DNA of 64,000 nt from an uncultured Pelagibacteraceae bacterium (GTDB taxonomy: Bacteria; Pseudomonadota; Alphaproteobacteria; Pelagibacterales; Pelagibacteraceae), in contig CACMXJ010000001.1 of the NCBI GenBank assembly GCA_902617625.1, positions 77,001-141,000 of the forward strand, read 5' to 3'. This document shows, in pieces, positions 1-64,000 of this stretch. The notes beneath the pieces are model-generated. The model worked only from the letters and a program-made list of their open reading frames with translations, ran no database searches and had not been told where the DNA came from. Position 1 is the first letter of the stretch. Every line of letters starts with the position of its first letter. The position numbers were made by a program, and so were the translations under genes.

Positions 1-1
1 C

Positions 2-472
2 TCTGGAAAGAGCTCGATTGGCTCTATGGTATCAAAAAAATTAAACCTTAACTTTTTTGATATTGATCAATTAATTGAAAATGATCAAAAAATGAAAATA
101 TCAAAAATCTTCGAAACAAAAGGAGAAAATTTCTTTAGAGATATTGAAAAAAAGATAGCTCTTAATATTTTAAAAAGTAAAAAAGGTGTTATCGCACTTG
201 GTGGAGGTGCGTTCATAAATCGAGCTATTAAAAATGAGGTTCTAGAAAATCACCTATCATTTTGGCTTAATTGGAATATCGATACATTAATTAATAGGAT
301 TAAAAACAGCAAAAAAAGACCTTTGGCAGTAAATTCTAGTAAAAATGAACTTACAGAAATCATAAAAAAACGTTCAATTATTTACTCTAAAGCACTATAT
401 AAAATAGATTGTGAAAATTTTACAAAACAACAAATTGCAAAAAAAATCATAGATATTTATGAAGCCAATTAA
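2..472 (+). CDS. aroK: Shikimate kinase, 5'-truncated by the window edge
   Basis: The frame is open to the window start and encodes SGKSSIGSMVSKKLNLNFFDID (end of P-loop), then IALGGGAF and RPL motifs; followed by aroB. Confidence 0.9.
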   Translation, partial: SGKSSIGSMVSKKLNLNFFDIDQLIENDQKMKISKIFETKGENFFRDIEKKIALNILKSKKGVIALGGGAFINRAIKNEVLENHLSFWLNWNIDTLINRIKNSKKRPLAVNSSKNELTEIIKKRSIIYSKALYKIDCENFTKQQIAKKIIDIYEAN

Positions 473-1565
473 ACTGATAGTTAAAACTAATTCAGAAAAA
501 TATCCTATTATAATTGGAAGAAATTTGATTTCTAATTTATCACGGATATTTAAAACAAATTCTATCAACTTTAAAAAATGTTTATTAGTTTTAGATAAAA
601 ATATTCCAAATAAATATGTCAAACAAATTTCAAGATCCTTGAAAAGATATAAAGTTTACAAATTTATTTACAATGCAAATGAGAAAAATAAAAATCAGAA
701 AAATGTTAATAAAATTTTAGATCTTTTACTTCAAAAGAATTTTTCTAGAGATGACTGTTTAATATCTATTGGAGGAGGCATTACTGGTGATGTGGCAGGT
801 TTTGCAGCAAGTTTATTCAAAAGAGGTCTAAAATTTGTAAATATTCCAACAACATTGTTATCACAAGTTGATTCATCTGTTGGTGGTAAAACAGGTATTA
901 ACACATCTCAAGGTAAGAATTTAATTGGAAGTTTTTATCAACCTAAAATTGTTATCAGTGATGTAGAAATTTTGAAAAGCCTACCATATAGAGAAGTGGT
1001 TTGCGGTTACGCAGAAATAGTAAAACATGCATTAATTGCAAATAAAAAGTTTTATAATTTTTTGAATAGGAATATTAATGAAGTATTAAATCTAAAATCT
1101 CCAACTATTGAAAAATCTATTTACGAAAGTTGTAAAGTAAAAAAATCTATAGTTGAAAAAGACGAAAAAGAAAAAAATTTGAGAAAAATTTTAAATTTCG
1201 GACATACTTTTGCTCATGCTTATGAGGCAAGTTTAAATTTTTCAAAAAAATTAAATCATGGAGAAGCAGTAATTCTTGGTATGAAATCTGCATTTGAATT
1301 TAGTCATAATAGAAAATTAATTACCACTAAAGAATTTGATACTGCAATTAAACATCTCAATAATTCTCATTTTCCAATTTCTATTAAAAATTATTTTAAA
1401 ATAAATAAAATTAATCAGATCATATCCTTTATGATGCGAGACAAAAAAAATAACTCTAAGAATATTAAGCTTATGTTAATTAAAAAAATTGGAGGTCCGA
1501 TAATTGAAAAAGAATTTTCGGACCTTGCTGTCAAATCTTTTTTAAAAAAGAGATTAATTAATTAA
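459..1565 (+). CDS. aroB: 3-dehydroquinate synthase
   Basis: GGGITGDVAGFAASLFKRGLKFVNIPTTLLSQVDSSVGGKTGIN and LNFGHTFAHAYE motifs. Confidence 0.96.
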   Translation: MKPIKLIVKTNSEKYPIIIGRNLISNLSRIFKTNSINFKKCLLVLDKNIPNKYVKQISRSLKRYKVYKFIYNANEKNKNQKNVNKILDLLLQKNFSRDDCLISIGGGITGDVAGFAASLFKRGLKFVNIPTTLLSQVDSSVGGKTGINTSQGKNLIGSFYQPKIVISDVEILKSLPYREVVCGYAEIVKHALIANKKFYNFLNRNINEVLNLKSPTIEKSIYESCKVKKSIVEKDEKEKNLRKILNFGHTFAHAYEASLNFSKKLNHGEAVILGMKSAFEFSHNRKLITTKEFDTAIKHLNNSHFPISIKNYFKINKINQIISFMMRDKKNNSKNIKLMLIKKIGGPIIEKEFSDLAVKSFLKKRLIN

Positions 1566-1814
1566 AATTTGTAAAGAGTGAACGTTATTTTTTAATTCCT
1601 CATCTAATATCTTGTAAATTTTTTTATTACTTTCTATTTTATTTAATTTCTTTAGCTCTTCAGACTCTATTGTTATTTTTAGATGAAATTTATTAATTTC
1701 GTGTCCTGAATGATTTTTATGTAAAAATGTTTTGTCTTCTATTAAAATATTTTCAATATTAATATTTTTTTTTATTTTTTTTTTTACGTTTGCGATTAAT
1801 TCATCTATATTCAT
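1554..1814 (-). CDS. BolA family protein
   Basis: 86 aa with a BolA-like pattern (HKNHSGHEINKFHLKI) and position next to dnaJ-cobS-cobT. Confidence 0.75.
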   Translation of the reverse strand: MNIDELIANVKKKIKKNINIENILIEDKTFLHKNHSGHEINKFHLKITIESEELKKLNKIESNKKIYKILDEELKNNVHSLQILIN

Positions 1815-1830
1815 CTAAAATAACTATATC

Positions 1831-2352
1831 ATGAAAAATATCTGTGACTGGAATAATTGCAGCGAAATAGGTGAATATAAAGCACCAGTTGAAAAAGATA
1901 ATAGCAAAAAATTTCGATTATTATGTTTAAATCATGTTAAAGAATTCAATAAGAATTGGAATTATTTTTCAGGTATGAATGATGATCAAGTAATCGACTT
2001 TTTAAAATCAGATATGGTTTGGCATAAACCTACGCAAAGCTTTAGTTCTTCAGATAACTTTTTTAAAGTCTTATGGAATAATACTTTGAGAGATGACCTT
2101 GATAAAGAAAAGTTAAAAAGTGATTTTAATCACATGGGACAATTTAGATATAATCATAAAGACATCAAAGCATTTGAAATATTGGGTATTTCAGTAGGGT
2201 CTAAATGGGAAAAAATTTATGATAAATTTAAAATACTTGTTAAAAAATTTCACCCTGATATGAATTGCGGTAATAAAAAATTTGAAGACAAACTTAAATC
2301 AATAACTTTGGCTTACACTCAATTAAAAAACACTTATAGAGAAAAAAATTGA
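1831..2352 (+). CDS. DnaJ-domain protein with N-terminal Cys/His motif
   Basis: C-terminal J-domain with HPD motif ([20 protein letters not shown]); N-terminal CDWNNC...CLNH. Confidence 0.85.
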
Positions 2353-3323
2353 CACCAAATATAAATAATCAACCTGATATAAGACTCTCGATAAAACAGA
2401 CTTTTGGGATAGATTCAAATATGGAGGTAGATGCATTTTCTAAAAAAAGTGAATATGTGCCCGAAATAGATAAAAATTATAAATTTGATCGCGATACTAC
2501 TTTGGCAATTATCTCAGGTTTTGCTTTTAACAAAAGGGTTCTGGTTCAAGGTTATCATGGAACTGGAAAATCTACTCACATAGAACAAATTGCTGCAAGG
2601 TTAAATTGGCCGTGCATCAGAGTAAATTTAGACAGTCATATAAGTCGTATAGATTTGATAGGTAAGGATGCGATTGTTTTAAAAGATGGTAAGCAAGTTA
2701 CACAATTTAATGAAGGGATCTTGCCTTGGTCCATACAAAACCCTGTGGCTTTAGTGTTTGATGAGTATGATGCGGGGAGACCTGATGTAATGTTTGTTAT
2801 CCAGAGAGTGCTTGAAGCAGAAGGCAATTTTACTCTTTTAGATAAAAATAAAGTAATTAAGCAAAATAAATTTTTTAGATTATTTGCAACCTCTAACACT
2901 GTTGGTTTAGGAGATACAACAGGACTTTACCATGGAACGCAACAAATAAATCAAGGACAAATGGATAGATGGAATATTGTTACAACTTTAAATTATCTTA
3001 GCCTTGATAAAGAAATGGATATAATCTTAGCAAAAAATAAAAGTTTAGATAATACAAAAGGCAAAGAAAAAGTTTCAAATATGATTAAAGTTGCATCATT
3101 AACTAGAAAAGGATTTATAGCTGGGGATATATCTACAGTGATGAGTCCACGAACGGTTTTACACTGGGCTGAAAATGCAGAAATTTTTAAAGATACAGGT
3201 TATGCTTTTAGAGTGACTTTTTTAAATAAGTGTGATGAAATTGAAAAAAATATAATTGCAGAGTATTACCAAAGATGTTTTGGTGAGGAATTACCAGAGT
3301 CCTTGTTAAATATTCAAATTTAA
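2349..3323 (+). CDS. cobS: CobS-like AAA+ ATPase (cobaltochelatase subunit family), TTG start
   Basis: Walker [19 protein letters not shown], Walker [14 protein letters not shown]+ CobS-type sequence; followed by CobT. Confidence 0.88.
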
Positions 3324-5122
3324 TGAATAACAAAACTGAGAGTTTAAAGGAAAAGCTTAGACAAGCTCTATCTTCTACAGCAAGAGTAATATCAGATGAT
3401 TTGGGTATCAATACTAAAAAAAATATCAAAAATTCTGAAAAACAAGATTTAATTGAACTAGAAAATTTAAGTTCGAAAAATGATTTTATAAAGGCTAGAG
3501 CGGAAACAGACTCGAAAGCTCTAAAAAAAAAATTTTCTAATGAGTCAATATTTAAAAAAAATTTACCATCCAGCTCATCATGTAAATCACTTTATACAAT
3601 CACAGAGAAAATAAGATACGAAAAATTGGGGTCAAAAATGTTAAAAGGAATAGATAAAAATTTAAGAGATAACTATACTCAATTAATAAATTACAAAAGA
3701 AGAGATCAAATTAAATCCAAAGATGATGTGCCTGTAGTTGAGGCTTTTGAATTATATATGCTTAAAAACTTTCACAACATCAAACTCAATGCTTTAACAT
3801 CTAAAATGTTAAACTTCTGGGAAAAAGATTTTGATAAATCAATTTTTGAACATATAGAATTTCTTAAACAAAATTTAGAAGATCAAAATGTTTATAGTTC
3901 TAAGTTCTCCCAGATATTGCAAGAAATGGACATTTTTCAATCAGAGGAAAATGAGGAAAAAAATGATGAAAACCCAGAGGATAATCAAGAAAATCAGTCA
4001 AGTGAAAATGATGATAGTGAGGATGAGGACAAAAAAGATCCTGATAAGCAAGATGAAGCAGAAGCAAGTTTAGATTCAGATTATAACATTGATGAATATA
4101 AATTAGATGAACAACTTGTAGACACAGAATCAGACGAGCAAAACTCTGAACAAGTTATTAAAAAAAAAAATTTAAAAGACTCTAATGTAGATTATAAAAT
4201 TTTTACTACAGAGTTTGATGAAATTACAAAAGCTGAAAATCTTGAAAACGCAGATGAAGCAAATAAGCTTCGAAAAACTTTAGATCAACAATTAATTGGT
4301 TTTCAAGATGTAATAACTAAACTTGCAAATAAACTTCAAAGACAATTATTGGCAAAACAGAATAGAGCTTGGGAGTTTGATTTGGAGGAAGGATTACTTG
4401 ATAGCTCTAAGTTACCAAGAATTATAATGGATCCATATAATTCCTTATCTTTCAAAAAGGAAAAAGATTTAGACTTCAAAGATACTGTAGTAACACTTCT
4501 AATTGATAACTCGGGTTCAATGAGAGGTAGACCAATTACAATTGCTGCTATTTGCGCTGATATTCTATCTAGAACATTAGAACGTTGCTCAGTAAAAGTG
4601 GAGATATTAGGGTTTACAACAAAAAATTGGAAAGGTGGTCAAAGTAGAGAGTTATGGAATAAAAACAATAAACCAAAGACACCAGGAAGATTAAATGACT
4701 TAAGACATATCATTTATAAAGGGGCAGATACGCATTGGAGACAAGCAAAAGATAACCTTGGTCTAATGTTAAAAGAGGGTTTACTTAAAGAAAATATAGA
4801 CGGTGAGGCTATTACATGGGCCTTTAATAGAATTAAAAAAAGAAAAGAAGAAAGAAAAATTTTGATGGTAATCTCAGATGGTGCACCTGTTGATGACTCA
4901 ACTTTGTCAGTCAATTCTGGCGATTTTTTAGAGAAACATTTAAAAAAAATGGTTAAGTTTATAGAGGATAAATCTGAAATAGAAATTTTAGCTATAGGAA
5001 TTGGTCACGATGTTTCGAGATATTATAAAAGAGCGATTAAAATTACTGATGTAAATGAACTTGGCGATGTAATGATTTCCCAATTGAGCTCATTATTTGA
5101 TAAAAAAATAAAATTACATTAA
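3323..5122 (+). CDS. cobT: CobT-like protein with VWA domain (cobaltochelatase subunit family)
   Basis: Acidic central region, C-terminal VWA with MIDAS-like [11 protein letters not shown]; adjacent to CobS. Confidence 0.88.
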
Positions 5123-6399
5123 ATTTTTTTTAGATCTTGATTTTTCCATCTTATATTTACTTCCGCCCCAGTCCTTGTTTTGGAGTTTTGACAATTTAAG
5201 GAAGCAAAATTTTTTTCAAGTAAGTTTTTGCCTATAAATATTCCTAAACCTAAACCAGATTTGCTCTTATCCTTATTCTTAAGTGATCTTAAATAGGGTT
5301 CACCTATTTTTGATAATATCTCATTCGGATATCCCTCACCATCATCTTCAATAGTGATTTCAGAATAATCATTGTTACTTTTTAAAGTTATGAATATTTT
5401 TTCTTTAGCAAATTTATTTGCGTTTCCAATAAAATTTCTTAGACCATATATTATTTCTATTGATTTCGGAATTTTTCTCGGGCTTGAGTCTTGATCAAAA
5501 TTTAAAATAAATATTTTATTACTTGTTTCTTTAAATGAATTTATAATTTGAATGATATATTTTTTTAAATTTAAGTCCTCATCTATAAATTCGTCTTCCT
5601 CAATGGGGTTTAACGACAACTTTTTTAAAATTTGATTACATCTCTCAACTTGACTTGATAATAATTCTATATCTGATGTTAATTCTGCGCGGTCTTTCAA
5701 CTGGTCTTTTAGTTCTTGTGAAATAATTTTAATTGTAGATAACGGAGTTCCGAGAGAATGGGCTGCTGCTGCAGCTTGGCCCCCTAAGGATAACATTTCA
5801 TGTTCTTGAGCCATTATTTCTTCCATTTTACTTAATGCCTCTTTTCTTTTTCTAGATTCTGAGCCAAATACTATCGCAAAATAATTTAAAAAAATTAAAG
5901 CAATTATTAGAGCAACTGGAATTGAATAATAATAATAGTTAGAAACATGAAAATGATTATTTAATGGCGCAGGTAAATCCTCAGAATAAAATGTCAAAAA
6001 AATAATTATTAATATTGTTGTAACAACAAGAAATAAATTAGTTCTGATACCTAAATTTGATGATGCAAACACACTAGGAATTAATAAAAAAATAACAAAA
6101 GGATTTACGATACCTCCTGTAAGATATATTAGTGATCCTAATTGAAATATATCAATCATTAAAAAAACCAGAGCAGATCTATCCGAAAGTTGTGTTTTAT
6201 CATAAATTGAAATTAAATAAAAATTACTTAGGATCCCAATAAAGATAACTAAATTTGATAAAACAAAATTAAAATCAAAATTGAAAAAAAAATAGACAAT
6301 ATATACTGAAATTAATTGCCCTATAATGCCTATCCATCTTAAAAAAATATAAGTAGATTTTTTTAAAGTGTGAAATTTTGAAGTCTCAAAAAACTTCAT
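5119..6399 (-). CDS. regB: RegB/PrrB/ActS-type redox sensor histidine kinase
   Basis: Multi-TM N-terminus with GGIVNPF (RegB GGxxNPF motif), H-box [31 protein letters not shown]; Cys 40 residues after the His. Confidence 0.85.
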
Positions 6400-6402
6400 A
6401 TT

Positions 6403-8490
<2,088 letters not shown>

Positions 8491-8614
8491 TCATATCATT
8501 ATTTAAATTTATTTGTGGATTTATAATTAATAGTTATGAATTATTTCGTTAAATAACCCTCAATTTTCAACACTTTTTTAACTTTTTTGAATATTGTTTT
8601 ATTGCAAATGATTT

Positions 8615-9298
8615 TTAAGAATTTTTTGAAAAAAAATAACTCGGCCCCATTTTTTTTTCAAAATAATAACCATGCTTCATTAAGTAATCACTCAATTCTA
8701 TCTCATTTTTTGGATTTAAAATCTCAATACATATAAGTCTAGGATTATAAAATTTTAAATTTATTGATTTAAGTACTTTTATATCTAATCCCTCTATATC
8801 TATATTTAAAAAATCAAATTTATGTTTAATTAAATCATTTATCATTTTGGTTTCGATAAAATAAGTTGTTTTTTTTAGTTTATCATTATCAGATAATTTT
8901 AAATGATCTGGAGATATTGTATTTAATGGACTAAATAAATTTTCTATATAAACTTGAACATTTTCAACCTTATCGCTTATAGCAGCACATATATTTTCAT
9001 CATTTGGTCTTAAGATATTAAACAAATCAATAGATGTTTGATTTAAATCTATATTGGTCCCTTTCCACCCTTTTTTATGAAGTAAATATGTATTATTAAA
9101 CTTGATTGGATTAAAGGCACCTATATCTAAATATATACCTTTGCTAATTTTATCTTTAAAAAATTCTAAAATAAAAATATCTTCACCACATTGTGAATAA
9201 CTTTTTTTTTTTAAAAAAAATTTTTCTAACCAAAATATTCTAAAAAATAGATACGGTTTATAAAAGATGTTATTTCTATTTATAAATTTTTTAATCAT
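8615..9298 (-). CDS. FkbM-family methyltransferase
   Basis: SQCGEDIFILEFF, GIYLDIGAFNPIKFNNTYLLHKKGWKGTNIDLN, FDFLNIDIEGLD. The track ORF (to 9397) runs into the tRNA, so the likely start is the internal Met MIKKFINRNN at 9298. Confidence 0.8.
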   Translation of the reverse strand: MIKKFINRNNIFYKPYLFFRIFWLEKFFLKKKSYSQCGEDIFILEFFKDKISKGIYLDIGAFNPIKFNNTYLLHKKGWKGTNIDLNQTSIDLFNILRPNDENICAAISDKVENVQVYIENLFSPLNTISPDHLKLSDNDKLKKTTYFIETKMINDLIKHKFDFLNIDIEGLDIKVLKSINLKFYNPRLICIEILNPKNEIELSDYLMKHGYYFEKKMGPSYFFSKNS

Positions 9299-9313
9299 AT
9301 AAAAATTTGTTAA

Positions 9314-9403
9314 TGGCGGAGAGAATGGGATTCGAACCCATGAAAGAGTTTCCCCTTTACACGCTTTCCAAGCGTGCGCCTTCAACCACTCGGCCACCTC
9401 TCC
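9314..9403 (-). tRNA. tRNA-Ser (anticodon GGA), CCA encoded
   Basis: Reverse complement ggagaggtggccgagtggttgaaggcgcacgcttggaaagcgtg...ggttcgaatcccattctctccgcca folds as a class II tRNA with long variable arm. Confidence 0.96.
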
Positions 9404-9411
9404 AATTAAAT

Positions 9412-10221
9412 TTAAATAATAAAATCATTGTACATTTCTATATTCCTTAGAATATAGTCTGGAAAATCTTTATTCAATTCTACAACTTCATATTTGTGAC
9501 CTCTTCCAAAAAGATCTTCTTTGTTTGCTATTTTTTTTTTTATGATTTCCTCAGAACAAAATTTTTCGTCAGAAAATTCTGAGTGGGCAAAAGTTTTTAA
9601 TTTTAGAGATATTTCTTTTGCAGACATTATATTATTGAAATGCCATCCAGCATTATAAAATATTTGAATATTTTTTTCTTTATCAAATCTTAAAAAATTG
9701 TATTTAAGATTTTTTGTTTTAATTTTTTGTCTCATAAAATCTATAGACTTTAAATTTTTTTTTTTACAAACTCTTGTACCCTCCCAAGGTGTCTCGTAAG
9801 GATTAAAAATATTGAATTTATAATTGAAGCATTTTTGTAGAAATATTCCATATTTGTTACTTAGCTTAAAATTTTTTAATAATTCTGGCTTAATTATTTC
9901 ATCTGGATCAGAAAAAAAAATATAATCATCAGGATCAGCAAAATTTGTTTCTGAAAGCAAGAATTCCCTTTGAATTGCTTGATTTTCCCAGCGATTTGTA
10001 TTTGTTGGAAAAGGTTTTTCAATTAAAGAATATTTTATTTTTTTAGCATCATAATAATTTTTCCAAACAAAATTTTTTTTTTTTTCTTTACCTGTATGAT
10101 CAAATTTAGATTCACAAATTACAAAATAATCAACATAGTTGAATAATATGTTATACCTTAATTCAAACATAAAATTATTATCAAAAAAAGTAATGCAGTC
10201 TAAAATTTTGTTTTTTAACAT
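9412..10221 (-). CDS. Glycosyltransferase family 17-like protein
   Basis: [41 protein letters not shown]...[13 protein letters not shown] resembles the GT17 (beta-1,4-N-acetylglucosaminyltransferase-like) family. Confidence 0.75.
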
Positions 10222-10234
10222 TAAAATAAATAAT

Positions 10235-12040
10235 TTATTCCTTTTGTATTTTTAATACTCCAATAAAAGCCTCTTGTGGTATTTCCACTTTACCAAATTG
10301 TTTGGATCTAGCTTTGCCTTTTTTCTGTTTTTCTAATAGCTTTCTTTTCCTATCTGTGGCACCACCACCATGAATTTTTGTCAAAACATCTTTTTTAAAT
10401 CCTTTTATTGTCTCCCTAGCAATTATCTTCCCGCCTATTGCTGCTTGAACAGGTATCATAAAATTATGCCTTGGGATTAAATCTTTCAATTTTTCACAAA
10501 CTTCTCTTCCAGTCCTTTGAGCAAAATCTTTATGTATCATCATGGCTAAAGCATCCACAGGTTCTCCATTTACTAAAATACTAAGTTTCACTAAATCACC
10601 TTCTCTGTGGCCAATAATTTCGTAGTCAAAGCTAGCATAACCACTCGTCATAGATTTAATTCTATCGTTAAAATCAAAAACTACTTCATTCAATGGTAAT
10701 TCATAAGTTAATACAGCTCTATTTCCAGAATAATTTAAATTGATTTGAATTCCCCTTTTGTCTTGGCATAATTTTATTATAGAGCCCAAATATTGGTCTG
10801 GTGTGATTATAGTAGCTTTGATCCAGGGCTCCTCTATAAAATTTATCAACGTAGGATCTGGTAAGCTTGAAGGATTTTGTAAATCTTTTATTTTTCCATT
10901 ATTTAAGTTAATTTTATATACTACACCTGGTGTTGTAGTTAATAAATTTACATCAAACTCTCTTTCTAGTCTTTCGGTAATTATTTCAAGATGAAGTAAT
11001 CCTAAAAATCCACATCTAAAACCCAAGCCTAAAGCAGAGGAAGATTCAGCCTCAAAAGAAAAACTTGAATCATTTAGTTGTAATTTTGCCAAACCATCTT
11101 TTAATTTTTGATATTCAGAACTGTCCACTGGAAATAATCCGCAAAATACTACTGGCTTGCTGGGTTTAAATCCAGGTAAAGCCTCAATTTTAGATTTGGA
11201 CGCATCACAAATAGTGTCTCCAACTTTTGTATCAGATAAAACCTTAATACCAGTTGTTATAAAACCAATTTCACCAGAATTTAATTCATTAATATCTTTA
11301 GGTTTAGGGGTAAAAACTCCAACTTTTTCTACAATATAATCTTGATTAGTAGAAAGCATCTTGATCTTCATATTTTTAGTAATTTTACCATTAATAACTC
11401 TAACTAAAATTACAACACCCAAATAAGTATCGTACCAACTATCAACTAGTAAACATTTTAAATCCTCGTTTATATTTCCTTTTGGTCCAGGTAATCGATA
11501 AATAATTTGCTCTAAGATTTCTTCTATTCCCTCTCCAGTTTTACCAGAACACGAGACTGCATTTTCTGTATCAATACCAATCACATCTTCAATTTGTTTT
11601 TTAGTTCTATCTAAATCTGATGCTGGCAAATCAATCTTATTTAAAACAGGAATAATTTCATGGTTAATATCCAGAGCTTGATAAACATTGGCAAGTGTTT
11701 GTGCTTCCACTCCCTGTGTACTATCAACAATCAATATTGAACCCTCACAAGCATAAAGTGATCTACTCACTTCATAGCTAAAATCTACATGTCCAGGTGT
11801 GTCGATAATGTTTAAAATATAATTCTTTCCGTTTTTTGCTTTATAATTTAATTTTACGGTTTGTGCTTTTATTGTGATACCCCTCTCTCTTTCAATATCC
11901 ATTGAATCTAAAACTTGGGATTTCATCTCTCTTTCCGTTAATCCGCCACAATTATGAATGATTCTATCTGCAATTGTAGATTTACCATGATCTATATGCG
12001 CGATGATCGCGAAATTTCTTATATTATCGATAGTACTCAT
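10235..12040 (-). CDS. lepA: Elongation factor 4 (LepA)
   Basis: [36 protein letters not shown], full-length LepA with C-terminal [25 protein letters not shown]. Confidence 0.97.
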
Positions 12041-12046
12041 TTAAAA

Positions 12047-14452
12047 TTAAGATCGAATTTTAGCGCCAGTCTTATTTTCAACTGTCTTGATTATCAAATT
12101 ATTAATTTTCTCTAAATCAGATTCATTTAAGGTTTTTTCAGATGACTGTATTGTTACACTTATTGCTATTGATTTATGATTTTCAGGAATATTTTCACCT
12201 TCATAAACATCAAAAATTTTTACATTTTTCACTAAACTTTCATCTACATTTGAGATGACGTTTATTAAATCCTGAGCATTTACATTTTTGTTTACAATAA
12301 ATGCAAAATCCCTTTCAGATTTTTGATAATCAGAGAATGAGAATTTTACCTTAAGATCATTTAAAGTTTTCTCTGGTAATTTTAAATTATCCATAAAAAT
12401 TTCAAAACCAACTAAGGACTCAGTTTTCATATCAACCTGCTTTAAAATATTTGGATGCATTTCTCCAAAATATGCAGCCACTTGATCATTTCTTTTATCT
12501 AAAAACAATCTTCCTGATTTGCCAGGGTGATAATAATTAGGAGTTTTGTTATCAATGAAAAATTTTTTAGAATCATAACCAGCTTCAACTAAAGCTTGGG
12601 TTACGTCTCTTTTCACATCAAACACATCTACATTTCTATCTTTTTCTATCCAAGATAATCTTGTTTTTTTTCCTGCTGACAAACCACAAACTACGGTATT
12701 CTGTTCACCAGGATTAGAACCATTAAATATAGGACCTATTTCAAATATTGATAAATCCCTAAAACCTCTATCGAGGTTTTTATTAATATGCATTATTAAA
12801 TTTGAAAAAATTGAATTCCTTAAAACTCCTAATTCTGAACTAATAGGATTAATAATTTTTATCTCTTTTTTTGTCTCTCTAAAATAATCATTATAACGTT
12901 GGTCTGTGAACGACCAAGTGATTGCCTCCAGATAACCTTTAGATGCAATTGATCTTTGTAAAAAATGAAATAATTTCTGAAACTTATTTAAAGTAGATTT
13001 TTTTCTTTGTTTAATTGGTTCTACATTCTTTATCTTTTCATAACCACTTATTCTTACCAACTCCTCAACGATATCTACTTCCTGTGAAATATCTGGTCTC
13101 CATGAAGGAACAGCTAATTTTAATCCTTTTTTAACCTTTTTTACCCCAAAACCAAGATCCTCCAAAATTTTAATCATTTCTTTTAAAGAAATTTTAAAAC
13201 CGGATATTTTTTCAAAAATATTTGGGTCAAATGATATTTTTTTCGTTTTGTAAGTTTCTATTTTTTGAATGTCAATTTTGCTAATTTCACCACCGCAAAT
13301 CTCTTTTATTAATTTCGCAGCTTTATTTAAACCATTTTCGATTGATAACGGATCTATACCTCTTTCAAATCTAAACTTTGCATCAGTATCAAGATTCATT
13401 TTTTTTGCTGTATTTCTTATTGATCCCGGTTTAAAATAAGCTGACTCTAATAATACATTTTTTGTATTAAATTCAGTACCAGATCTTGCACCACCAATAA
13501 TTCCTCCAAGTCCTAAAACACCTTTGTTATCACAAATAACACACATGCCACTCTCCAATTTATAATTTTTATTATCAAGTGCAGTAAATTCTTCTCCAGA
13601 CTTAGAATTTCGAACAATTATACCTTTTTCAATTTTATCAGCGTCATAAGCATGTAATGGACGATTAATATCAAGCATAACATAGTTTGTAATGTCAACT
13701 ATTGCTGAGATAGGTTTTTGTCCTATAGAAATTAATTTATCTTTAAGCCATTTAGGGCTTTCAGAATTTTTGACATTTGTTATTAAACAGCTTCCAAACG
13801 TAGTACATCCTTGTCCTTTTTCCTTATTAATTTTTACTTTTAATGTATGTTTATTTTTTGAATGAATTTTTTTTTCTTCTAAATCTATTAACTTTCCAAA
13901 ACCTGACGCTGCCAGGTCTCTAGCAATTCCTCTAATTCCAAGACAGTCTGGTCTATTAGGTGTTATAGATATATCGATAAGATTTGATTTTGATTTTGAA
14001 AAATAACTTTTACCAATATTTTTTCTAAACTCCTGGGTTAATTCAGTAATCCCATCACTATCATTAGACAAATTTAATTCAGATTCTGAACAAAGCATTC
14101 CATAAGAAGTAACGCCCCTTATTTTAGCGACTACTAATTTTGTCTTAGTTTTGGGAATAATTGCACCTGGAGGAGCATATATGGTTAGTAATCCTTCTTT
14201 TGCATTTTCTGCACCACATACAACTTTTTTAATTTTATTTTCACCAATATTTACATCACAAACTTTTAGTCGGTCTGCATTTGGATGTTTTTCAGTTTTT
14301 ATGATTTCAGCTATTTTAAATAACCCATTATCAGCGGAAAGACTCTCTACACTCTCTACCTCTAGACCTATGTTGGTAAGTTGCTCTAAAAGATTTTTTT
14401 CTTTCAGATTTGTCTTCAGATGATCTTTTAACCAATCAAATGTTATTATCAT
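12047..14452 (-). CDS. pheT: Phenylalanine--tRNA ligase beta subunit
   Basis: N-terminal tRNA-binding domain, B3/B4, B5 and C-terminal FDX-ACB regions; directly follows pheS. Confidence 0.96.
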
Positions 14453-15516
14453 CGACTAAGGCCTCTATAATTCGTAGGTACATCCAATGGATCAAATCCA
14501 AAATGATTTAACCATCTATAATCACAATCAAAAAAAGCTCGCAAGTCATTGATACCATATTTCAGCATAGCAAGTCTATCAATCCCAATACCAAATGCGT
14601 ATCCCTGAAACTTTGATGGGTCTACTTTAACATTCTTTAAAACATTCGGATGAACCATTCCACACCCTAAAATCTCTAACCATTGATTTCCTTCTCCTAT
14701 TATAATTTTTCCATCTTTCATCTCGTATCCAATATCAACTTCAGCAGATGGTTCTGTAAAAGGAAAATGGCTAGGTCTAAATCTCATCTTAATTTTATCT
14801 ACTTCAAAGAACTCTTTAATAAAGTAATTTAAACATCCTTTTAGATGACCCATATTTATATTCTTATCTATATGAAGTCCTTCAACTTGATGAAACATTG
14901 GTGAGTGAGTTTGGTCACTATCTGATCTGTAAGTTCTTCCAGGTGCAATAATTTTGAATGGTGGCTTATCTTTCAACATAGTTCTAATTTGAACTGGAGA
15001 AGTATGAGTTCTTAATAGTCTCTGCTTTTTTTCATCCAAATAAAAAGTATCATGCATATCTCTAGCTGGATGATTTTCCGGTGTGTTAAGTGCTGTAAAA
15101 TTGTTATATTCATTCTCGACGTCGGGCCCTTCTTCAACGCTAAAACCTATTTCGGAAAAAATTGATGATATTTCATCAATTGTTTGTGAGACTGGATGAA
15201 TTTTTCCTCGAATAAATGATCTCTCAGGTAATGTAATATCAATTTTTTCTTTTTCTAATTTCTTTTTAATTTCAGCAGTTTCAAGTTCATTTATTTTTGA
15301 ATTTATTAAATTCTGAAGTTCATCTTTAATTATATTTAAGTCATAGGCAAATTTTTTTCTCTCCGACTCTGCAATTGTTCCAATTTTTTTGAATTGAGTT
15401 GAAATTAATCCACTTTTACCAAACAGATCAGATTTAATTTGGTTTATTTCAAAAATATCTAATTTTCCACCAAGTTTTGAAAGAAATTCATCTTTTATTT
15501 TTTTAAGATCTGACAT
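14449..15516 (-). CDS. pheS: Phenylalanine--tRNA ligase alpha subunit
   Basis: [48 protein letters not shown] motifs. Confidence 0.97.
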
Positions 15517-15559
15517 TTTTACAGATTATTTCTTCAGAGAAATAAAACAATAGCGAAGA

Positions 15560-15916
15560 TTAATTTAAAGCTGATTGAGCTTTTTGAACGATAGTTTTAA
15601 AGGCTTCTGGACTATCATAGGCTATCTCAGCTAGAATTTTTCTATCGATTTTTATTCCACATTTATTTAATCCATTAATAAACTTAGAATATGTCAAACC
15701 TTCTGCTCTAACCCCGGCATTTATTCTTTGTATCCACAGTGATTTAAAATCTCTTTTCTTATTTCTTCGATCTCTATATGCATACTGCATAGCTTTTTCC
15801 ATAGCTTGCTTTGCAACTCTAATAGTATTTTTTCTTCTACCCCATTGACCTTTAACGGCTTTCAAAACTTTTTTATGTTTTGCTCTACTAGTTACACCTC
15901 TTTTAACTCTTGCCAT
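15560..15916 (-). CDS. rplT: 50S ribosomal protein L20
   Basis: [38 protein letters not shown]... Confidence 0.97.
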
Positions 15917-15917
15917 A

Positions 15918-16124
15918 TTAACCCCTTAAACTGTAAGGCATATATGACTTAACAATTTTACCGTCTTGTTTTGACATAGTTGTAGTGCCTCTTAATTTTC
16001 TTATTTGAGAATTTGTTCTTTTTATCATGCCATGCCTTTTACCAGCTTGGGCCATTATTACTTTACCCCTTGCAGATATTTTGAACCTTTTTTTTGCAGA
16101 GCTTTTTGTTTTTAGTTTTGGCAT
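15918..16124 (-). CDS. rpmI: 50S ribosomal protein L35
   Basis: [33 protein letters not shown]... Confidence 0.97.
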
Positions 16125-16177
16125 AATTTTGCGAGTTTATACAAAGAATGTTATTAATTTACAACTACTATTAAAGC

Positions 16178-16723
16178 TTATAAAGGCTGAATTACCATTA
16201 TCATTTGCTTTCCATCGAACTTCGGATGTAATTCTACCTTACCAATTTCCTTCATATCCTCTTTGATTTTTGTCATTAACTCATTACCTAAATGTGAGTG
16301 CTGAAGTTCTCTACCTTTAAATCTTATTGTAAATTTTACTTTATCACCTTTAGCAATAAATTTTTTTGCATTTTTTACTTTAAACTCGTAATCATGTGTC
16401 TCAGTTACAGGCCTCATTTTAATTTCTTTTAATGCAATTATTTTTTGTTTTTTTTTAGCAAGGTTTGCTTTTTTTTGCGCATCGTATTTATATTTTCCCA
16501 TATCCATTATTTTACAAACTGGTGGATTTGCATTTGGAGCTATTTCTATTAAATCTAAACCTTGATTCCTCGCCATCGATATTGCTTCGTTTGTGCTAAT
16601 GACACCCAAATTTTCTCCATCACTACCTATAACTTGAACTTCTGGAGATGAAATTCTATTATTAGATCTTGGACCTCGATCTTTAGTTCTTCTCTGAAAA
16701 TAATTTTGCTTAAGATCTGCCAC
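16178..16723 (-). CDS. infC: Translation initiation factor IF-3
   Basis: NNRISSPEVQVIGSDGENLGVISTNEAISMARNQGLDLIEIAPNANPPVCKIMDMGKYKY. Confidence 0.97.
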   Translation of the reverse strand: MADLKQNYFQRRTKDRGPRSNNRISSPEVQVIGSDGENLGVISTNEAISMARNQGLDLIEIAPNANPPVCKIMDMGKYKYDAQKKANLAKKKQKIIALKEIKMRPVTETHDYEFKVKNAKKFIAKGDKVKFTIRFKGRELQHSHLGNELMTKIKEDMKEIGKVELHPKFDGKQMIMVIQPL

Positions 16724-18643
16724 TTAAATTGAGGATACTTTATTTAAAGCAGAAAATGTTTTTAAAAATTTATTTAATTCCATATTCTCTTGTTTATTAG
16801 AATCCAATCTTCTAATAGTTACGGAGTTACTGTCAACTTCTTTTTTACCACAAATTAATAAAATAGGGACTTTTGCAAGAGAATGTTCTCTTATTTTATA
16901 GTTCAAATTATGATTTTTTAAATCAACTATTGAGCTCATACCAGCTTCTTTTATTTTTTTGGAAACTTTACTTGCATATTCCTCAAAGTCCTCTGAAATC
17001 GGAATTACCACTGTTTGCAGTGGAGATATCCAAAATGGAAACTTGCCAGCATAATTTTCTATTAAAATTCCAATAAATCTTTCAAGAGATCCAAACAAAG
17101 CTCTGTGTAACATCACTGGAACTTTTTTTGTTCCATCTTTGTCTACATAAGAAGCACCTAACCTTCCAGGTAAATTAAAATCAACTTGTAGGGTTCCACA
17201 TTGCCAATCTCTTCCAATAGCATCCCTTAAAACAAATTCAATTTTAGGTCCATAAAATGCACCCTCACCCTTATTAATGGTATATTCTAATTTAGTCGCT
17301 TTGACTGCCTCTAATAAAGCTGCCTCTGCTTTATCCCACACACTATCATCTCCGACTCTCAGCTCTGGTCTATCAGAATATTTGAGAACAACATCTTCAA
17401 AACCGAGATCTTTATAAATTTCTAAGATAAGATTAGTTACTATTAAACATTCTTTTGTTATTTGATCTTCAGTACAAAATATATGAGCATCATCTTGTGT
17501 AAACGCTCTTACTCTCAATAGACCATGAAGCGCGCCTGAAGGCTCATAACGATGTACCTTTCCAAACTCAGACATTTTTAATGGCAAATCTTTATAGCTT
17601 TTGAGACCTTGATTAAAGACCTCTACACAACCTGGACAATTCATAGGTTTAATAGCAAATATCTTTTCATCTGGAGTAGTTGATGTATACATATTTGCTC
17701 CAAATTTTTCCCAATGGCCAGATTTTTCCCACAGACTTCTATCTAATACCTCTGGAGTATTTATCTCTTTATATCCAGCAATATCTTGTTTCATTTTCAT
17801 ATAATTAATTAATTTTTGAAACAGTGCCCAACCCTTTTCATGCCAAAAGACAGATCCTGGGCTCTCTTCTCTAAAATGAAATAGATCCATCTCTTTACCA
17901 AGTTTCCTATGATCTCTTTTTTCTGCTTCTTCAATTCTTTTTAAATAATTATCTAGATCTTTTTGAGATGCCCAACTAGTTCCATAAATTCTTTGTAACA
18001 TTTCATTTTTCGAGTCTCCCCGCCAATATGCTCCTGCAACTTTTGTAAGCTTAAATGCTTTACCAATTTTTCCAGATGAAACTAGGTGTGGCCCTCTACA
18101 TAAATCATGCCAAGTATCACCATGATGATAAACAGTTAGCTCTTCACTCTCTGGAATACTCTCTATTATTTCTGCTTTATAGTTTTCACCAATCTTTTTG
18201 AAGTGGCTTATCGCTTTATCTCTTTTCCAAACTTCTCTTCTTGTTTTTACATCTTTATCGATTATTTCTGACATTTTTTTTTCAATTTTATCTAGATCAT
18301 CTTCTGTAAAAGGTTCTTTTCGAGCAAAATCATAGTAAAAACCATTTTCTATTACAGGTCCTATAGTTACCTGTGTACCCGGGTATAATTCTTGAACGGC
18401 CATCGCCATAATGTGAGCCGTATCGTGTCTTATAACTTCAAGACCCTCTGGATCTTTTGCAGTAAAGATTTTTACTGAACAATCTTTTTTAATTGAAAAA
18501 TACAAATCTTTTAACTCACCGTCGACACTCATTATCAATGCTTGTTTTGATAATGACTTGCTTATTTTTTCTGCAACATCTAAACCTGTAACTTCTTTGG
18601 GAAATTCAATATTTTTTCCATCTGGTAATGTAATTATAGGCAT
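16724..18643 (-). CDS. thrS: Threonine--tRNA ligase
   Basis: TGS domain, HDTAHIMAMAVQELYPGTQVTIGPVIENGFYYDF, KPMNCPGCVEVF motifs. Confidence 0.97.
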   Translation of the reverse strand: MPIITLPDGKNIEFPKEVTGLDVAEKISKSLSKQALIMSVDGELKDLYFSIKKDCSVKIFTAKDPEGLEVIRHDTAHIMAMAVQELYPGTQVTIGPVIENGFYYDFARKEPFTEDDLDKIEKKMSEIIDKDVKTRREVWKRDKAISHFKKIGENYKAEIIESIPESEELTVYHHGDTWHDLCRGPHLVSSGKIGKAFKLTKVAGAYWRGDSKNEMLQRIYGTSWASQKDLDNYLKRIEEAEKRDHRKLGKEMDLFHFREESPGSVFWHEKGWALFQKLINYMKMKQDIAGYKEINTPEVLDRSLWEKSGHWEKFGANMYTSTTPDEKIFAIKPMNCPGCVEVFNQGLKSYKDLPLKMSEFGKVHRYEPSGALHGLLRVRAFTQDDAHIFCTEDQITKECLIVTNLILEIYKDLGFEDVVLKYSDRPELRVGDDSVWDKAEAALLEAVKATKLEYTINKGEGAFYGPKIEFVLRDAIGRDWQCGTLQVDFNLPGRLGASYVDKDGTKKVPVMLHRALFGSLERFIGILIENYAGKFPFWISPLQTVVIPISEDFEEYASKVSKKIKEAGMSSIVDLKNHNLNYKIREHSLAKVPILLICGKKEVDSNSVTIRRLDSNKQENMELNKFLKTFSALNKVSSI

Positions 18644-19798
18644 TTAGTTTAATAATCTTTTATACTCTGAATATGTAGAAAAACACATTTTTTCAACATT
18701 AAATTTTTTTATTATATTGTTTCTTCCTTCTTTGCCCATAAGATTTCTAGATGTTTCATCCATTGTTAATCCATGAATTATTTTTTTACTTAAAGACTCT
18801 GCATCCCCCGATTTAAATAAAAAACCTGTTTTTTCATCAATAATTGTCTCATTGGATCCTCCAATATTACTAGCTATAATTAATTTTTCCATAGATTGTG
18901 CTTCCACAGCAACTCTTCCAAAAGCCTCTGGTTCAATTGAGGCTGATACAATTATATCAGAAACTTTATAAGCTAATGCCATATCATTACAATGATCTAT
19001 AAATTTTATTTGATTTGTTAAATGGTATTGCTCAGTAAGACGTATTAATTTTTTTTTATAAAGGTCTCTTCCTTGATCGTTTCCAAGTATAACTGCATGG
19101 AAAGCTTCATAACCTAATTCAATTTTAACAAGATTAATTGCCTCAATAAATAATTCTTGTCCTTTCCACGAAGTAAGCCTTCCTGGCATTAAAATTATTT
19201 TTTTTTCATCATGGATGTTCCATTTTTGAAGTAAATTTTTTTCATCATTTTCTAATTTTGTGGAAGAGTCAAAATAGTCAACATTTATTCCCCTAAAAAT
19301 AACTAAAAATTTTTTTTGACTTGTTAAAAATTCAGAATAATTTTCTTTAATGTGAGAAAAAATAAAATTTGATCCTGCAATAATCAAATCAGATCTTACC
19401 ATCACAGAATTATAAAATTTTTTAAACTTGCCACTAAAATTGTAAGTTCCATGAAATGTAGTTACAAACTTTCTATTAGTTAACTTTGTTGCAAATAAAC
19501 AAGACCAAGCTGGTGCTCTACTCCTTGCATGAACAATTGAGATCTTAAAAAATAAAATTATCCCAATTAATAAAATTGTATTTATCAGAATCAATAATGG
19601 GTTTTTACTATGAACTGGAAGTTTAATTAGTTTTACTTTTTTTTTATCAACGAATTTTGTTAATTCCCCTCCGCTAGTTACTATAAAAGACTCACACCCA
19701 TTTTCTGGTAAATAATGAGCAATATCAAAACATCCTGTTTCTGCTCCTCCATAACCTAGTTTTGGTATTACTTGCAGGACTTTTATATTAGACGACAT
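18644..19798 (-). CDS. Glycosyltransferase family 4 protein
   Basis: GYGGAETGCFDIAHYL, ILMPGRLTSWKGQELFIEA, ASIEPEAFGRVAVEAQSMEKLIIASNIGGSNETI. Confidence 0.88.
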   Translation of the reverse strand: MSSNIKVLQVIPKLGYGGAETGCFDIAHYLPENGCESFIVTSGGELTKFVDKKKVKLIKLPVHSKNPLLILINTILLIGIILFFKISIVHARSRAPAWSCLFATKLTNRKFVTTFHGTYNFSGKFKKFYNSVMVRSDLIIAGSNFIFSHIKENYSEFLTSQKKFLVIFRGINVDYFDSSTKLENDEKNLLQKWNIHDEKKIILMPGRLTSWKGQELFIEAINLVKIELGYEAFHAVILGNDQGRDLYKKKLIRLTEQYHLTNQIKFIDHCNDMALAYKVSDIIVSASIEPEAFGRVAVEAQSMEKLIIASNIGGSNETIIDEKTGFLFKSGDAESLSKKIIHGLTMDETSRNLMGKEGRNNIIKKFNVEKMCFSTYSEYKRLLN

Positions 19799-19840
19799 AC
19801 AGTTAGATTATATAATAATAGAGATAACTAATAAACTTTT

Positions 19841-20587
19841 ATGAGCAAATTCAATTACTTTAAAATAAATAAATCAAAAAAAATCAGATACTTAAAATAC
19901 AACCAAAAAAATAAAGCTTACATAGTTTTTTTACACGGGTTTATGTCTGATTTAGAGGGAAAAAAACCTAAAGCATTTTTAAATTTTGCAAAAAAAAATA
20001 AACTTGGTTTTCTTGCACTAGAATATTCTGGTCATGGAAAATCATCTGGTAAATTTATCAATGGGAATATCTCAAAATGGACTAAAGAGACAACTTTATT
20101 AATTAAAAAAATTGTCAAAAAAAATAGAATCATCTTAGTTGGCTCAAGTATGGGGTCTTGGATCGCTTTAAATCAATTTAAATTTTTTAAAAAACAAATT
20201 GTAGGTTTTTTAGGAATTGGTTCTGCACCTCAATTTTTAGAGGGTTTAATGTGGAAAAAATTTTCAAAAAAAATGAAAAAAGAAATAACAATAAATGGGA
20301 TTATCAACTTAAAGCATGGAAATTATGAATATCCAATCTCTTTACAACTAATTAAAGATGGCCGGAAAAATAAAGTATTTCATAAAAAAATTTACGACAA
20401 GTTAAAGATTACTATGGTTCATGGACAAAAGGATGAATCTGTCCCTGTCAGTTATTCCAAAAAAGTTTTAAAAATTTTTATAAATTCAAAAAAAAAATTA
20501 GTTATCATTAAAAAGGGTGATCACAGCTTATCTTCACCTAAGTGGTTAGGCATATTAAAAAAAGAGTTAAAAATTATGATTAACTAA
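19841..20587 (+). CDS. Alpha/beta hydrolase
   Basis: FLHGFMSDLEGKK, nucleophile elbow GSSMGSW, KKGDHSLSSP catalytic His region. Confidence 0.82.
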   Translation: MSKFNYFKINKSKKIRYLKYNQKNKAYIVFLHGFMSDLEGKKPKAFLNFAKKNKLGFLALEYSGHGKSSGKFINGNISKWTKETTLLIKKIVKKNRIILVGSSMGSWIALNQFKFFKKQIVGFLGIGSAPQFLEGLMWKKFSKKMKKEITINGIINLKHGNYEYPISLQLIKDGRKNKVFHKKIYDKLKITMVHGQKDESVPVSYSKKVLKIFINSKKKLVIIKKGDHSLSSPKWLGILKKELKIMIN

Positions 20588-23500
20588 CTTCTTTAATCTT
20601 AGACTTAAAAGTAATTGGATTTTTAAGTTTATTAATCATCTCTTTTGGACAAACCTGAACAAAATTTTTAATTTCAACTTCAAAATTTTCAAAAATATTT
20701 TTTGATATCAACGATCCTGTCTCCTTTGAATGTTCTAAAATTAATTCTTTTAAATAACTTGTCCAATAATCTGTCTCAACATTTTGCCAAACAACTGAAT
20801 CTGGATTTACTTTTTTTTCAAACTCTTTAGATTTATCATAGATAAATGCCATACCTCCGGTCATGCCAGCTGCAAAGTTGTCACCGACATTTCCTAAAAT
20901 AACAACTGTTCCTCCAGTCATATACTCACAACCATTTGAGTCACAACCCTCAATAACTGTAGTTGCACCAGAATTTCTTACAGCAAATCTATCACCTGCT
21001 TGACCCGCAGCAAAAAGTTTACCTGAAGTAGCTCCGTACAGAACTGTATTTCCGATGATTGTATTTTCATTAGAGATTAAATTACTTTCATCCGAAAGTT
21101 TTATTGAGATTGTAGCGCCTGACAATCCCTTGCCGACATAATCATTTGCATCACCTTTAAGATTTAATTTTAGTCCTTTTGATGAAAAAGCACCAAATGA
21201 CTGACCCGCAGAGCCTTTAAAATTTATTGTAAGAAAATTTTCATCAAGTTTTTCGTAACCATACTTTTTGTAAAGATGATGTGAAATTCTTGTACCAACT
21301 GCCCTGTTTGTATTTTTGATAATAAATTCTTTCTCAACTTTTTCTAAATTATCTAAAGATTTTTCTATTTCTGGCCAAATTTCCTGGTCTAATGTTTCTG
21401 GTACTTTATTGATCTCCAATGACTCGCAGTATCTTTTTTTGTTTCCTGGGTCTGCCTGAACAAATAATGGATTTAAATCCAAATCATCTAAATTTGGTGA
21501 AGCTTTATTAACTTGCATTAATAAATCAGTTCTTCCAATTATATCATTTAATGATTTAAAACCTAATTCAGCTAAAATTTCTCTTACTTCAGATGCAATG
21601 AAAGTGAATAAATTTACAACCTTGTCTGGGGTACCAGTAAATTTTTCTCTTAATTTTTCATCTTGTGTACAAACACCTACTGGACAAGTATTTGAGTGGC
21701 ACTGTCTTACCATTATACATCCCATTGCCACTAGAGCTGTTGTTGCAACTCCATACTCCTCTGCTCCCATCATTGCAGCAATAACAACATCTCTTCCAGT
21801 TTTAATACCACCATCAGTTCTTAACGTAACTTTGTGTCTTAAATTGTTTAACGTTAAAACCTGATTTGCCTCAGTGAGACCCATCTCCCAAGGTATTCCA
21901 ACGTATTTGACACTTGTTTGAGGAGTTGCGCCTGTTCCTCCATTATGACCTGAAATTAAAATAATATCTGCTTTTGCTTTAGCTACACCTGCAGCAATAG
22001 TTCCAATTCCAGATGATGCAACTAGCTTGACACCAACTCGTGCTTTTGGATTTGTTTGTTTCAAATCATAAATCAGTTGTGCCAAATCTTCTATGGAATA
22101 AATATCGTGATGTGGAGGTGGAGAAATTAATGTTACTCCTGGTGTGGAATGACGTAGTCTTGCAATCTCCTTTGTTACTTTGAAGCCAGGTAACTGACCG
22201 CCTTCCCCTGGTTTAGCGCCTTGTGCCATTTTAATTTCTATTTCATTACAATTATTCAAGTAATTTACAGTCACACCAAATCTAGCAGATGCAATTTGTT
22301 TAACTCTAGAATTTGCACTATCACCACTATCCATCACCTTAAATCTTTCTGCATCTTCTCCACCTTCACCACTACAAGAAGCTCCTTTAATTCTATTCAT
22401 TCCAATAGCAAGTGTTTCATGCGCTTCTTTAGATAAAGCACCGTGGGACATGCTTCCACTACCAAATCTTTTCAGTATTTTTTCTATTGGTTCAACTTCA
22501 GATAAATCTATTGATGAACCCAATTTTTTTTTTCTAAAATCAATTAGATCCCTCAAATTTATTGGTGGTAAATTATATATACCTTCAGCATATTTCTTAT
22601 ATGCCTCATATGAATTTGAGCCTACAGCGCTTTGTAATAAATGAATTAGCTTTCCTTGATATTGATGTGTTTCACCGTTTTTCCTGTATCGATAAATACC
22701 TCCAATTGGCAATATAGTTTCTGTGCTTTCAAATGCTTCTTTGTGAATTTCTCTTATTTTTTTTTCAATTCCAACTAAACCAATGCCTGAAATTTTCGAG
22801 GTAACTCCAGGAAAGTATTCATTTACAACTGTTCTGCTCAATCCTACTGTCTCAAAATTACATCCACCTCTGTAAGAACTTAAAACCGAAATCCCCATTT
22901 TTGACATTATCTTCAATAAACCTGCATTAACTGAATTAATGTAGCGTTGTACACATTCATCAAAACTAAATTGACCAAAAAGTTTTTTTTCATATCTCTG
23001 ATATAAACTATCGAAAGCCAGATATGGATTTACTGTAGTTGCTCCAACTCCAATTAATGTTGCAAACGAATGAGTATCTATAGCCTCTCCAGACTGAACA
23101 TTTATAGAAACATAACCTCTTAGTTTTTTTTGTATCAAAAATGTGTTTATGGCTCCGACACATAATAACATAGGCATAGGCAATCTTTCAGATGAGAGAT
23201 TTTTGTCACTTAAAATCAGTTGGGTAATACCTTGTCTTACTGCAATTTCAGATTCTTTTTGAATCCTGTTAATAGAATTTTCTAAATTATCATTTTGTGA
23301 AAATGAGCAATCAATGGTCACTGAACTTTTACCAAAAAAATTAGTGAACTTGTTAAATTGTGAATTTGATAAAATAGGACTATTTAAAACATAAATATTC
23401 TCTTTGGTTAAAGTATCAAAATCAAGAATATTACCTAAATTTCCAAATCTAGTTTTTAAACTCATCACTTTATTTTCTCTTAAAGAATCAATTGGTGGAT

Positions 23501-25085
23501 TAGTTACTTGGCTAAAATTTTGCCTAAAAAAATGGTAAAGCGGTCTATACTTGTCAGATAGCACTGCTAGAGGGGTATCATCACCCATTGAACCTGTTGC
23601 CTCTTTTGAATCTTCTGCCATTGGATGTAATATAAGTTCTAGATCCTCTAAACTTATTCCGAAAGTATATTGTCTTCTCCTTAGACTTTCGCCATCAAAA
23701 TTATGTTTTTCATTGGAGATTGATAATTTTTCATCCAGATCAATTATTTGAGAATTAAAATGTTTAAATTCTTTAGCCAAATAATCTTTTATTTGACTAT
23801 TAGAAAAAACCTTACCTTTTTCAATTCTGACCCCGATAATTTCACCAGGACCAAGTCTTCCCTTGGTTAAAATCTTTTTTTCATTTAAATTAATCATTCC
23901 TGTCTCTGAACCTGCAAAAATCATTTTGTCTTTTGTAATGGCATATCTCAAAGGTCTAAGACCATTTCTATCATTCGCAGCTATAACCCATTCATTATCT
24001 GTAGCTGCAATTGCAGCAGGTCCATCCCATGGCTCCATTGTACTATTTAAAAAATTGAATAATTGCTGATGACTTTTTGATAATGTCTTATTTTTTTTCG
24101 ACCATGCATCAGGTACTAGCATTAATTTAGCTAATGGTGCAGATTGGCCCGATTTATTTAATAATTCAAATACATTGTCTAAAGCTGCAGAGTCAGAGAC
24201 ACCCTTTTGGATAACAGGTTTTAAATTTTCTATGTCTTCGAAAAGTGGGCTACTCATCTCTTGCTCATGAACTTTCATCCAGTTTTTATTTCCTTTATAA
24301 GTATTTATCTCACCATTGTGTGCTATAGCCCTAAATGGTTGAGCTAAGCTCCAGCTCGGTGCAGTGTTTGTTGAAAATCTTTGATGAAAAATTGCATATC
24401 TTGAAATAAACCTTGGGTCTCTAAGATCTAAATAGAAGTCAGATAATGCTTCTGCCAAATATAGCCCTTTATAAATTATAGATTTTGAACTAATTGAACA
24501 AATATAAAAATTATTTAATGAGGCATCAAAAGCTTTATTTTCAATTCTCTTTCTTGTTTCATAAATTTTTCTCTCTAAGTTTTTATCTAATAAATTTGGA
24601 TCATTGGGTTTAAAAAGAACTTGTATAATTTCTGGCATGGTTTGAAGAGCTTTTTCTCCTAAAACTTTTGAATTTACTGGTACTTGTCGCCAACCATATA
24701 TACTAAAATTATTTTTAGTTAGTTCACTCTCAACTATTGTTTTGCAACTCTCTTGCGCTGAATAATCATTTCTAGGTAAAAAAATCATTCCTACACAGAT
24801 TTCAGAATTATCATAATCGTGTCCGGTAACTTGTATTTTTTCTATAAAAAAGTCTTTCGGAATTTCAACATGTATTCCGGCTCCATCACCCGTTTTACCA
24901 TCTGCATCAACAGCACCTCTGTGCCAAACTGCTTTTAAAGCTTCAATTCCATACTCAACTATTGCCCTAGATTTTTTTCCTTCTGTAGATGCGATTAAAC
25001 CAACTCCACAAGCATCGTGTTCCATCTCTTTTGAATAAACATGATTTTTTGTTAGTAACTCTAAATTTTTTTTATAGTTTTCCAT
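20580..25085 (-). CDS. gltB: Glutamate synthase (NADPH) large subunit
   Basis: Full-length GltB (DACGVGLIAS, HQRFSTNTAPSW, GEGGEDAERF, CPVGVCTQD). Start set at MENYKKNLELL, where the ATG overlaps the gltD stop (TAATG); the track start lies inside gltD. Confidence 0.94.
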   Translation of the reverse strand: MENYKKNLELLTKNHVYSKEMEHDACGVGLIASTEGKKSRAIVEYGIEALKAVWHRGAVDADGKTGDGAGIHVEIPKDFFIEKIQVTGHDYDNSEICVGMIFLPRNDYSAQESCKTIVESELTKNNFSIYGWRQVPVNSKVLGEKALQTMPEIIQVLFKPNDPNLLDKNLERKIYETRKRIENKAFDASLNNFYICSISSKSIIYKGLYLAEALSDFYLDLRDPRFISRYAIFHQRFSTNTAPSWSLAQPFRAIAHNGEINTYKGNKNWMKVHEQEMSSPLFEDIENLKPVIQKGVSDSAALDNVFELLNKSGQSAPLAKLMLVPDAWSKKNKTLSKSHQQLFNFLNSTMEPWDGPAAIAATDNEWVIAANDRNGLRPLRYAITKDKMIFAGSETGMINLNEKKILTKGRLGPGEIIGVRIEKGKVFSNSQIKDYLAKEFKHFNSQIIDLDEKLSISNEKHNFDGESLRRRQYTFGISLEDLELILHPMAEDSKEATGSMGDDTPLAVLSDKYRPLYHFFRQNFSQVTNPPIDSLRENKVMSLKTRFGNLGNILDFDTLTKENIYVLNSPILSNSQFNKFTNFFGKSSVTIDCSFSQNDNLENSINRIQKESEIAVRQGITQLILSDKNLSSERLPMPMLLCVGAINTFLIQKKLRGYVSINVQSGEAIDTHSFATLIGVGATTVNPYLAFDSLYQRYEKKLFGQFSFDECVQRYINSVNAGLLKIMSKMGISVLSSYRGGCNFETVGLSRTVVNEYFPGVTSKISGIGLVGIEKKIREIHKEAFESTETILPIGGIYRYRKNGETHQYQGKLIHLLQSAVGSNSYEAYKKYAEGIYNLPPINLRDLIDFRKKKLGSSIDLSEVEPIEKILKRFGSGSMSHGALSKEAHETLAIGMNRIKGASCSGEGGEDAERFKVMDSGDSANSRVKQIASARFGVTVNYLNNCNEIEIKMAQGAKPGEGGQLPGFKVTKEIARLRHSTPGVTLISPPPHHDIYSIEDLAQLIYDLKQTNPKARVGVKLVASSGIGTIAAGVAKAKADIILISGHNGGTGATPQTSVKYVGIPWEMGLTEANQVLTLNNLRHKVTLRTDGGIKTGRDVVIAAMMGAEEYGVATTALVAMGCIMVRQCHSNTCPVGVCTQDEKLREKFTGTPDKVVNLFTFIASEVREILAELGFKSLNDIIGRTDLLMQVNKASPNLDDLDLNPLFVQADPGNKKRYCESLEINKVPETLDQEIWPEIEKSLDNLEKVEKEFIIKNTNRAVGTRISHHLYKKYGYEKLDENFLTINFKGSAGQSFGAFSSKGLKLNLKGDANDYVGKGLSGATISIKLSDESNLISNENTIIGNTVLYGATSGKLFAAGQAGDRFAVRNSGATTVIEGCDSNGCEYMTGGTVVILGNVGDNFAAGMTGGMAFIYDKSKEFEKKVNPDSVVWQNVETDYWTSYLKELILEHSKETGSLISKNIFENFEVEIKNFVQVCPKEMINKLKNPITFKSKIKEVS

Positions 25086-26524
25086 TAAGCTACTTTTGTT
25101 TTTTTCAATTGCATATTTTCTAAATATGTTTTCATAGAAGAAGCTGCATCTCTCCCATCTTTGATTGCCCATACTACTAACGACGCTCCTCTTACAATAT
25201 CTCCTGCAGCAAAAACACCTTCTAGATTTGTTTCCATCGTATTGAAATCAGTTTTAATTGTTCCCCATTTTGTTACTTGTAACTCTTGCGCATCAAATAA
25301 TAATGGTAAATTTTCTGGATCAAATCCAAGAGCTTTGATTACCATATCGGCTTTCACCATAAATTCTGAGCCTTCTTTAATTTCTGGTTTTCGTCTTCCT
25401 GATTCATCTGGTTCACCTAATTCAATTTGATTAACAACTAAATTTTCGATTTTATTTTTTCCCTTAAATTCTTTTGGACTAGAAAGCCAAACAAATTCTA
25501 CACCCTCTTCCTCAGCATTTGCAACTTCTCTAGCAGATCCAGGCATATTTTCTTTATCTCTTCTATATAAACATTTTACCGACTTTGCTTTTTGTCTTAC
25601 TGAAGTTCTTACACAATCCATTGCTGTGTCACCGCCACCTATCACAACAACATCTTTTCCTTCAGCGTTTAAAATTCCTTTATCAAATAACTCTACTTTA
25701 TCTCCTAAGCCTTTTTTATTTGATGCTGTCAAAAACTCCATTGCAGGAAAAATATTACCTAAATCATTACCAGGTAATTCAACTTCTCTTGGTTTATATA
25801 CACCCGTCGCTATTAAAATTGCATCATGTTTTTTTCGCAACTGTTCTAAAGTTGCATCTTTACCAACTTCAAAATTTTGAATAAATTTTATCCCACCATC
25901 CTTTAACAACTTTGTTCTTCGCTCAACTACATGTTTTTCAAGTTTAAAATTTGGAATTCCATAAATTAATAATCCACCTGCGCGATCATATCGATCATAA
26001 ACAGTAATTTTATATCCATTTTTCCTTAGCTGTTCAGCGGCTGCCAATCCTGCGGGACCGGCGCCAATTATTCCAACGCTTTGGTCTTTTTCATGTTTTA
26101 GAGAAATTGGTTTAACCCAGCCTTGTTCCCACGCTTTATCATTAATATATTTCTCAACTGAACCAATAGTAACTGTTCCGTGTCCTGATTTTTCAATAAC
26201 GCAGTTACCTTCACACAATCTGTCCTGAGGACAAATTCTTCCACACACTTCTGGCATATTGTTAGTGCTTTGAGATAATTCGTAGGCCTCTTTTAATCTT
26301 CCCTCAGCTGTAAGTTTTAACCAATCTGGAATATTGTTGCTTAATGGACAATGCACTTGGCAAAATGGAACTCCGCATTGAGAACATCTGCTTGATTGCT
26401 CTTCAGCTTTTTTAGTTAAAAACTCGTCATAGATCTCATTAAAATCCTCTTTTCTTGTGCCGATCTTTCTTTTAGGTGGAGTTTGTTGACCTATTTTCAC
26501 AAATTTTAACATTTTATCAGTCAT
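25085..26524 (-). CDS. gltD: Glutamate synthase small subunit
   Basis: CSQCGVPFCQVHCPL, CPQDRLCEGNCV, GAGPAGLAAAEQLRKNGY motifs. Confidence 0.95.
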   Translation of the reverse strand: MTDKMLKFVKIGQQTPPKRKIGTRKEDFNEIYDEFLTKKAEEQSSRCSQCGVPFCQVHCPLSNNIPDWLKLTAEGRLKEAYELSQSTNNMPEVCGRICPQDRLCEGNCVIEKSGHGTVTIGSVEKYINDKAWEQGWVKPISLKHEKDQSVGIIGAGPAGLAAAEQLRKNGYKITVYDRYDRAGGLLIYGIPNFKLEKHVVERRTKLLKDGGIKFIQNFEVGKDATLEQLRKKHDAILIATGVYKPREVELPGNDLGNIFPAMEFLTASNKKGLGDKVELFDKGILNAEGKDVVVIGGGDTAMDCVRTSVRQKAKSVKCLYRRDKENMPGSAREVANAEEEGVEFVWLSSPKEFKGKNKIENLVVNQIELGEPDESGRRKPEIKEGSEFMVKADMVIKALGFDPENLPLLFDAQELQVTKWGTIKTDFNTMETNLEGVFAAGDIVRGASLVVWAIKDGRDAASSMKTYLENMQLKKTKVA

Positions 26525-26546
26525 AGAATCTTTAAATTTTTGGCAA

Positions 26547-26552
26547 ATTATA
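26547..26552 (-). promoter_or_regulatory. Putative -10 box (TATAAT) for gltD-gltB
   Basis: Minus strand acaatgTATAATttgcc, about 25 nt before the gltD start; -35 is poor. Confidence 0.5.
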
Positions 26553-26580
26553 CATTGTTTTTAGCAATAAAAGTATTATT

Positions 26581-26601
26581 TAGGTCAATAATCATGACCT
26601 A
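26581..26601. promoter_or_regulatory. Inverted repeat TAGGTCA-N7-TGACCTA upstream of gltD
   Basis: Perfect 7-bp arms with 7-nt spacer, centred about 50 nt upstream of the inferred gltD start of transcription. Confidence 0.5.
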
Positions 26602-26707
26602 TAATTAACTTTATTTAGCATAAAATGTGAGAAATTTATTTTTTGCATACCTATTATGATTAAATCGAATTGTTTAAAATGAATATTTTTTAAGTTACGA
26701 CATCTTT

Positions 26708-27487
26708 ATGCTTCAAGATTTTATAGAAATACTAATTCTTTCTGCAGTCCAGGGAATTTCTGAATTTTTACCTATTAGCTCTTCAGCCCATCTGATCTTA
26801 ATATCAAATTTTTATGATTTTAGCTCAAGCTCTTTATTCATTGATATTGGTCTGCACTTGGGTTCTTTATTTGCAATAATCTATTACTTTAAAAAAGATT
26901 TACTAAATTTAAGAAACAATCAAAAATTATTGGTTTTGATTTTAGTTGGATCAATACCTCTTATAATTTTTGGATATATAATATATTCGATCGAAATAAT
27001 TAATCTTTTAAGAAATATAGAAATTATTGCATGGACAACTCTATTTTTTGGTTTAGTCCTATTTTTATCAGATAAAAGAGATACTGATCAAAATATATCA
27101 ACCAACTTAAATATAAAATCAATATTATTCATAGGTTTATTTCAAATTTTAGCACTCATACCTGGTGTGAGTAGAGCTGGAATAACTTTAACAGCAGCTC
27201 GATTTCTAGAATTTAACAGAGTTGATTCAAGTAAAATCGCCTTTTTATTATCTATACCCGCGTTAGCAGGGGCAAGTTTTTTAGGTCTTCAAGATGCTGT
27301 ACAACAGTCTACTGAATTTAATTATTTATTATTAATTGCAGTTACTCTTTCTTTTATCTTCTCATTTATCACAGTCAAGTATTTTATAAGATATGTAAGG
27401 AATTTCTCTTTAACCGTGTTCGTAATTTATAGAATTATTATTGCTTTAGTTTTATTATTGATAATTTATTTTCCTCATCAAGGGTAA
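26708..27487 (+). CDS. uppP: Undecaprenyl-diphosphatase
   Basis: AVQGISEFLPISSSAHLIL and ALIPGVSRAGITLTAARFL motifs, multi-TM. Confidence 0.94.
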   Translation: MLQDFIEILILSAVQGISEFLPISSSAHLILISNFYDFSSSSLFIDIGLHLGSLFAIIYYFKKDLLNLRNNQKLLVLILVGSIPLIIFGYIIYSIEIINLLRNIEIIAWTTLFFGLVLFLSDKRDTDQNISTNLNIKSILFIGLFQILALIPGVSRAGITLTAARFLEFNRVDSSKIAFLLSIPALAGASFLGLQDAVQQSTEFNYLLLIAVTLSFIFSFITVKYFIRYVRNFSLTVFVIYRIIIALVLLLIIYFPHQG

Positions 27488-28363
27488 TAATTGAGAAATT
27501 AAAACACCACACAATATGAATAAGCACCCTAACATATTATTAAAATCTAAAATTTGACTTAATAAAAACCATGCTGCGATAGTTGCAAATACGCCTTCTA
27601 ATGAAAAAATTATGGCTGCTGGTGCAGGTGTTATGTTTTTTTGAGCGTAAATTTGTAAAACGAATGCAAAACCACCTGATAAAATTCCTGCATAGAGTAT
27701 GGAGTCTATCTCGTTGAGAATATTTTCAATTACAAATTCTTCATAAATCAAACCAATGATAAAAGAAAATAAAGCCACTAATAAAGTTTGGATTGCACCT
27801 AATGTTAAGGGTAAGTTATATGTTTTAACAATCATTCCAGTAAATATGATGTGAGTACTCCAGAATAATGCTCCAAGAATAACCAACGTGTCTCCAAGTC
27901 TAACTGTAGCATCATAAAAATTGGTTAAAAGATATCCGCCAATTAAACATAAAATAACTGAAGGCCATACGCTCCAATGTAATGATTCTCTCTTAAATAT
28001 AAAAATAATAATTGGTACCATCGGTACATAAAAAATCGTAAAGAAGGCAGCATTTGCTACATCTGTGTAAAGCAGAGCTACTTGTTGCAATGCTGATCCT
28101 AAAAATAATGATAATCCTATTAAAAAAGATAGAATAACAAAATATCTAAAACCAGTTTTAAATTCTAATTTAAATTTTTTAGTCTCAAATAACAATGCTA
28201 AAGGAAGAATTGCCAAAAAACCCACAAAAAATCTTACTGCATTAAATGTAAACGGACCAATATCATCCATGCCAGTGTCTTGAGCAATAAATGTAGTTCC
28301 CCAAATAAATGTACACAGCAAAGCACTTAACAATGAAACGCTTTTAGACATAATTTTTATCAA
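27455..28363 (-). CDS. EamA/DMT-family transporter
   Basis: Ten-TM pattern with FIWGTTFIAQ and LEGVFATIAAWFLL repeats. Confidence 0.85.
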   Translation of the reverse strand: MIKIMSKSVSLLSALLCTFIWGTTFIAQDTGMDDIGPFTFNAVRFFVGFLAILPLALLFETKKFKLEFKTGFRYFVILSFLIGLSLFLGSALQQVALLYTDVANAAFFTIFYVPMVPIIIFIFKRESLHWSVWPSVILCLIGGYLLTNFYDATVRLGDTLVILGALFWSTHIIFTGMIVKTYNLPLTLGAIQTLLVALFSFIIGLIYEEFVIENILNEIDSILYAGILSGGFAFVLQIYAQKNITPAPAAIIFSLEGVFATIAAWFLLSQILDFNNMLGCLFILCGVLISQLLPLMRKINYQ

Positions 28364-29625
28364 ACGGCTAACTTATAAGCAAAATTTTTACCAAGATTTT
28401 CTTTTAAATCATTATTAAATCGAGCTGCCTCCGCACCATCAATAATTCTATGATCATAAGACAGTGAAAGTGGCAACATAGTACGCGTTACAAATTTTCC
28501 ATTCATGAATACTTGTTTTTTTTCAGCTCTTCCTACTCCTAAGATAGCAACTTCAGGATAATTTATAATTGGGGTAAAAAAAGATCCCCCTATTCCCCCT
28601 AGGCTAGTTATCGTCATAGAACCTCCGAATAACTCTTTCTTATCAATTTTAAGATCTCTACATTGCTGACTGATTTTTTTTAATTCTGTGCTTATTAAAG
28701 AAATATTTTTATTATCCGCATTTCTTAATTTAGGAACCATTAAACCATGTGGTGTATCCACTGCTATGCCAATATGATAATACTTTTTAACAGTCATTTT
28801 ACCGTTTTCAATTAGATCGATTGAGGTATTAAAATTTGGAAATTTTTTTAATGATGTTGTTAATGCTTTTACGATGAAAGCTAAAGGTGTAATTTTTTTT
28901 TTTTCACCGGTATATACGTCCGTAAGAGAAGTTCTAAATTCCTCTAATTCGGTTATATCAGCTTCATCATGATTGGTTACATGTGGAATTTTTGTCCAAG
29001 AGTTCATTAAATATTTTGACGACAACTTTTTCACTCTGGGAATGTCTTTAATATCTACTTCTCCAAAATCTGAATGGGAATACTCTAGTTCAATTTTTTG
29101 CTCAGTTTTATTTTGATCCTTGAAACTTTTATCAGATTTAGTTGCAACAAATAACTTTACATCACTCTCGGTAACCCTGCCTTGTCTTTCACTACCTGGG
29201 ACTTTGTTAATATTAACTCCAAGTTCTCTCGCAAATTTTCTAACTTTTGGTGAAGCAGAAGCTTTTGTGGAAAAATCTTTAATTATTATATTTTCAGATT
29301 CATCGGTTTTTTTTATATCATTTTTTTTTATTTCTTTTGGTAATTGACTTTTTGGTGATTCTTGAACACTTGTTTCTTTTATTTCTTTCTCACTTTCAAT
29401 TTCAATAATTTTATCACCTTCCGATACCTTGTCTCCAATTTTAACATTCAAAGAAATTATGGTTCCATCATCAGAGGATGGTATTTCCACACTTGATTTA
29501 TCACTTTCTATAGTTATCAGTGGATCATTCTTTTTTATTTTTTGACCTTTTTTAATTAAAACTTCGATGACTTCCACATCTTTGAATTCACCAATATTTG
29601 GAACTTTTATATCCTTCTTTGACAT
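28360..29625 (-). CDS. aceF: Dihydrolipoamide acetyltransferase (E2 of pyruvate dehydrogenase), one lipoyl domain
   Basis: Lipoyl domain ITIESDKSSVEIPS, peripheral subunit-binding domain KVRKFARELGVNINKVPGSERQGRVTESDV, catalytic LSYDHRIIDGAEAARF. Confidence 0.93.
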   Translation of the reverse strand: MSKKDIKVPNIGEFKDVEVIEVLIKKGQKIKKNDPLITIESDKSSVEIPSSDDGTIISLNVKIGDKVSEGDKIIEIESEKEIKETSVQESPKSQLPKEIKKNDIKKTDESENIIIKDFSTKASASPKVRKFARELGVNINKVPGSERQGRVTESDVKLFVATKSDKSFKDQNKTEQKIELEYSHSDFGEVDIKDIPRVKKLSSKYLMNSWTKIPHVTNHDEADITELEEFRTSLTDVYTGEKKKITPLAFIVKALTTSLKKFPNFNTSIDLIENGKMTVKKYYHIGIAVDTPHGLMVPKLRNADNKNISLISTELKKISQQCRDLKIDKKELFGGSMTITSLGGIGGSFFTPIINYPEVAILGVGRAEKKQVFMNGKFVTRTMLPLSLSYDHRIIDGAEAARFNNDLKENLGKNFAYKLAV

Positions 29626-32600
29626 TATAATTTTGTCGGCATTGGTTTATCTTTATCAATTCGATACTTCTTTATTGCCTCTTGAGCATATTTAGATGCA
29701 ATTAATTGTTCTTTAGCTAAAACACTTAGTCCATATGCAACTACATGTTCTTTATCAACCTCAAAGAACTTCCTCAAATTTTTTCTGGTATCACTTCGAC
29801 CAAATCCATCTGTTCCTAACGAGTAAAAGCTCTTGTTAATATAAGGTCTAATTTGGTCTGAATTCATCCTCATATAATCTGATGCAGCCAAAATTGGACC
29901 TTCAGTTTTGCCTAAACAGCTTTCAACATATGATTTTTTTGGTTCTTTTTCAGGATTTAATAAATTATATCTTTCTACCTCTAAGCCATCTCTTCTTAAT
30001 TCATTGAAACTAGTTACGCTCCAAACTTCACTGTCAATTTGATATTCCTTTTGTAGAATCTCCGCACCAGCTATCATTTCTCTTAAAATTGTGCCTGATC
30101 CTAGGAATTGAATTTTGGTTTTTTTATATTTGTTAAATTCTTTAATTTTATACATTCCTTTTAAAATGCCTTCTTCACACGATTTTTCAGTTGGCATTGC
30201 AGGATGAGGATAATTTTCGTTCATTGTTGTAATGTAATAAAAAATATTTTCTTTCTTCTCATGCATTCTTTTCAATCCTTCTCTAAAGATTGTTGCAAGT
30301 TCATAATGAAATGTTGGATCATAAGACTTACAGTTTGGAATAGTTGATGCCATCAAATGACTATGTCCATCTTGATGTTGTAAACCTTCTCCTGCCAATG
30401 TTGTTCTTCCAGCAGTGGCACCAATTAAAAACCCTCTTGATTGACTGTCTGCTCCTGCCCAAGCAAAGTCACCTATTCTCTGAAAACCAAACATTGAGTA
30501 AAAAAGATAGATAGGGATCATTTCAATATCATGATTTGTGTAAGAAGTACCTGCAGCAATCCATGAAGACATTGCCCCTGCCTCGTTAATTCCTTCCTCT
30601 AAAACTTGTCCACTTTTTTCTTCTCTATATGAACTTAATTGTGCCGAGTCCTCAGGTTCATATTTTTGTCCTTCATGAGCATAAATACCGATTTTTTGAA
30701 AAAAACCCTCCATACCAAATGTTCTCGCCTCATCAGGAATGATTGGTACTAATCTTGAAGCAACATTTTTATCTCTAAGAAGATTGGTAAGCATTCTTAC
30801 TAATGCCATCGTAGTAGACATTTCTTTTTTACCTGTTGATTCTTTCATATTGTCAAAAATGGTTTTTGGGGGAGCTTTAATAGGTTTTGCATACGTAGTT
30901 CTCTCTGGGATAAATCCTCCCAATTGAAGTCTTCTTTCTTTAATATATTTTATTTCAGGTGAGTTTTGATCTGGCTTGTAATACTCAATATTTTGTACCT
31001 GTTTATCAGTTAGAGGAACATCAAACCTGTCTCTGTAATACATCAAGTCGTCTATATCTAATTTTTTAGTTTGATGTGTTGTATTTACGCTCTCACCACT
31101 TTTGCCCATTCCATAACCCTTTATAGTTTTAGCAATTACAACTGTTGGGCTTCCAATATTTTTTGAGGCTTTATCATAAGCTGCAAAAACTTTGTGAGGA
31201 TCATGTCCACCTCTATTTAATCTCCATATATCTTTGTCTGAAAGGTTTGAGATTAACTCTTTAGTTTCAGGATACTTACCAAAAAACTTTTCTCGCACAT
31301 AAGCTCCATTTCTTGCTTTCATAGCTTGATATTCACCATCAACAGTTTCATTCATAACTTTAATTAAATGACCAGTTTTATCGTTAGCCAATAGCGGATC
31401 CCAATAGGAACCCCAAATTACTTTGATAACATTCCATCCAGCTCCTCTAAAAATACCCTCTAATTCTTGTATGATTTTTCCATTACCCCTCACAGGTCCG
31501 TCCAATCTTTGAAGGTTACAATTGATCACGAATATTAGATTATCCAATTTTTCTCTTGCTGCTAAACCAATTGCCCCTAAAGACTCTGGCTCGTCCATTT
31601 CCCCATCTCCTAAGAAAGCCCAAACTTTTCGTCCCTCATCTTTGATGAGACCCCTGTTAATTAAATATTTCATATATCTTGCTTGATAGATAGCTAACAT
31701 TGGTCCTAAACCCATTGAGACTGTTGGAAATTGCCAAAAGTTTGGCATCAACCAAGGATGTGGGTAAGATGATAAACCTCCTGGATTAACTTCTTGTCTA
31801 AAACTATCTAATTGTTTTTCATTAAGTCTTCCCTCAAGAAATGCTCTTGCGTACATACCTGGAGCGCTATGTCCTTGAAAATAAATTAAGTCTCCTCCAA
31901 ATTTATTGTTTTTTGCTCTCCAAAAATGATTCATTCCTACATCATAAAGCGTAGCCGCAGATGCAAATGTTCCAATATGTCCTCCAAGTTCAGGAAATTT
32001 TTTATTTGCGCGAACTACCATTGCTGCGGAATTCCATCTTATCAATGACCGAATTCTTCTTTCAATATTTTGATCACCATTTGATTTTTTCTCTTCATTT
32101 ACTGGAATTGTATTTATATATGGTGTGTTTTGTGTGTAGGGAATATTTGCACCCTCCATATAAGCTTTATTAATTAATTCCTTTATTAAATAATGAGCTC
32201 TTTGATTTCCATCTTTTTCAATTACTGCAGTAAGTGATTCTAACCATTCACTAGTTTCTAATGGATCAATATCGCTGTCATTAACTACTTGAATTATTTC
32301 TGGTTTTTTTCTCTCAATATTATTTGTATGGATGATTTGCTCTTGTTTTTTTTCTAATGATTTTTCTGCTTCTTTAATCAAATTTTCTGTGTCTTTTGGA
32401 ATAGTTTTTGTTGTAGAGTGTTCTTCATTTGACCCTGAAATATTCAAAATTAAATCACCTTTTGAAACTTTATCACCTACTTTAACTTTTATTGTCTCGA
32501 TTATGCCTGATAACGTTGAAGGTATTTCAACACTCGATTTATCACTTTCTATGGTAACTACTGGATCGTTCTTGGCAATTTTTTGCCCTTCTTTGACAAG

Positions 32601-32663
32601 CAATTCAATGACCTCTACATTTTCAAAGTCACCTATATCAGGTACTAATAGTTTTTTGCTCAT
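29625..32663 (-). CDS. aceE: Pyruvate dehydrogenase E1 (homodimeric type) with an N-terminal lipoyl domain
   Basis: Residues 1-80 are a lipoyl domain (VTIESDKSSVEIPS); from about residue 130 typical AceE (FQGHSAPGMYARAFLEGRL, FLGDGEMDEPESLGAI, NLQRLDGPVRGNGKIIQELEG). Confidence 0.93.
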   Translation of the reverse strand: MSKKLLVPDIGDFENVEVIELLVKEGQKIAKNDPVVTIESDKSSVEIPSTLSGIIETIKVKVGDKVSKGDLILNISGSNEEHSTTKTIPKDTENLIKEAEKSLEKKQEQIIHTNNIERKKPEIIQVVNDSDIDPLETSEWLESLTAVIEKDGNQRAHYLIKELINKAYMEGANIPYTQNTPYINTIPVNEEKKSNGDQNIERRIRSLIRWNSAAMVVRANKKFPELGGHIGTFASAATLYDVGMNHFWRAKNNKFGGDLIYFQGHSAPGMYARAFLEGRLNEKQLDSFRQEVNPGGLSSYPHPWLMPNFWQFPTVSMGLGPMLAIYQARYMKYLINRGLIKDEGRKVWAFLGDGEMDEPESLGAIGLAAREKLDNLIFVINCNLQRLDGPVRGNGKIIQELEGIFRGAGWNVIKVIWGSYWDPLLANDKTGHLIKVMNETVDGEYQAMKARNGAYVREKFFGKYPETKELISNLSDKDIWRLNRGGHDPHKVFAAYDKASKNIGSPTVVIAKTIKGYGMGKSGESVNTTHQTKKLDIDDLMYYRDRFDVPLTDKQVQNIEYYKPDQNSPEIKYIKERRLQLGGFIPERTTYAKPIKAPPKTIFDNMKESTGKKEMSTTMALVRMLTNLLRDKNVASRLVPIIPDEARTFGMEGFFQKIGIYAHEGQKYEPEDSAQLSSYREEKSGQVLEEGINEAGAMSSWIAAGTSYTNHDIEMIPIYLFYSMFGFQRIGDFAWAGADSQSRGFLIGATAGRTTLAGEGLQHQDGHSHLMASTIPNCKSYDPTFHYELATIFREGLKRMHEKKENIFYYITTMNENYPHPAMPTEKSCEEGILKGMYKIKEFNKYKKTKIQFLGSGTILREMIAGAEILQKEYQIDSEVWSVTSFNELRRDGLEVERYNLLNPEKEPKKSYVESCLGKTEGPILAASDYMRMNSDQIRPYINKSFYSLGTDGFGRSDTRKNLRKFFEVDKEHVVAYGLSVLAKEQLIASKYAQEAIKKYRIDKDKPMPTKL

Positions 32664-32762
32664 TTAGTATTTAGATCTTATACACTATATAATTTTACTT
32701 AATTGCTAATTTTAACACATTCTGCACAATTTTTTGACACTCTTCTGAAGTATCCTTTAAAA

Positions 32763-32879
32763 ATGATTAAAAAGTTATTAAATACACTTTTACGACCAAA
32801 AGAAAGTACTTACATTGATGCTAAAATTTGGATACAAAAAATTCTACTTGAAGAGAAATTTAAAAAAATTAATTCTTAA
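32763..32879 (+). CDS. Putative 38-aa small protein MIKKLLNTLLRPKESTYIDAKIWIQKILLEEKFKKINS
   Basis: Short ORF in the gap upstream of aceE and convergent with the thiolase gene; absent from the ORF track. Confidence 0.35.
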   Translation: MIKKLLNTLLRPKESTYIDAKIWIQKILLEEKFKKINS

Positions 32880-34051
32880 ATTCTCTCAATACATATAGCT
32901 ATACCCATTCCGCCACCTATGCATAGTGTGGCGCAACCTTTATTCTTTTTCTGTTTTATCATTTCATGAATGAGAGTGACTAATATTCTGGCACCTGATG
33001 CTCCTATAGGATGACCTAAAGCTATAGCTCCTCCATTAACATTAACTTTATTCTCATCAATTTTTAACTCACGTATTACTGCAATACTTTGAGCGGCAAA
33101 AGCTTCATTAATTTCAAAAAGATCTATATCATTTAAATTCCAGTTTGCTTTTTTAACTGCTTCACGTACAGCCTCAATTGGTCCTAGACCCATCAGAGTT
33201 GGATCAACTCCAACTGAGGCCCATGAGATTATCTTTACTAAAGGTTGAATTGATCTTTTTTTTGCCTCTTCAAAGGTTGTTAATAATAAAGCGGCAGCAC
33301 CATCATTAATTCCTGATGAGTTTCCAGGTGTCACAGTCCCGTCTTTTAAAAATACGGCTTTTAGCCTGCTTAAATCTGATTTAGTAAGATCTTTTCTTGG
33401 ATGTTCATCTTTCTCAAGATTGATACCAGATTGATTTATTTTAATTAGTTCTTCCTTAAATCTATTAGTGTTAATTGCAGTTTCTGTTTTTTTTTGAGAA
33501 TTTAACGCAAAGTCATCTTGTTCAACTCGTGAAATATTAAATTTCTTTGCAACATTTTCAGCAGTTACACCCATATGATAATTATTAAATGCATCTATCA
33601 ATCCGTCATTTATCATTGTATCTATCAAATGTTCTTCTAAAATTTTTTTACTATCCCGGTAAAAAATTGAATGTGGGGCTAATGACATGTTTTCTTGTCC
33701 ACCAGAAATTACATTTTTTACCTCTCCTAATTTAATTGATTGATAACCTGAGATTACAGCTCTAAGTCCAGAGCCACAAACCTGATTTACTATGTGGGCT
33801 GGTTTAGAAATATTTATACCTGCATTTATCGCAGCCTGTCTTGCAGGATTTTGGCCTCCACCAGCTGTAAGTACTTGACCCATAATAACCTCATCAATAT
33901 CGTCTTTATCTAATTTACTTTTTCTTAAAATTTCCCTAATAACAATAGATCCCAACTTATCAGCACTTAATTCTTTAAGGGATCCTTTATAAGCTCCAAT
34001 AGGAGTTCTAATAGCCTCCACAACTACAACTTCATTCATTGAATTATTCAT
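32876..34051 (-). CDS. Acetyl-CoA C-acetyltransferase (thiolase)
   Basis: NQVCGSGLRAVISGYQSI, NVNGGAIALGHPIGASGARIL, LCIGGGMGIA. Confidence 0.94.
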   Translation of the reverse strand: MNNSMNEVVVVEAIRTPIGAYKGSLKELSADKLGSIVIREILRKSKLDKDDIDEVIMGQVLTAGGGQNPARQAAINAGINISKPAHIVNQVCGSGLRAVISGYQSIKLGEVKNVISGGQENMSLAPHSIFYRDSKKILEEHLIDTMINDGLIDAFNNYHMGVTAENVAKKFNISRVEQDDFALNSQKKTETAINTNRFKEELIKINQSGINLEKDEHPRKDLTKSDLSRLKAVFLKDGTVTPGNSSGINDGAAALLLTTFEEAKKRSIQPLVKIISWASVGVDPTLMGLGPIEAVREAVKKANWNLNDIDLFEINEAFAAQSIAVIRELKIDENKVNVNGGAIALGHPIGASGARILVTLIHEMIKQKKNKGCATLCIGGGMGIAICIERI

Positions 34052-34123
34052 AATAATTTAAATTTATCTTAGAATTAAAATACACTAAAAAATGATATAG
34101 AATAATATATAAAATTTAAAAAT

Positions 34124-34200
34124 GCGCCTGTAGCTCAACTGGATAGAGCGCTTGGCTACGGACCAGGAGGTTCTGGGTTCGACTCCTAGCAGGCGCACCA
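34124..34200 (+). tRNA. tRNA-Arg (anticodon ACG), CCA encoded
   Basis: gcgcctgtagctcaactggatagagcgcttggctacggaccaggaggttctgggttcgactcctagcaggcgcacca cloverleaf. Confidence 0.97.
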
Positions 34201-34215
34201 TTAATAAGATAAATT

Positions 34216-34314
34216 ATGATGAAATGGCTAATCAAATCCTCTCTTCAAATGTCTGTTATTTATTTTTTTATAATTATTCTTATAGTTTTACTTATTTTAA
34301 CTTTTATACTTTAA
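34216..34314 (+). CDS. Putative 32-aa single-TM peptide MMKWLIKSSLQMSVIYFFIIILIVLLILTFIL
   Basis: ORF between tRNA-Arg and the thioesterase gene; hydrophobic helix; absent from track. Confidence 0.4.
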   Translation: MMKWLIKSSLQMSVIYFFIIILIVLLILTFIL

Positions 34315-34320
34315 CAAATT

Positions 34321-34725
34321 ATGTCTAATTTATTTGAACAAATCAGTTTAAAGCATGGTTTTATGAAACATAATGGTGGTGTTATGTTTAGAAATATCTC
34401 TGAAAGTGAATATGAATTTAAATCAGTTATTAATGAAAATCATTTGAACGCAGCAGGCATTACTCATGGAGGATATTTGGCAGCTTTGATAGACGCTGGA
34501 GCAGGAACTGCAGCACATCGTAGTGCCGAAAATGCACCATGTGTAACAATTTCATTAGATCTTAAATATATCGGTGCTTCAAAAATTGGCGATGAAATTA
34601 TAGGGCATGTAAAAATTTTAAAAAAAACGAAAACTTTAGTATTTTTATTTTGTGAATTAAAATGTAATAACAAAATAATTACATCTGCTTCTGGAGTTTG
34701 GAAAATTCTTAAAAATAAGTCTTAA
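34321..34725 (+). CDS. PaaI-family (hotdog) thioesterase
   Basis: NAAGITHGGYLAALIDAGAGTAAHRS...VTISLDLKYIGASKIGDEI. Confidence 0.85.
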   Translation: MSNLFEQISLKHGFMKHNGGVMFRNISESEYEFKSVINENHLNAAGITHGGYLAALIDAGAGTAAHRSAENAPCVTISLDLKYIGASKIGDEIIGHVKILKKTKTLVFLFCELKCNNKIITSASGVWKILKNKS

Positions 34726-34897
34726 GATTTAGTATTTGAGGTAATTTGGACAATAGATCGTATTATGTTAAACTATCCTCTCAATAACTTGAAATGAGAA
34801 CTTTTTATAGAACGATTCGGTCATGTTTTAGTCTATTTTTGTTCTTCAAGAGCAACTACATCTTGTAGGTAAAATATTTAAGATACCAAAGATAGAA

Positions 34898-37375
34898 ATG
34901 AATAAAAATAAAATTACGGCAGTGCTTGGCCCAACAAATACTGGCAAAACCCACTTAGCAATTGAAACGATGCTCTCTTTTGATACTGGGATGATTGGTT
35001 TTCCATTAAGACTTTTAGCTAGAGAAGTCTATGACAAAGTTATTAAAAAAACTAGATATGATGAAGTTGCTTTAATAACTGGTGAGGAAAAGATTATACC
35101 TTCAAATGCAAAATATTTTTTATGCACAGTTGAGTCGATGCCAATAGATAAGGATTTGGAATTTGTTGGTGTTGATGAAATTCAAATGTGTGCGGACCAT
35201 GAACGAGGTCATATTTTTACCGATAGGTTGCTTAATATGAGAGGAAGTAAACTTACAATGTTTATGGGTTCAAATACAATTAAAGGAATAATTTCAAAAT
35301 TAAATGACGATATAGAATTCATAGATAGAAAAAGATTATCTAAACTCACTTACTCGGGTCACAAAAAAATTTCACGTATTAATAGAAAAACGGCAATTAT
35401 AGCTTTTTCAACAGAAGAAGTTTATGCAATAGCAGAATTAATACGAAGACAGAAAGGTGGGGCTGCAATTGTTATGGGATCTTTGAGTCCAAAAACAAGG
35501 AATGCACAAGTAGACTTATACCAATCAGGTGATGTTGATTTTTTAGTAGCAACCGATGCAATTGGAATGGGTATAAATATGGATTTAGATCAAGTGTATT
35601 TTTCAAATCTAAAAAAGTTTGATGGAAAAAAATTAAGGAAACTTAATCTATCTGAGATAGGCCAAATTGCTGGAAGAGCAGGTAGATATCTCAATGATGG
35701 TAATTTCGGTATCACAGGTGATTGTAAAGAAATTACAGCTGAAGAAGTTGAACTTTTAGAAAATCATAAATTTGAAAATATTAGAACATTATTTTGGAGG
35801 AATTCAGATTTAAATTTTAACAATCCCAACTCGTTATTAAAATCGCTTGAAGAGAGGCCAAATAAAGATTGGCTTAGAAAGATTCATGAGTGTGAAGATG
35901 AAAAGGTTTTAAAATATTTCTTAAAGAGGTTGGACTTATATAATTTGCCAAATGTAAAAGATACGCTGACACTACTTTGGGAATGTTGTCAAATTCCAGA
36001 CTTTGTTAAAAAAACCTACGGTAATCACATCGATGTCGTTGAAAAAGTATTTAATTTTTTAAACAGTGATAAGGGAAAAATATCAGATAATTTTATGCAT
36101 TTACAGCTTATGAAACTGGATAAATTGGACGGAAATGTAGATTCTTTAGCAAATAGAATTGCAAATGTGAGAACTTGGTCATATGTTTCAAATAAAAACA
36201 ATTGGGTTGAAAATCAAAATTATTGGATTGAAAAAACTAAACTCTTAGAGGACAAGCTTTCAGATAGACTTCATGAAGAACTCACAAAAACATTTATTGA
36301 TAAAAGAGCAAGCGTACTTGCTAGAGGTTTGAAACAAGATATGGAATTTGATACTAAGATTTTAGAAAATAATAATGTTATGATCGATGATCAATTTATA
36401 GGTAAAATAAATGGACTTAAATTAGAGCTTGATCTTAAGCAAGGTGCTTTGGAAACCGATATTAAATCTCTAAAAAAAGCTGCGAGGAAAACTATAGGAC
36501 CTGAACTTGAAAATAGAATCCAAATTATAATCGATACAGGTTTAGTTGAGTTAAAAAATGACTCTAAGATTTATTGGAATAATGCATCAATTGGTAAATT
36601 AATTCCAGGTAAAGATTATTTGAACCCTAATATAGAATTATTAGTGGATGACATGTTAGAGCAAACTCAAAAAAATAAATTAATTACTTTTTTAGAAAAA
36701 TGGCTAAAAAATAAAATTTCAACAGTTTTAAAAAGTCTTTATGATTTAAAAGATCTAAAGGATAATAACTCATCAATAAAAGCCTTAGCTTTTCAACTTT
36801 ATGAAAATAATGGTATAATTAAAAGAGATAAGGTTTCTGAATACTTAAAGAGATTAGACCAAAATGATAGAAAAATTTTAAGAGATCTTGGTGTAAAATT
36901 TGGCAGATACCATGTCTTTTTATTTAAATTGATAAAACCAGAGCCAGTTTCATTGAGAGCTCTTTTGTGGAAAAATCATAATCAAAAATACTTTAATTTA
37001 GAACCACCAACTTTTGGTTTAAATTTTTTAAATGATAACAAAGTTCAAAATAAAAACTTTATGTTACTTTGCGGATTTGAAAATTTTAATAATTTCTATA
37101 TTAGAATAGATATCTTAGAAAGATTATTTGTACAAATAATAAACTCAGATAAAAAAGATATGAAGGAAATAAAGATGATTCCAGAAATGTTAAATTTATT
37201 GGGATGTAATAAAGATGACTTTAAAAAACTGCTTAAAGCTATGAGTTACAAGATTTTTGAAAAAAACAATGAAATTTTCTTTAAATATATTCCAAAAAAG
37301 AAAGAAAAGTTTCAAAACAAGGAGAATATTAAAGAAAATCCTTTTGGTGTTCTAAAAAATTTAAATCTTAATTAA
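34898..37375 (+). CDS. Suv3-like DEAD/DExH RNA helicase
   Basis: LGPTNTGKTHLAIETML, VDEIQM, GSLSPKTRNAQVDLYQSGDVDFLVATDAIGMGINMD, QIAGRAGRY. Confidence 0.9.
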   Translation: MNKNKITAVLGPTNTGKTHLAIETMLSFDTGMIGFPLRLLAREVYDKVIKKTRYDEVALITGEEKIIPSNAKYFLCTVESMPIDKDLEFVGVDEIQMCADHERGHIFTDRLLNMRGSKLTMFMGSNTIKGIISKLNDDIEFIDRKRLSKLTYSGHKKISRINRKTAIIAFSTEEVYAIAELIRRQKGGAAIVMGSLSPKTRNAQVDLYQSGDVDFLVATDAIGMGINMDLDQVYFSNLKKFDGKKLRKLNLSEIGQIAGRAGRYLNDGNFGITGDCKEITAEEVELLENHKFENIRTLFWRNSDLNFNNPNSLLKSLEERPNKDWLRKIHECEDEKVLKYFLKRLDLYNLPNVKDTLTLLWECCQIPDFVKKTYGNHIDVVEKVFNFLNSDKGKISDNFMHLQLMKLDKLDGNVDSLANRIANVRTWSYVSNKNNWVENQNYWIEKTKLLEDKLSDRLHEELTKTFIDKRASVLARGLKQDMEFDTKILENNNVMIDDQFIGKINGLKLELDLKQGALETDIKSLKKAARKTIGPELENRIQIIIDTGLVELKNDSKIYWNNASIGKLIPGKDYLNPNIELLVDDMLEQTQKNKLITFLEKWLKNKISTVLKSLYDLKDLKDNNSSIKALAFQLYENNGIIKRDKVSEYLKRLDQNDRKILRDLGVKFGRYHVFLFKLIKPEPVSLRALLWKNHNQKYFNLEPPTFGLNFLNDNKVQNKNFMLLCGFENFNNFYIRIDILERLFVQIINSDKKDMKEIKMIPEMLNLLGCNKDDFKKLLKAMSYKIFEKNNEIFFKYIPKKKEKFQNKENIKENPFGVLKNLNLN

Positions 37376-37379
37376 AAGT

Positions 37380-37790
37380 ATGTTTTTTAAAAAAGATAAA
37401 AATGAAAATGATAATCTATCTAAAGTAGCTGCACTTTTAATTCACGCAGCTAAAATTGATGAAAACTTTTCAAAAAGTGAGGAAGCAATAATTAAACAAG
37501 CTCTTTTACAAATAGGCGCAAACGATGAGGATTTAGAAAAAATATTTTCAGATGGTAAAAAAATTGAAGAAAATTCAAATCAAATTTTAGAGTTTACAAA
37601 AGAGGTTAAAAATATGGAAGAAAATGATAAAATTAAAATAGTTGAGACACTTTGGAGAATAATTTACTCAAATAATGAAGCAGATATTTATGAGACAAGC
37701 TTAATGAGAAGACTAGGCGGACTATTATATGTTGACAGTAAATTAATGGGCGATATTAAAGAAAAAATTAGAAAAGAAATAATTAAATGA
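37380..37790 (+). CDS. TerB-family (tellurite resistance TerB-like) protein
   Basis: [34 protein letters not shown] and [38 protein letters not shown]-type sequence. Confidence 0.75.
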
Positions 37791-38113
37791 CTTACATAGT
37801 AAATGATAAATGTATCAAATGTAAATTAATGGATTGTGTTGAAGTTTGTCCTGTGGATTGTTTTTATGAGGGAAAAAATATGCTTGTAATTAAACCCGAT
37901 GAGTGTATAGATTGTGGCGTTTGTGAACCAGAGTGCCCAGTTGATGCGATTAAAGCTGATACAGAACCTGGAAGCGAAAAGTGGTTAGAAATCAATAGTC
38001 AATATTCTGAAATCTGGCCGAATATAAGTGAGAAAAAAGATCCACCGTCGGATCATGAAAAATATAAAAATGAGCAAAATAAGTTTGAAAAATATTTTAA
38101 AGAAAACCTTTAA
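37787..38113 (+). CDS. fdxA: 7Fe-type ferredoxin FdxA
   Basis: [55 protein letters not shown]. Confidence 0.94.
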
Positions 38114-38939
38114 GACAAAATCCAAAACAAAAAAAGTAAGAAAAGTAATAAAAGCCAAAAAACCAAAAATTAAAAATATTAAAAAAAATAAAAAAAATAA
38201 AAAACATCCAAAAGTAATCTTAAAGTCTTCAAAAAAATTAATAAAAAAAAACGAAAAAAAAATTGAAACTAAGACAGAAAATTTAAGAATTCCTAAAAAT
38301 AATGAATTAAAACCTGAAATAAAAAAGGTTAAAAAACAAAGCACAGAAAAAAAAGAATACAAAATAAAAGACCACGTCGTATATCCAAAGCATGGGGTAG
38401 GACAAATTACTGAATTCAAAAAAATTAACATTGGAGGAATTGATGTAGAAACATACATCATAAAATTTGAAAAAGATAAAGCGAATGGAATGGTGCCCGT
38501 GAACAAACAATCTCATTTACGTCCATTATCTACAATTAACCAAGTTAATAAGAGTATATCTATTTTAAAAAGTAAGCCTAAAATTAAAAGATCTATGTGG
38601 AGTAGGAGAGCACAGGAATATGAAGCAAAAATTTCATCTGGTAAAATCTATGAACTTGCTGAAGTTGTAAGAGATTTAAATAAAGGAGATGATATAATGA
38701 TCGATCAGTCATATAGTGAAAGACAACTTTTTGAAAAAGCTTATGAAAGAATTATCTCAGAATTTCAAATAGTTTTGAATTTATCAAAAGATGATACACA
38801 AAAAAAATTAGATAAAGCTTTAAAAAGAAATATCAATAAAGAAGTAAAAGAGGAAAATAAAACTCCGAAAACTTCAAACAATAACGATTTACCTGTGGAA
38901 GAACCAATTTCAGATGATGAGGAGCAAATTGAAGAATAA
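38070..38939 (+). CDS. carD: CarD-family transcriptional regulator with Lys-rich N-terminal extension (start uncertain: 38028, 38055 or 38070)
   Basis: CarD domain [47 protein letters not shown]...[30 protein letters not shown] after about 100 residues of K-rich sequence. Confidence 0.85.
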
Positions 38940-38980
38940 AAAAACGCCTCTCACACAAAAAGTTATGAGAAGCGTTTTTT
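38938..38980. terminator. Bidirectional intrinsic terminator between carD and the basic microprotein gene
   Basis: aaaaaacgcctctcacacaaaaagttatgagaagcgtttttt: 13-bp arms with one mismatch, A-tract on the left and T-tract on the right. Confidence 0.85.
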
Positions 38981-38998
38981 ATAAAGAATACTAAGTTA

Positions 38999-39076
38999 TT
39001 ATCTTCTTCTTCTTTTCTTAGCTTTTTTCTTAGCTTTTTTCTTAGCCTTCTTTGCTTTTTTTCTTCTCTTAGGCAT
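38999..39076 (-). CDS. 25-aa polycationic protein MPKRRKKAKKAKKKAKKKAKKRRRR
   Basis: ATG to TAA read base by base on the minus strand; SD-like GGGAG 7 nt upstream (aaaaGGGAGctaaagATG); upstream TTGACA promoter; downstream bidirectional terminator. Confidence 0.8.
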   Translation of the reverse strand: MPKRRKKAKKAKKKAKKKAKKRRRR

Positions 39077-39101
39077 CTTTAGCTCCCTTTTATTTAGTTA
39101 A

Positions 39102-39120
39102 ACGAATCAAAATGATTCGT
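39102..39120. promoter_or_regulatory. Palindrome ACGAATCA-AAA-TGATTCGT in the leader of the basic microprotein gene
   Basis: Perfect 8-bp arms with 3-nt loop, between the -10 box and the SD. Confidence 0.6.
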
Positions 39121-39130
39121 AATTAACTTA

Positions 39131-39159
39131 TTTTTATTTTTTTATACACGTTATGTCAA
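39131..39159 (-). promoter_or_regulatory. Sigma70-type promoter for the basic microprotein gene
   Basis: Minus strand TTGACA - 17 nt (taacgtgtataaaaaaa) - TAAAAA. Confidence 0.6.
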
Positions 39160-39277
39160 TTCTTTAATTAAAGTTTTAATTTTAAGAAAATAAAAATTAA
39201 AAACAAAAAATTTTTTATAATCTTAAGTGTAAAAAAGTTAATGTTTATGCGCTTTATAATCAAATTTTTTTATTCAA

Positions 39278-40978
39278 TTAATAAAGTTTTTCTAAATCAT
39301 CTTTATATTTGTCCAAGATTTTTTTTCTTTTAAGTTTAAATGTTGGTGTTAACATTCCATTGTCAATTGTAAATTCTTCTTTAATTAATTTAAATTTTCT
39401 AACTTTTTCAACTAAAGATAAAGTTTTATTTAATTTTTCTAAATAAATTTCAATATCTTTTCTATTTTCATTACTTTCAGAAACAATTAATGCAACTAAA
39501 TAAGTTTTTTTATCTCCATAAACAAAACTTTGTTTAATTTTTTCATTTAAACATAATAAATTTTCAATTTTAGATGGTGAAATGTTATCACCACCAAGAC
39601 TAACTATTATTTCTTTCTTTCTATCAGTAATTTTTAAATTTCCATCTTCTGTGATCTCTCCAATATCACCAGTATGCAACCAGCCGTTTTTTATAACATC
39701 AGCCGTCTCCTTTTCCATGTTCCAATAACCAAGCATTACATTTTCTCCTTTTACTAAAATTTCACCATCCTCAGCTATATTTACTTGGTTTGTTTTAAAA
39801 GGAGGTCCAACTGTGTCGATTTTGATTTTTTCTGGAATATTACAACTTACCACAGGTGAGGCCTCTGTGAGACCGTAGCCTTGGAGAGTGGGCAATCCTA
39901 TAGCATTTAAAAATTCTCCAATTTTTTGGTCCAAAGCGCCACCCCCAGATACAAAGGCCCTTAGTTTTCCACCAAATTGATTTTTAATCTTTTTTCTTAC
40001 TAATTTTTCACAAAAAAAATTAATTAATTTTTCTCTCAATGTTAAATTCTCATTATTAAGTTTTTTGGTACCAAGTGAGATAGTGGATGATATCAGTTTT
40101 TTCTTAAACCCTTTTTGTTTTGAAAAATTCATTGAAATTTTATTGTACAAATTTTGATAAAATCTTGGGACAGCTGTCATAATCGTAGGTTTTGCAATGG
40201 ACATATTGGATAATAACTTCTCTAGACTTTCGGCATAATAAATTTTTGCACCAAGTGAAATTTGAACAAATTGAACTGCATGTTCATATGAATGAGATAA
40301 TGGTAACCATGTTAAAAAAGTAGGTTCACTATCCTGAACTAGTTGGTTTAATATTTCTTGAGCTCCCTCACAATTTGATAAAATTCCTCCATGACTAAGC
40401 ATTACTCCTTTAGGATTACCAGTCGTTCCAGATGTATAAATTATACAGGCAAGATCTTTCCTTTCAAGATTTTGATTAAAACTTATATGAATATCTGATT
40501 TCTTTTTTTTCGAATATTCATTGAATATATTTTCTAGGTTCTCAACTCTTTCATTTATATTTTCAATAGATAAAACTTTTATTTCCTCTGAAATAAATTT
40601 TTGTATTTTTTTTAATTGGATTTCATTAGAGACGATACAAATTTTTGGCTTACAATCATTAATGATGTATTCATAATCTTTCTCTGAATAAGTTGTAAAT
40701 AGTGGAACCGTTACTCCACCTGCATTCATAATCGATATATCGGAGATAAGCCACTCTGGTCGGTTTTCAGATAATAGTATACATCGGTCTCCATCAGCTA
40801 AATTTGTTCTTAAGTATTCAGACAAAATTTGAATTTTTAACGTAACTTGTTCCCAAGTAAAAAAATTTTTTTCATTTTCTTTTAACCATTTTAAAAATGG
40901 CTTATCGGCAACTGAATTTATTTCTTTATACTTGGAAAAAAAAAGTTCTACTAAACTGTTTATTCTACTTAATTGCAT
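39278..40978 (-). CDS. Long-chain fatty acid--CoA ligase (AMP-dependent synthetase)
   Basis: IIYTSGTTGNPKGVMLSHGG, GYGLTEASPVVS, GWLHTGDIGEITEDGNLKITDRKKEIIV. Confidence 0.93.
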   Translation of the reverse strand: MQLSRINSLVELFFSKYKEINSVADKPFLKWLKENEKNFFTWEQVTLKIQILSEYLRTNLADGDRCILLSENRPEWLISDISIMNAGGVTVPLFTTYSEKDYEYIINDCKPKICIVSNEIQLKKIQKFISEEIKVLSIENINERVENLENIFNEYSKKKKSDIHISFNQNLERKDLACIIYTSGTTGNPKGVMLSHGGILSNCEGAQEILNQLVQDSEPTFLTWLPLSHSYEHAVQFVQISLGAKIYYAESLEKLLSNMSIAKPTIMTAVPRFYQNLYNKISMNFSKQKGFKKKLISSTISLGTKKLNNENLTLREKLINFFCEKLVRKKIKNQFGGKLRAFVSGGGALDQKIGEFLNAIGLPTLQGYGLTEASPVVSCNIPEKIKIDTVGPPFKTNQVNIAEDGEILVKGENVMLGYWNMEKETADVIKNGWLHTGDIGEITEDGNLKITDRKKEIIVSLGGDNISPSKIENLLCLNEKIKQSFVYGDKKTYLVALIVSESNENRKDIEIYLEKLNKTLSLVEKVRKFKLIKEEFTIDNGMLTPTFKLKRKKILDKYKDDLEKLY

Positions 40979-40982
40979 AATT

Positions 40983-41067
40983 TGGTGGGCGAAGAGAGAA
41001 TCGAACTCTCACTTCTTGCGAAACACGATTTTGAGTCGTGCGCGTCTACCAGTTCCGCCATTCGCCC
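40983..41067 (-). tRNA. tRNA-Leu (anticodon CAA), CCA encoded
   Basis: Reverse complement gggcgaatggcggaactggtagacgcgcacgactcaaaatcgtg...gagttcgattctctcttcgcccacca. Confidence 0.96.
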
Positions 41068-41125
41068 CGATTGTTTAATAATTTATTAAATAGTATAAGA
41101 ACTAAAATTATATTAAAACCAAAAA

Positions 41126-41731
41126 ATGTTTAAAAATCTTTACAAAAAATGTTTAGATTTAGCAGGTCACAAAAGTTCTAAATACTATTTAGCGATTGTG
41201 TCATTTGTTGAGAGCTCTTTTTTTCCTATTCCTCCTGACGTTATGGTTGTTCCGATGGTAATCTCCAAAAAAGCGGATTTTAAAAAAATTTTTTTTATAA
41301 CAACAATATTTTCAGTTTTAGGTGGTATACTCGGCTATGTAATTGGAGCATTCTTTTTCGATTTTGGAGTACATATCATGAATTTTTACGGTTATGAGGA
41401 TAAACTTTATAATTTAAAAGAAAGCTTGATAAAAAATGATAGTTTTTATGCTTGGCTAGGGATTCTTTTTTTAGCAGGTTTTACCCCTCTTCCTTATAAA
41501 GTTTTTACGATTGCAAGTGGTCTCATAGGATTTAATTTTTTAATATTTGTTTTAATAAGTTTAATTTCTAGAGGGTTAAGATTTTTTTTAGTGTCATATC
41601 TCTCTTATAAGTTTGGAGACTTGTTTAATGAATTTATGGATAAACATGGGTCAAAATGGTTTACGATAATTGGGATATTAATTGTTATTGTTGGATTAGT
41701 GGTTTATCTAATTTTTAAATCTAATGTTTAA
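41126..41731 (+). CDS. YqaA/DedA-family membrane protein
   Basis: VESSFFPIPPDVMVVPMV and LAGFTPLPYKVFTIASGLIGFNFLIFVLISLISRGLRFF. Confidence 0.85.
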   Translation: MFKNLYKKCLDLAGHKSSKYYLAIVSFVESSFFPIPPDVMVVPMVISKKADFKKIFFITTIFSVLGGILGYVIGAFFFDFGVHIMNFYGYEDKLYNLKESLIKNDSFYAWLGILFLAGFTPLPYKVFTIASGLIGFNFLIFVLISLISRGLRFFLVSYLSYKFGDLFNEFMDKHGSKWFTIIGILIVIVGLVVYLIFKSNV

Positions 41732-42209
41732 TTTAAAAGCTGAATTTTATTTAAAAATAATTTTTTTATTTAGCTTTATTGCTTTAATTTCTGCTTTTTT
41801 TATAGAATATATTCTTGGACATCAGCCTTGTAATTTATGTTTAATAGAGAGAATTCCCTATGGATTAAGCATTATGATAATAATGGCGATCTTTTTAATT
41901 AAAAAAAATCAGAAATTCTTAGTTATGTTATTAATCCTTACTTTTATCTTCTCTTTTGCAATTTCATTTTATCATTTTGGAATTGAACAAGGTTTTTTTC
42001 AGGAGTCATCTGTTTGTGGAGTAAAAAGTTCAACAGAAATTGTCACTAAAGAAGATTTGCTTAAACAATTAAGTGAAAAAACAATAAGTTGTAAAGATGT
42101 GACATTTAGGATTTTTGGATTATCGCTCACAAGCATTAATATTGTAATTAGTTTATTGTTTATTACAACACTTTTAAAAATTTTTAAGAAATATGAAAAA
42201 AACAAATAA
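41724..42209 (+). CDS. DsbB-family disulfide bond formation protein
   Basis: Four-TM with GHQPCNLCLIERIPY. Confidence 0.8.
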   Translation: MFNLKAEFYLKIIFLFSFIALISAFFIEYILGHQPCNLCLIERIPYGLSIMIIMAIFLIKKNQKFLVMLLILTFIFSFAISFYHFGIEQGFFQESSVCGVKSSTEIVTKEDLLKQLSEKTISCKDVTFRIFGLSLTSINIVISLLFITTLLKIFKKYEKNK

Positions 42210-42723
42210 AAGAGTACAGGAATTTATTAGAGTTGATCATGCTGGTGAGAGAGGTGCTGTCAAAATCTATGAAGGCCAATTGTTAGCTTTAAACACTATT
42301 GTAAAAAATGAAAGTTTAAAAAAAACAATTGAAGATATGAAAGAACACGAAATAGAACATTGTCAATTTTTTGAAAAAGAAATAAAAAAAAGAAATATAG
42401 AACCAACAAAATTTTTACCCTTATGGGATTTACTAGGTGTTGGTTTGGGTTTTGGCTCTACATTATTAGGCAAAAAAGCTGCAATGCTATGTACAGCATC
42501 CGTTGAAGAAGTTATTGATAAACATTATTTAGATCAAATTAATCAGCTTGGTCCTGAAGAGGAAGAATTAAAAAAGAAAATTACAAAATTTAGACAAGAT
42601 GAATTAGATCATAAGGACATTGCTTATGAGCAGGGTGCAACAAAAAAAGGTTTTTACGCTATAATTGATAGAATTATCAAAACTGGATCTAAATTAGCAA
42701 TAAATATTTCTGAGAAAATTTAA
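42193..42723 (+). CDS. coq7: Demethoxyubiquinone hydroxylase (COQ7 family)
   Basis: IRVDHAGERGAVKIYEGQL, HEIEHCQFFE, CTASVEEVIDKHY, DELDHKDIA di-iron motifs. Confidence 0.93.
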   Translation: MKKTNKRVQEFIRVDHAGERGAVKIYEGQLLALNTIVKNESLKKTIEDMKEHEIEHCQFFEKEIKKRNIEPTKFLPLWDLLGVGLGFGSTLLGKKAAMLCTASVEEVIDKHYLDQINQLGPEEEELKKKITKFRQDELDHKDIAYEQGATKKGFYAIIDRIIKTGSKLAINISEKI

Positions 42724-42725
42724 TT

Positions 42726-43295
42726 TTAAGCTTCCAGCTCAACATCCCAATATAAATAGTCCATCCAACTTTTGTGTAAATAATTTGGGGGAAAATTCTT
42801 ACCATTTCTATGTAAGTCTTCAGTTGATGGTTGATATGGATACTGATTAAGTTTCATTCCTGAAGATTTTAATAATTTTCCACCTTTTTTAACATTACAT
42901 GCAGAACATGCTGTAACAACATTATCCCAATGTGTTTCTCCACCTTTGGATCTCGGTAAAAGATGGTCAAAAGTTAATTCCTCTCCACTTCCGCAGTATT
43001 GACAGGAAAATTTATCTCTTAGAAAGACGTTAAATCTTGTGAAACTTGGTTGAGATTGTGGGACTATATAATCTTTAAGAGCAATTACGCTTGGAAGCTG
43101 CATTTTAAAAGATGGACTTCTTACAATTCTATCATAATTACTTACTATTATTACCCTATCTAAAAAAACTGACTTTACTGTATCTTGCCAAGACCATAAT
43201 GATAAAGGGTAATAGCTTAAAGGTCTGTAATCTGCATTCAAAACTAATGCAGGGCATTTTTCTAATGACACATCTTGTTCAATAAAATTATTCAC
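42726..43295 (-). CDS. HNH endonuclease family protein
   Basis: FSCQYCGSGEELTFDHLLPRSKGGETHWDNVVTACSACNVKKG. Confidence 0.9.
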   Translation of the reverse strand: MNNFIEQDVSLEKCPALVLNADYRPLSYYPLSLWSWQDTVKSVFLDRVIIVSNYDRIVRSPSFKMQLPSVIALKDYIVPQSQPSFTRFNVFLRDKFSCQYCGSGEELTFDHLLPRSKGGETHWDNVVTACSACNVKKGGKLLKSSGMKLNQYPYQPSTEDLHRNGKNFPPNYLHKSWMDYLYWDVELEA

Positions 43296-43340
43296 ACGAT
43301 AATTTTAGCTTATATAAAAAATGATTTCAATATTTAGTAC

Positions 43341-43994
43341 TCATTTTATTTTTTTTAAAATATAATTTAATGCTATACTAGAGGCCTCTACAGGAATATG
43401 ATGATCGCAATTTTTAATTAAATGGGTCTCAATTTCAATATTTGATCTAATAAAGAAATCTTTTGCCTCTAACATATGACTAGGTGAGACAACTTGGTCA
43501 GAGTCACCATGAATTAATAGGAAACTTGTTGAGGTTTTCTTTCTTCGTTTGAGATCTTCTTGATTTATAATCTTACCAGAAAAACCTACTACACAACTAA
43601 ACTTGTTTTTAGATGTAAGTCCTAGATTAATTGACATCATACAACCTTGACTAAAACCAGACAAGCAAATCTTATTATCTTCTAAATTATATTTAATCTT
43701 TATTTCATCTATGAATTGATTTAGTTTTTTTTCAGCCTTAATTGACTCCTCTAAGATATATTTTGGATCATCTTTTGTAAGATCAAACCATTGATACCCC
43801 GATGGATTTATTGAACAAGTTTCATGACCATTCGGACAGAGAAAAATTGTATTTGTTAGGTGCCTTTTCCAATTTAATGAAAGCATACTTATGTCTTTAC
43901 CATCACCTCCATACCCATGTAGTAAAATGACTGCGTTTTCAATTTTAACATCTTTTTCTGGTTTTATAATGGTTGTATCAAGGCAAAATGTCAT
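43341..43994 (-). CDS. Carboxylesterase/phospholipase (alpha/beta hydrolase)
   Basis: ILLHGYGGDGKD, SGFSQGCMMSINL, LIHGDSDQVVSPSHM. Confidence 0.88.
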   Translation of the reverse strand: MTFCLDTTIIKPEKDVKIENAVILLHGYGGDGKDISMLSLNWKRHLTNTIFLCPNGHETCSINPSGYQWFDLTKDDPKYILEESIKAEKKLNQFIDEIKIKYNLEDNKICLSGFSQGCMMSINLGLTSKNKFSCVVGFSGKIINQEDLKRRKKTSTSFLLIHGDSDQVVSPSHMLEAKDFFIRSNIEIETHLIKNCDHHIPVEASSIALNYILKKIK

Positions 43995-44043
43995 AGTAAT
44001 TGATTTATGTTTTTTTATCTATAAAACAGCCTACTATAATTTT

Positions 44044-44247
44044 ATGATTTCTGGAATATTAGTAAAAATTTTATCTATAATCTTACTGGTGGCAGTTGGT
44101 TTAGTTCTAATTCTTGGTATAGGGACTTTATTTAAAGGTGGAGAAACAAGTAAAAAATACTCTAACAAATTAATGCAATTAAGAGTCTTGCTACAATTTA
44201 TAGCAATTATAGCATTAGTAGCTTTTGCATATTTTTTTAAAAATTAA
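44044..44247 (+). CDS. HIG1-domain small membrane protein
   Basis: 67 aa MISGILVKILSIILLVAVGLVLILGIGTLFKGGETSKKYSNKLMQLRVLLQFIAIIALVAFAYFFKN; two TM plus SNKLMxLRVLLQ. The track ORF start is too far upstream. Confidence 0.8.
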   Translation: MISGILVKILSIILLVAVGLVLILGIGTLFKGGETSKKYSNKLMQLRVLLQFIAIIALVAFAYFFKN

Positions 44248-44753
44248 TTATAATTAGTTAACCACTTCATAAATTTTTCATCAATGAAGTCGATTGATCC
44301 AATTATCCTCGCAAACTCTAGTCCCTCTCTATTAAAAAAAATAGTTGTGGGAAGACCTCTTAATTTGAATTTCTTTGCCAATGTATTAGGGGAGTCAAAA
44401 TATATTTCTAAATTTTTTATTTTCAAATCTTCAAAGAAAGTTAGAGATTTTTGATAAGTATCCTTACCAATGTTTATAGGAAATATCTTAAGATTATCCA
44501 AATTAGGGTTTTCAGTTAATAAATCCAAAGATGGCATTTCATCTTTGCATGGAGCACACCAAGTTGCCCAAAAATTCAATATAACTAGATTTCCCTTAAA
44601 ATCATTTAAGTTTATTTCTTTATTTTTGATGTCTAAAAACGTTATATCACCGTAATTTTTTAACTCTTTATTAATGACTAAATTTTTTATATCGGTAGCT
44701 TCACTAGCAAAAGAATTTGATAGCATTAAAATAAATATTATTAATAATCTCAT
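44244..44753 (-). CDS. TlpA-family thioredoxin-like protein
   Basis: Signal peptide plus LNFWATWCAPCKDEMPSL and LRGLPTTIFFNREG. Confidence 0.9.
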   Translation of the reverse strand: MRLLIIFILMLSNSFASEATDIKNLVINKELKNYGDITFLDIKNKEINLNDFKGNLVILNFWATWCAPCKDEMPSLDLLTENPNLDNLKIFPINIGKDTYQKSLTFFEDLKIKNLEIYFDSPNTLAKKFKLRGLPTTIFFNREGLEFARIIGSIDFIDEKFMKWLTNYN

Positions 44754-44777
44754 TTTAAAAAGGTATAATTAACTATC

Positions 44778-46169
44778 ATGGTAAAAAATAAAAACAACCA
44801 GACAATATGGAACACAAGAATTAAAAATAATTCATCTAATCTCTCACAAAAAATAGGCAGCTCTATTGATGTAGATAAAAGACTTTATAAAGAAGACATA
44901 AATAGTTCTATTGCTCATGTAGAAATGTTGTTTAAACAAAAAATAATTTCTTTTAGAGCAAAAAATAAAATAATTTACGGACTAAATAAAATTGAAAAAG
45001 AAATATCCAATAAAAAGTTTGAATTTAATAAAAAATATGAAGACATTCATATAAATATTGAAAAACGATTATTTGAAATAATTGGTGAAGAAGCTGGGTA
45101 TGTTCACACAGCAAGATCTAGAAACGATCAAGTAATTACCGACTTTAAAATCTGGATTAAATCTGCAAATCATAAAATTACCATGATGTTAAATAACGTA
45201 ATTAAAAGTTCAATTAATTTAGCTGAAAAAAATGTAGATACTATTATGCCAGGTTTTACTCATTTGAAAAATGCACAAGCAGTTTCATTTGCACATTATC
45301 TAATGGCATACGTAGAGATGTTTAAAAGAGACAAAGACAGATTTAAGGGTAATCTAAACAGTTTAAATGAAAACCCATTAGGTGTTGCTGCACTGACTGG
45401 AACCTCATTTAATATTGACAGAAATTATACGACAAAAAAACTTGGTTTTGAAAGGCCAACAAATAATTCAATCGATACTGTAGCAGATAGAGATTTTGTC
45501 TTGGATTTTCTTTACAGTGTTTCTGTTTGTTCATTACATTTATCAAGGGTATCTGAGGAATTAATTATCTGGAATTCTGATGGTTTCAATCTAATTAATC
45601 TTTCAGACAAAATAGTAACAGGTTCCTCAATAATGCCACAAAAAAAAAATCCTGATCTTTTAGAATACTTAAGAGGTAAATCAGGAACTACTTTCGGTAA
45701 TTTGTTTTCAATGTTCACTATATTAAAAGGATTGCCTCTTTCGTACTTTAAAGACCTTCAAGATGATAAAGAAATCATTTTTAAATCCTATGATGTGCTT
45801 TTTGAAAGTTTAAAAATATTTAATGAAATTCTTAAGAATGTAAGTCCTAATAAAAAAAGAATGCTTGAATTAGCTTACTCTGGATACATTACTGCGACAG
45901 ATTTAGCTGATTATCTTGTGAGAAATAATTCAATGTCTTTCCGAAAAGCCTACCAAAAAACAGCTTTACTTGTGAATTTAGCTGAAAAAAAAAAGAAAAA
46001 ACTAAATGAATTATCCATGGAAGACCTAAAAAAGATAGAGCCAACATTAACAAATGATGTAATAAAAGTGTTTGATTTAAAGAATTCTGTAAATTCAAAA
46101 AAATCTTATGGTGGAACGTCTTTTGATAATATCAAAAAAATGATAAAGAAATATAAAAAGTCAAGATGA
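44778..46169 (+). CDS. argH: Argininosuccinate lyase
   Basis: HTARSRNDQVITDFKIW, TGSSIMPQKKNPDLLEYLRGKSG. Confidence 0.96.
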   Translation: MVKNKNNQTIWNTRIKNNSSNLSQKIGSSIDVDKRLYKEDINSSIAHVEMLFKQKIISFRAKNKIIYGLNKIEKEISNKKFEFNKKYEDIHINIEKRLFEIIGEEAGYVHTARSRNDQVITDFKIWIKSANHKITMMLNNVIKSSINLAEKNVDTIMPGFTHLKNAQAVSFAHYLMAYVEMFKRDKDRFKGNLNSLNENPLGVAALTGTSFNIDRNYTTKKLGFERPTNNSIDTVADRDFVLDFLYSVSVCSLHLSRVSEELIIWNSDGFNLINLSDKIVTGSSIMPQKKNPDLLEYLRGKSGTTFGNLFSMFTILKGLPLSYFKDLQDDKEIIFKSYDVLFESLKIFNEILKNVSPNKKRMLELAYSGYITATDLADYLVRNNSMSFRKAYQKTALLVNLAEKKKKKLNELSMEDLKKIEPTLTNDVIKVFDLKNSVNSKKSYGGTSFDNIKKMIKKYKKSR

Positions 46170-46300
46170 TTAAAAAAATTACATTTGTTATTTTAGTTTG
46201 CTGTATTTTAGTTTCTTGTGGGAAAAAAGGAGATCCTGAATATAAATCCTCAATAGAAGAAATTAAAGTATCAACAATTATAATTAACAAAGTTTCATGA
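46166..46300 (+). CDS. Small lipoprotein (LptM-like), 44 aa
   Basis: MIKKITFVILVCCILVSCGKKGDPEYKSS...; lipobox VSC followed by GKKGDP; ATGA overlaps with both argH and lysA. Confidence 0.85.
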   Translation: MIKKITFVILVCCILVSCGKKGDPEYKSSIEEIKVSTIIINKVS

Positions 46301-47511
46301 AATATATAAACAAAAGACTGACAGTAGAGAAAGTCAACTTTCAGCGAATGGCCAAAAAATTTGGAACACCTCTTTATTGTTATTCATATTCAAAATTAAA
46401 AGAAAATGTATATAAATTTAAAGAAAATTTTAAATCTTTTTCACCTTTAATTTGTTTTGCAATTAAATCTAACACTAATGTTAATTTAATTAGAGAAATT
46501 AAAAAATTAGGTTTAGGGGCCGATGTAGTTTCTTTAGGTGAACTTATGATAGCCTTAAAAGCAGGAATTAAGCCTAATAAAATAGTATTTTCTGGAGTTG
46601 GGAAAACTTCTAGTGAATTAAATTTTGCAATAAATAAAAAGATACTGCTTATTAATGCTGAATCATTGAGTGAGATAATTGAAATAAATAGAATTGCTAA
46701 ATTAAGAAATAAAAAAGTTAGTGTCGGAATTAGACTTAATCCTAACACAGACGCAAAAACACTTAATCAAATTTCCACTGGAAAAAAAGAGAATAAGTTT
46801 GGGGTAAATAAAGATACATTTCATAAAATTGTAGATTTTTGTAAAAATTCGAAAAATATAAACTTAAAATGTTTGAGTGTTCATATAGGAAGTCAAATTT
46901 TAGATCATAAGCCTTATGGAAAAATGCTTAAAGCTGTTAGCTACATCTTAGATAAAACTAATCATCAATTTGAATTTGTAGATTTAGGTGGAGGTATGGG
47001 CATTAGTTATTTTAATAAAAATAAGATACTAAATTACAAAAAGTATAATGCTGCAATAAATAATTTTCTTAAAAAACATAAAGTAAAAATTATATTTGAA
47101 CCAGGTAGATCTATAATTGGAAATACCGGTATACTAATAAGTAAAGTCCTTTATATTAAAGATAGTGGTAGAAAGAAATTTATAATTTTAGATGCTGCTA
47201 TGAATGATTTAATGAGACCCGCACTATATGGAGCATTTCATAGAACATTGCCAGTAATAAAATCTAATAAGATGTCAAATAAAACATATGAATTTGTTGG
47301 TCCAATTTGTGAAAGCACCGATAAATTTATAACCTTAAAAAAATTTCAAAAATTAAAAGAAAAAGATTTAATAGCTATATGTGATGTTGGCGCTTATGGT
47401 ATGTCGTTAAGCTCTAATTACAATCTTAGACCTAAATCAATAGAATTATTAATTAAAGGTTCAAAAATTAACGTAATTAGAAAAAGACAAAAGCTCACAG
47501 AAATAATCTAG
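46297..47511 (+). CDS. lysA: Diaminopimelate decarboxylase
   Basis: CFAIKSNTNVNLI, LSVHIGSQI, FVDLGGGMGISY, EPGRSIIGN, GAYGMSLSSNYN. Confidence 0.96.
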   Translation: MKYINKRLTVEKVNFQRMAKKFGTPLYCYSYSKLKENVYKFKENFKSFSPLICFAIKSNTNVNLIREIKKLGLGADVVSLGELMIALKAGIKPNKIVFSGVGKTSSELNFAINKKILLINAESLSEIIEINRIAKLRNKKVSVGIRLNPNTDAKTLNQISTGKKENKFGVNKDTFHKIVDFCKNSKNINLKCLSVHIGSQILDHKPYGKMLKAVSYILDKTNHQFEFVDLGGGMGISYFNKNKILNYKKYNAAINNFLKKHKVKIIFEPGRSIIGNTGILISKVLYIKDSGRKKFIILDAAMNDLMRPALYGAFHRTLPVIKSNKMSNKTYEFVGPICESTDKFITLKKFQKLKEKDLIAICDVGAYGMSLSSNYNLRPKSIELLIKGSKINVIRKRQKLTEII

Positions 47512-47522
47512 CTTTTGATAAA

Positions 47523-48224
47523 ATGTTAAGAAACTTTATATTTTCATCATTTTTTTTTACTGGAATTATAATTATTTTAATATTTTTTTTACCCTCATTT
47601 TTCTTACCTAAAAAAGTAGTTTTATTAGGTGGCAAGTTAATGGGTCACTGGACAGGTTTTTGCTTAAAATTTTTTCTCTCAACAAAAGTTATAACAAAAG
47701 GAAAAGAAAATATTATTAAAAACGAAAAATTTTTTATAGCAGCGTCACATCAATCAATGTTTGAAACTTTCTTTCTTCAAACTTTATTTAACTCACCAGT
47801 ATTTATTCTTAAGAGAGAATTATTACTAATACCTATATTTGGATGGTATCTAAAAAAAATTGGTTCTATATCAATTAAGAGAGGTCAGATAACAAAAGAT
47901 AATCTTAGTTTTTATGATGAAATCTCAAATATGGTTAAAAGTTCGGATAGACCTCTAATAATTTTTCCTCAAGGAACTAGAGTTTTGCCAAATGAGAGGC
48001 CACCTTTTAAAAAAGGAGCATCTAGAATTTATGAGAAACTTAATATTGCATGTCAGCCTATTGCAATAAATTCAGGACATGTTTGGCCTAAAATAGGAAA
48101 AAAAGCTTATAATAAAATAATTACAGTATCGATTTTGCCTAAGATAAATAAAAACTTAAAAAAAGAGGAATTTCTTAAAACTTTAGAAAATAGAATTTAC
48201 TCAGAATTAGATCTTATAAATTAA
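47523..48224 (+). CDS. 1-acyl-sn-glycerol-3-phosphate acyltransferase
   Basis: AASHQSMFETFFLQ (HxxxxE variant HQSMFE) and IIFPQGTRVLPNERPPFKKG. Confidence 0.88.
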   Translation: MLRNFIFSSFFFTGIIIILIFFLPSFFLPKKVVLLGGKLMGHWTGFCLKFFLSTKVITKGKENIIKNEKFFIAASHQSMFETFFLQTLFNSPVFILKRELLLIPIFGWYLKKIGSISIKRGQITKDNLSFYDEISNMVKSSDRPLIIFPQGTRVLPNERPPFKKGASRIYEKLNIACQPIAINSGHVWPKIGKKAYNKIITVSILPKINKNLKKEEFLKTLENRIYSELDLIN

Positions 48225-49333
48225 CCCTTCATCGGCATTACAACGTAAATACTATCAAAATCGCTTGGATCTTTAATTAGTGCTGGGGATCCAGTATCAT
48301 TAAAGTATAGCTCTATTTTTTCTCCTTCAAGCTGGGACGCAACATCAATTAAATATCTTGAATTAAAACTGATTTCTAAATCATGATCAAATTTAACATT
48401 CAACGTCTCTTTACCATCTCCAGAGTTAGTATTGTTAACTGAAAGATTTAGATTATCCTTAGATAATTGAAACTTTACACCGTCTTTTTTATCAAGTGAA
48501 ACCGAAGCTACTCTATCAATAGATCCTAAAAACACTTTTAGATCTGTTTCCATTTTTTTTTGGTTATTTTTTGGAATTACTTGAATATAGTTTGGAAATT
48601 TTCCATCAATTAACTTTGAAATTAAGACGCTATTATTTAACTCAAATTTAATTTTTGATTTCAGATTTGATATTTTTAAATCTCCATCATAATTTTCAAG
48701 TAAATTGCAAAGTTGATAAATGGTTTTTTTTGGTAAAATGATTGGATCAAAGTTTATTTTTTCGTCTAATCTTATTTTTGAAATAGACATTCTATGACTA
48801 TCAGTCGCCACAGCAGTAAGATAAATTTTATCTTCAACTTCTGTTTGATGAAAGTATATTCCGCTCAAGTAATGTCTGGTTTCATCAGTTGATATCGAAA
48901 ATTTGCATTTATTTAAAAGTTTTAAAAAATGTTTTGAATTAATTATAAACTCATTTTGATTAAAATTTTCATCAGTTAAAGGAAACTCTGACGAATTAAT
49001 ACAATTTAAATTAAATATTGATTTATCAGACTCTAATTGAAGTTTACTATCACTATTCATTGTTAAATTTATCTTTTTGCCAGAGGAAAATTTTCTCACT
49101 ATATCAAACATTATGGATGAAGTTGTGGTTGTTTTACCATTTTCTAAAATCTCTACGTTATTTATTTGATGAACAAATATCAAATCCAAATCTGTAGCTG
49201 TTATAGTTAATTTTGAATTTTCTGCATCCAATAAAACATTTGATAATATAGGAAGAGTGCTTCTTTTCTCAATAACTCCCTGGCAGTAACTTAACGCCTC
49301 TTGAAGATCATTTTGATTAACATTAAATTTCAT
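48221..49333 (-). CDS. dnaN: DNA polymerase III beta subunit (sliding clamp)
   Basis: MKFNVNQNDLQEALSYCQGVIEKRSTLPILSNVLLDA ... YVVMPMKG. Confidence 0.96.
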   Translation of the reverse strand: MKFNVNQNDLQEALSYCQGVIEKRSTLPILSNVLLDAENSKLTITATDLDLIFVHQINNVEILENGKTTTTSSIMFDIVRKFSSGKKINLTMNSDSKLQLESDKSIFNLNCINSSEFPLTDENFNQNEFIINSKHFLKLLNKCKFSISTDETRHYLSGIYFHQTEVEDKIYLTAVATDSHRMSISKIRLDEKINFDPIILPKKTIYQLCNLLENYDGDLKISNLKSKIKFELNNSVLISKLIDGKFPNYIQVIPKNNQKKMETDLKVFLGSIDRVASVSLDKKDGVKFQLSKDNLNLSVNNTNSGDGKETLNVKFDHDLEISFNSRYLIDVASQLEGEKIELYFNDTGSPALIKDPSDFDSIYVVMPMKG

Positions 49334-50729
49334 CTTGCTTGTTATATAAAATTATATTTTTTAATTTGTTAATGTTATCATTCATCTCAGGATTATTTTC
49401 CTTTAATTTTTCAATAGTTTTTACAGAATGGATTATTGTCGTATGATCTCTATTAGAAAATTCCCGTCCTATTTCAGGTAAAGATTTTGTAGTTAAAATT
49501 TTAGTTAAATAAATTGCTGTTTGTCTCGGTCTAACTAAATATCTAGATCTTCTAGAGGATAACATTTCATTTTTACTGATTTTAAAAAATTTACAAACAA
49601 CTGTTTGAATTATATCAATATTTACAGTGTTTTCTTTTAAGTTTAACAAGTCTTTTAAAACAACTTTTGTTTCGGCTAAACTTGGCAATTTATTATAAAT
49701 TCTTGAAAAGGATGCAATACGATTTATTGCTCCAATTAATTCTCTAATATTTGTTTTTATCTTTGTGCTTATAAGATCTTGAATTTCATCCGAAATATTT
49801 AATTTCTCCGAATACAAAGTAGTTAGTTCATTAATTTTATGATTTAGAATTTTTTTTCTAAGATCGTATTCAGGTTTTTGAATATCAACTACTAAACCTC
49901 CAGAAAAACGGGATTTAATCCTTTCTTGAATTCTCATTAACTTATTTGGAGGTCTGTCTGCAGAAACAATTATTTGTGACCCTTTTTCTAAAAGTGCATT
50001 GAAAGTGTGAAAAAACTCCTCTTGCATAGCCTCTTTTCCATTCATAAATTGAATGTCATCTATTAATAATACATCTGTATTTCTGAAGTATTCTTTAAAT
50101 TTAACCATATCATTAGATTTTATTGACTTAACAAATTGGTACATAAAACGTTCAGCAGAAATAAACATAACTTTTTTATTCTTATTCATTTGATGACCAA
50201 TAGAATTTAATAGGTGTGTTTTTCCGAGTCCCACACCTCCATAGATGTAAAGTGGATTATAGTATGAAAAATTTTCAGAAACTTTTAATGAAGCTTCAAA
50301 TGCTATTTTGTTACTTGACCCAGTTAAAAAATTTTCAAATCTTTTATTTGGATCTATTCGAGTATATTGAAGATGAGTATCTTTTATAAAAGAAACTTTT
50401 TCATCTTTAACTGTTTGGCTAAGATCAATTGAGCTTTCAAGTTTTTTATCTCTATTTTCAATTATCTTAAATTCTATTCTTATAATTTCTTTTTTATGTT
50501 TTTTTATATTTTGTAATATTTGATCTAAATATCTTGATGTAATCCAATCTCTAATAAATCTAGTTGGCACAGACAACAAGATATAATTATTAAATTCTTC
50601 TACTAATTTTATTTTTCTAATCCAACTTTCATAAACTTCTGTGCCTAATTTTAATCTCAATTCAGACTGAATAAGTTCCCAATCTAAATTAAATCTTTCT
50701 AAGTTTTTATTAGTAAATGTGTTAATCAT
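49323..50729 (-). CDS. dnaA: Chromosomal replication initiator protein DnaA
   Basis: YNPLYIYGGVGLGKTHLLNSIGH, DVLLIDDIQFM, FSNRDHTTIIHSVKTIEKL. Confidence 0.96.
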   Translation of the reverse strand: MINTFTNKNLERFNLDWELIQSELRLKLGTEVYESWIRKIKLVEEFNNYILLSVPTRFIRDWITSRYLDQILQNIKKHKKEIIRIEFKIIENRDKKLESSIDLSQTVKDEKVSFIKDTHLQYTRIDPNKRFENFLTGSSNKIAFEASLKVSENFSYYNPLYIYGGVGLGKTHLLNSIGHQMNKNKKVMFISAERFMYQFVKSIKSNDMVKFKEYFRNTDVLLIDDIQFMNGKEAMQEEFFHTFNALLEKGSQIIVSADRPPNKLMRIQERIKSRFSGGLVVDIQKPEYDLRKKILNHKINELTTLYSEKLNISDEIQDLISTKIKTNIRELIGAINRIASFSRIYNKLPSLAETKVVLKDLLNLKENTVNIDIIQTVVCKFFKISKNEMLSSRRSRYLVRPRQTAIYLTKILTTKSLPEIGREFSNRDHTTIIHSVKTIEKLKENNPEMNDNINKLKNIILYNKQDEI

Positions 50730-51007
50730 CCTTTTTTTTTGGGGAGAGTCCAGTTAGATCTATAATAAAATTATTGCAACAAATTATTTCTATTTGGAAA
50801 AAAAAAATAAAATCTACGATTGTGTAAAAAAATTTTTTTTTAAAAATTTCTTTGACAAAAAGAATTTTTATGCATCAAAAGAAAATAAAATTTATAATTG
50901 AATTAAATATATTATTTTTTTACTAATTCTAAATATTGTAAATTAAAGTCAATATCTAATATATGATGCGTATTCTTTAAGTTGAATCAACTTGAGGTAT
51001 AGAACAA

Positions 51008-51268
51008 TTACAATGAAGCAATTTTTCTTGTTATTCTAGAAACATTTCTTGAAGCATTTTGTTTTTTTACAATTCCGGTTTTTGCTACTTTCATTAGTTC
51101 AGAATTCAACTTGGGTAAGAATTTTAATGCCTCGGGTTTCTTTTTATTTTCTATCAATGCGTTCATTTTTTTTAGTGCATTTTTATATCTGCTTTTCCTA
51201 GCTTTATTAACAGATGTTTGCTTTGATATTCTTCTTATTCTTTTTATTGCTGATTTTGTATTAGCCAT
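51008..51268 (-). CDS. rpsT: 30S ribosomal protein S20
   Basis: MANTKSAIKRIRRISKQTSVNKARKSRYKNALKK ... KTGIVKKQNASRNVSRITRKI. Confidence 0.95.
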   Translation of the reverse strand: MANTKSAIKRIRRISKQTSVNKARKSRYKNALKKMNALIENKKKPEALKFLPKLNSELMKVAKTGIVKKQNASRNVSRITRKIASL

Positions 51269-51319
51269 TATTTTGCAGGGGTATATCTGCTTAAATTGAT
51301 ATGGTCAATAATATATTTA

Positions 51320-52183
51320 TTATTTTTGACATATTTTGCAGTAAAAAGTTGATCTATTTGATTGAATAATTTTATCTATAGTGCCTAGACAATTTGATCT
51401 TTTACAATTTTTTTTATCTCTACCGTAAACTTTAAATTTTTTTTGAAATTGACCTGTGTCACCGGTTGTATTTTTAAAATCTCTAATAGTTGATCCACCT
51501 TCTTTAATAGCTCTATACAAAATTTTTTTTGAATTTTTAATTATTTTTTTTAATTGGGATTTGTGTAGATCTTTAGCTGGAGTAAGTGGATTTATTTTAG
51601 ATGAATATAATATCTCACATGCATAAATATTACCTATTCCAGAAACAAATTTTTGATCTAATAAAAAACCTTTAATATCTTTCTTCTTTTCTTTAAAAAA
51701 ATTTGTAAGATAATTCAAATTGAATTTCTTATCGAAAGGTTCTGGACCATAATTTTTAAATAAATTTTTTAAATTTTCTTTATCTTTTATAAACAAGAAA
51801 AAACCAAATCTTCTAGGATCATTATAAATTAACTTGATATCATCAAAAAAAAATTCAATGTGATTATGTTTTTTTGGTAAGATTGGGGAATGATAAAAAC
51901 TAGTGTTTGTAAGTAAGTTTTTTTTCTTATTTTTGATTATGTGAATTGTTCCTGACATACCTAAATGAATTACACAAAAACTTTTATTTTGGAACATTAG
52001 GATTATATATTTTGAAAATCTTTGTATATTTGAAATAAATTGATTCTTTAACTTATTTTCAAAATATGGTTTTAGTTTAAATCTTAAATTTCTGTTTCTA
52101 ACTAAAACTTTATTGATTTTTTTAGCTTTTATATTTTTTGATAATGATTGTCGTACAATTTCTACTTCTGGTAATTCTGGCAT
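51320..52183 (-). CDS. mutM: Formamidopyrimidine-DNA glycosylase
   Basis: MPELPEVEIVRQSL, QKFVSGIGNIYACEILYSSKINP, C-terminal zinc finger. Confidence 0.95.
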   Translation of the reverse strand: MPELPEVEIVRQSLSKNIKAKKINKVLVRNRNLRFKLKPYFENKLKNQFISNIQRFSKYIILMFQNKSFCVIHLGMSGTIHIIKNKKKNLLTNTSFYHSPILPKKHNHIEFFFDDIKLIYNDPRRFGFFLFIKDKENLKNLFKNYGPEPFDKKFNLNYLTNFFKEKKKDIKGFLLDQKFVSGIGNIYACEILYSSKINPLTPAKDLHKSQLKKIIKNSKKILYRAIKEGGSTIRDFKNTTGDTGQFQKKFKVYGRDKKNCKRSNCLGTIDKIIQSNRSTFYCKICQK

Positions 52184-52216
52184 TTAATATTATATTAAAG
52201 GAATAATTTTTTTAAA

Positions 52217-52921
52217 ATGCAACAAATTCTTCAAAATAAAAAAGGTCTTGTACAAAATGTTTTTGATCAAGTTTTTGATAAATATGATTTAATGAATGAT
52301 TGTATGTCTCTTGGGATACATAGATTGTGGAAAAAAGATCTAATAAATATGATGGGTCCATCTAAAGGTAAAAATTTAATCGATGTCGCTTGTGGTACTG
52401 GGGATGTTGGAAAACTTTATTTAGATAATACAGCTATTGATAGTCAAATAACTTGTGTCGATCCTAACAAAGGAATGATTGATAAAGGTAAAAAAAAATT
52501 GGCAAATTATAAAAATATCAAATGGGTTGTTTCGAAAGCTGAAAAACTGCCCTTTCAAAATAATTCATTTGATTACTATACAATCAGTTTTGGATTAAGA
52601 AATACTGAAAGCTTAGAAAAATCTTTATCTGAGGCCTACAGAGTATTAAAACCTGGAGGGAGATTTTTTTGTTTAGAGTTTTCTAAAATACAAAATAAAA
52701 AATTAGAATTTATTTATAAACAATATTCTAAACTTATTCCTATAGTAGGAAAATATATTGTCGGGCAAAAAGAGCCTTATGAATATTTAATTGAAAGTAT
52801 AGAAAATTTTATCAATCAAGAGGAGTTATTAGATTTAATGAAAAAAAGTTATTTTGAAAAGTGTAATTATAGAAATTTAAGTAATGGGATAGTTTCAATT
52901 CATAGTGGTTGGAAAATTTAA
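52217..52921 (+). CDS. ubiE: Ubiquinone/menaquinone biosynthesis methyltransferase
   Basis: VFDQVFDKYDLMNDCMSLGIHRLWKKDLI, DVACGTGDVG, FGLRNTESLEKSLSEAYRVLKPGGRFFCLEFSK. Confidence 0.95.
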   Translation: MQQILQNKKGLVQNVFDQVFDKYDLMNDCMSLGIHRLWKKDLINMMGPSKGKNLIDVACGTGDVGKLYLDNTAIDSQITCVDPNKGMIDKGKKKLANYKNIKWVVSKAEKLPFQNNSFDYYTISFGLRNTESLEKSLSEAYRVLKPGGRFFCLEFSKIQNKKLEFIYKQYSKLIPIVGKYIVGQKEPYEYLIESIENFINQEELLDLMKKSYFEKCNYRNLSNGIVSIHSGWKI

Positions 52922-54489
52922 TGATTAAAAAAATAATTACATTGTTTAAACTTGGAAGAAAAATTGCAAAATCTGATATTTTAAATATCGTTTCAAAATT
53001 TCAAAAACCACCGTTAGCAATCAAATTATTATTTAAAGTACTTGCATTGTCTTTTTTTGAGAAAAAAGAAATCAATTTAAATAAAAATGAGGGTGAGAGA
53101 TTATCGGATACATTGGAGTCTATGGGCACAACTTTCATCAAACTTGGTCAATTCCTTGCAACAAGACCTGACATTATTGGTGAAGATCTTTCTAAACAAC
53201 TCGAAAATCTTCAGGATAAACTTCCACCGTTTTCATTAGAAGAGGCTAAAAAAATAATAAAAAATGATTTAGGAGAGGATACTTTCAATTCAATTATAAA
53301 TTTAAGTGAACCTGTGGCTGCAGCATCTATAGCTCAAGTTCACAAAGCTCAAATAAATGACAATGGAACATTAAAAGATGTAGCAATTAAAATCTTGAGA
53401 CCAAATATAAAAAAAATTTTTAATGATGAAATAGATGCAATGATGCTTTTTGCTTTTTTGATAGAGTCATTTAAGAAAAAGACAAAAAGATTAAAATTAG
53501 TAGAAGTAGTTTTTTTATTAAAAGAAATTACTAACCTAGAAATGGACCTAAGATTTGAGGCTGCAGCTGCAAATGAATATGCAGAAAATACTAAAAACGA
53601 TGTAGGATTTAGGGTGCCTGAAATTTTTTGGAATTTTACAAATGAAAATGTGATGACATTAGATTGGGTTGATGGAATTTCCATTAGAGAAACAGAGGAG
53701 CTGAAAAAAAGAAATTTAGATATTGAGAAAATTGCAAACGATATTATTCAAAATTTTTTGAGACACGCGGTCAGAGATGGTTTTTTTCATGCGGATATGC
53801 ACCAAGGAAATATATTTATAGATAATAACGGCCATATCGTTCCAATAGATTTTGGAATAATGGGCAGACTCGACAAAATGAGCAAAAGATTTTTAGCAGA
53901 AATATTATTTGGTTTCATTCAAAGAGATTACCGCAAAGTTGCAGAAGTACATTTAGTGGCAGGCTTAGTTCCAAAAGAGGTCCCAATAGATGATCTTGCT
54001 CAAGCATTAAGATCTATTGGAGAACCTATTTTTGGTCAATCCGTCAAAGATATTTCAGGTGGAAAATTATTAAAACAATTATTCGATGTTACAGAAAAAT
54101 TTAACATGCAAACACAACCTCAACTTCTAATGCTACAAAAAACAATGGTCGTTGTGGAAGGTGTAGCTAGAAAATTAAATCCAAATACAAACATTTGGAC
54201 TACATCTAAACCTGTTTTAGAAAATTGGTTAAGAGAAACAAAAGATCCTATGACCGCAATTAATGAGACAATTCAAAGTACTACTGAAGTCATTAAAAGA
54301 TTACCTGAATTCCCAGAAATAATGGATAAAGCTAATCAAGCTCTAACATATTTAGCCAGTGGTCAAATTCCGCAAAATTCAAACTCTTATAACGCTTTAA
54401 ATACAAAAAAATCAGAAATGACCGCTTTTAGAAATCAATCAATTATTGGCTTTTTAGTCCTTGTAATTTTTGGTCTATTGGTATTTTAA
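52909..54489 (+). CDS. ubiB: Ubiquinone biosynthesis protein kinase-like UbiB
   Basis: FIKLGQFLATRPDIIGEDL, AAASIAQVHKAQ, FFHADMHQGNIFIDNNGHIVPIDFGIMGRL. Confidence 0.94.
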   Translation: MENLMIKKIITLFKLGRKIAKSDILNIVSKFQKPPLAIKLLFKVLALSFFEKKEINLNKNEGERLSDTLESMGTTFIKLGQFLATRPDIIGEDLSKQLENLQDKLPPFSLEEAKKIIKNDLGEDTFNSIINLSEPVAAASIAQVHKAQINDNGTLKDVAIKILRPNIKKIFNDEIDAMMLFAFLIESFKKKTKRLKLVEVVFLLKEITNLEMDLRFEAAAANEYAENTKNDVGFRVPEIFWNFTNENVMTLDWVDGISIRETEELKKRNLDIEKIANDIIQNFLRHAVRDGFFHADMHQGNIFIDNNGHIVPIDFGIMGRLDKMSKRFLAEILFGFIQRDYRKVAEVHLVAGLVPKEVPIDDLAQALRSIGEPIFGQSVKDISGGKLLKQLFDVTEKFNMQTQPQLLMLQKTMVVVEGVARKLNPNTNIWTTSKPVLENWLRETKDPMTAINETIQSTTEVIKRLPEFPEIMDKANQALTYLASGQIPQNSNSYNALNTKKSEMTAFRNQSIIGFLVLVIFGLLVF

Positions 54490-54497
54490 TCCATTTC

Positions 54498-55697
54498 ATG
54501 AGTAACTTGAATAATAAAAAAATCTTAATAATAATTTGTGGAGGTATAGCTGCATATAAAAGCCTTGAATTAATCAGGCTCTTAAAAAAAGATGGTGTAA
54601 GTATAAAAACAATTCTTACTAAAAGTGGTGCTGAATTTGTAACACCTCTTTCAATCACCTCTTTATCTCAATCTAAAGTTTATCAGGATCTTTTTAGTAT
54701 AGAAAATGAGGCGGAAATGGATCACATAAGTCTTTCAAGATGGGCAGATCTCATTTTAATCGCACCTGCAACAGCTAATACGATATCTAAACTTGCTAAT
54801 GGAAATTCAGATGATTTAGCTTCAACCGTTGCACTTGCGTCAAATAAAAAAATTTTTATTGCTCCTGCAATGAATGTAAGAATGTGGGAACATCAGTCCA
54901 CCAAACAAAATATAACAAAACTTAAAACCTATAACTATGAACTAATTGGTCCTAAAATTGGAGATATGGCATGCGGGGAATATGGTGAAGGCAAAATGTT
55001 AGAACCTAAAGAGATAATTGATAACCTTAAAATTTATTTCAAAAATTTAAAACTTAGAAATAAATTAAAGGCAATCGTAACTGCAGGACCCACTAAAGAG
55101 TACATTGATCCGGTAAGGTATATATCTAATAAATCGAGTGGCAAACAAGGTTATGAAATTGCGAAATCATTATCAAAAAAGGGTTTTGAAACAACTTTAA
55201 TTTCAGGTCCAACAAATTTAAAAGTAAATGATGATATTAATTTGATCAAGGTTGAAACTGCTGAAGAGATGTTTCAATCGACACTTAAAAGTTTGCCAGC
55301 TGATGTTGCAATATTTTCAGCAGCAGTGTGTGATTATAAAGTGAAAGAAACTTCTAAAATAAAAATAAAAAAACAAGATGAAATTAGTTTAGAATTAGAA
55401 AAAAACGTAGATATTCTTGATTATGTCTCTAATCATAACTCCTTAAGACCAAAACTTGTGGTAGGTTTTGCAGCTGAAACGAATGATTTAGAAAACTATG
55501 CTAAAAAAAAACTAAGTGAAAAAAACTGTGACTGGATAGTTGCAAATGATGTATCAAGTAAATCAATTGGTTTTGACTCAGAATTTAATGAAGTATCAAT
55601 TCTTTATAAAAATAAAAAGATAGACAGACTTAAATATAAATCTAAATCAGAAATTTCAGACGAATTAGTAGAAAAAATTATTAATCATCTAAACTAA
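54498..55697 (+). CDS. coaBC: Bifunctional phosphopantothenoylcysteine decarboxylase/phosphopantothenate--cysteine ligase
   Basis: IICGGIAAYKSLELIRLLKK, APAMNVRMWEH, TAGPTKEYIDPVRYISNKSSGKQGYEIA. Confidence 0.95.
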   Translation: MSNLNNKKILIIICGGIAAYKSLELIRLLKKDGVSIKTILTKSGAEFVTPLSITSLSQSKVYQDLFSIENEAEMDHISLSRWADLILIAPATANTISKLANGNSDDLASTVALASNKKIFIAPAMNVRMWEHQSTKQNITKLKTYNYELIGPKIGDMACGEYGEGKMLEPKEIIDNLKIYFKNLKLRNKLKAIVTAGPTKEYIDPVRYISNKSSGKQGYEIAKSLSKKGFETTLISGPTNLKVNDDINLIKVETAEEMFQSTLKSLPADVAIFSAAVCDYKVKETSKIKIKKQDEISLELEKNVDILDYVSNHNSLRPKLVVGFAAETNDLENYAKKKLSEKNCDWIVANDVSSKSIGFDSEFNEVSILYKNKKIDRLKYKSKSEISDELVEKIINHLN

Positions 55698-56134
55698 TGA
55701 TTAAAGTTTTAGTAAAAAAATTAGAACCTGCTGTAAAATTACCATCATATAAAACAAGTGGCGCATCTGGTATGGACCTAATGGCTTATATAGATAAATC
55801 AATCGAATTAGAGCCAGGAGAGTCATGTCTAGTACCGACTGGATTATCAGTTGCATTTCCTAAAGAATATGAAATTCAAATTAGACCTAGATCAGGATTA
55901 GCGGCAAAAAATAATATTAGTGTTTTAAATACACCTGGTACTATTGACAGTGATTATAGAGGAGAAATAAAAGTCATTTTATTTAATCATAGTAACAAAA
56001 GTTTTAAAATCCATAAAAATGATAGAATCGCTCAAATGATTTTAACTCCAGTTATAAAAATGGATTTAGAAGAAACGAACGAACTCCCAGAGTCAATAAG
56101 AGGAGCGGGGGGTTTTGGTTCAACTGGCAAATGA
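55697..56134 (+). CDS. dut: dUTP diphosphatase
   Basis: GASGMDLMAYI, RPRSGLAAKNNISVLNTPGTIDSDYRGEIKVIL, RGAGGFGSTGK. Confidence 0.96.
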   Translation: MIKVLVKKLEPAVKLPSYKTSGASGMDLMAYIDKSIELEPGESCLVPTGLSVAFPKEYEIQIRPRSGLAAKNNISVLNTPGTIDSDYRGEIKVILFNHSNKSFKIHKNDRIAQMILTPVIKMDLEETNELPESIRGAGGFGSTGK

Positions 56135-56868
56135 GAGAAAGTCTAAACAAATCTCAGATTGAAAGATTCTCTAGACAATTAGTTTTAAAAAACATAGGTG
56201 CGAAAGGTCAAAAAAAAATTTTATCCTCTAAAATTTTAATTGTTGGTGTTGGAGGTTTGGGCTGTCCAGCTGCAGAAAATCTAGTAAGAGCCGGTATTGG
56301 AAATATTGGTCTAATCGATAACGATATTGTTAACCTTTCTAATATACATAGACAAAGCTTATTTACCTCCAAAGATATAAAAAAATCAAAGGTTAGTGTA
56401 GCTGCAAAAAAACTAAGAGAAATAAATCCATCTACCAAAATTAAAACATACAAATCAAGACTCGATAGGAGTAATATCAAAAATATTATTAAGAATTATG
56501 AAATTATAATTGATGGTTCAGATAATTTTAAAACTAAATTTTTAATTAATGATTATTGTAAAAAATTAAAAAAAAAATTAGTGACGGGAGCAATTAGCAA
56601 ATTTGATGGTCATGTATTTACATTTGATTTTAATGATAAAAAAACAGCTTCTTTAAAAAGTTTCTACCAAGAAAATGAGATTTCAGACAATTACCTTAAT
56701 TGTGAATTTGAGGGAGTTTTAGGCACAACTGCATCAATTGTTGGAACAACTCAGGCAAATGAGGCATTGAAAATGATTATGAAAATTGGTCAAAACTTAA
56801 AAAATCAAATATTAATTATAGATCTTCTAAATCTTAATTTTAGAAAAGTTAAATTTAATAAGAAATAA
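56131..56868 (+). CDS. ThiF/MoeB/HesA-family E1-like adenylyltransferase
   Basis: ERFSRQLVLKNIGAKGQKKILSSKILIVGVGGLGCPAAENLVRAGIGNIGLIDNDIVNLSNIHRQSLF. Confidence 0.9.
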   Translation: MRESLNKSQIERFSRQLVLKNIGAKGQKKILSSKILIVGVGGLGCPAAENLVRAGIGNIGLIDNDIVNLSNIHRQSLFTSKDIKKSKVSVAAKKLREINPSTKIKTYKSRLDRSNIKNIIKNYEIIIDGSDNFKTKFLINDYCKKLKKKLVTGAISKFDGHVFTFDFNDKKTASLKSFYQENEISDNYLNCEFEGVLGTTASIVGTTQANEALKMIMKIGQNLKNQILIIDLLNLNFRKVKFNKK

Positions 56869-56882
56869 GGTGTTGTTAAATA

Positions 56883-57323
56883 ATGAAAAAATTATATTTT
56901 TTGATTTTAATCTGGATTTTTTTTCCATCAAACGTTTTTGCTGATGAAACTTTTCTCTCATTAAAAAAAGATAAGGTAAATGTTAGATATGGACCAGGAT
57001 TTGAATATCCTATTAAATATATTTATAAAAAAATTAATTTACCTATAAAGCAGATTGATAAAAAAGAAAATTTTAGGAGAATTATAGATCTCAAAAATAA
57101 TAGTGGATGGATACATATCTCTCAACTTAAGAAAGTAAATTCCATTATACCTAAAACAGATAAAATCTTGTTCAGCAAACCAACAAATTTTTCAAAGCCT
57201 TTAGCAAAAATAGAAAAGGGTAGAGTTTTGTTATTTCAAAATTGTAGTGATGATTGGTGTAAGATAAAAACTGGTAATTTTAAAGGCTGGATTCAATTAG
57301 GAAATATTTGGGGTCTTAACTAG
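56883..57323 (+). CDS. Secreted SH3-domain protein
   Basis: Signal peptide; KDKVNVRYGPGFEYPIKYIYKKINLPIKQIDKKENFRRIID...GWIQLGNIWGLN. Confidence 0.82.
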   Translation: MKKLYFLILIWIFFPSNVFADETFLSLKKDKVNVRYGPGFEYPIKYIYKKINLPIKQIDKKENFRRIIDLKNNSGWIHISQLKKVNSIIPKTDKILFSKPTNFSKPLAKIEKGRVLLFQNCSDDWCKIKTGNFKGWIQLGNIWGLN

Positions 57324-57355
57324 TCTTCATCACCCTTATTTAATTTTATCGTAAA

Positions 57356-57580
57356 CTAATTTTGTTGCTCACAAACATCCTTGATTACTGGAGCGTTTGC
57401 ACAGTCTAAGCATTTTGTTTTCTGAACAATGCAACCATCGTCAAGAACTTCAACGTCTACAATTTTATCACACTTAGAACAAGTTGAAGAAATTGTTAGT
57501 CCACATTTTTTACAATTATAATTTTCTGTTTGCATAAGAAAAAAGTAATCATAAATAAAATTATTGCAATTACTTTTCAT
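57356..57580 (-). CDS. Cys-rich small protein (zinc-ribbon-like); true start possibly at internal Met MQTENYNCKKC
   Basis: CKKCGLTISSTCSKCDKI...GCIVQKTKCLDCANAPVIKDVC: eight Cys in the last about 59 residues, several CxxC pairs. Confidence 0.65.
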   Translation of the reverse strand: MKSNCNNFIYDYFFLMQTENYNCKKCGLTISSTCSKCDKIVDVEVLDDGCIVQKTKCLDCANAPVIKDVCEQQN

Positions 57581-57581
57581 G

Positions 57582-57600
57582 CGAATGATTATTATTAGCG
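57582..57600. promoter_or_regulatory. Fur-box-like element, copy 1
   Basis: gcgaatgattattattagc; 16/19 identical to copy 2, 31 nt away. Confidence 0.45.
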
Positions 57601-57612
57601 TAATTTTTTTTG

Positions 57613-57631
57613 AGAATGATTACTAATAGCT
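57613..57631. promoter_or_regulatory. Fur-box-like element, copy 2
   Basis: gagaatgattactaatagc; TGAGAATGATTACTA matches 12/15 of the classical TGATAATNATTATCA half-site arrangement. Confidence 0.45.
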
Positions 57632-57657
57632 TTTTTTTTGGGGGATATTGAAACTTC

Positions 57658-57897
57658 TCATTTTTTTGACTTGCTTGTCCACCATTTATCTAAAATAAAA
57701 TACCAAATTGAATTCGCAATCGGTTCAACAATTGCATCCGTTAGAGCAATTTTAAAAGAAACATCCGCTACTATCATTAAAACTGTAATCGCTATTGCAA
57801 AATGTCCAATTGTATAAATTACAGTTCTAAGTAAAGAGCCTTTATTATTTTGATAAATATTTTGAGATGCTTGAAATATACCTTTAGTAATTTCCAT
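57658..57897 (-). CDS. DUF2061-type small membrane protein
   Basis: RTVIYTIGHFAIAITVLMIVADVSFKIALTDAIVEPIANSIWYFILDKWW. Confidence 0.72.
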   Translation of the reverse strand: MEITKGIFQASQNIYQNNKGSLLRTVIYTIGHFAIAITVLMIVADVSFKIALTDAIVEPIANSIWYFILDKWWTSKSKK

Positions 57898-58493
57898 CAG
57901 TTTTTGAAAGGACTGTCAAGAACACAAGCTACTAGGTGTATTCTAGCCTGTTCACCTCCATTAAAAAAATTATGATATTTTGTATTATTTGTAATCCAAA
58001 CTTTTCCATCAGCAGGCAAATGTTTAGCAACATTTTCTATAACCATTGAACACCCTTTGTTTGTTATTATAGGCACATGAAGTCTACATTCTGGATCTTT
58101 GTGCCAACTTAAAGTTGATCTAGGCTCTTTTAATAAAAGCCTTACCCTTCCCAATTTAAATCTCTTGCTTAGAACTTTGTAAACTTCTGCAAAATATGTA
58201 TTTTTAAATTCAGGTATTAATTGTGTATATTTAGACTCATCTATATCAACATCTCTTGAAACCTCTTTTCCGGTTTCGTCTGCAATTGTCCAATATTTTC
58301 CTCTAATATTACTCCCTTCAATCGAGCTCTTATCATTTGGAATTTGGTTTATTGGAATTGCGCCAAAATGTGTAACACCTGGTGAATTAAATTTTTTTAA
58401 TTTCAAAATTTTATCTAAGTCATCCTTTAACTTTGAAATGTCAAAATTTAAATTTGGAACTTCGTAAAAATCCTCAAAATTTGCTGTTGCCAT
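57897..58493 (-). CDS. Aspartyl/asparaginyl beta-hydroxylase-like 2-oxoglutarate/Fe(II) protein
   Basis: TLSWHKDPECRLHVPIITNKGCSMVI...WITNNTKYHNFFNGGEQARIHLVACVL, an HxD...H arrangement. Confidence 0.75.
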   Translation of the reverse strand: MATANFEDFYEVPNLNFDISKLKDDLDKILKLKKFNSPGVTHFGAIPINQIPNDKSSIEGSNIRGKYWTIADETGKEVSRDVDIDESKYTQLIPEFKNTYFAEVYKVLSKRFKLGRVRLLLKEPRSTLSWHKDPECRLHVPIITNKGCSMVIENVAKHLPADGKVWITNNTKYHNFFNGGEQARIHLVACVLDSPFKN

Positions 58494-58516
58494 ATAACTT
58501 TATCTTTTTTTCAAAT

Positions 58517-60754
58517 TTAATTTAATTTCAGATCAAATCGATCAGAATTCATAACCTTTACCCATGCAGCTATAAAATCTTTAACAAATTTTTCACTTGA
58601 GTCCTCACAGGCATAAACTTCTGCAAGAGCTCTTAGTTGAGAATTTGAACCAAAAATCAAATCAACTCTAGTTGCTTTCCATTTAGTTTTTTGAGTTTTT
58701 CTATCTCTTCCTACAAATGTTTGTTCTGATTTATCTTCCTCTTTCCATGTAGTATTCATGTCTAATAGATTTACAAAGTAATCGTTAGTAAGAGAACCAG
58801 GCTTATTTGTAAAAACGCCATAATTTGAACCATCATAGTTAGTATTTAAAACTCTCATACCACCTATAAGTGCTGTCATTTCTGGTGCAGTAAGACCCAT
58901 TAGTTGTACTTTATCAAGCAATTTTTCCTCTGCTGATACATTTGAAGTTCCTCCATTCAGATAGTTTCTAAAACCATCTGCCTGAGGCTCAAGAAGACCA
59001 AAAGAATGAATATCAGTCTGATCTTGTCTTGCGTCTCCTCTGCCTGCTGAAAATGGGACATTAACTTTATGACCTGCCTTTTTAGCAGCCATCTCAATAC
59101 CAACACCGCCTGCTAACACAATTAAGTCCGCCATTGATACACTTTTCTTTTTATTATCAAATTGATCTTTGATTTTATTTAAAGCTTTTATCACAACTGA
59201 TAACTTCTTAGGATTATTAACAGTCCAATTTTTTTGCGGCTCTAGCATTATTCTTGCACCATTAGCACCACCTCTTTTATCTGATCCTCTAAAAGTTGAA
59301 GCTGATGCCCATGCAGTAGAAACTAAATCTGAAATTGATATTTTTGATTTAGAAATTTTGTTTTTTAAATCTTTAATATCTTTTGATTTAAGTTTGTACT
59401 TTGGTTTATCAATTGGATCTTGCCAAATTAATTGCTCTTTTGGAACTTCATTACCTAAGTAACAAACTCTTGGACCCATATCTCTGTGAGTTAATTTAAA
59501 CCATGCCCGAGCAAATGCATCGTGAAACTCTTTAGGGTTTTGATGAAAATGCTTTGTAATTGGTCCATAACTTGGATCAACTTTCATTGATATATCTGTT
59601 GTTTGCATCATTGGTGGATGAAGCACGCCTTTTTGGTGCGCATCAGGAACCATTTTAATTTTTTGACCATTTTTCTTTGGAGTCCACTGATGAGCTCCCG
59701 CCGGACTTTTTGTTAGTTCCCAATCATGACCATATAAGCAATCTAAATAACCCATATCCCACTTAGTAGGATTTTGAGTCCAAGCACCCTCGATACCACT
59801 GCTTATAGTGTCGACACCTTTTCCAGATTTATATCCACTGTTCCATCCAGTTGATTGATCTTGAAGTTTTGAAGCTTCCGGATCTGGACCTTTGTATGAC
59901 TCTGATGCTGCTCCATGAGATTTACCAAATGTATGACCACCAGCCACTAAAGCTGCTGTCTCATAATCGTTCATAGCCATTCTTCCAAATGTCTCTCTAA
60001 TATCGTGTGCTGCTAGTAATGGATCTGGATTTGCGTCTGGACCTTGTGGATTCACATAAATCAAACCCATGTGAGAAGCACCTAACGGCTGCTCTAAATC
60101 TCTTTTTCCACTGTATCGCTCCACACCTAACATTTCTTTTTCTGAACCCCAATAAATATCATCCTCTGGTTCCCAGATATCAGTTCTACCTGCACCAAAA
60201 CCAAAAGTTTTGAACCCCATAGAGTCTAATGCAACGTTTCCAACTAATATAAATAAATCTGCCCATGAAATCTTTTTTCCATACTTTTTTTTGATTGGCC
60301 ATAACAGTAATCTAGCTTTATCTAAATTCACGTTATCCGGCCATGAATTGAGCGGAGCAAATCTTTGATTACCTGTACCTGCGCCACCTCTACCATCACC
60401 TGTCCTATAAGTTCCTGCAGCGTGCCAAGCCAATCGTATGAATAGAGGACCATAATGACCATAGTCTGCAGGCCACCATTCTTGTGAGTCTGTCATTAAT
60501 TTTTTTAAATCTTTTTTTAGCGCTTTATAATTAAGTTTTTTAAATTCTTTTGCGTAATTAAATTTTTTATCCATAGGGTTGGATAAATCAGAATGCTGAC
60601 TAAGAATTTTTAGATTTAAACTATTTGGCCAGAAATCTCTTACTGTTTGACCTCTCCCTGCAGAAAACTTTGCAGGTGTGCCTGCTCCTGTAAAAGGACA
60701 TTTGCTTAACTCATTAGCTTTAAAAGATTTATTTTTAAAATTTTCAGTACTCAT
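58517..60754 (-). CDS. katG: Catalase-peroxidase
   Basis: [73 protein letters not shown]; two-domain length 745 aa. Confidence 0.97.
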
Positions 60755-60789
60755 TTACTCCCCATGATTTAAGTTGATTATGAAATCAG

Positions 60790-60806
60790 TTTATAATGGT
60801 TCTAAA
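60790..60806. promoter_or_regulatory. Irr-box (ICE)-like site upstream of katG
   Basis: TTTATAA-tgg-TTCTAAA; 13 of 14 positions match TTTAGAA-N3-TTCTAAA; 36 nt before the katG start codon. Confidence 0.55.
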
Positions 60807-60849
60807 CAACTGTCAATTGGTTAATAATGACGCTCAGTAAATTGACGAA

Positions 60850-61248
60850 CTAATCTTCAAGTTTGACCAGAACCTCAATGGATTTGATTTTCTTCCCATC
60901 AATTTTTCTTTTTATATTTATAGGTCCTACATCAGAGTTTTCTAAATCAATTAATTTACCATCTTTCAAATTATAAAAATGATGATGATTTGTAGTATTT
61001 GTGTCAAAATAAGTTTGGTTTGAATTTACAGGGATTTGTTTTAAATACCCTTTTTTTTCAAAAGCATGTACTGTGTTATAGATTGTTGCTAAGGATATTT
61101 TACTATCTATTTTATCTTTAATCTTTTTCTCTAATTCATTTATTGTAAAATGAAAGGTCCTTTCAGTATTAAACAAAACTTCGCATATTTGAAGTCTTTG
61201 TTTAGTAGGTCTTAATCCAGAATTTCTTAATTTATCTATATATTTCAC
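60850..61248 (-). CDS. irr: Fur-family regulator, probably Irr-like
   Basis: LRPTKQRLQICEVLF, ISLATIYNTVHAFEKKGYLKQI, TTNHHHFYNLKDGKLIDLE (Irr-like HHH); adjacent to fabA-fabB-fabI. Confidence 0.82.
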   Translation of the reverse strand: MKYIDKLRNSGLRPTKQRLQICEVLFNTERTFHFTINELEKKIKDKIDSKISLATIYNTVHAFEKKGYLKQIPVNSNQTYFDTNTTNHHHFYNLKDGKLIDLENSDVGPINIKRKIDGKKIKSIEVLVKLED

Positions 61249-61266
61249 TATTTAAGCAAATTGTTA

Positions 61267-61283
61267 GTTAAAATTATTCTAAA
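61267..61283. promoter_or_regulatory. Irr-box (ICE)-like site between irr and fabA
   Basis: GTTAAAA-tta-TTCTAAA; 12 of 14 positions match TTTAGAA-N3-TTCTAAA. Confidence 0.4.
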
Positions 61284-61342
61284 CAAGTATTATAATTATA
61301 TTATATAGTTACAAAATCAAGTAAATAAGAGTATTCAATTTT

Positions 61343-61843
61343 ATGAAAAAAAACTCTTACTCATATGACGAACTAATAAATTGTGGTGAAGGGAAACTAT
61401 TTGGTCCTGGTAATGCTAAATTACCTCTTCCACCAATGCTTATGTTTGATAGAATTACAGAAATTAATGATGACAAAGGAGCTTTTAAAAAGGGTTTATT
61501 AAAAGCTGAGCTAGATATTAAAAATGATCTTTGGTTTTTTAATTGTCATTTTAAGGAAGATCCTGTTATGCCAGGATGTTTAGGATTAGATGCTATGTGG
61601 CAATTAGTTGGGTTTTATCTAGGCTGGATAGGAAATCCTGGAAAAGGAAGGGCATTAGGAGTTGGAACGGTAAAGTTCACAGGTGAAGTATTACAAAACG
61701 TTAAACTGGTAACGTATGAAATTGATATGAAAAAAATTATGTCTCCAGGTGGAACAACTGTTGGCCTAGCTAATGGAGTGGTATTGGCTGATGGAAAAAA
61801 AATTTATTCAGCAGATAGTTTAAAAGTAGGATTATTTAAATAA
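61343..61843 (+). CDS. fabA: 3-hydroxydecanoyl-ACP dehydratase/isomerase
   Basis: [45 protein letters not shown]. Confidence 0.96.
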
Positions 61844-63054
61844 TGAGAAGGGTAGTAATCACAGGATTGGGTATTGTTTCTTGTTTGGGTAATAATCAAG
61901 AAGAAGTCCACCAATCTCTTTTAAACTCAAAACCAGGAATTACTTTTTCTGAGGAATATAAAGAACATAATCTTAAAAGCCACGTTCATGGAAAACCTAA
62001 CATTAAACTTGAAGATCATGTAGATAGAAAAACTATAAGATTTATGGGTTCGGGCTCAGCTTATAATTATATTGCAATGAAAGAGGCAATTAAGGACTCG
62101 GGCTTAGAGGAAAAAGAAGTCAGCAATTACAAAACTGGTATTGTAATGGGTTCTGGAGGTCCTTCTATAGAAAACGTAATTTTGGCTGCAGACAAAACTA
62201 GAGCAAAAACTCCAAAATTAATGGGCCCATTTATTGTTCCAAGAACAATGGCTAGTACTGCGTCTGCAACACTTGCAGTACCTTTTAAAATCAAAGGAAC
62301 AAATTATACAATGAGCTCTGCTTGTGCAACTAGTGGACATTGTATTGGAAACTCTATGGAATTAATTCAAATGGGTAAACAGGATGTTGTATTTGCTGGT
62401 GGTAGTGAAGAAATCCATTGGGCAATGACTGCTATGTTTGATGCTATGACTGCTTTATCATCAAAATATAATGACACACCAGAAACGGCTTCGAGAGCCT
62501 ATGATAAAACTAGAGATGGATTTGTAATAGCTGGAGGTGGTGGAGTTTTGGTACTTGAGGAATACGAACATGCTAAGGCTAGAGGAGCTAAAATTTATGC
62601 AGAATTGACAGGTTATGGTGCTACCTCCGATGGATATGATATGGTAGCACCATCAGGAGAAGGGGCAGTAAGATGTATGCAAATGGCAATGGCTACAACA
62701 AAAAACAAAATTGATTATATTAATACTCATGGGACGTCTACTCCAGTTGGAGATATTACAGAACTAAATGCAGTAAAAAATACTTTTGGGGACAATATTC
62801 CAAAAATAAGTTCAACAAAATCTTTGTCTGGTCACCCTTTAGGTGCTGCTTCTGTTCACGAGGCAATTTATTGTTTAATTATGATGAAAAATAATTTTAT
62901 TGCAGGATCAGCGAACATAAAAGATATGGATGAGGAAGCTAAAAAATTCCCAATAGTTTCTAAAACAGAAACTGGAGTGAACTTAAATTCTGTTATGTCA
63001 AATAGTTTTGGTTTTGGTGGGACAAATGCTGCTTTAATTTTTGAAAAGGTTTAA
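61843..63054 (+). CDS. fabB: Beta-ketoacyl-ACP synthase I
   Basis: [52 protein letters not shown]. Confidence 0.95.
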
Positions 63055-63056
63055 TA

Positions 63057-63842
63057 ATGAGTTTAATGAAAGGTAAAAAGGGATTAATAATCGGTGTTGC
63101 CAATGAGAGGTCTATCGCATGGGGTATCTCTCAAAAATTAGCTGATGCAGGAGCAGAATTAGCATTTACTTATTTGGGTGATGCACTTAAAAAAAGAGTA
63201 ATACCTTTGGCAGAAAAATTAAATTCAAAAGTGACATTTAGCTGTGATGTCGAAAAAAAAGAGGAAATAATAAAATTATTTGAGGATATTAAATCACAAT
63301 GGGGAGAAATTGATTTTGTAGTCCATGCCGTTGCTTTTTCTGATAAATCAGAGTTATCTGGTGAATATTTAAATACGACTAGAGAAAATTTTTTGAGAAG
63401 TATGTTAATTTCTTGCTTTTCGTTTACTGAAGTCGCTAGAGAGGCATCAAAAGTGATGAAAAGTGGTGGCAGTATGTTAACTTTGACTTACGAATCCACT
63501 AAGGCTATTCCAAATTATAATGTGATGGGTGTTTGTAAATCTGCTCTTGAAGCGAGTGTTAAATACCTTGCAAGAGATTTAGGTGCAAAAGGAGTAAGGG
63601 TAAACGCAATAAGTGCTGGGCCTATCAAAACACTAGCAGCATCAGCAATAGGAGATGCAAAATTTTTATATAAATGGAACGAAGATCATTCTTTTTTAAA
63701 AAGAAATGTAGATATTCATGATGTTGGTAATTCAGCATTATATTTACTTAGTGAACTCGCGAATGGTGTTACAGGTGAAATCCACTATGTAGATGCCGGA
63801 TATAATAAAGTTGGAATGCCAGATCCTAAAAATATAAGTTAA
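63057..63842 (+). CDS. fabI: Enoyl-ACP reductase
   Basis: GKKGLIIGVANERSIAWGISQKL, TLTYESTKAIPNYNVMGVCKSALEASVKYLARDLG. Confidence 0.96.
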   Translation: MSLMKGKKGLIIGVANERSIAWGISQKLADAGAELAFTYLGDALKKRVIPLAEKLNSKVTFSCDVEKKEEIIKLFEDIKSQWGEIDFVVHAVAFSDKSELSGEYLNTTRENFLRSMLISCFSFTEVAREASKVMKSGGSMLTLTYESTKAIPNYNVMGVCKSALEASVKYLARDLGAKGVRVNAISAGPIKTLAASAIGDAKFLYKWNEDHSFLKRNVDIHDVGNSALYLLSELANGVTGEIHYVDAGYNKVGMPDPKNIS

Positions 63843-63851
63843 ATTTTAAGT

Positions 63852-63971
63852 TTAAAACCCACCTCGCCAATTACTTTTATCATTAAATTGATCCTTTTCT
63901 TTTTTAGAAGTGGGCCTAAATAAATAATAAATCACAAATACTAAACAAACTAAAAATATAAATATCTCCAT
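63852..63971 (-). CDS. Putative 39-aa membrane-anchored peptide MEIFIFLVCLVFVIYYLFRPTSKKEKDQFNDKSNWRGGF
   Basis: ATG to TAA on the minus strand after fabI; one TM helix then a charged tail; absent from track. Confidence 0.5.
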   Translation of the reverse strand: MEIFIFLVCLVFVIYYLFRPTSKKEKDQFNDKSNWRGGF

Positions 63972-64000
63972 AATTTTTTAAATCTATTTAGCTGCTTGTT

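Follow-up and report, generated by a model that had tools for sequence, protein, structure and literature searches.

A putative Irr-box variant shared by irr and an exchangeable peroxidase gene in SAR11 bacteria

In SAR11, an orthologue of the alphaproteobacterial regulator Irr likely binds a variant of the Irr box (ICE) upstream of both its own gene and the exchangeable peroxidase gene that adjoins it, repressing the two until released by haem or peroxide. We reached this reading from the window, i.e. the whole 64-kb stretch of DNA that was analysed, which belongs to a SAR11 genome of 1.03 Mb in 27 contigs, and from its relatives in the Pelagibacteraceae. The minus strand of the window carries irr, katG and an Asp/Arg-hydroxylase-like ORF (58493-57897) in this order, and the plus strand carries fabA-fabB-fabI from 61343 (Table 1). 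An earlier note on this DNA, which took the ICE consensus as TTTAGAA-N3-TTCTAAA, had pointed to one site before katG and one before irr and proposed that Irr controls both genes, possibly touching fabA; control of irr and katG is supported, on sequence grounds, by conserved boxes, by the grouping of the regulator with Irr and by irr-fabA synteny. The Asp/Arg beta-hydroxylase-like ORF (minus strand) adjoins katG in near relatives wherever the locus extends that far, and is also found behind katG in some distant relatives.

Table 1. Annotated and predicted features around irr and katG (positions are those of the window)
Feature	Position	Strand	Remarks
irr, Fur-superfamily regulator, Irr group	60850..61248	-	132 aa, GTG start; supported by ORF, HMM, tree and fabA synteny
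katG, catalase-peroxidase	58517..60754	-	745 aa; TIGR00198 1123 bits, above cut-off; directly behind irr in all near relatives
fabA, divergent neighbour	61343..61843	+	TIGR01749 261 bits; followed by fabB and fabI
Irr-box variant, katG promoter	60790..60806	.	minus strand TTTAGAACCATTATAAA; clade motif exact; exact in 94/94 near relatives
Irr-box variant, between fabA and irr	61267..61283	.	minus strand TTTAGAATAATTTTAAC; clade motif exact
Predicted katG -35, TTGACA	60811..60816	-	invariant or nearly so in 90 relatives
Predicted katG -10, TAAACT, 17-nt spacer	60788..60793	-	overlapped by the box
Possible fabA promoter, TTAAAA-17-TATAAT	61268..61296	+	-35 within the box; weak

Identity of the regulator

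The profile scores of the window regulator are highest for IrrA (125 bits) and Irr (114 bits), as compared to 58 bits for the best PerR model. The NCBIfam equivalog cut-offs are annotation thresholds that the protein does not reach (124.8 of 150 bits for IrrA, NF045678; 114.3 of 170 bits for Irr, NF045677), so we call it an Irr orthologue and not a member of these equivalogs; the best PerR model gives 58 of 200 bits, and the tree also speaks against PerR. The tree was built from 30 class-wide Irr sequences, six Irr loci from named organisms, E. coli Fur, SAR11 Fur, a Mur and two PerR (for two of these outgroups the names Mur and PerR are presumed). The window regulator falls with Irr, apart from Fur, Mur and PerR, with support of 94.5 (aLRT) and 95 (UFBoot) for the split between Irr and the outgroups, of which the Mur, PerR and second Fur are partial sequences. 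Zur is absent from the tree, since neither the Zur-like locus L145 nor E. coli Zur matched the window Irr in phmmer. In gene order, irr is divergent from fabA, a synteny common to the irr genes of S. meliloti, Ruegeria and Rhodobacter. The Irr identity assumed in the earlier note is thus borne out against Fur and PerR (Zur not being in the tree) by HMM, by tree and by the irr-fabA synteny of Rhizobiales and Rhodobacterales, and these measures make it the orthologue in SAR11 of the alphaproteobacterial Irr.

The HxH haem-binding motif is conserved in the window regulator (TTNHHHFY). The protein contains no CxxC, its sole cysteine being in QICEV, and no N-terminal GCP-type haem regulatory motif as found in Bradyrhizobium-type Irr. 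All five PerR regulatory ligands (H37, D85, H91, H93 and D104) align with identical residues in the window regulator; they are not diagnostic, since they are mostly common to the Irr sequences inspected.

Conservation of the box

Both sites read by the earlier note were found as described, TTTATAA-tgg-TTCTAAA on the katG side with 13 and GTTAAAA-tta-TTCTAAA on the irr side with 12 of 14 consensus positions; the distances to the start codons are one base shorter than the 36 and 19 nt given there, i.e. 35 nt to the ATG of katG (60754, minus strand) and 18 nt to the GTG of irr (61248, minus strand). Allowing up to three mismatches, the ICE consensus has 49 matches in the window and 39 +/- 6.4 in shuffled sequences, which is no clear excess. 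The katG site is the only match with one mismatch in the window, and the irr-side site is unremarkable in AT-rich DNA by mismatch count alone. The clade motif TTTAGAANNNTTNTAA has two exact matches in the window, namely the katG and irr sites (0.34 expected; two reached in 6 of 100 shuffles), and as this motif was refined on related loci after both sites were known, independent weight rests on the relatives and not on the window count. The whole genome contains three exact matches, including these two. The third (C1:36982) was rejected as a target and treated as chance, because it falls within an ORF for cytochrome c and genome G046 has the identical 16-mer within its homologous ORF.

Among near relatives (80 named Pelagibacteraceae and 30 loci of the genus, with irr identity of at least 79%), all loci share the fabA / irr - katG arrangement. 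When 90 non-identical intergenic regions were aligned, TTTAGAAyCATTATAAA was near-invariant at katG and TTTAGAAtAATTwTAA at irr; the irr-side box is exact in 84 of 94 near relatives, and 92 have it with at most one mismatch. We then counted boxes in 205 non-redundant loci including distant members of the genus, another genus (g8) and the sister family (f2); these loci are related and do not represent 205 independent events. The box TTTAGAAnnnTTnTAA between irr and the next gene is exact in 188 loci, and 204 have it with no more than one mismatch; the corresponding numbers from dinucleotide shuffles are about 0.2 and 3.5. The box between fabA and irr is exact in 165 of the 205 loci; it has been lost from some distant genomes that carry katG, and no f2 locus has it. 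By these counts the better conserved putative target is the gene behind irr, rather than irr itself. Random matching, which the earlier note had raised against the sites, does not account for them once conservation across about 200 related loci is counted.

The SAR11 box is an asymmetric ICE variant, TTTAGAAT-N-ATTATAAA, and the sister family retains the canonical TTTAGAATGATTCTAAA. No ICE with up to three mismatches was found near irr in the S. meliloti, Ruegeria and Rhodobacter loci, so that an autoregulatory box at irr is not general. Two f2 loci (L229:1501-1516 and L230:1501-1516) have an exact copy of the variant away from irr, between a 1-Cys peroxiredoxin gene and a divergent gene of the metallo-beta-lactamase fold, a possible further target.

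We note two other conserved elements. One, TACTTGATTT, is strongly conserved in the fabA-irr intergenic region across most of the genus (e.g. L148). The other, AGCGTCATTATTAACCAATTGACA (60811-60834, minus strand), spans the katG -35 and the bases upstream of it and hardly varies among 90 relatives; the likeness to a degenerate Irr box is confined to its right half, and the AGCGTC in it may be the site of another regulator.

For a class-wide view, we scanned 400 bp upstream of katG in 30 loci (one from a SAR11 genus without irr). ICE with at most two mismatches is found in nine of them, as compared to 0.1 in shuffles, and all nine are in genomes with Irr. In the five class-wide genomes that lack an Irr match, every site has at least four mismatches, a contrast too small for significance alone. 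No box was found upstream of katG in G210, a SAR11 genome that has katG and lacks irr. Outside SAR11, locus L363 (G362), one of the nine, has irr directly upstream of katG with a near-canonical ICE, and locus L369 (G295) has another Fur-family gene directly before katG.

Operator position and exchange of the enzyme behind irr

Relative to TTGAC, the boxes take two fixed positions: in the first, the box ends 3 nt before TTGAC (45/45 rubrerythrin promoters of the genus and 8/8 of f2), and in the second, it starts 10-12 nt after the first base of TTGAC (at 10 in 93 of 94 near katG promoters). The window katG promoter has only the promoter-overlapping operator in intact form, the upstream one being degenerate. 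The intact one lies between TTGACA and TAAACT, in their 17-nt spacer, and also overlaps the -10 and an alternative -10 (TATAAA, 60790-60795, spacer 15), a position that would fit repression by occlusion. The irr box covers the -35 of the possible fabA promoter, a weak prediction, around which promoter-like matches are as numerous as expected by chance. An effect of Irr on fabA, as suggested by the earlier note, stays a possibility: the box lies over this predicted -35, but f2 has no box there.

The gene next to irr varies. In the 201 genomes of the genus, katG is found in 97 and rubrerythrin in 61, and none contains both (29 expected; Fisher 1e-23, a value that ignores kinship, with many of the genomes being incomplete). 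In the 40 irr loci without katG that we examined, irr is followed by rubrerythrin (37) or peroxiredoxin (3; L165, L172 and L186), and a box is found at the promoter of each version, be it katG, rubrerythrin or peroxiredoxin. Judged by gene content and promoter sequence, the gene behind irr is an exchangeable peroxide-scavenging enzyme under a constant operator. The irr-rubrerythrin pair is probably the older state, since f2 has it in the same place with ICE-type boxes before rubrerythrin, perfect and canonical in four loci. In the KatG tree, the sequences from the window genus fall into a single clade and those of g8 into a distant one, so katG entered the slot behind irr at least twice. One f2 genome (G202, locus L299) has an irr-katG pair without fabA as a neighbour, and both its Irr and its KatG nest in the window genus in the trees, reflecting either transfer of the pair or a misbinned contig.

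Proposed mechanism, alternatives and known systems

We infer that SAR11 Irr binds the asymmetric box before its own gene and before the gene behind irr. Because the katG promoter, with TTGACA as its -35, has the box across its spacer and -10, and because the box of irr is placed between the start of irr and that of the divergent fabA, Irr should repress both irr and katG, which it would do by covering the promoters and blocking RNA polymerase; it would be released by haem binding or by oxidation with peroxide. Irr is known to bind ICE in the absence of haem and to repress or activate according to position (PMC7762939), and Irr of B. japonicum is destroyed by haem-dependent oxidation at the histidine that matches His37 of PerR (PMC4700492).

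The same dependence on position (PMC7762939) leaves some room for the reading, less probable in our view though to be taken seriously, that Irr is an activator for the rubrerythrin version at least, acting from the operator immediately before the -35, with the sign differing between promoters. All 45 rubrerythrin promoters of the genus have their operator 3 nt before TTGAC, and in Ca. P. ubique, rubrerythrin mRNA was up 1.57-fold under iron limitation and irr followed stationary phase, not iron (PMC2864753). If the rubrerythrin of this strain is taken as the gene behind irr, the rise argues against a simple low-iron repressor; activation from the upstream operator would explain it, and so would a peroxide signal. 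Against activation stands the window katG promoter, with its degenerate upstream operator and its intact promoter-overlapping one.

It is unlikely that the sites are generic boxes of the Fur superfamily, read mainly by SAR11 Fur/Mur or a third Fur-family protein and close to irr incidentally. The genome does encode two Fur-family proteins besides Irr, and the right half of the box, ATTATAA, resembles a PerR/Fur half-site; however, the box accompanies irr, as its ICE form lies right behind irr in f2 (perfect in four loci), the irr-less G210 has no box at katG, and, class-wide, katG sites with at most two mismatches occur exclusively in genomes with Irr. Fortuitous matching in AT-rich DNA, or conservation of the -10 alone, to which the near-chance number of matches with up to three mismatches and the overlap of the right half with the -10 might point, can be dismissed given the conservation across the 205 related loci, as TTTAGAA is near-invariant within a promoter spacer where the promoter alone requires no sequence and promoters of rubrerythrin and peroxiredoxin also carry the box, there ahead of the -35.

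Repression of irr and the adjacent gene by Irr is thus the reading we prefer. A bolder version, which we put forward tentatively, is that SAR11 Irr has evolved into a dedicated peroxide sensor of the PerR kind whose regulon is near-minimal (itself and one peroxidase), and that the locus may act as a socket in which katG, rubrerythrin and peroxiredoxin are exchanged while operator and regulator stay constant. Peroxide removal has a central part in the dependencies among organisms of the surface ocean, and a single slot, predicted to be under Irr control, is occupied by a haem enzyme (katG) in some SAR11 and by a non-haem enzyme (rubrerythrin or peroxiredoxin) in others. Such an exchangeable slot would give differences in peroxide defence and iron demand a genetic basis that is concrete and can be tested.

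Irr, ICE and SAR11 katG are already known. A patchy distribution has been reported for katG of offshore Pelagibacteraceae, which is the same gene, in a passage that does not mention its place behind irr, the box or the exchange with rubrerythrin (PMC12636525). In the literature we searched, with the main Irr regulon paper (Rodionov 2006) outside it, we found no description of the coupling of irr to a peroxidase, of the variant box or of an exchange of enzymes under a single operator.

As compared to the Irr systems with ICE or Irr boxes in Bradyrhizobium, Rhizobium, Brucella and Rhodobacter, the SAR11 system is alike in regulator group, fabA neighbour, TTTAGAA half-site and the canonical ICE of the sister family, but differs in its asymmetric box, in having one exact putative target besides irr, in lacking the N-terminal haem regulatory motif and in that the regulator adjoins its putative peroxidase target. 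PerR with an adjacent catalase and the mycobacterial furA-katG pair also place a Fur-superfamily gene beside that of a peroxide-removing enzyme, as in the SAR11 locus. The five regulatory ligands of PerR align with the SAR11 regulator, which nevertheless groups with Irr, has no CxxC and scores far lower with PerR models. In R. sphaeroides, Irr binds the promoter of the peroxidase gene ccpA and not that of the catalase gene katE (PMC3413700); the target there is likewise a peroxidase gene but, unlike the putative one in SAR11, is not adjacent to irr. The SAR11 locus would extend Irr from the control of iron and haem towards the control of katG across Alphaproteobacteria.
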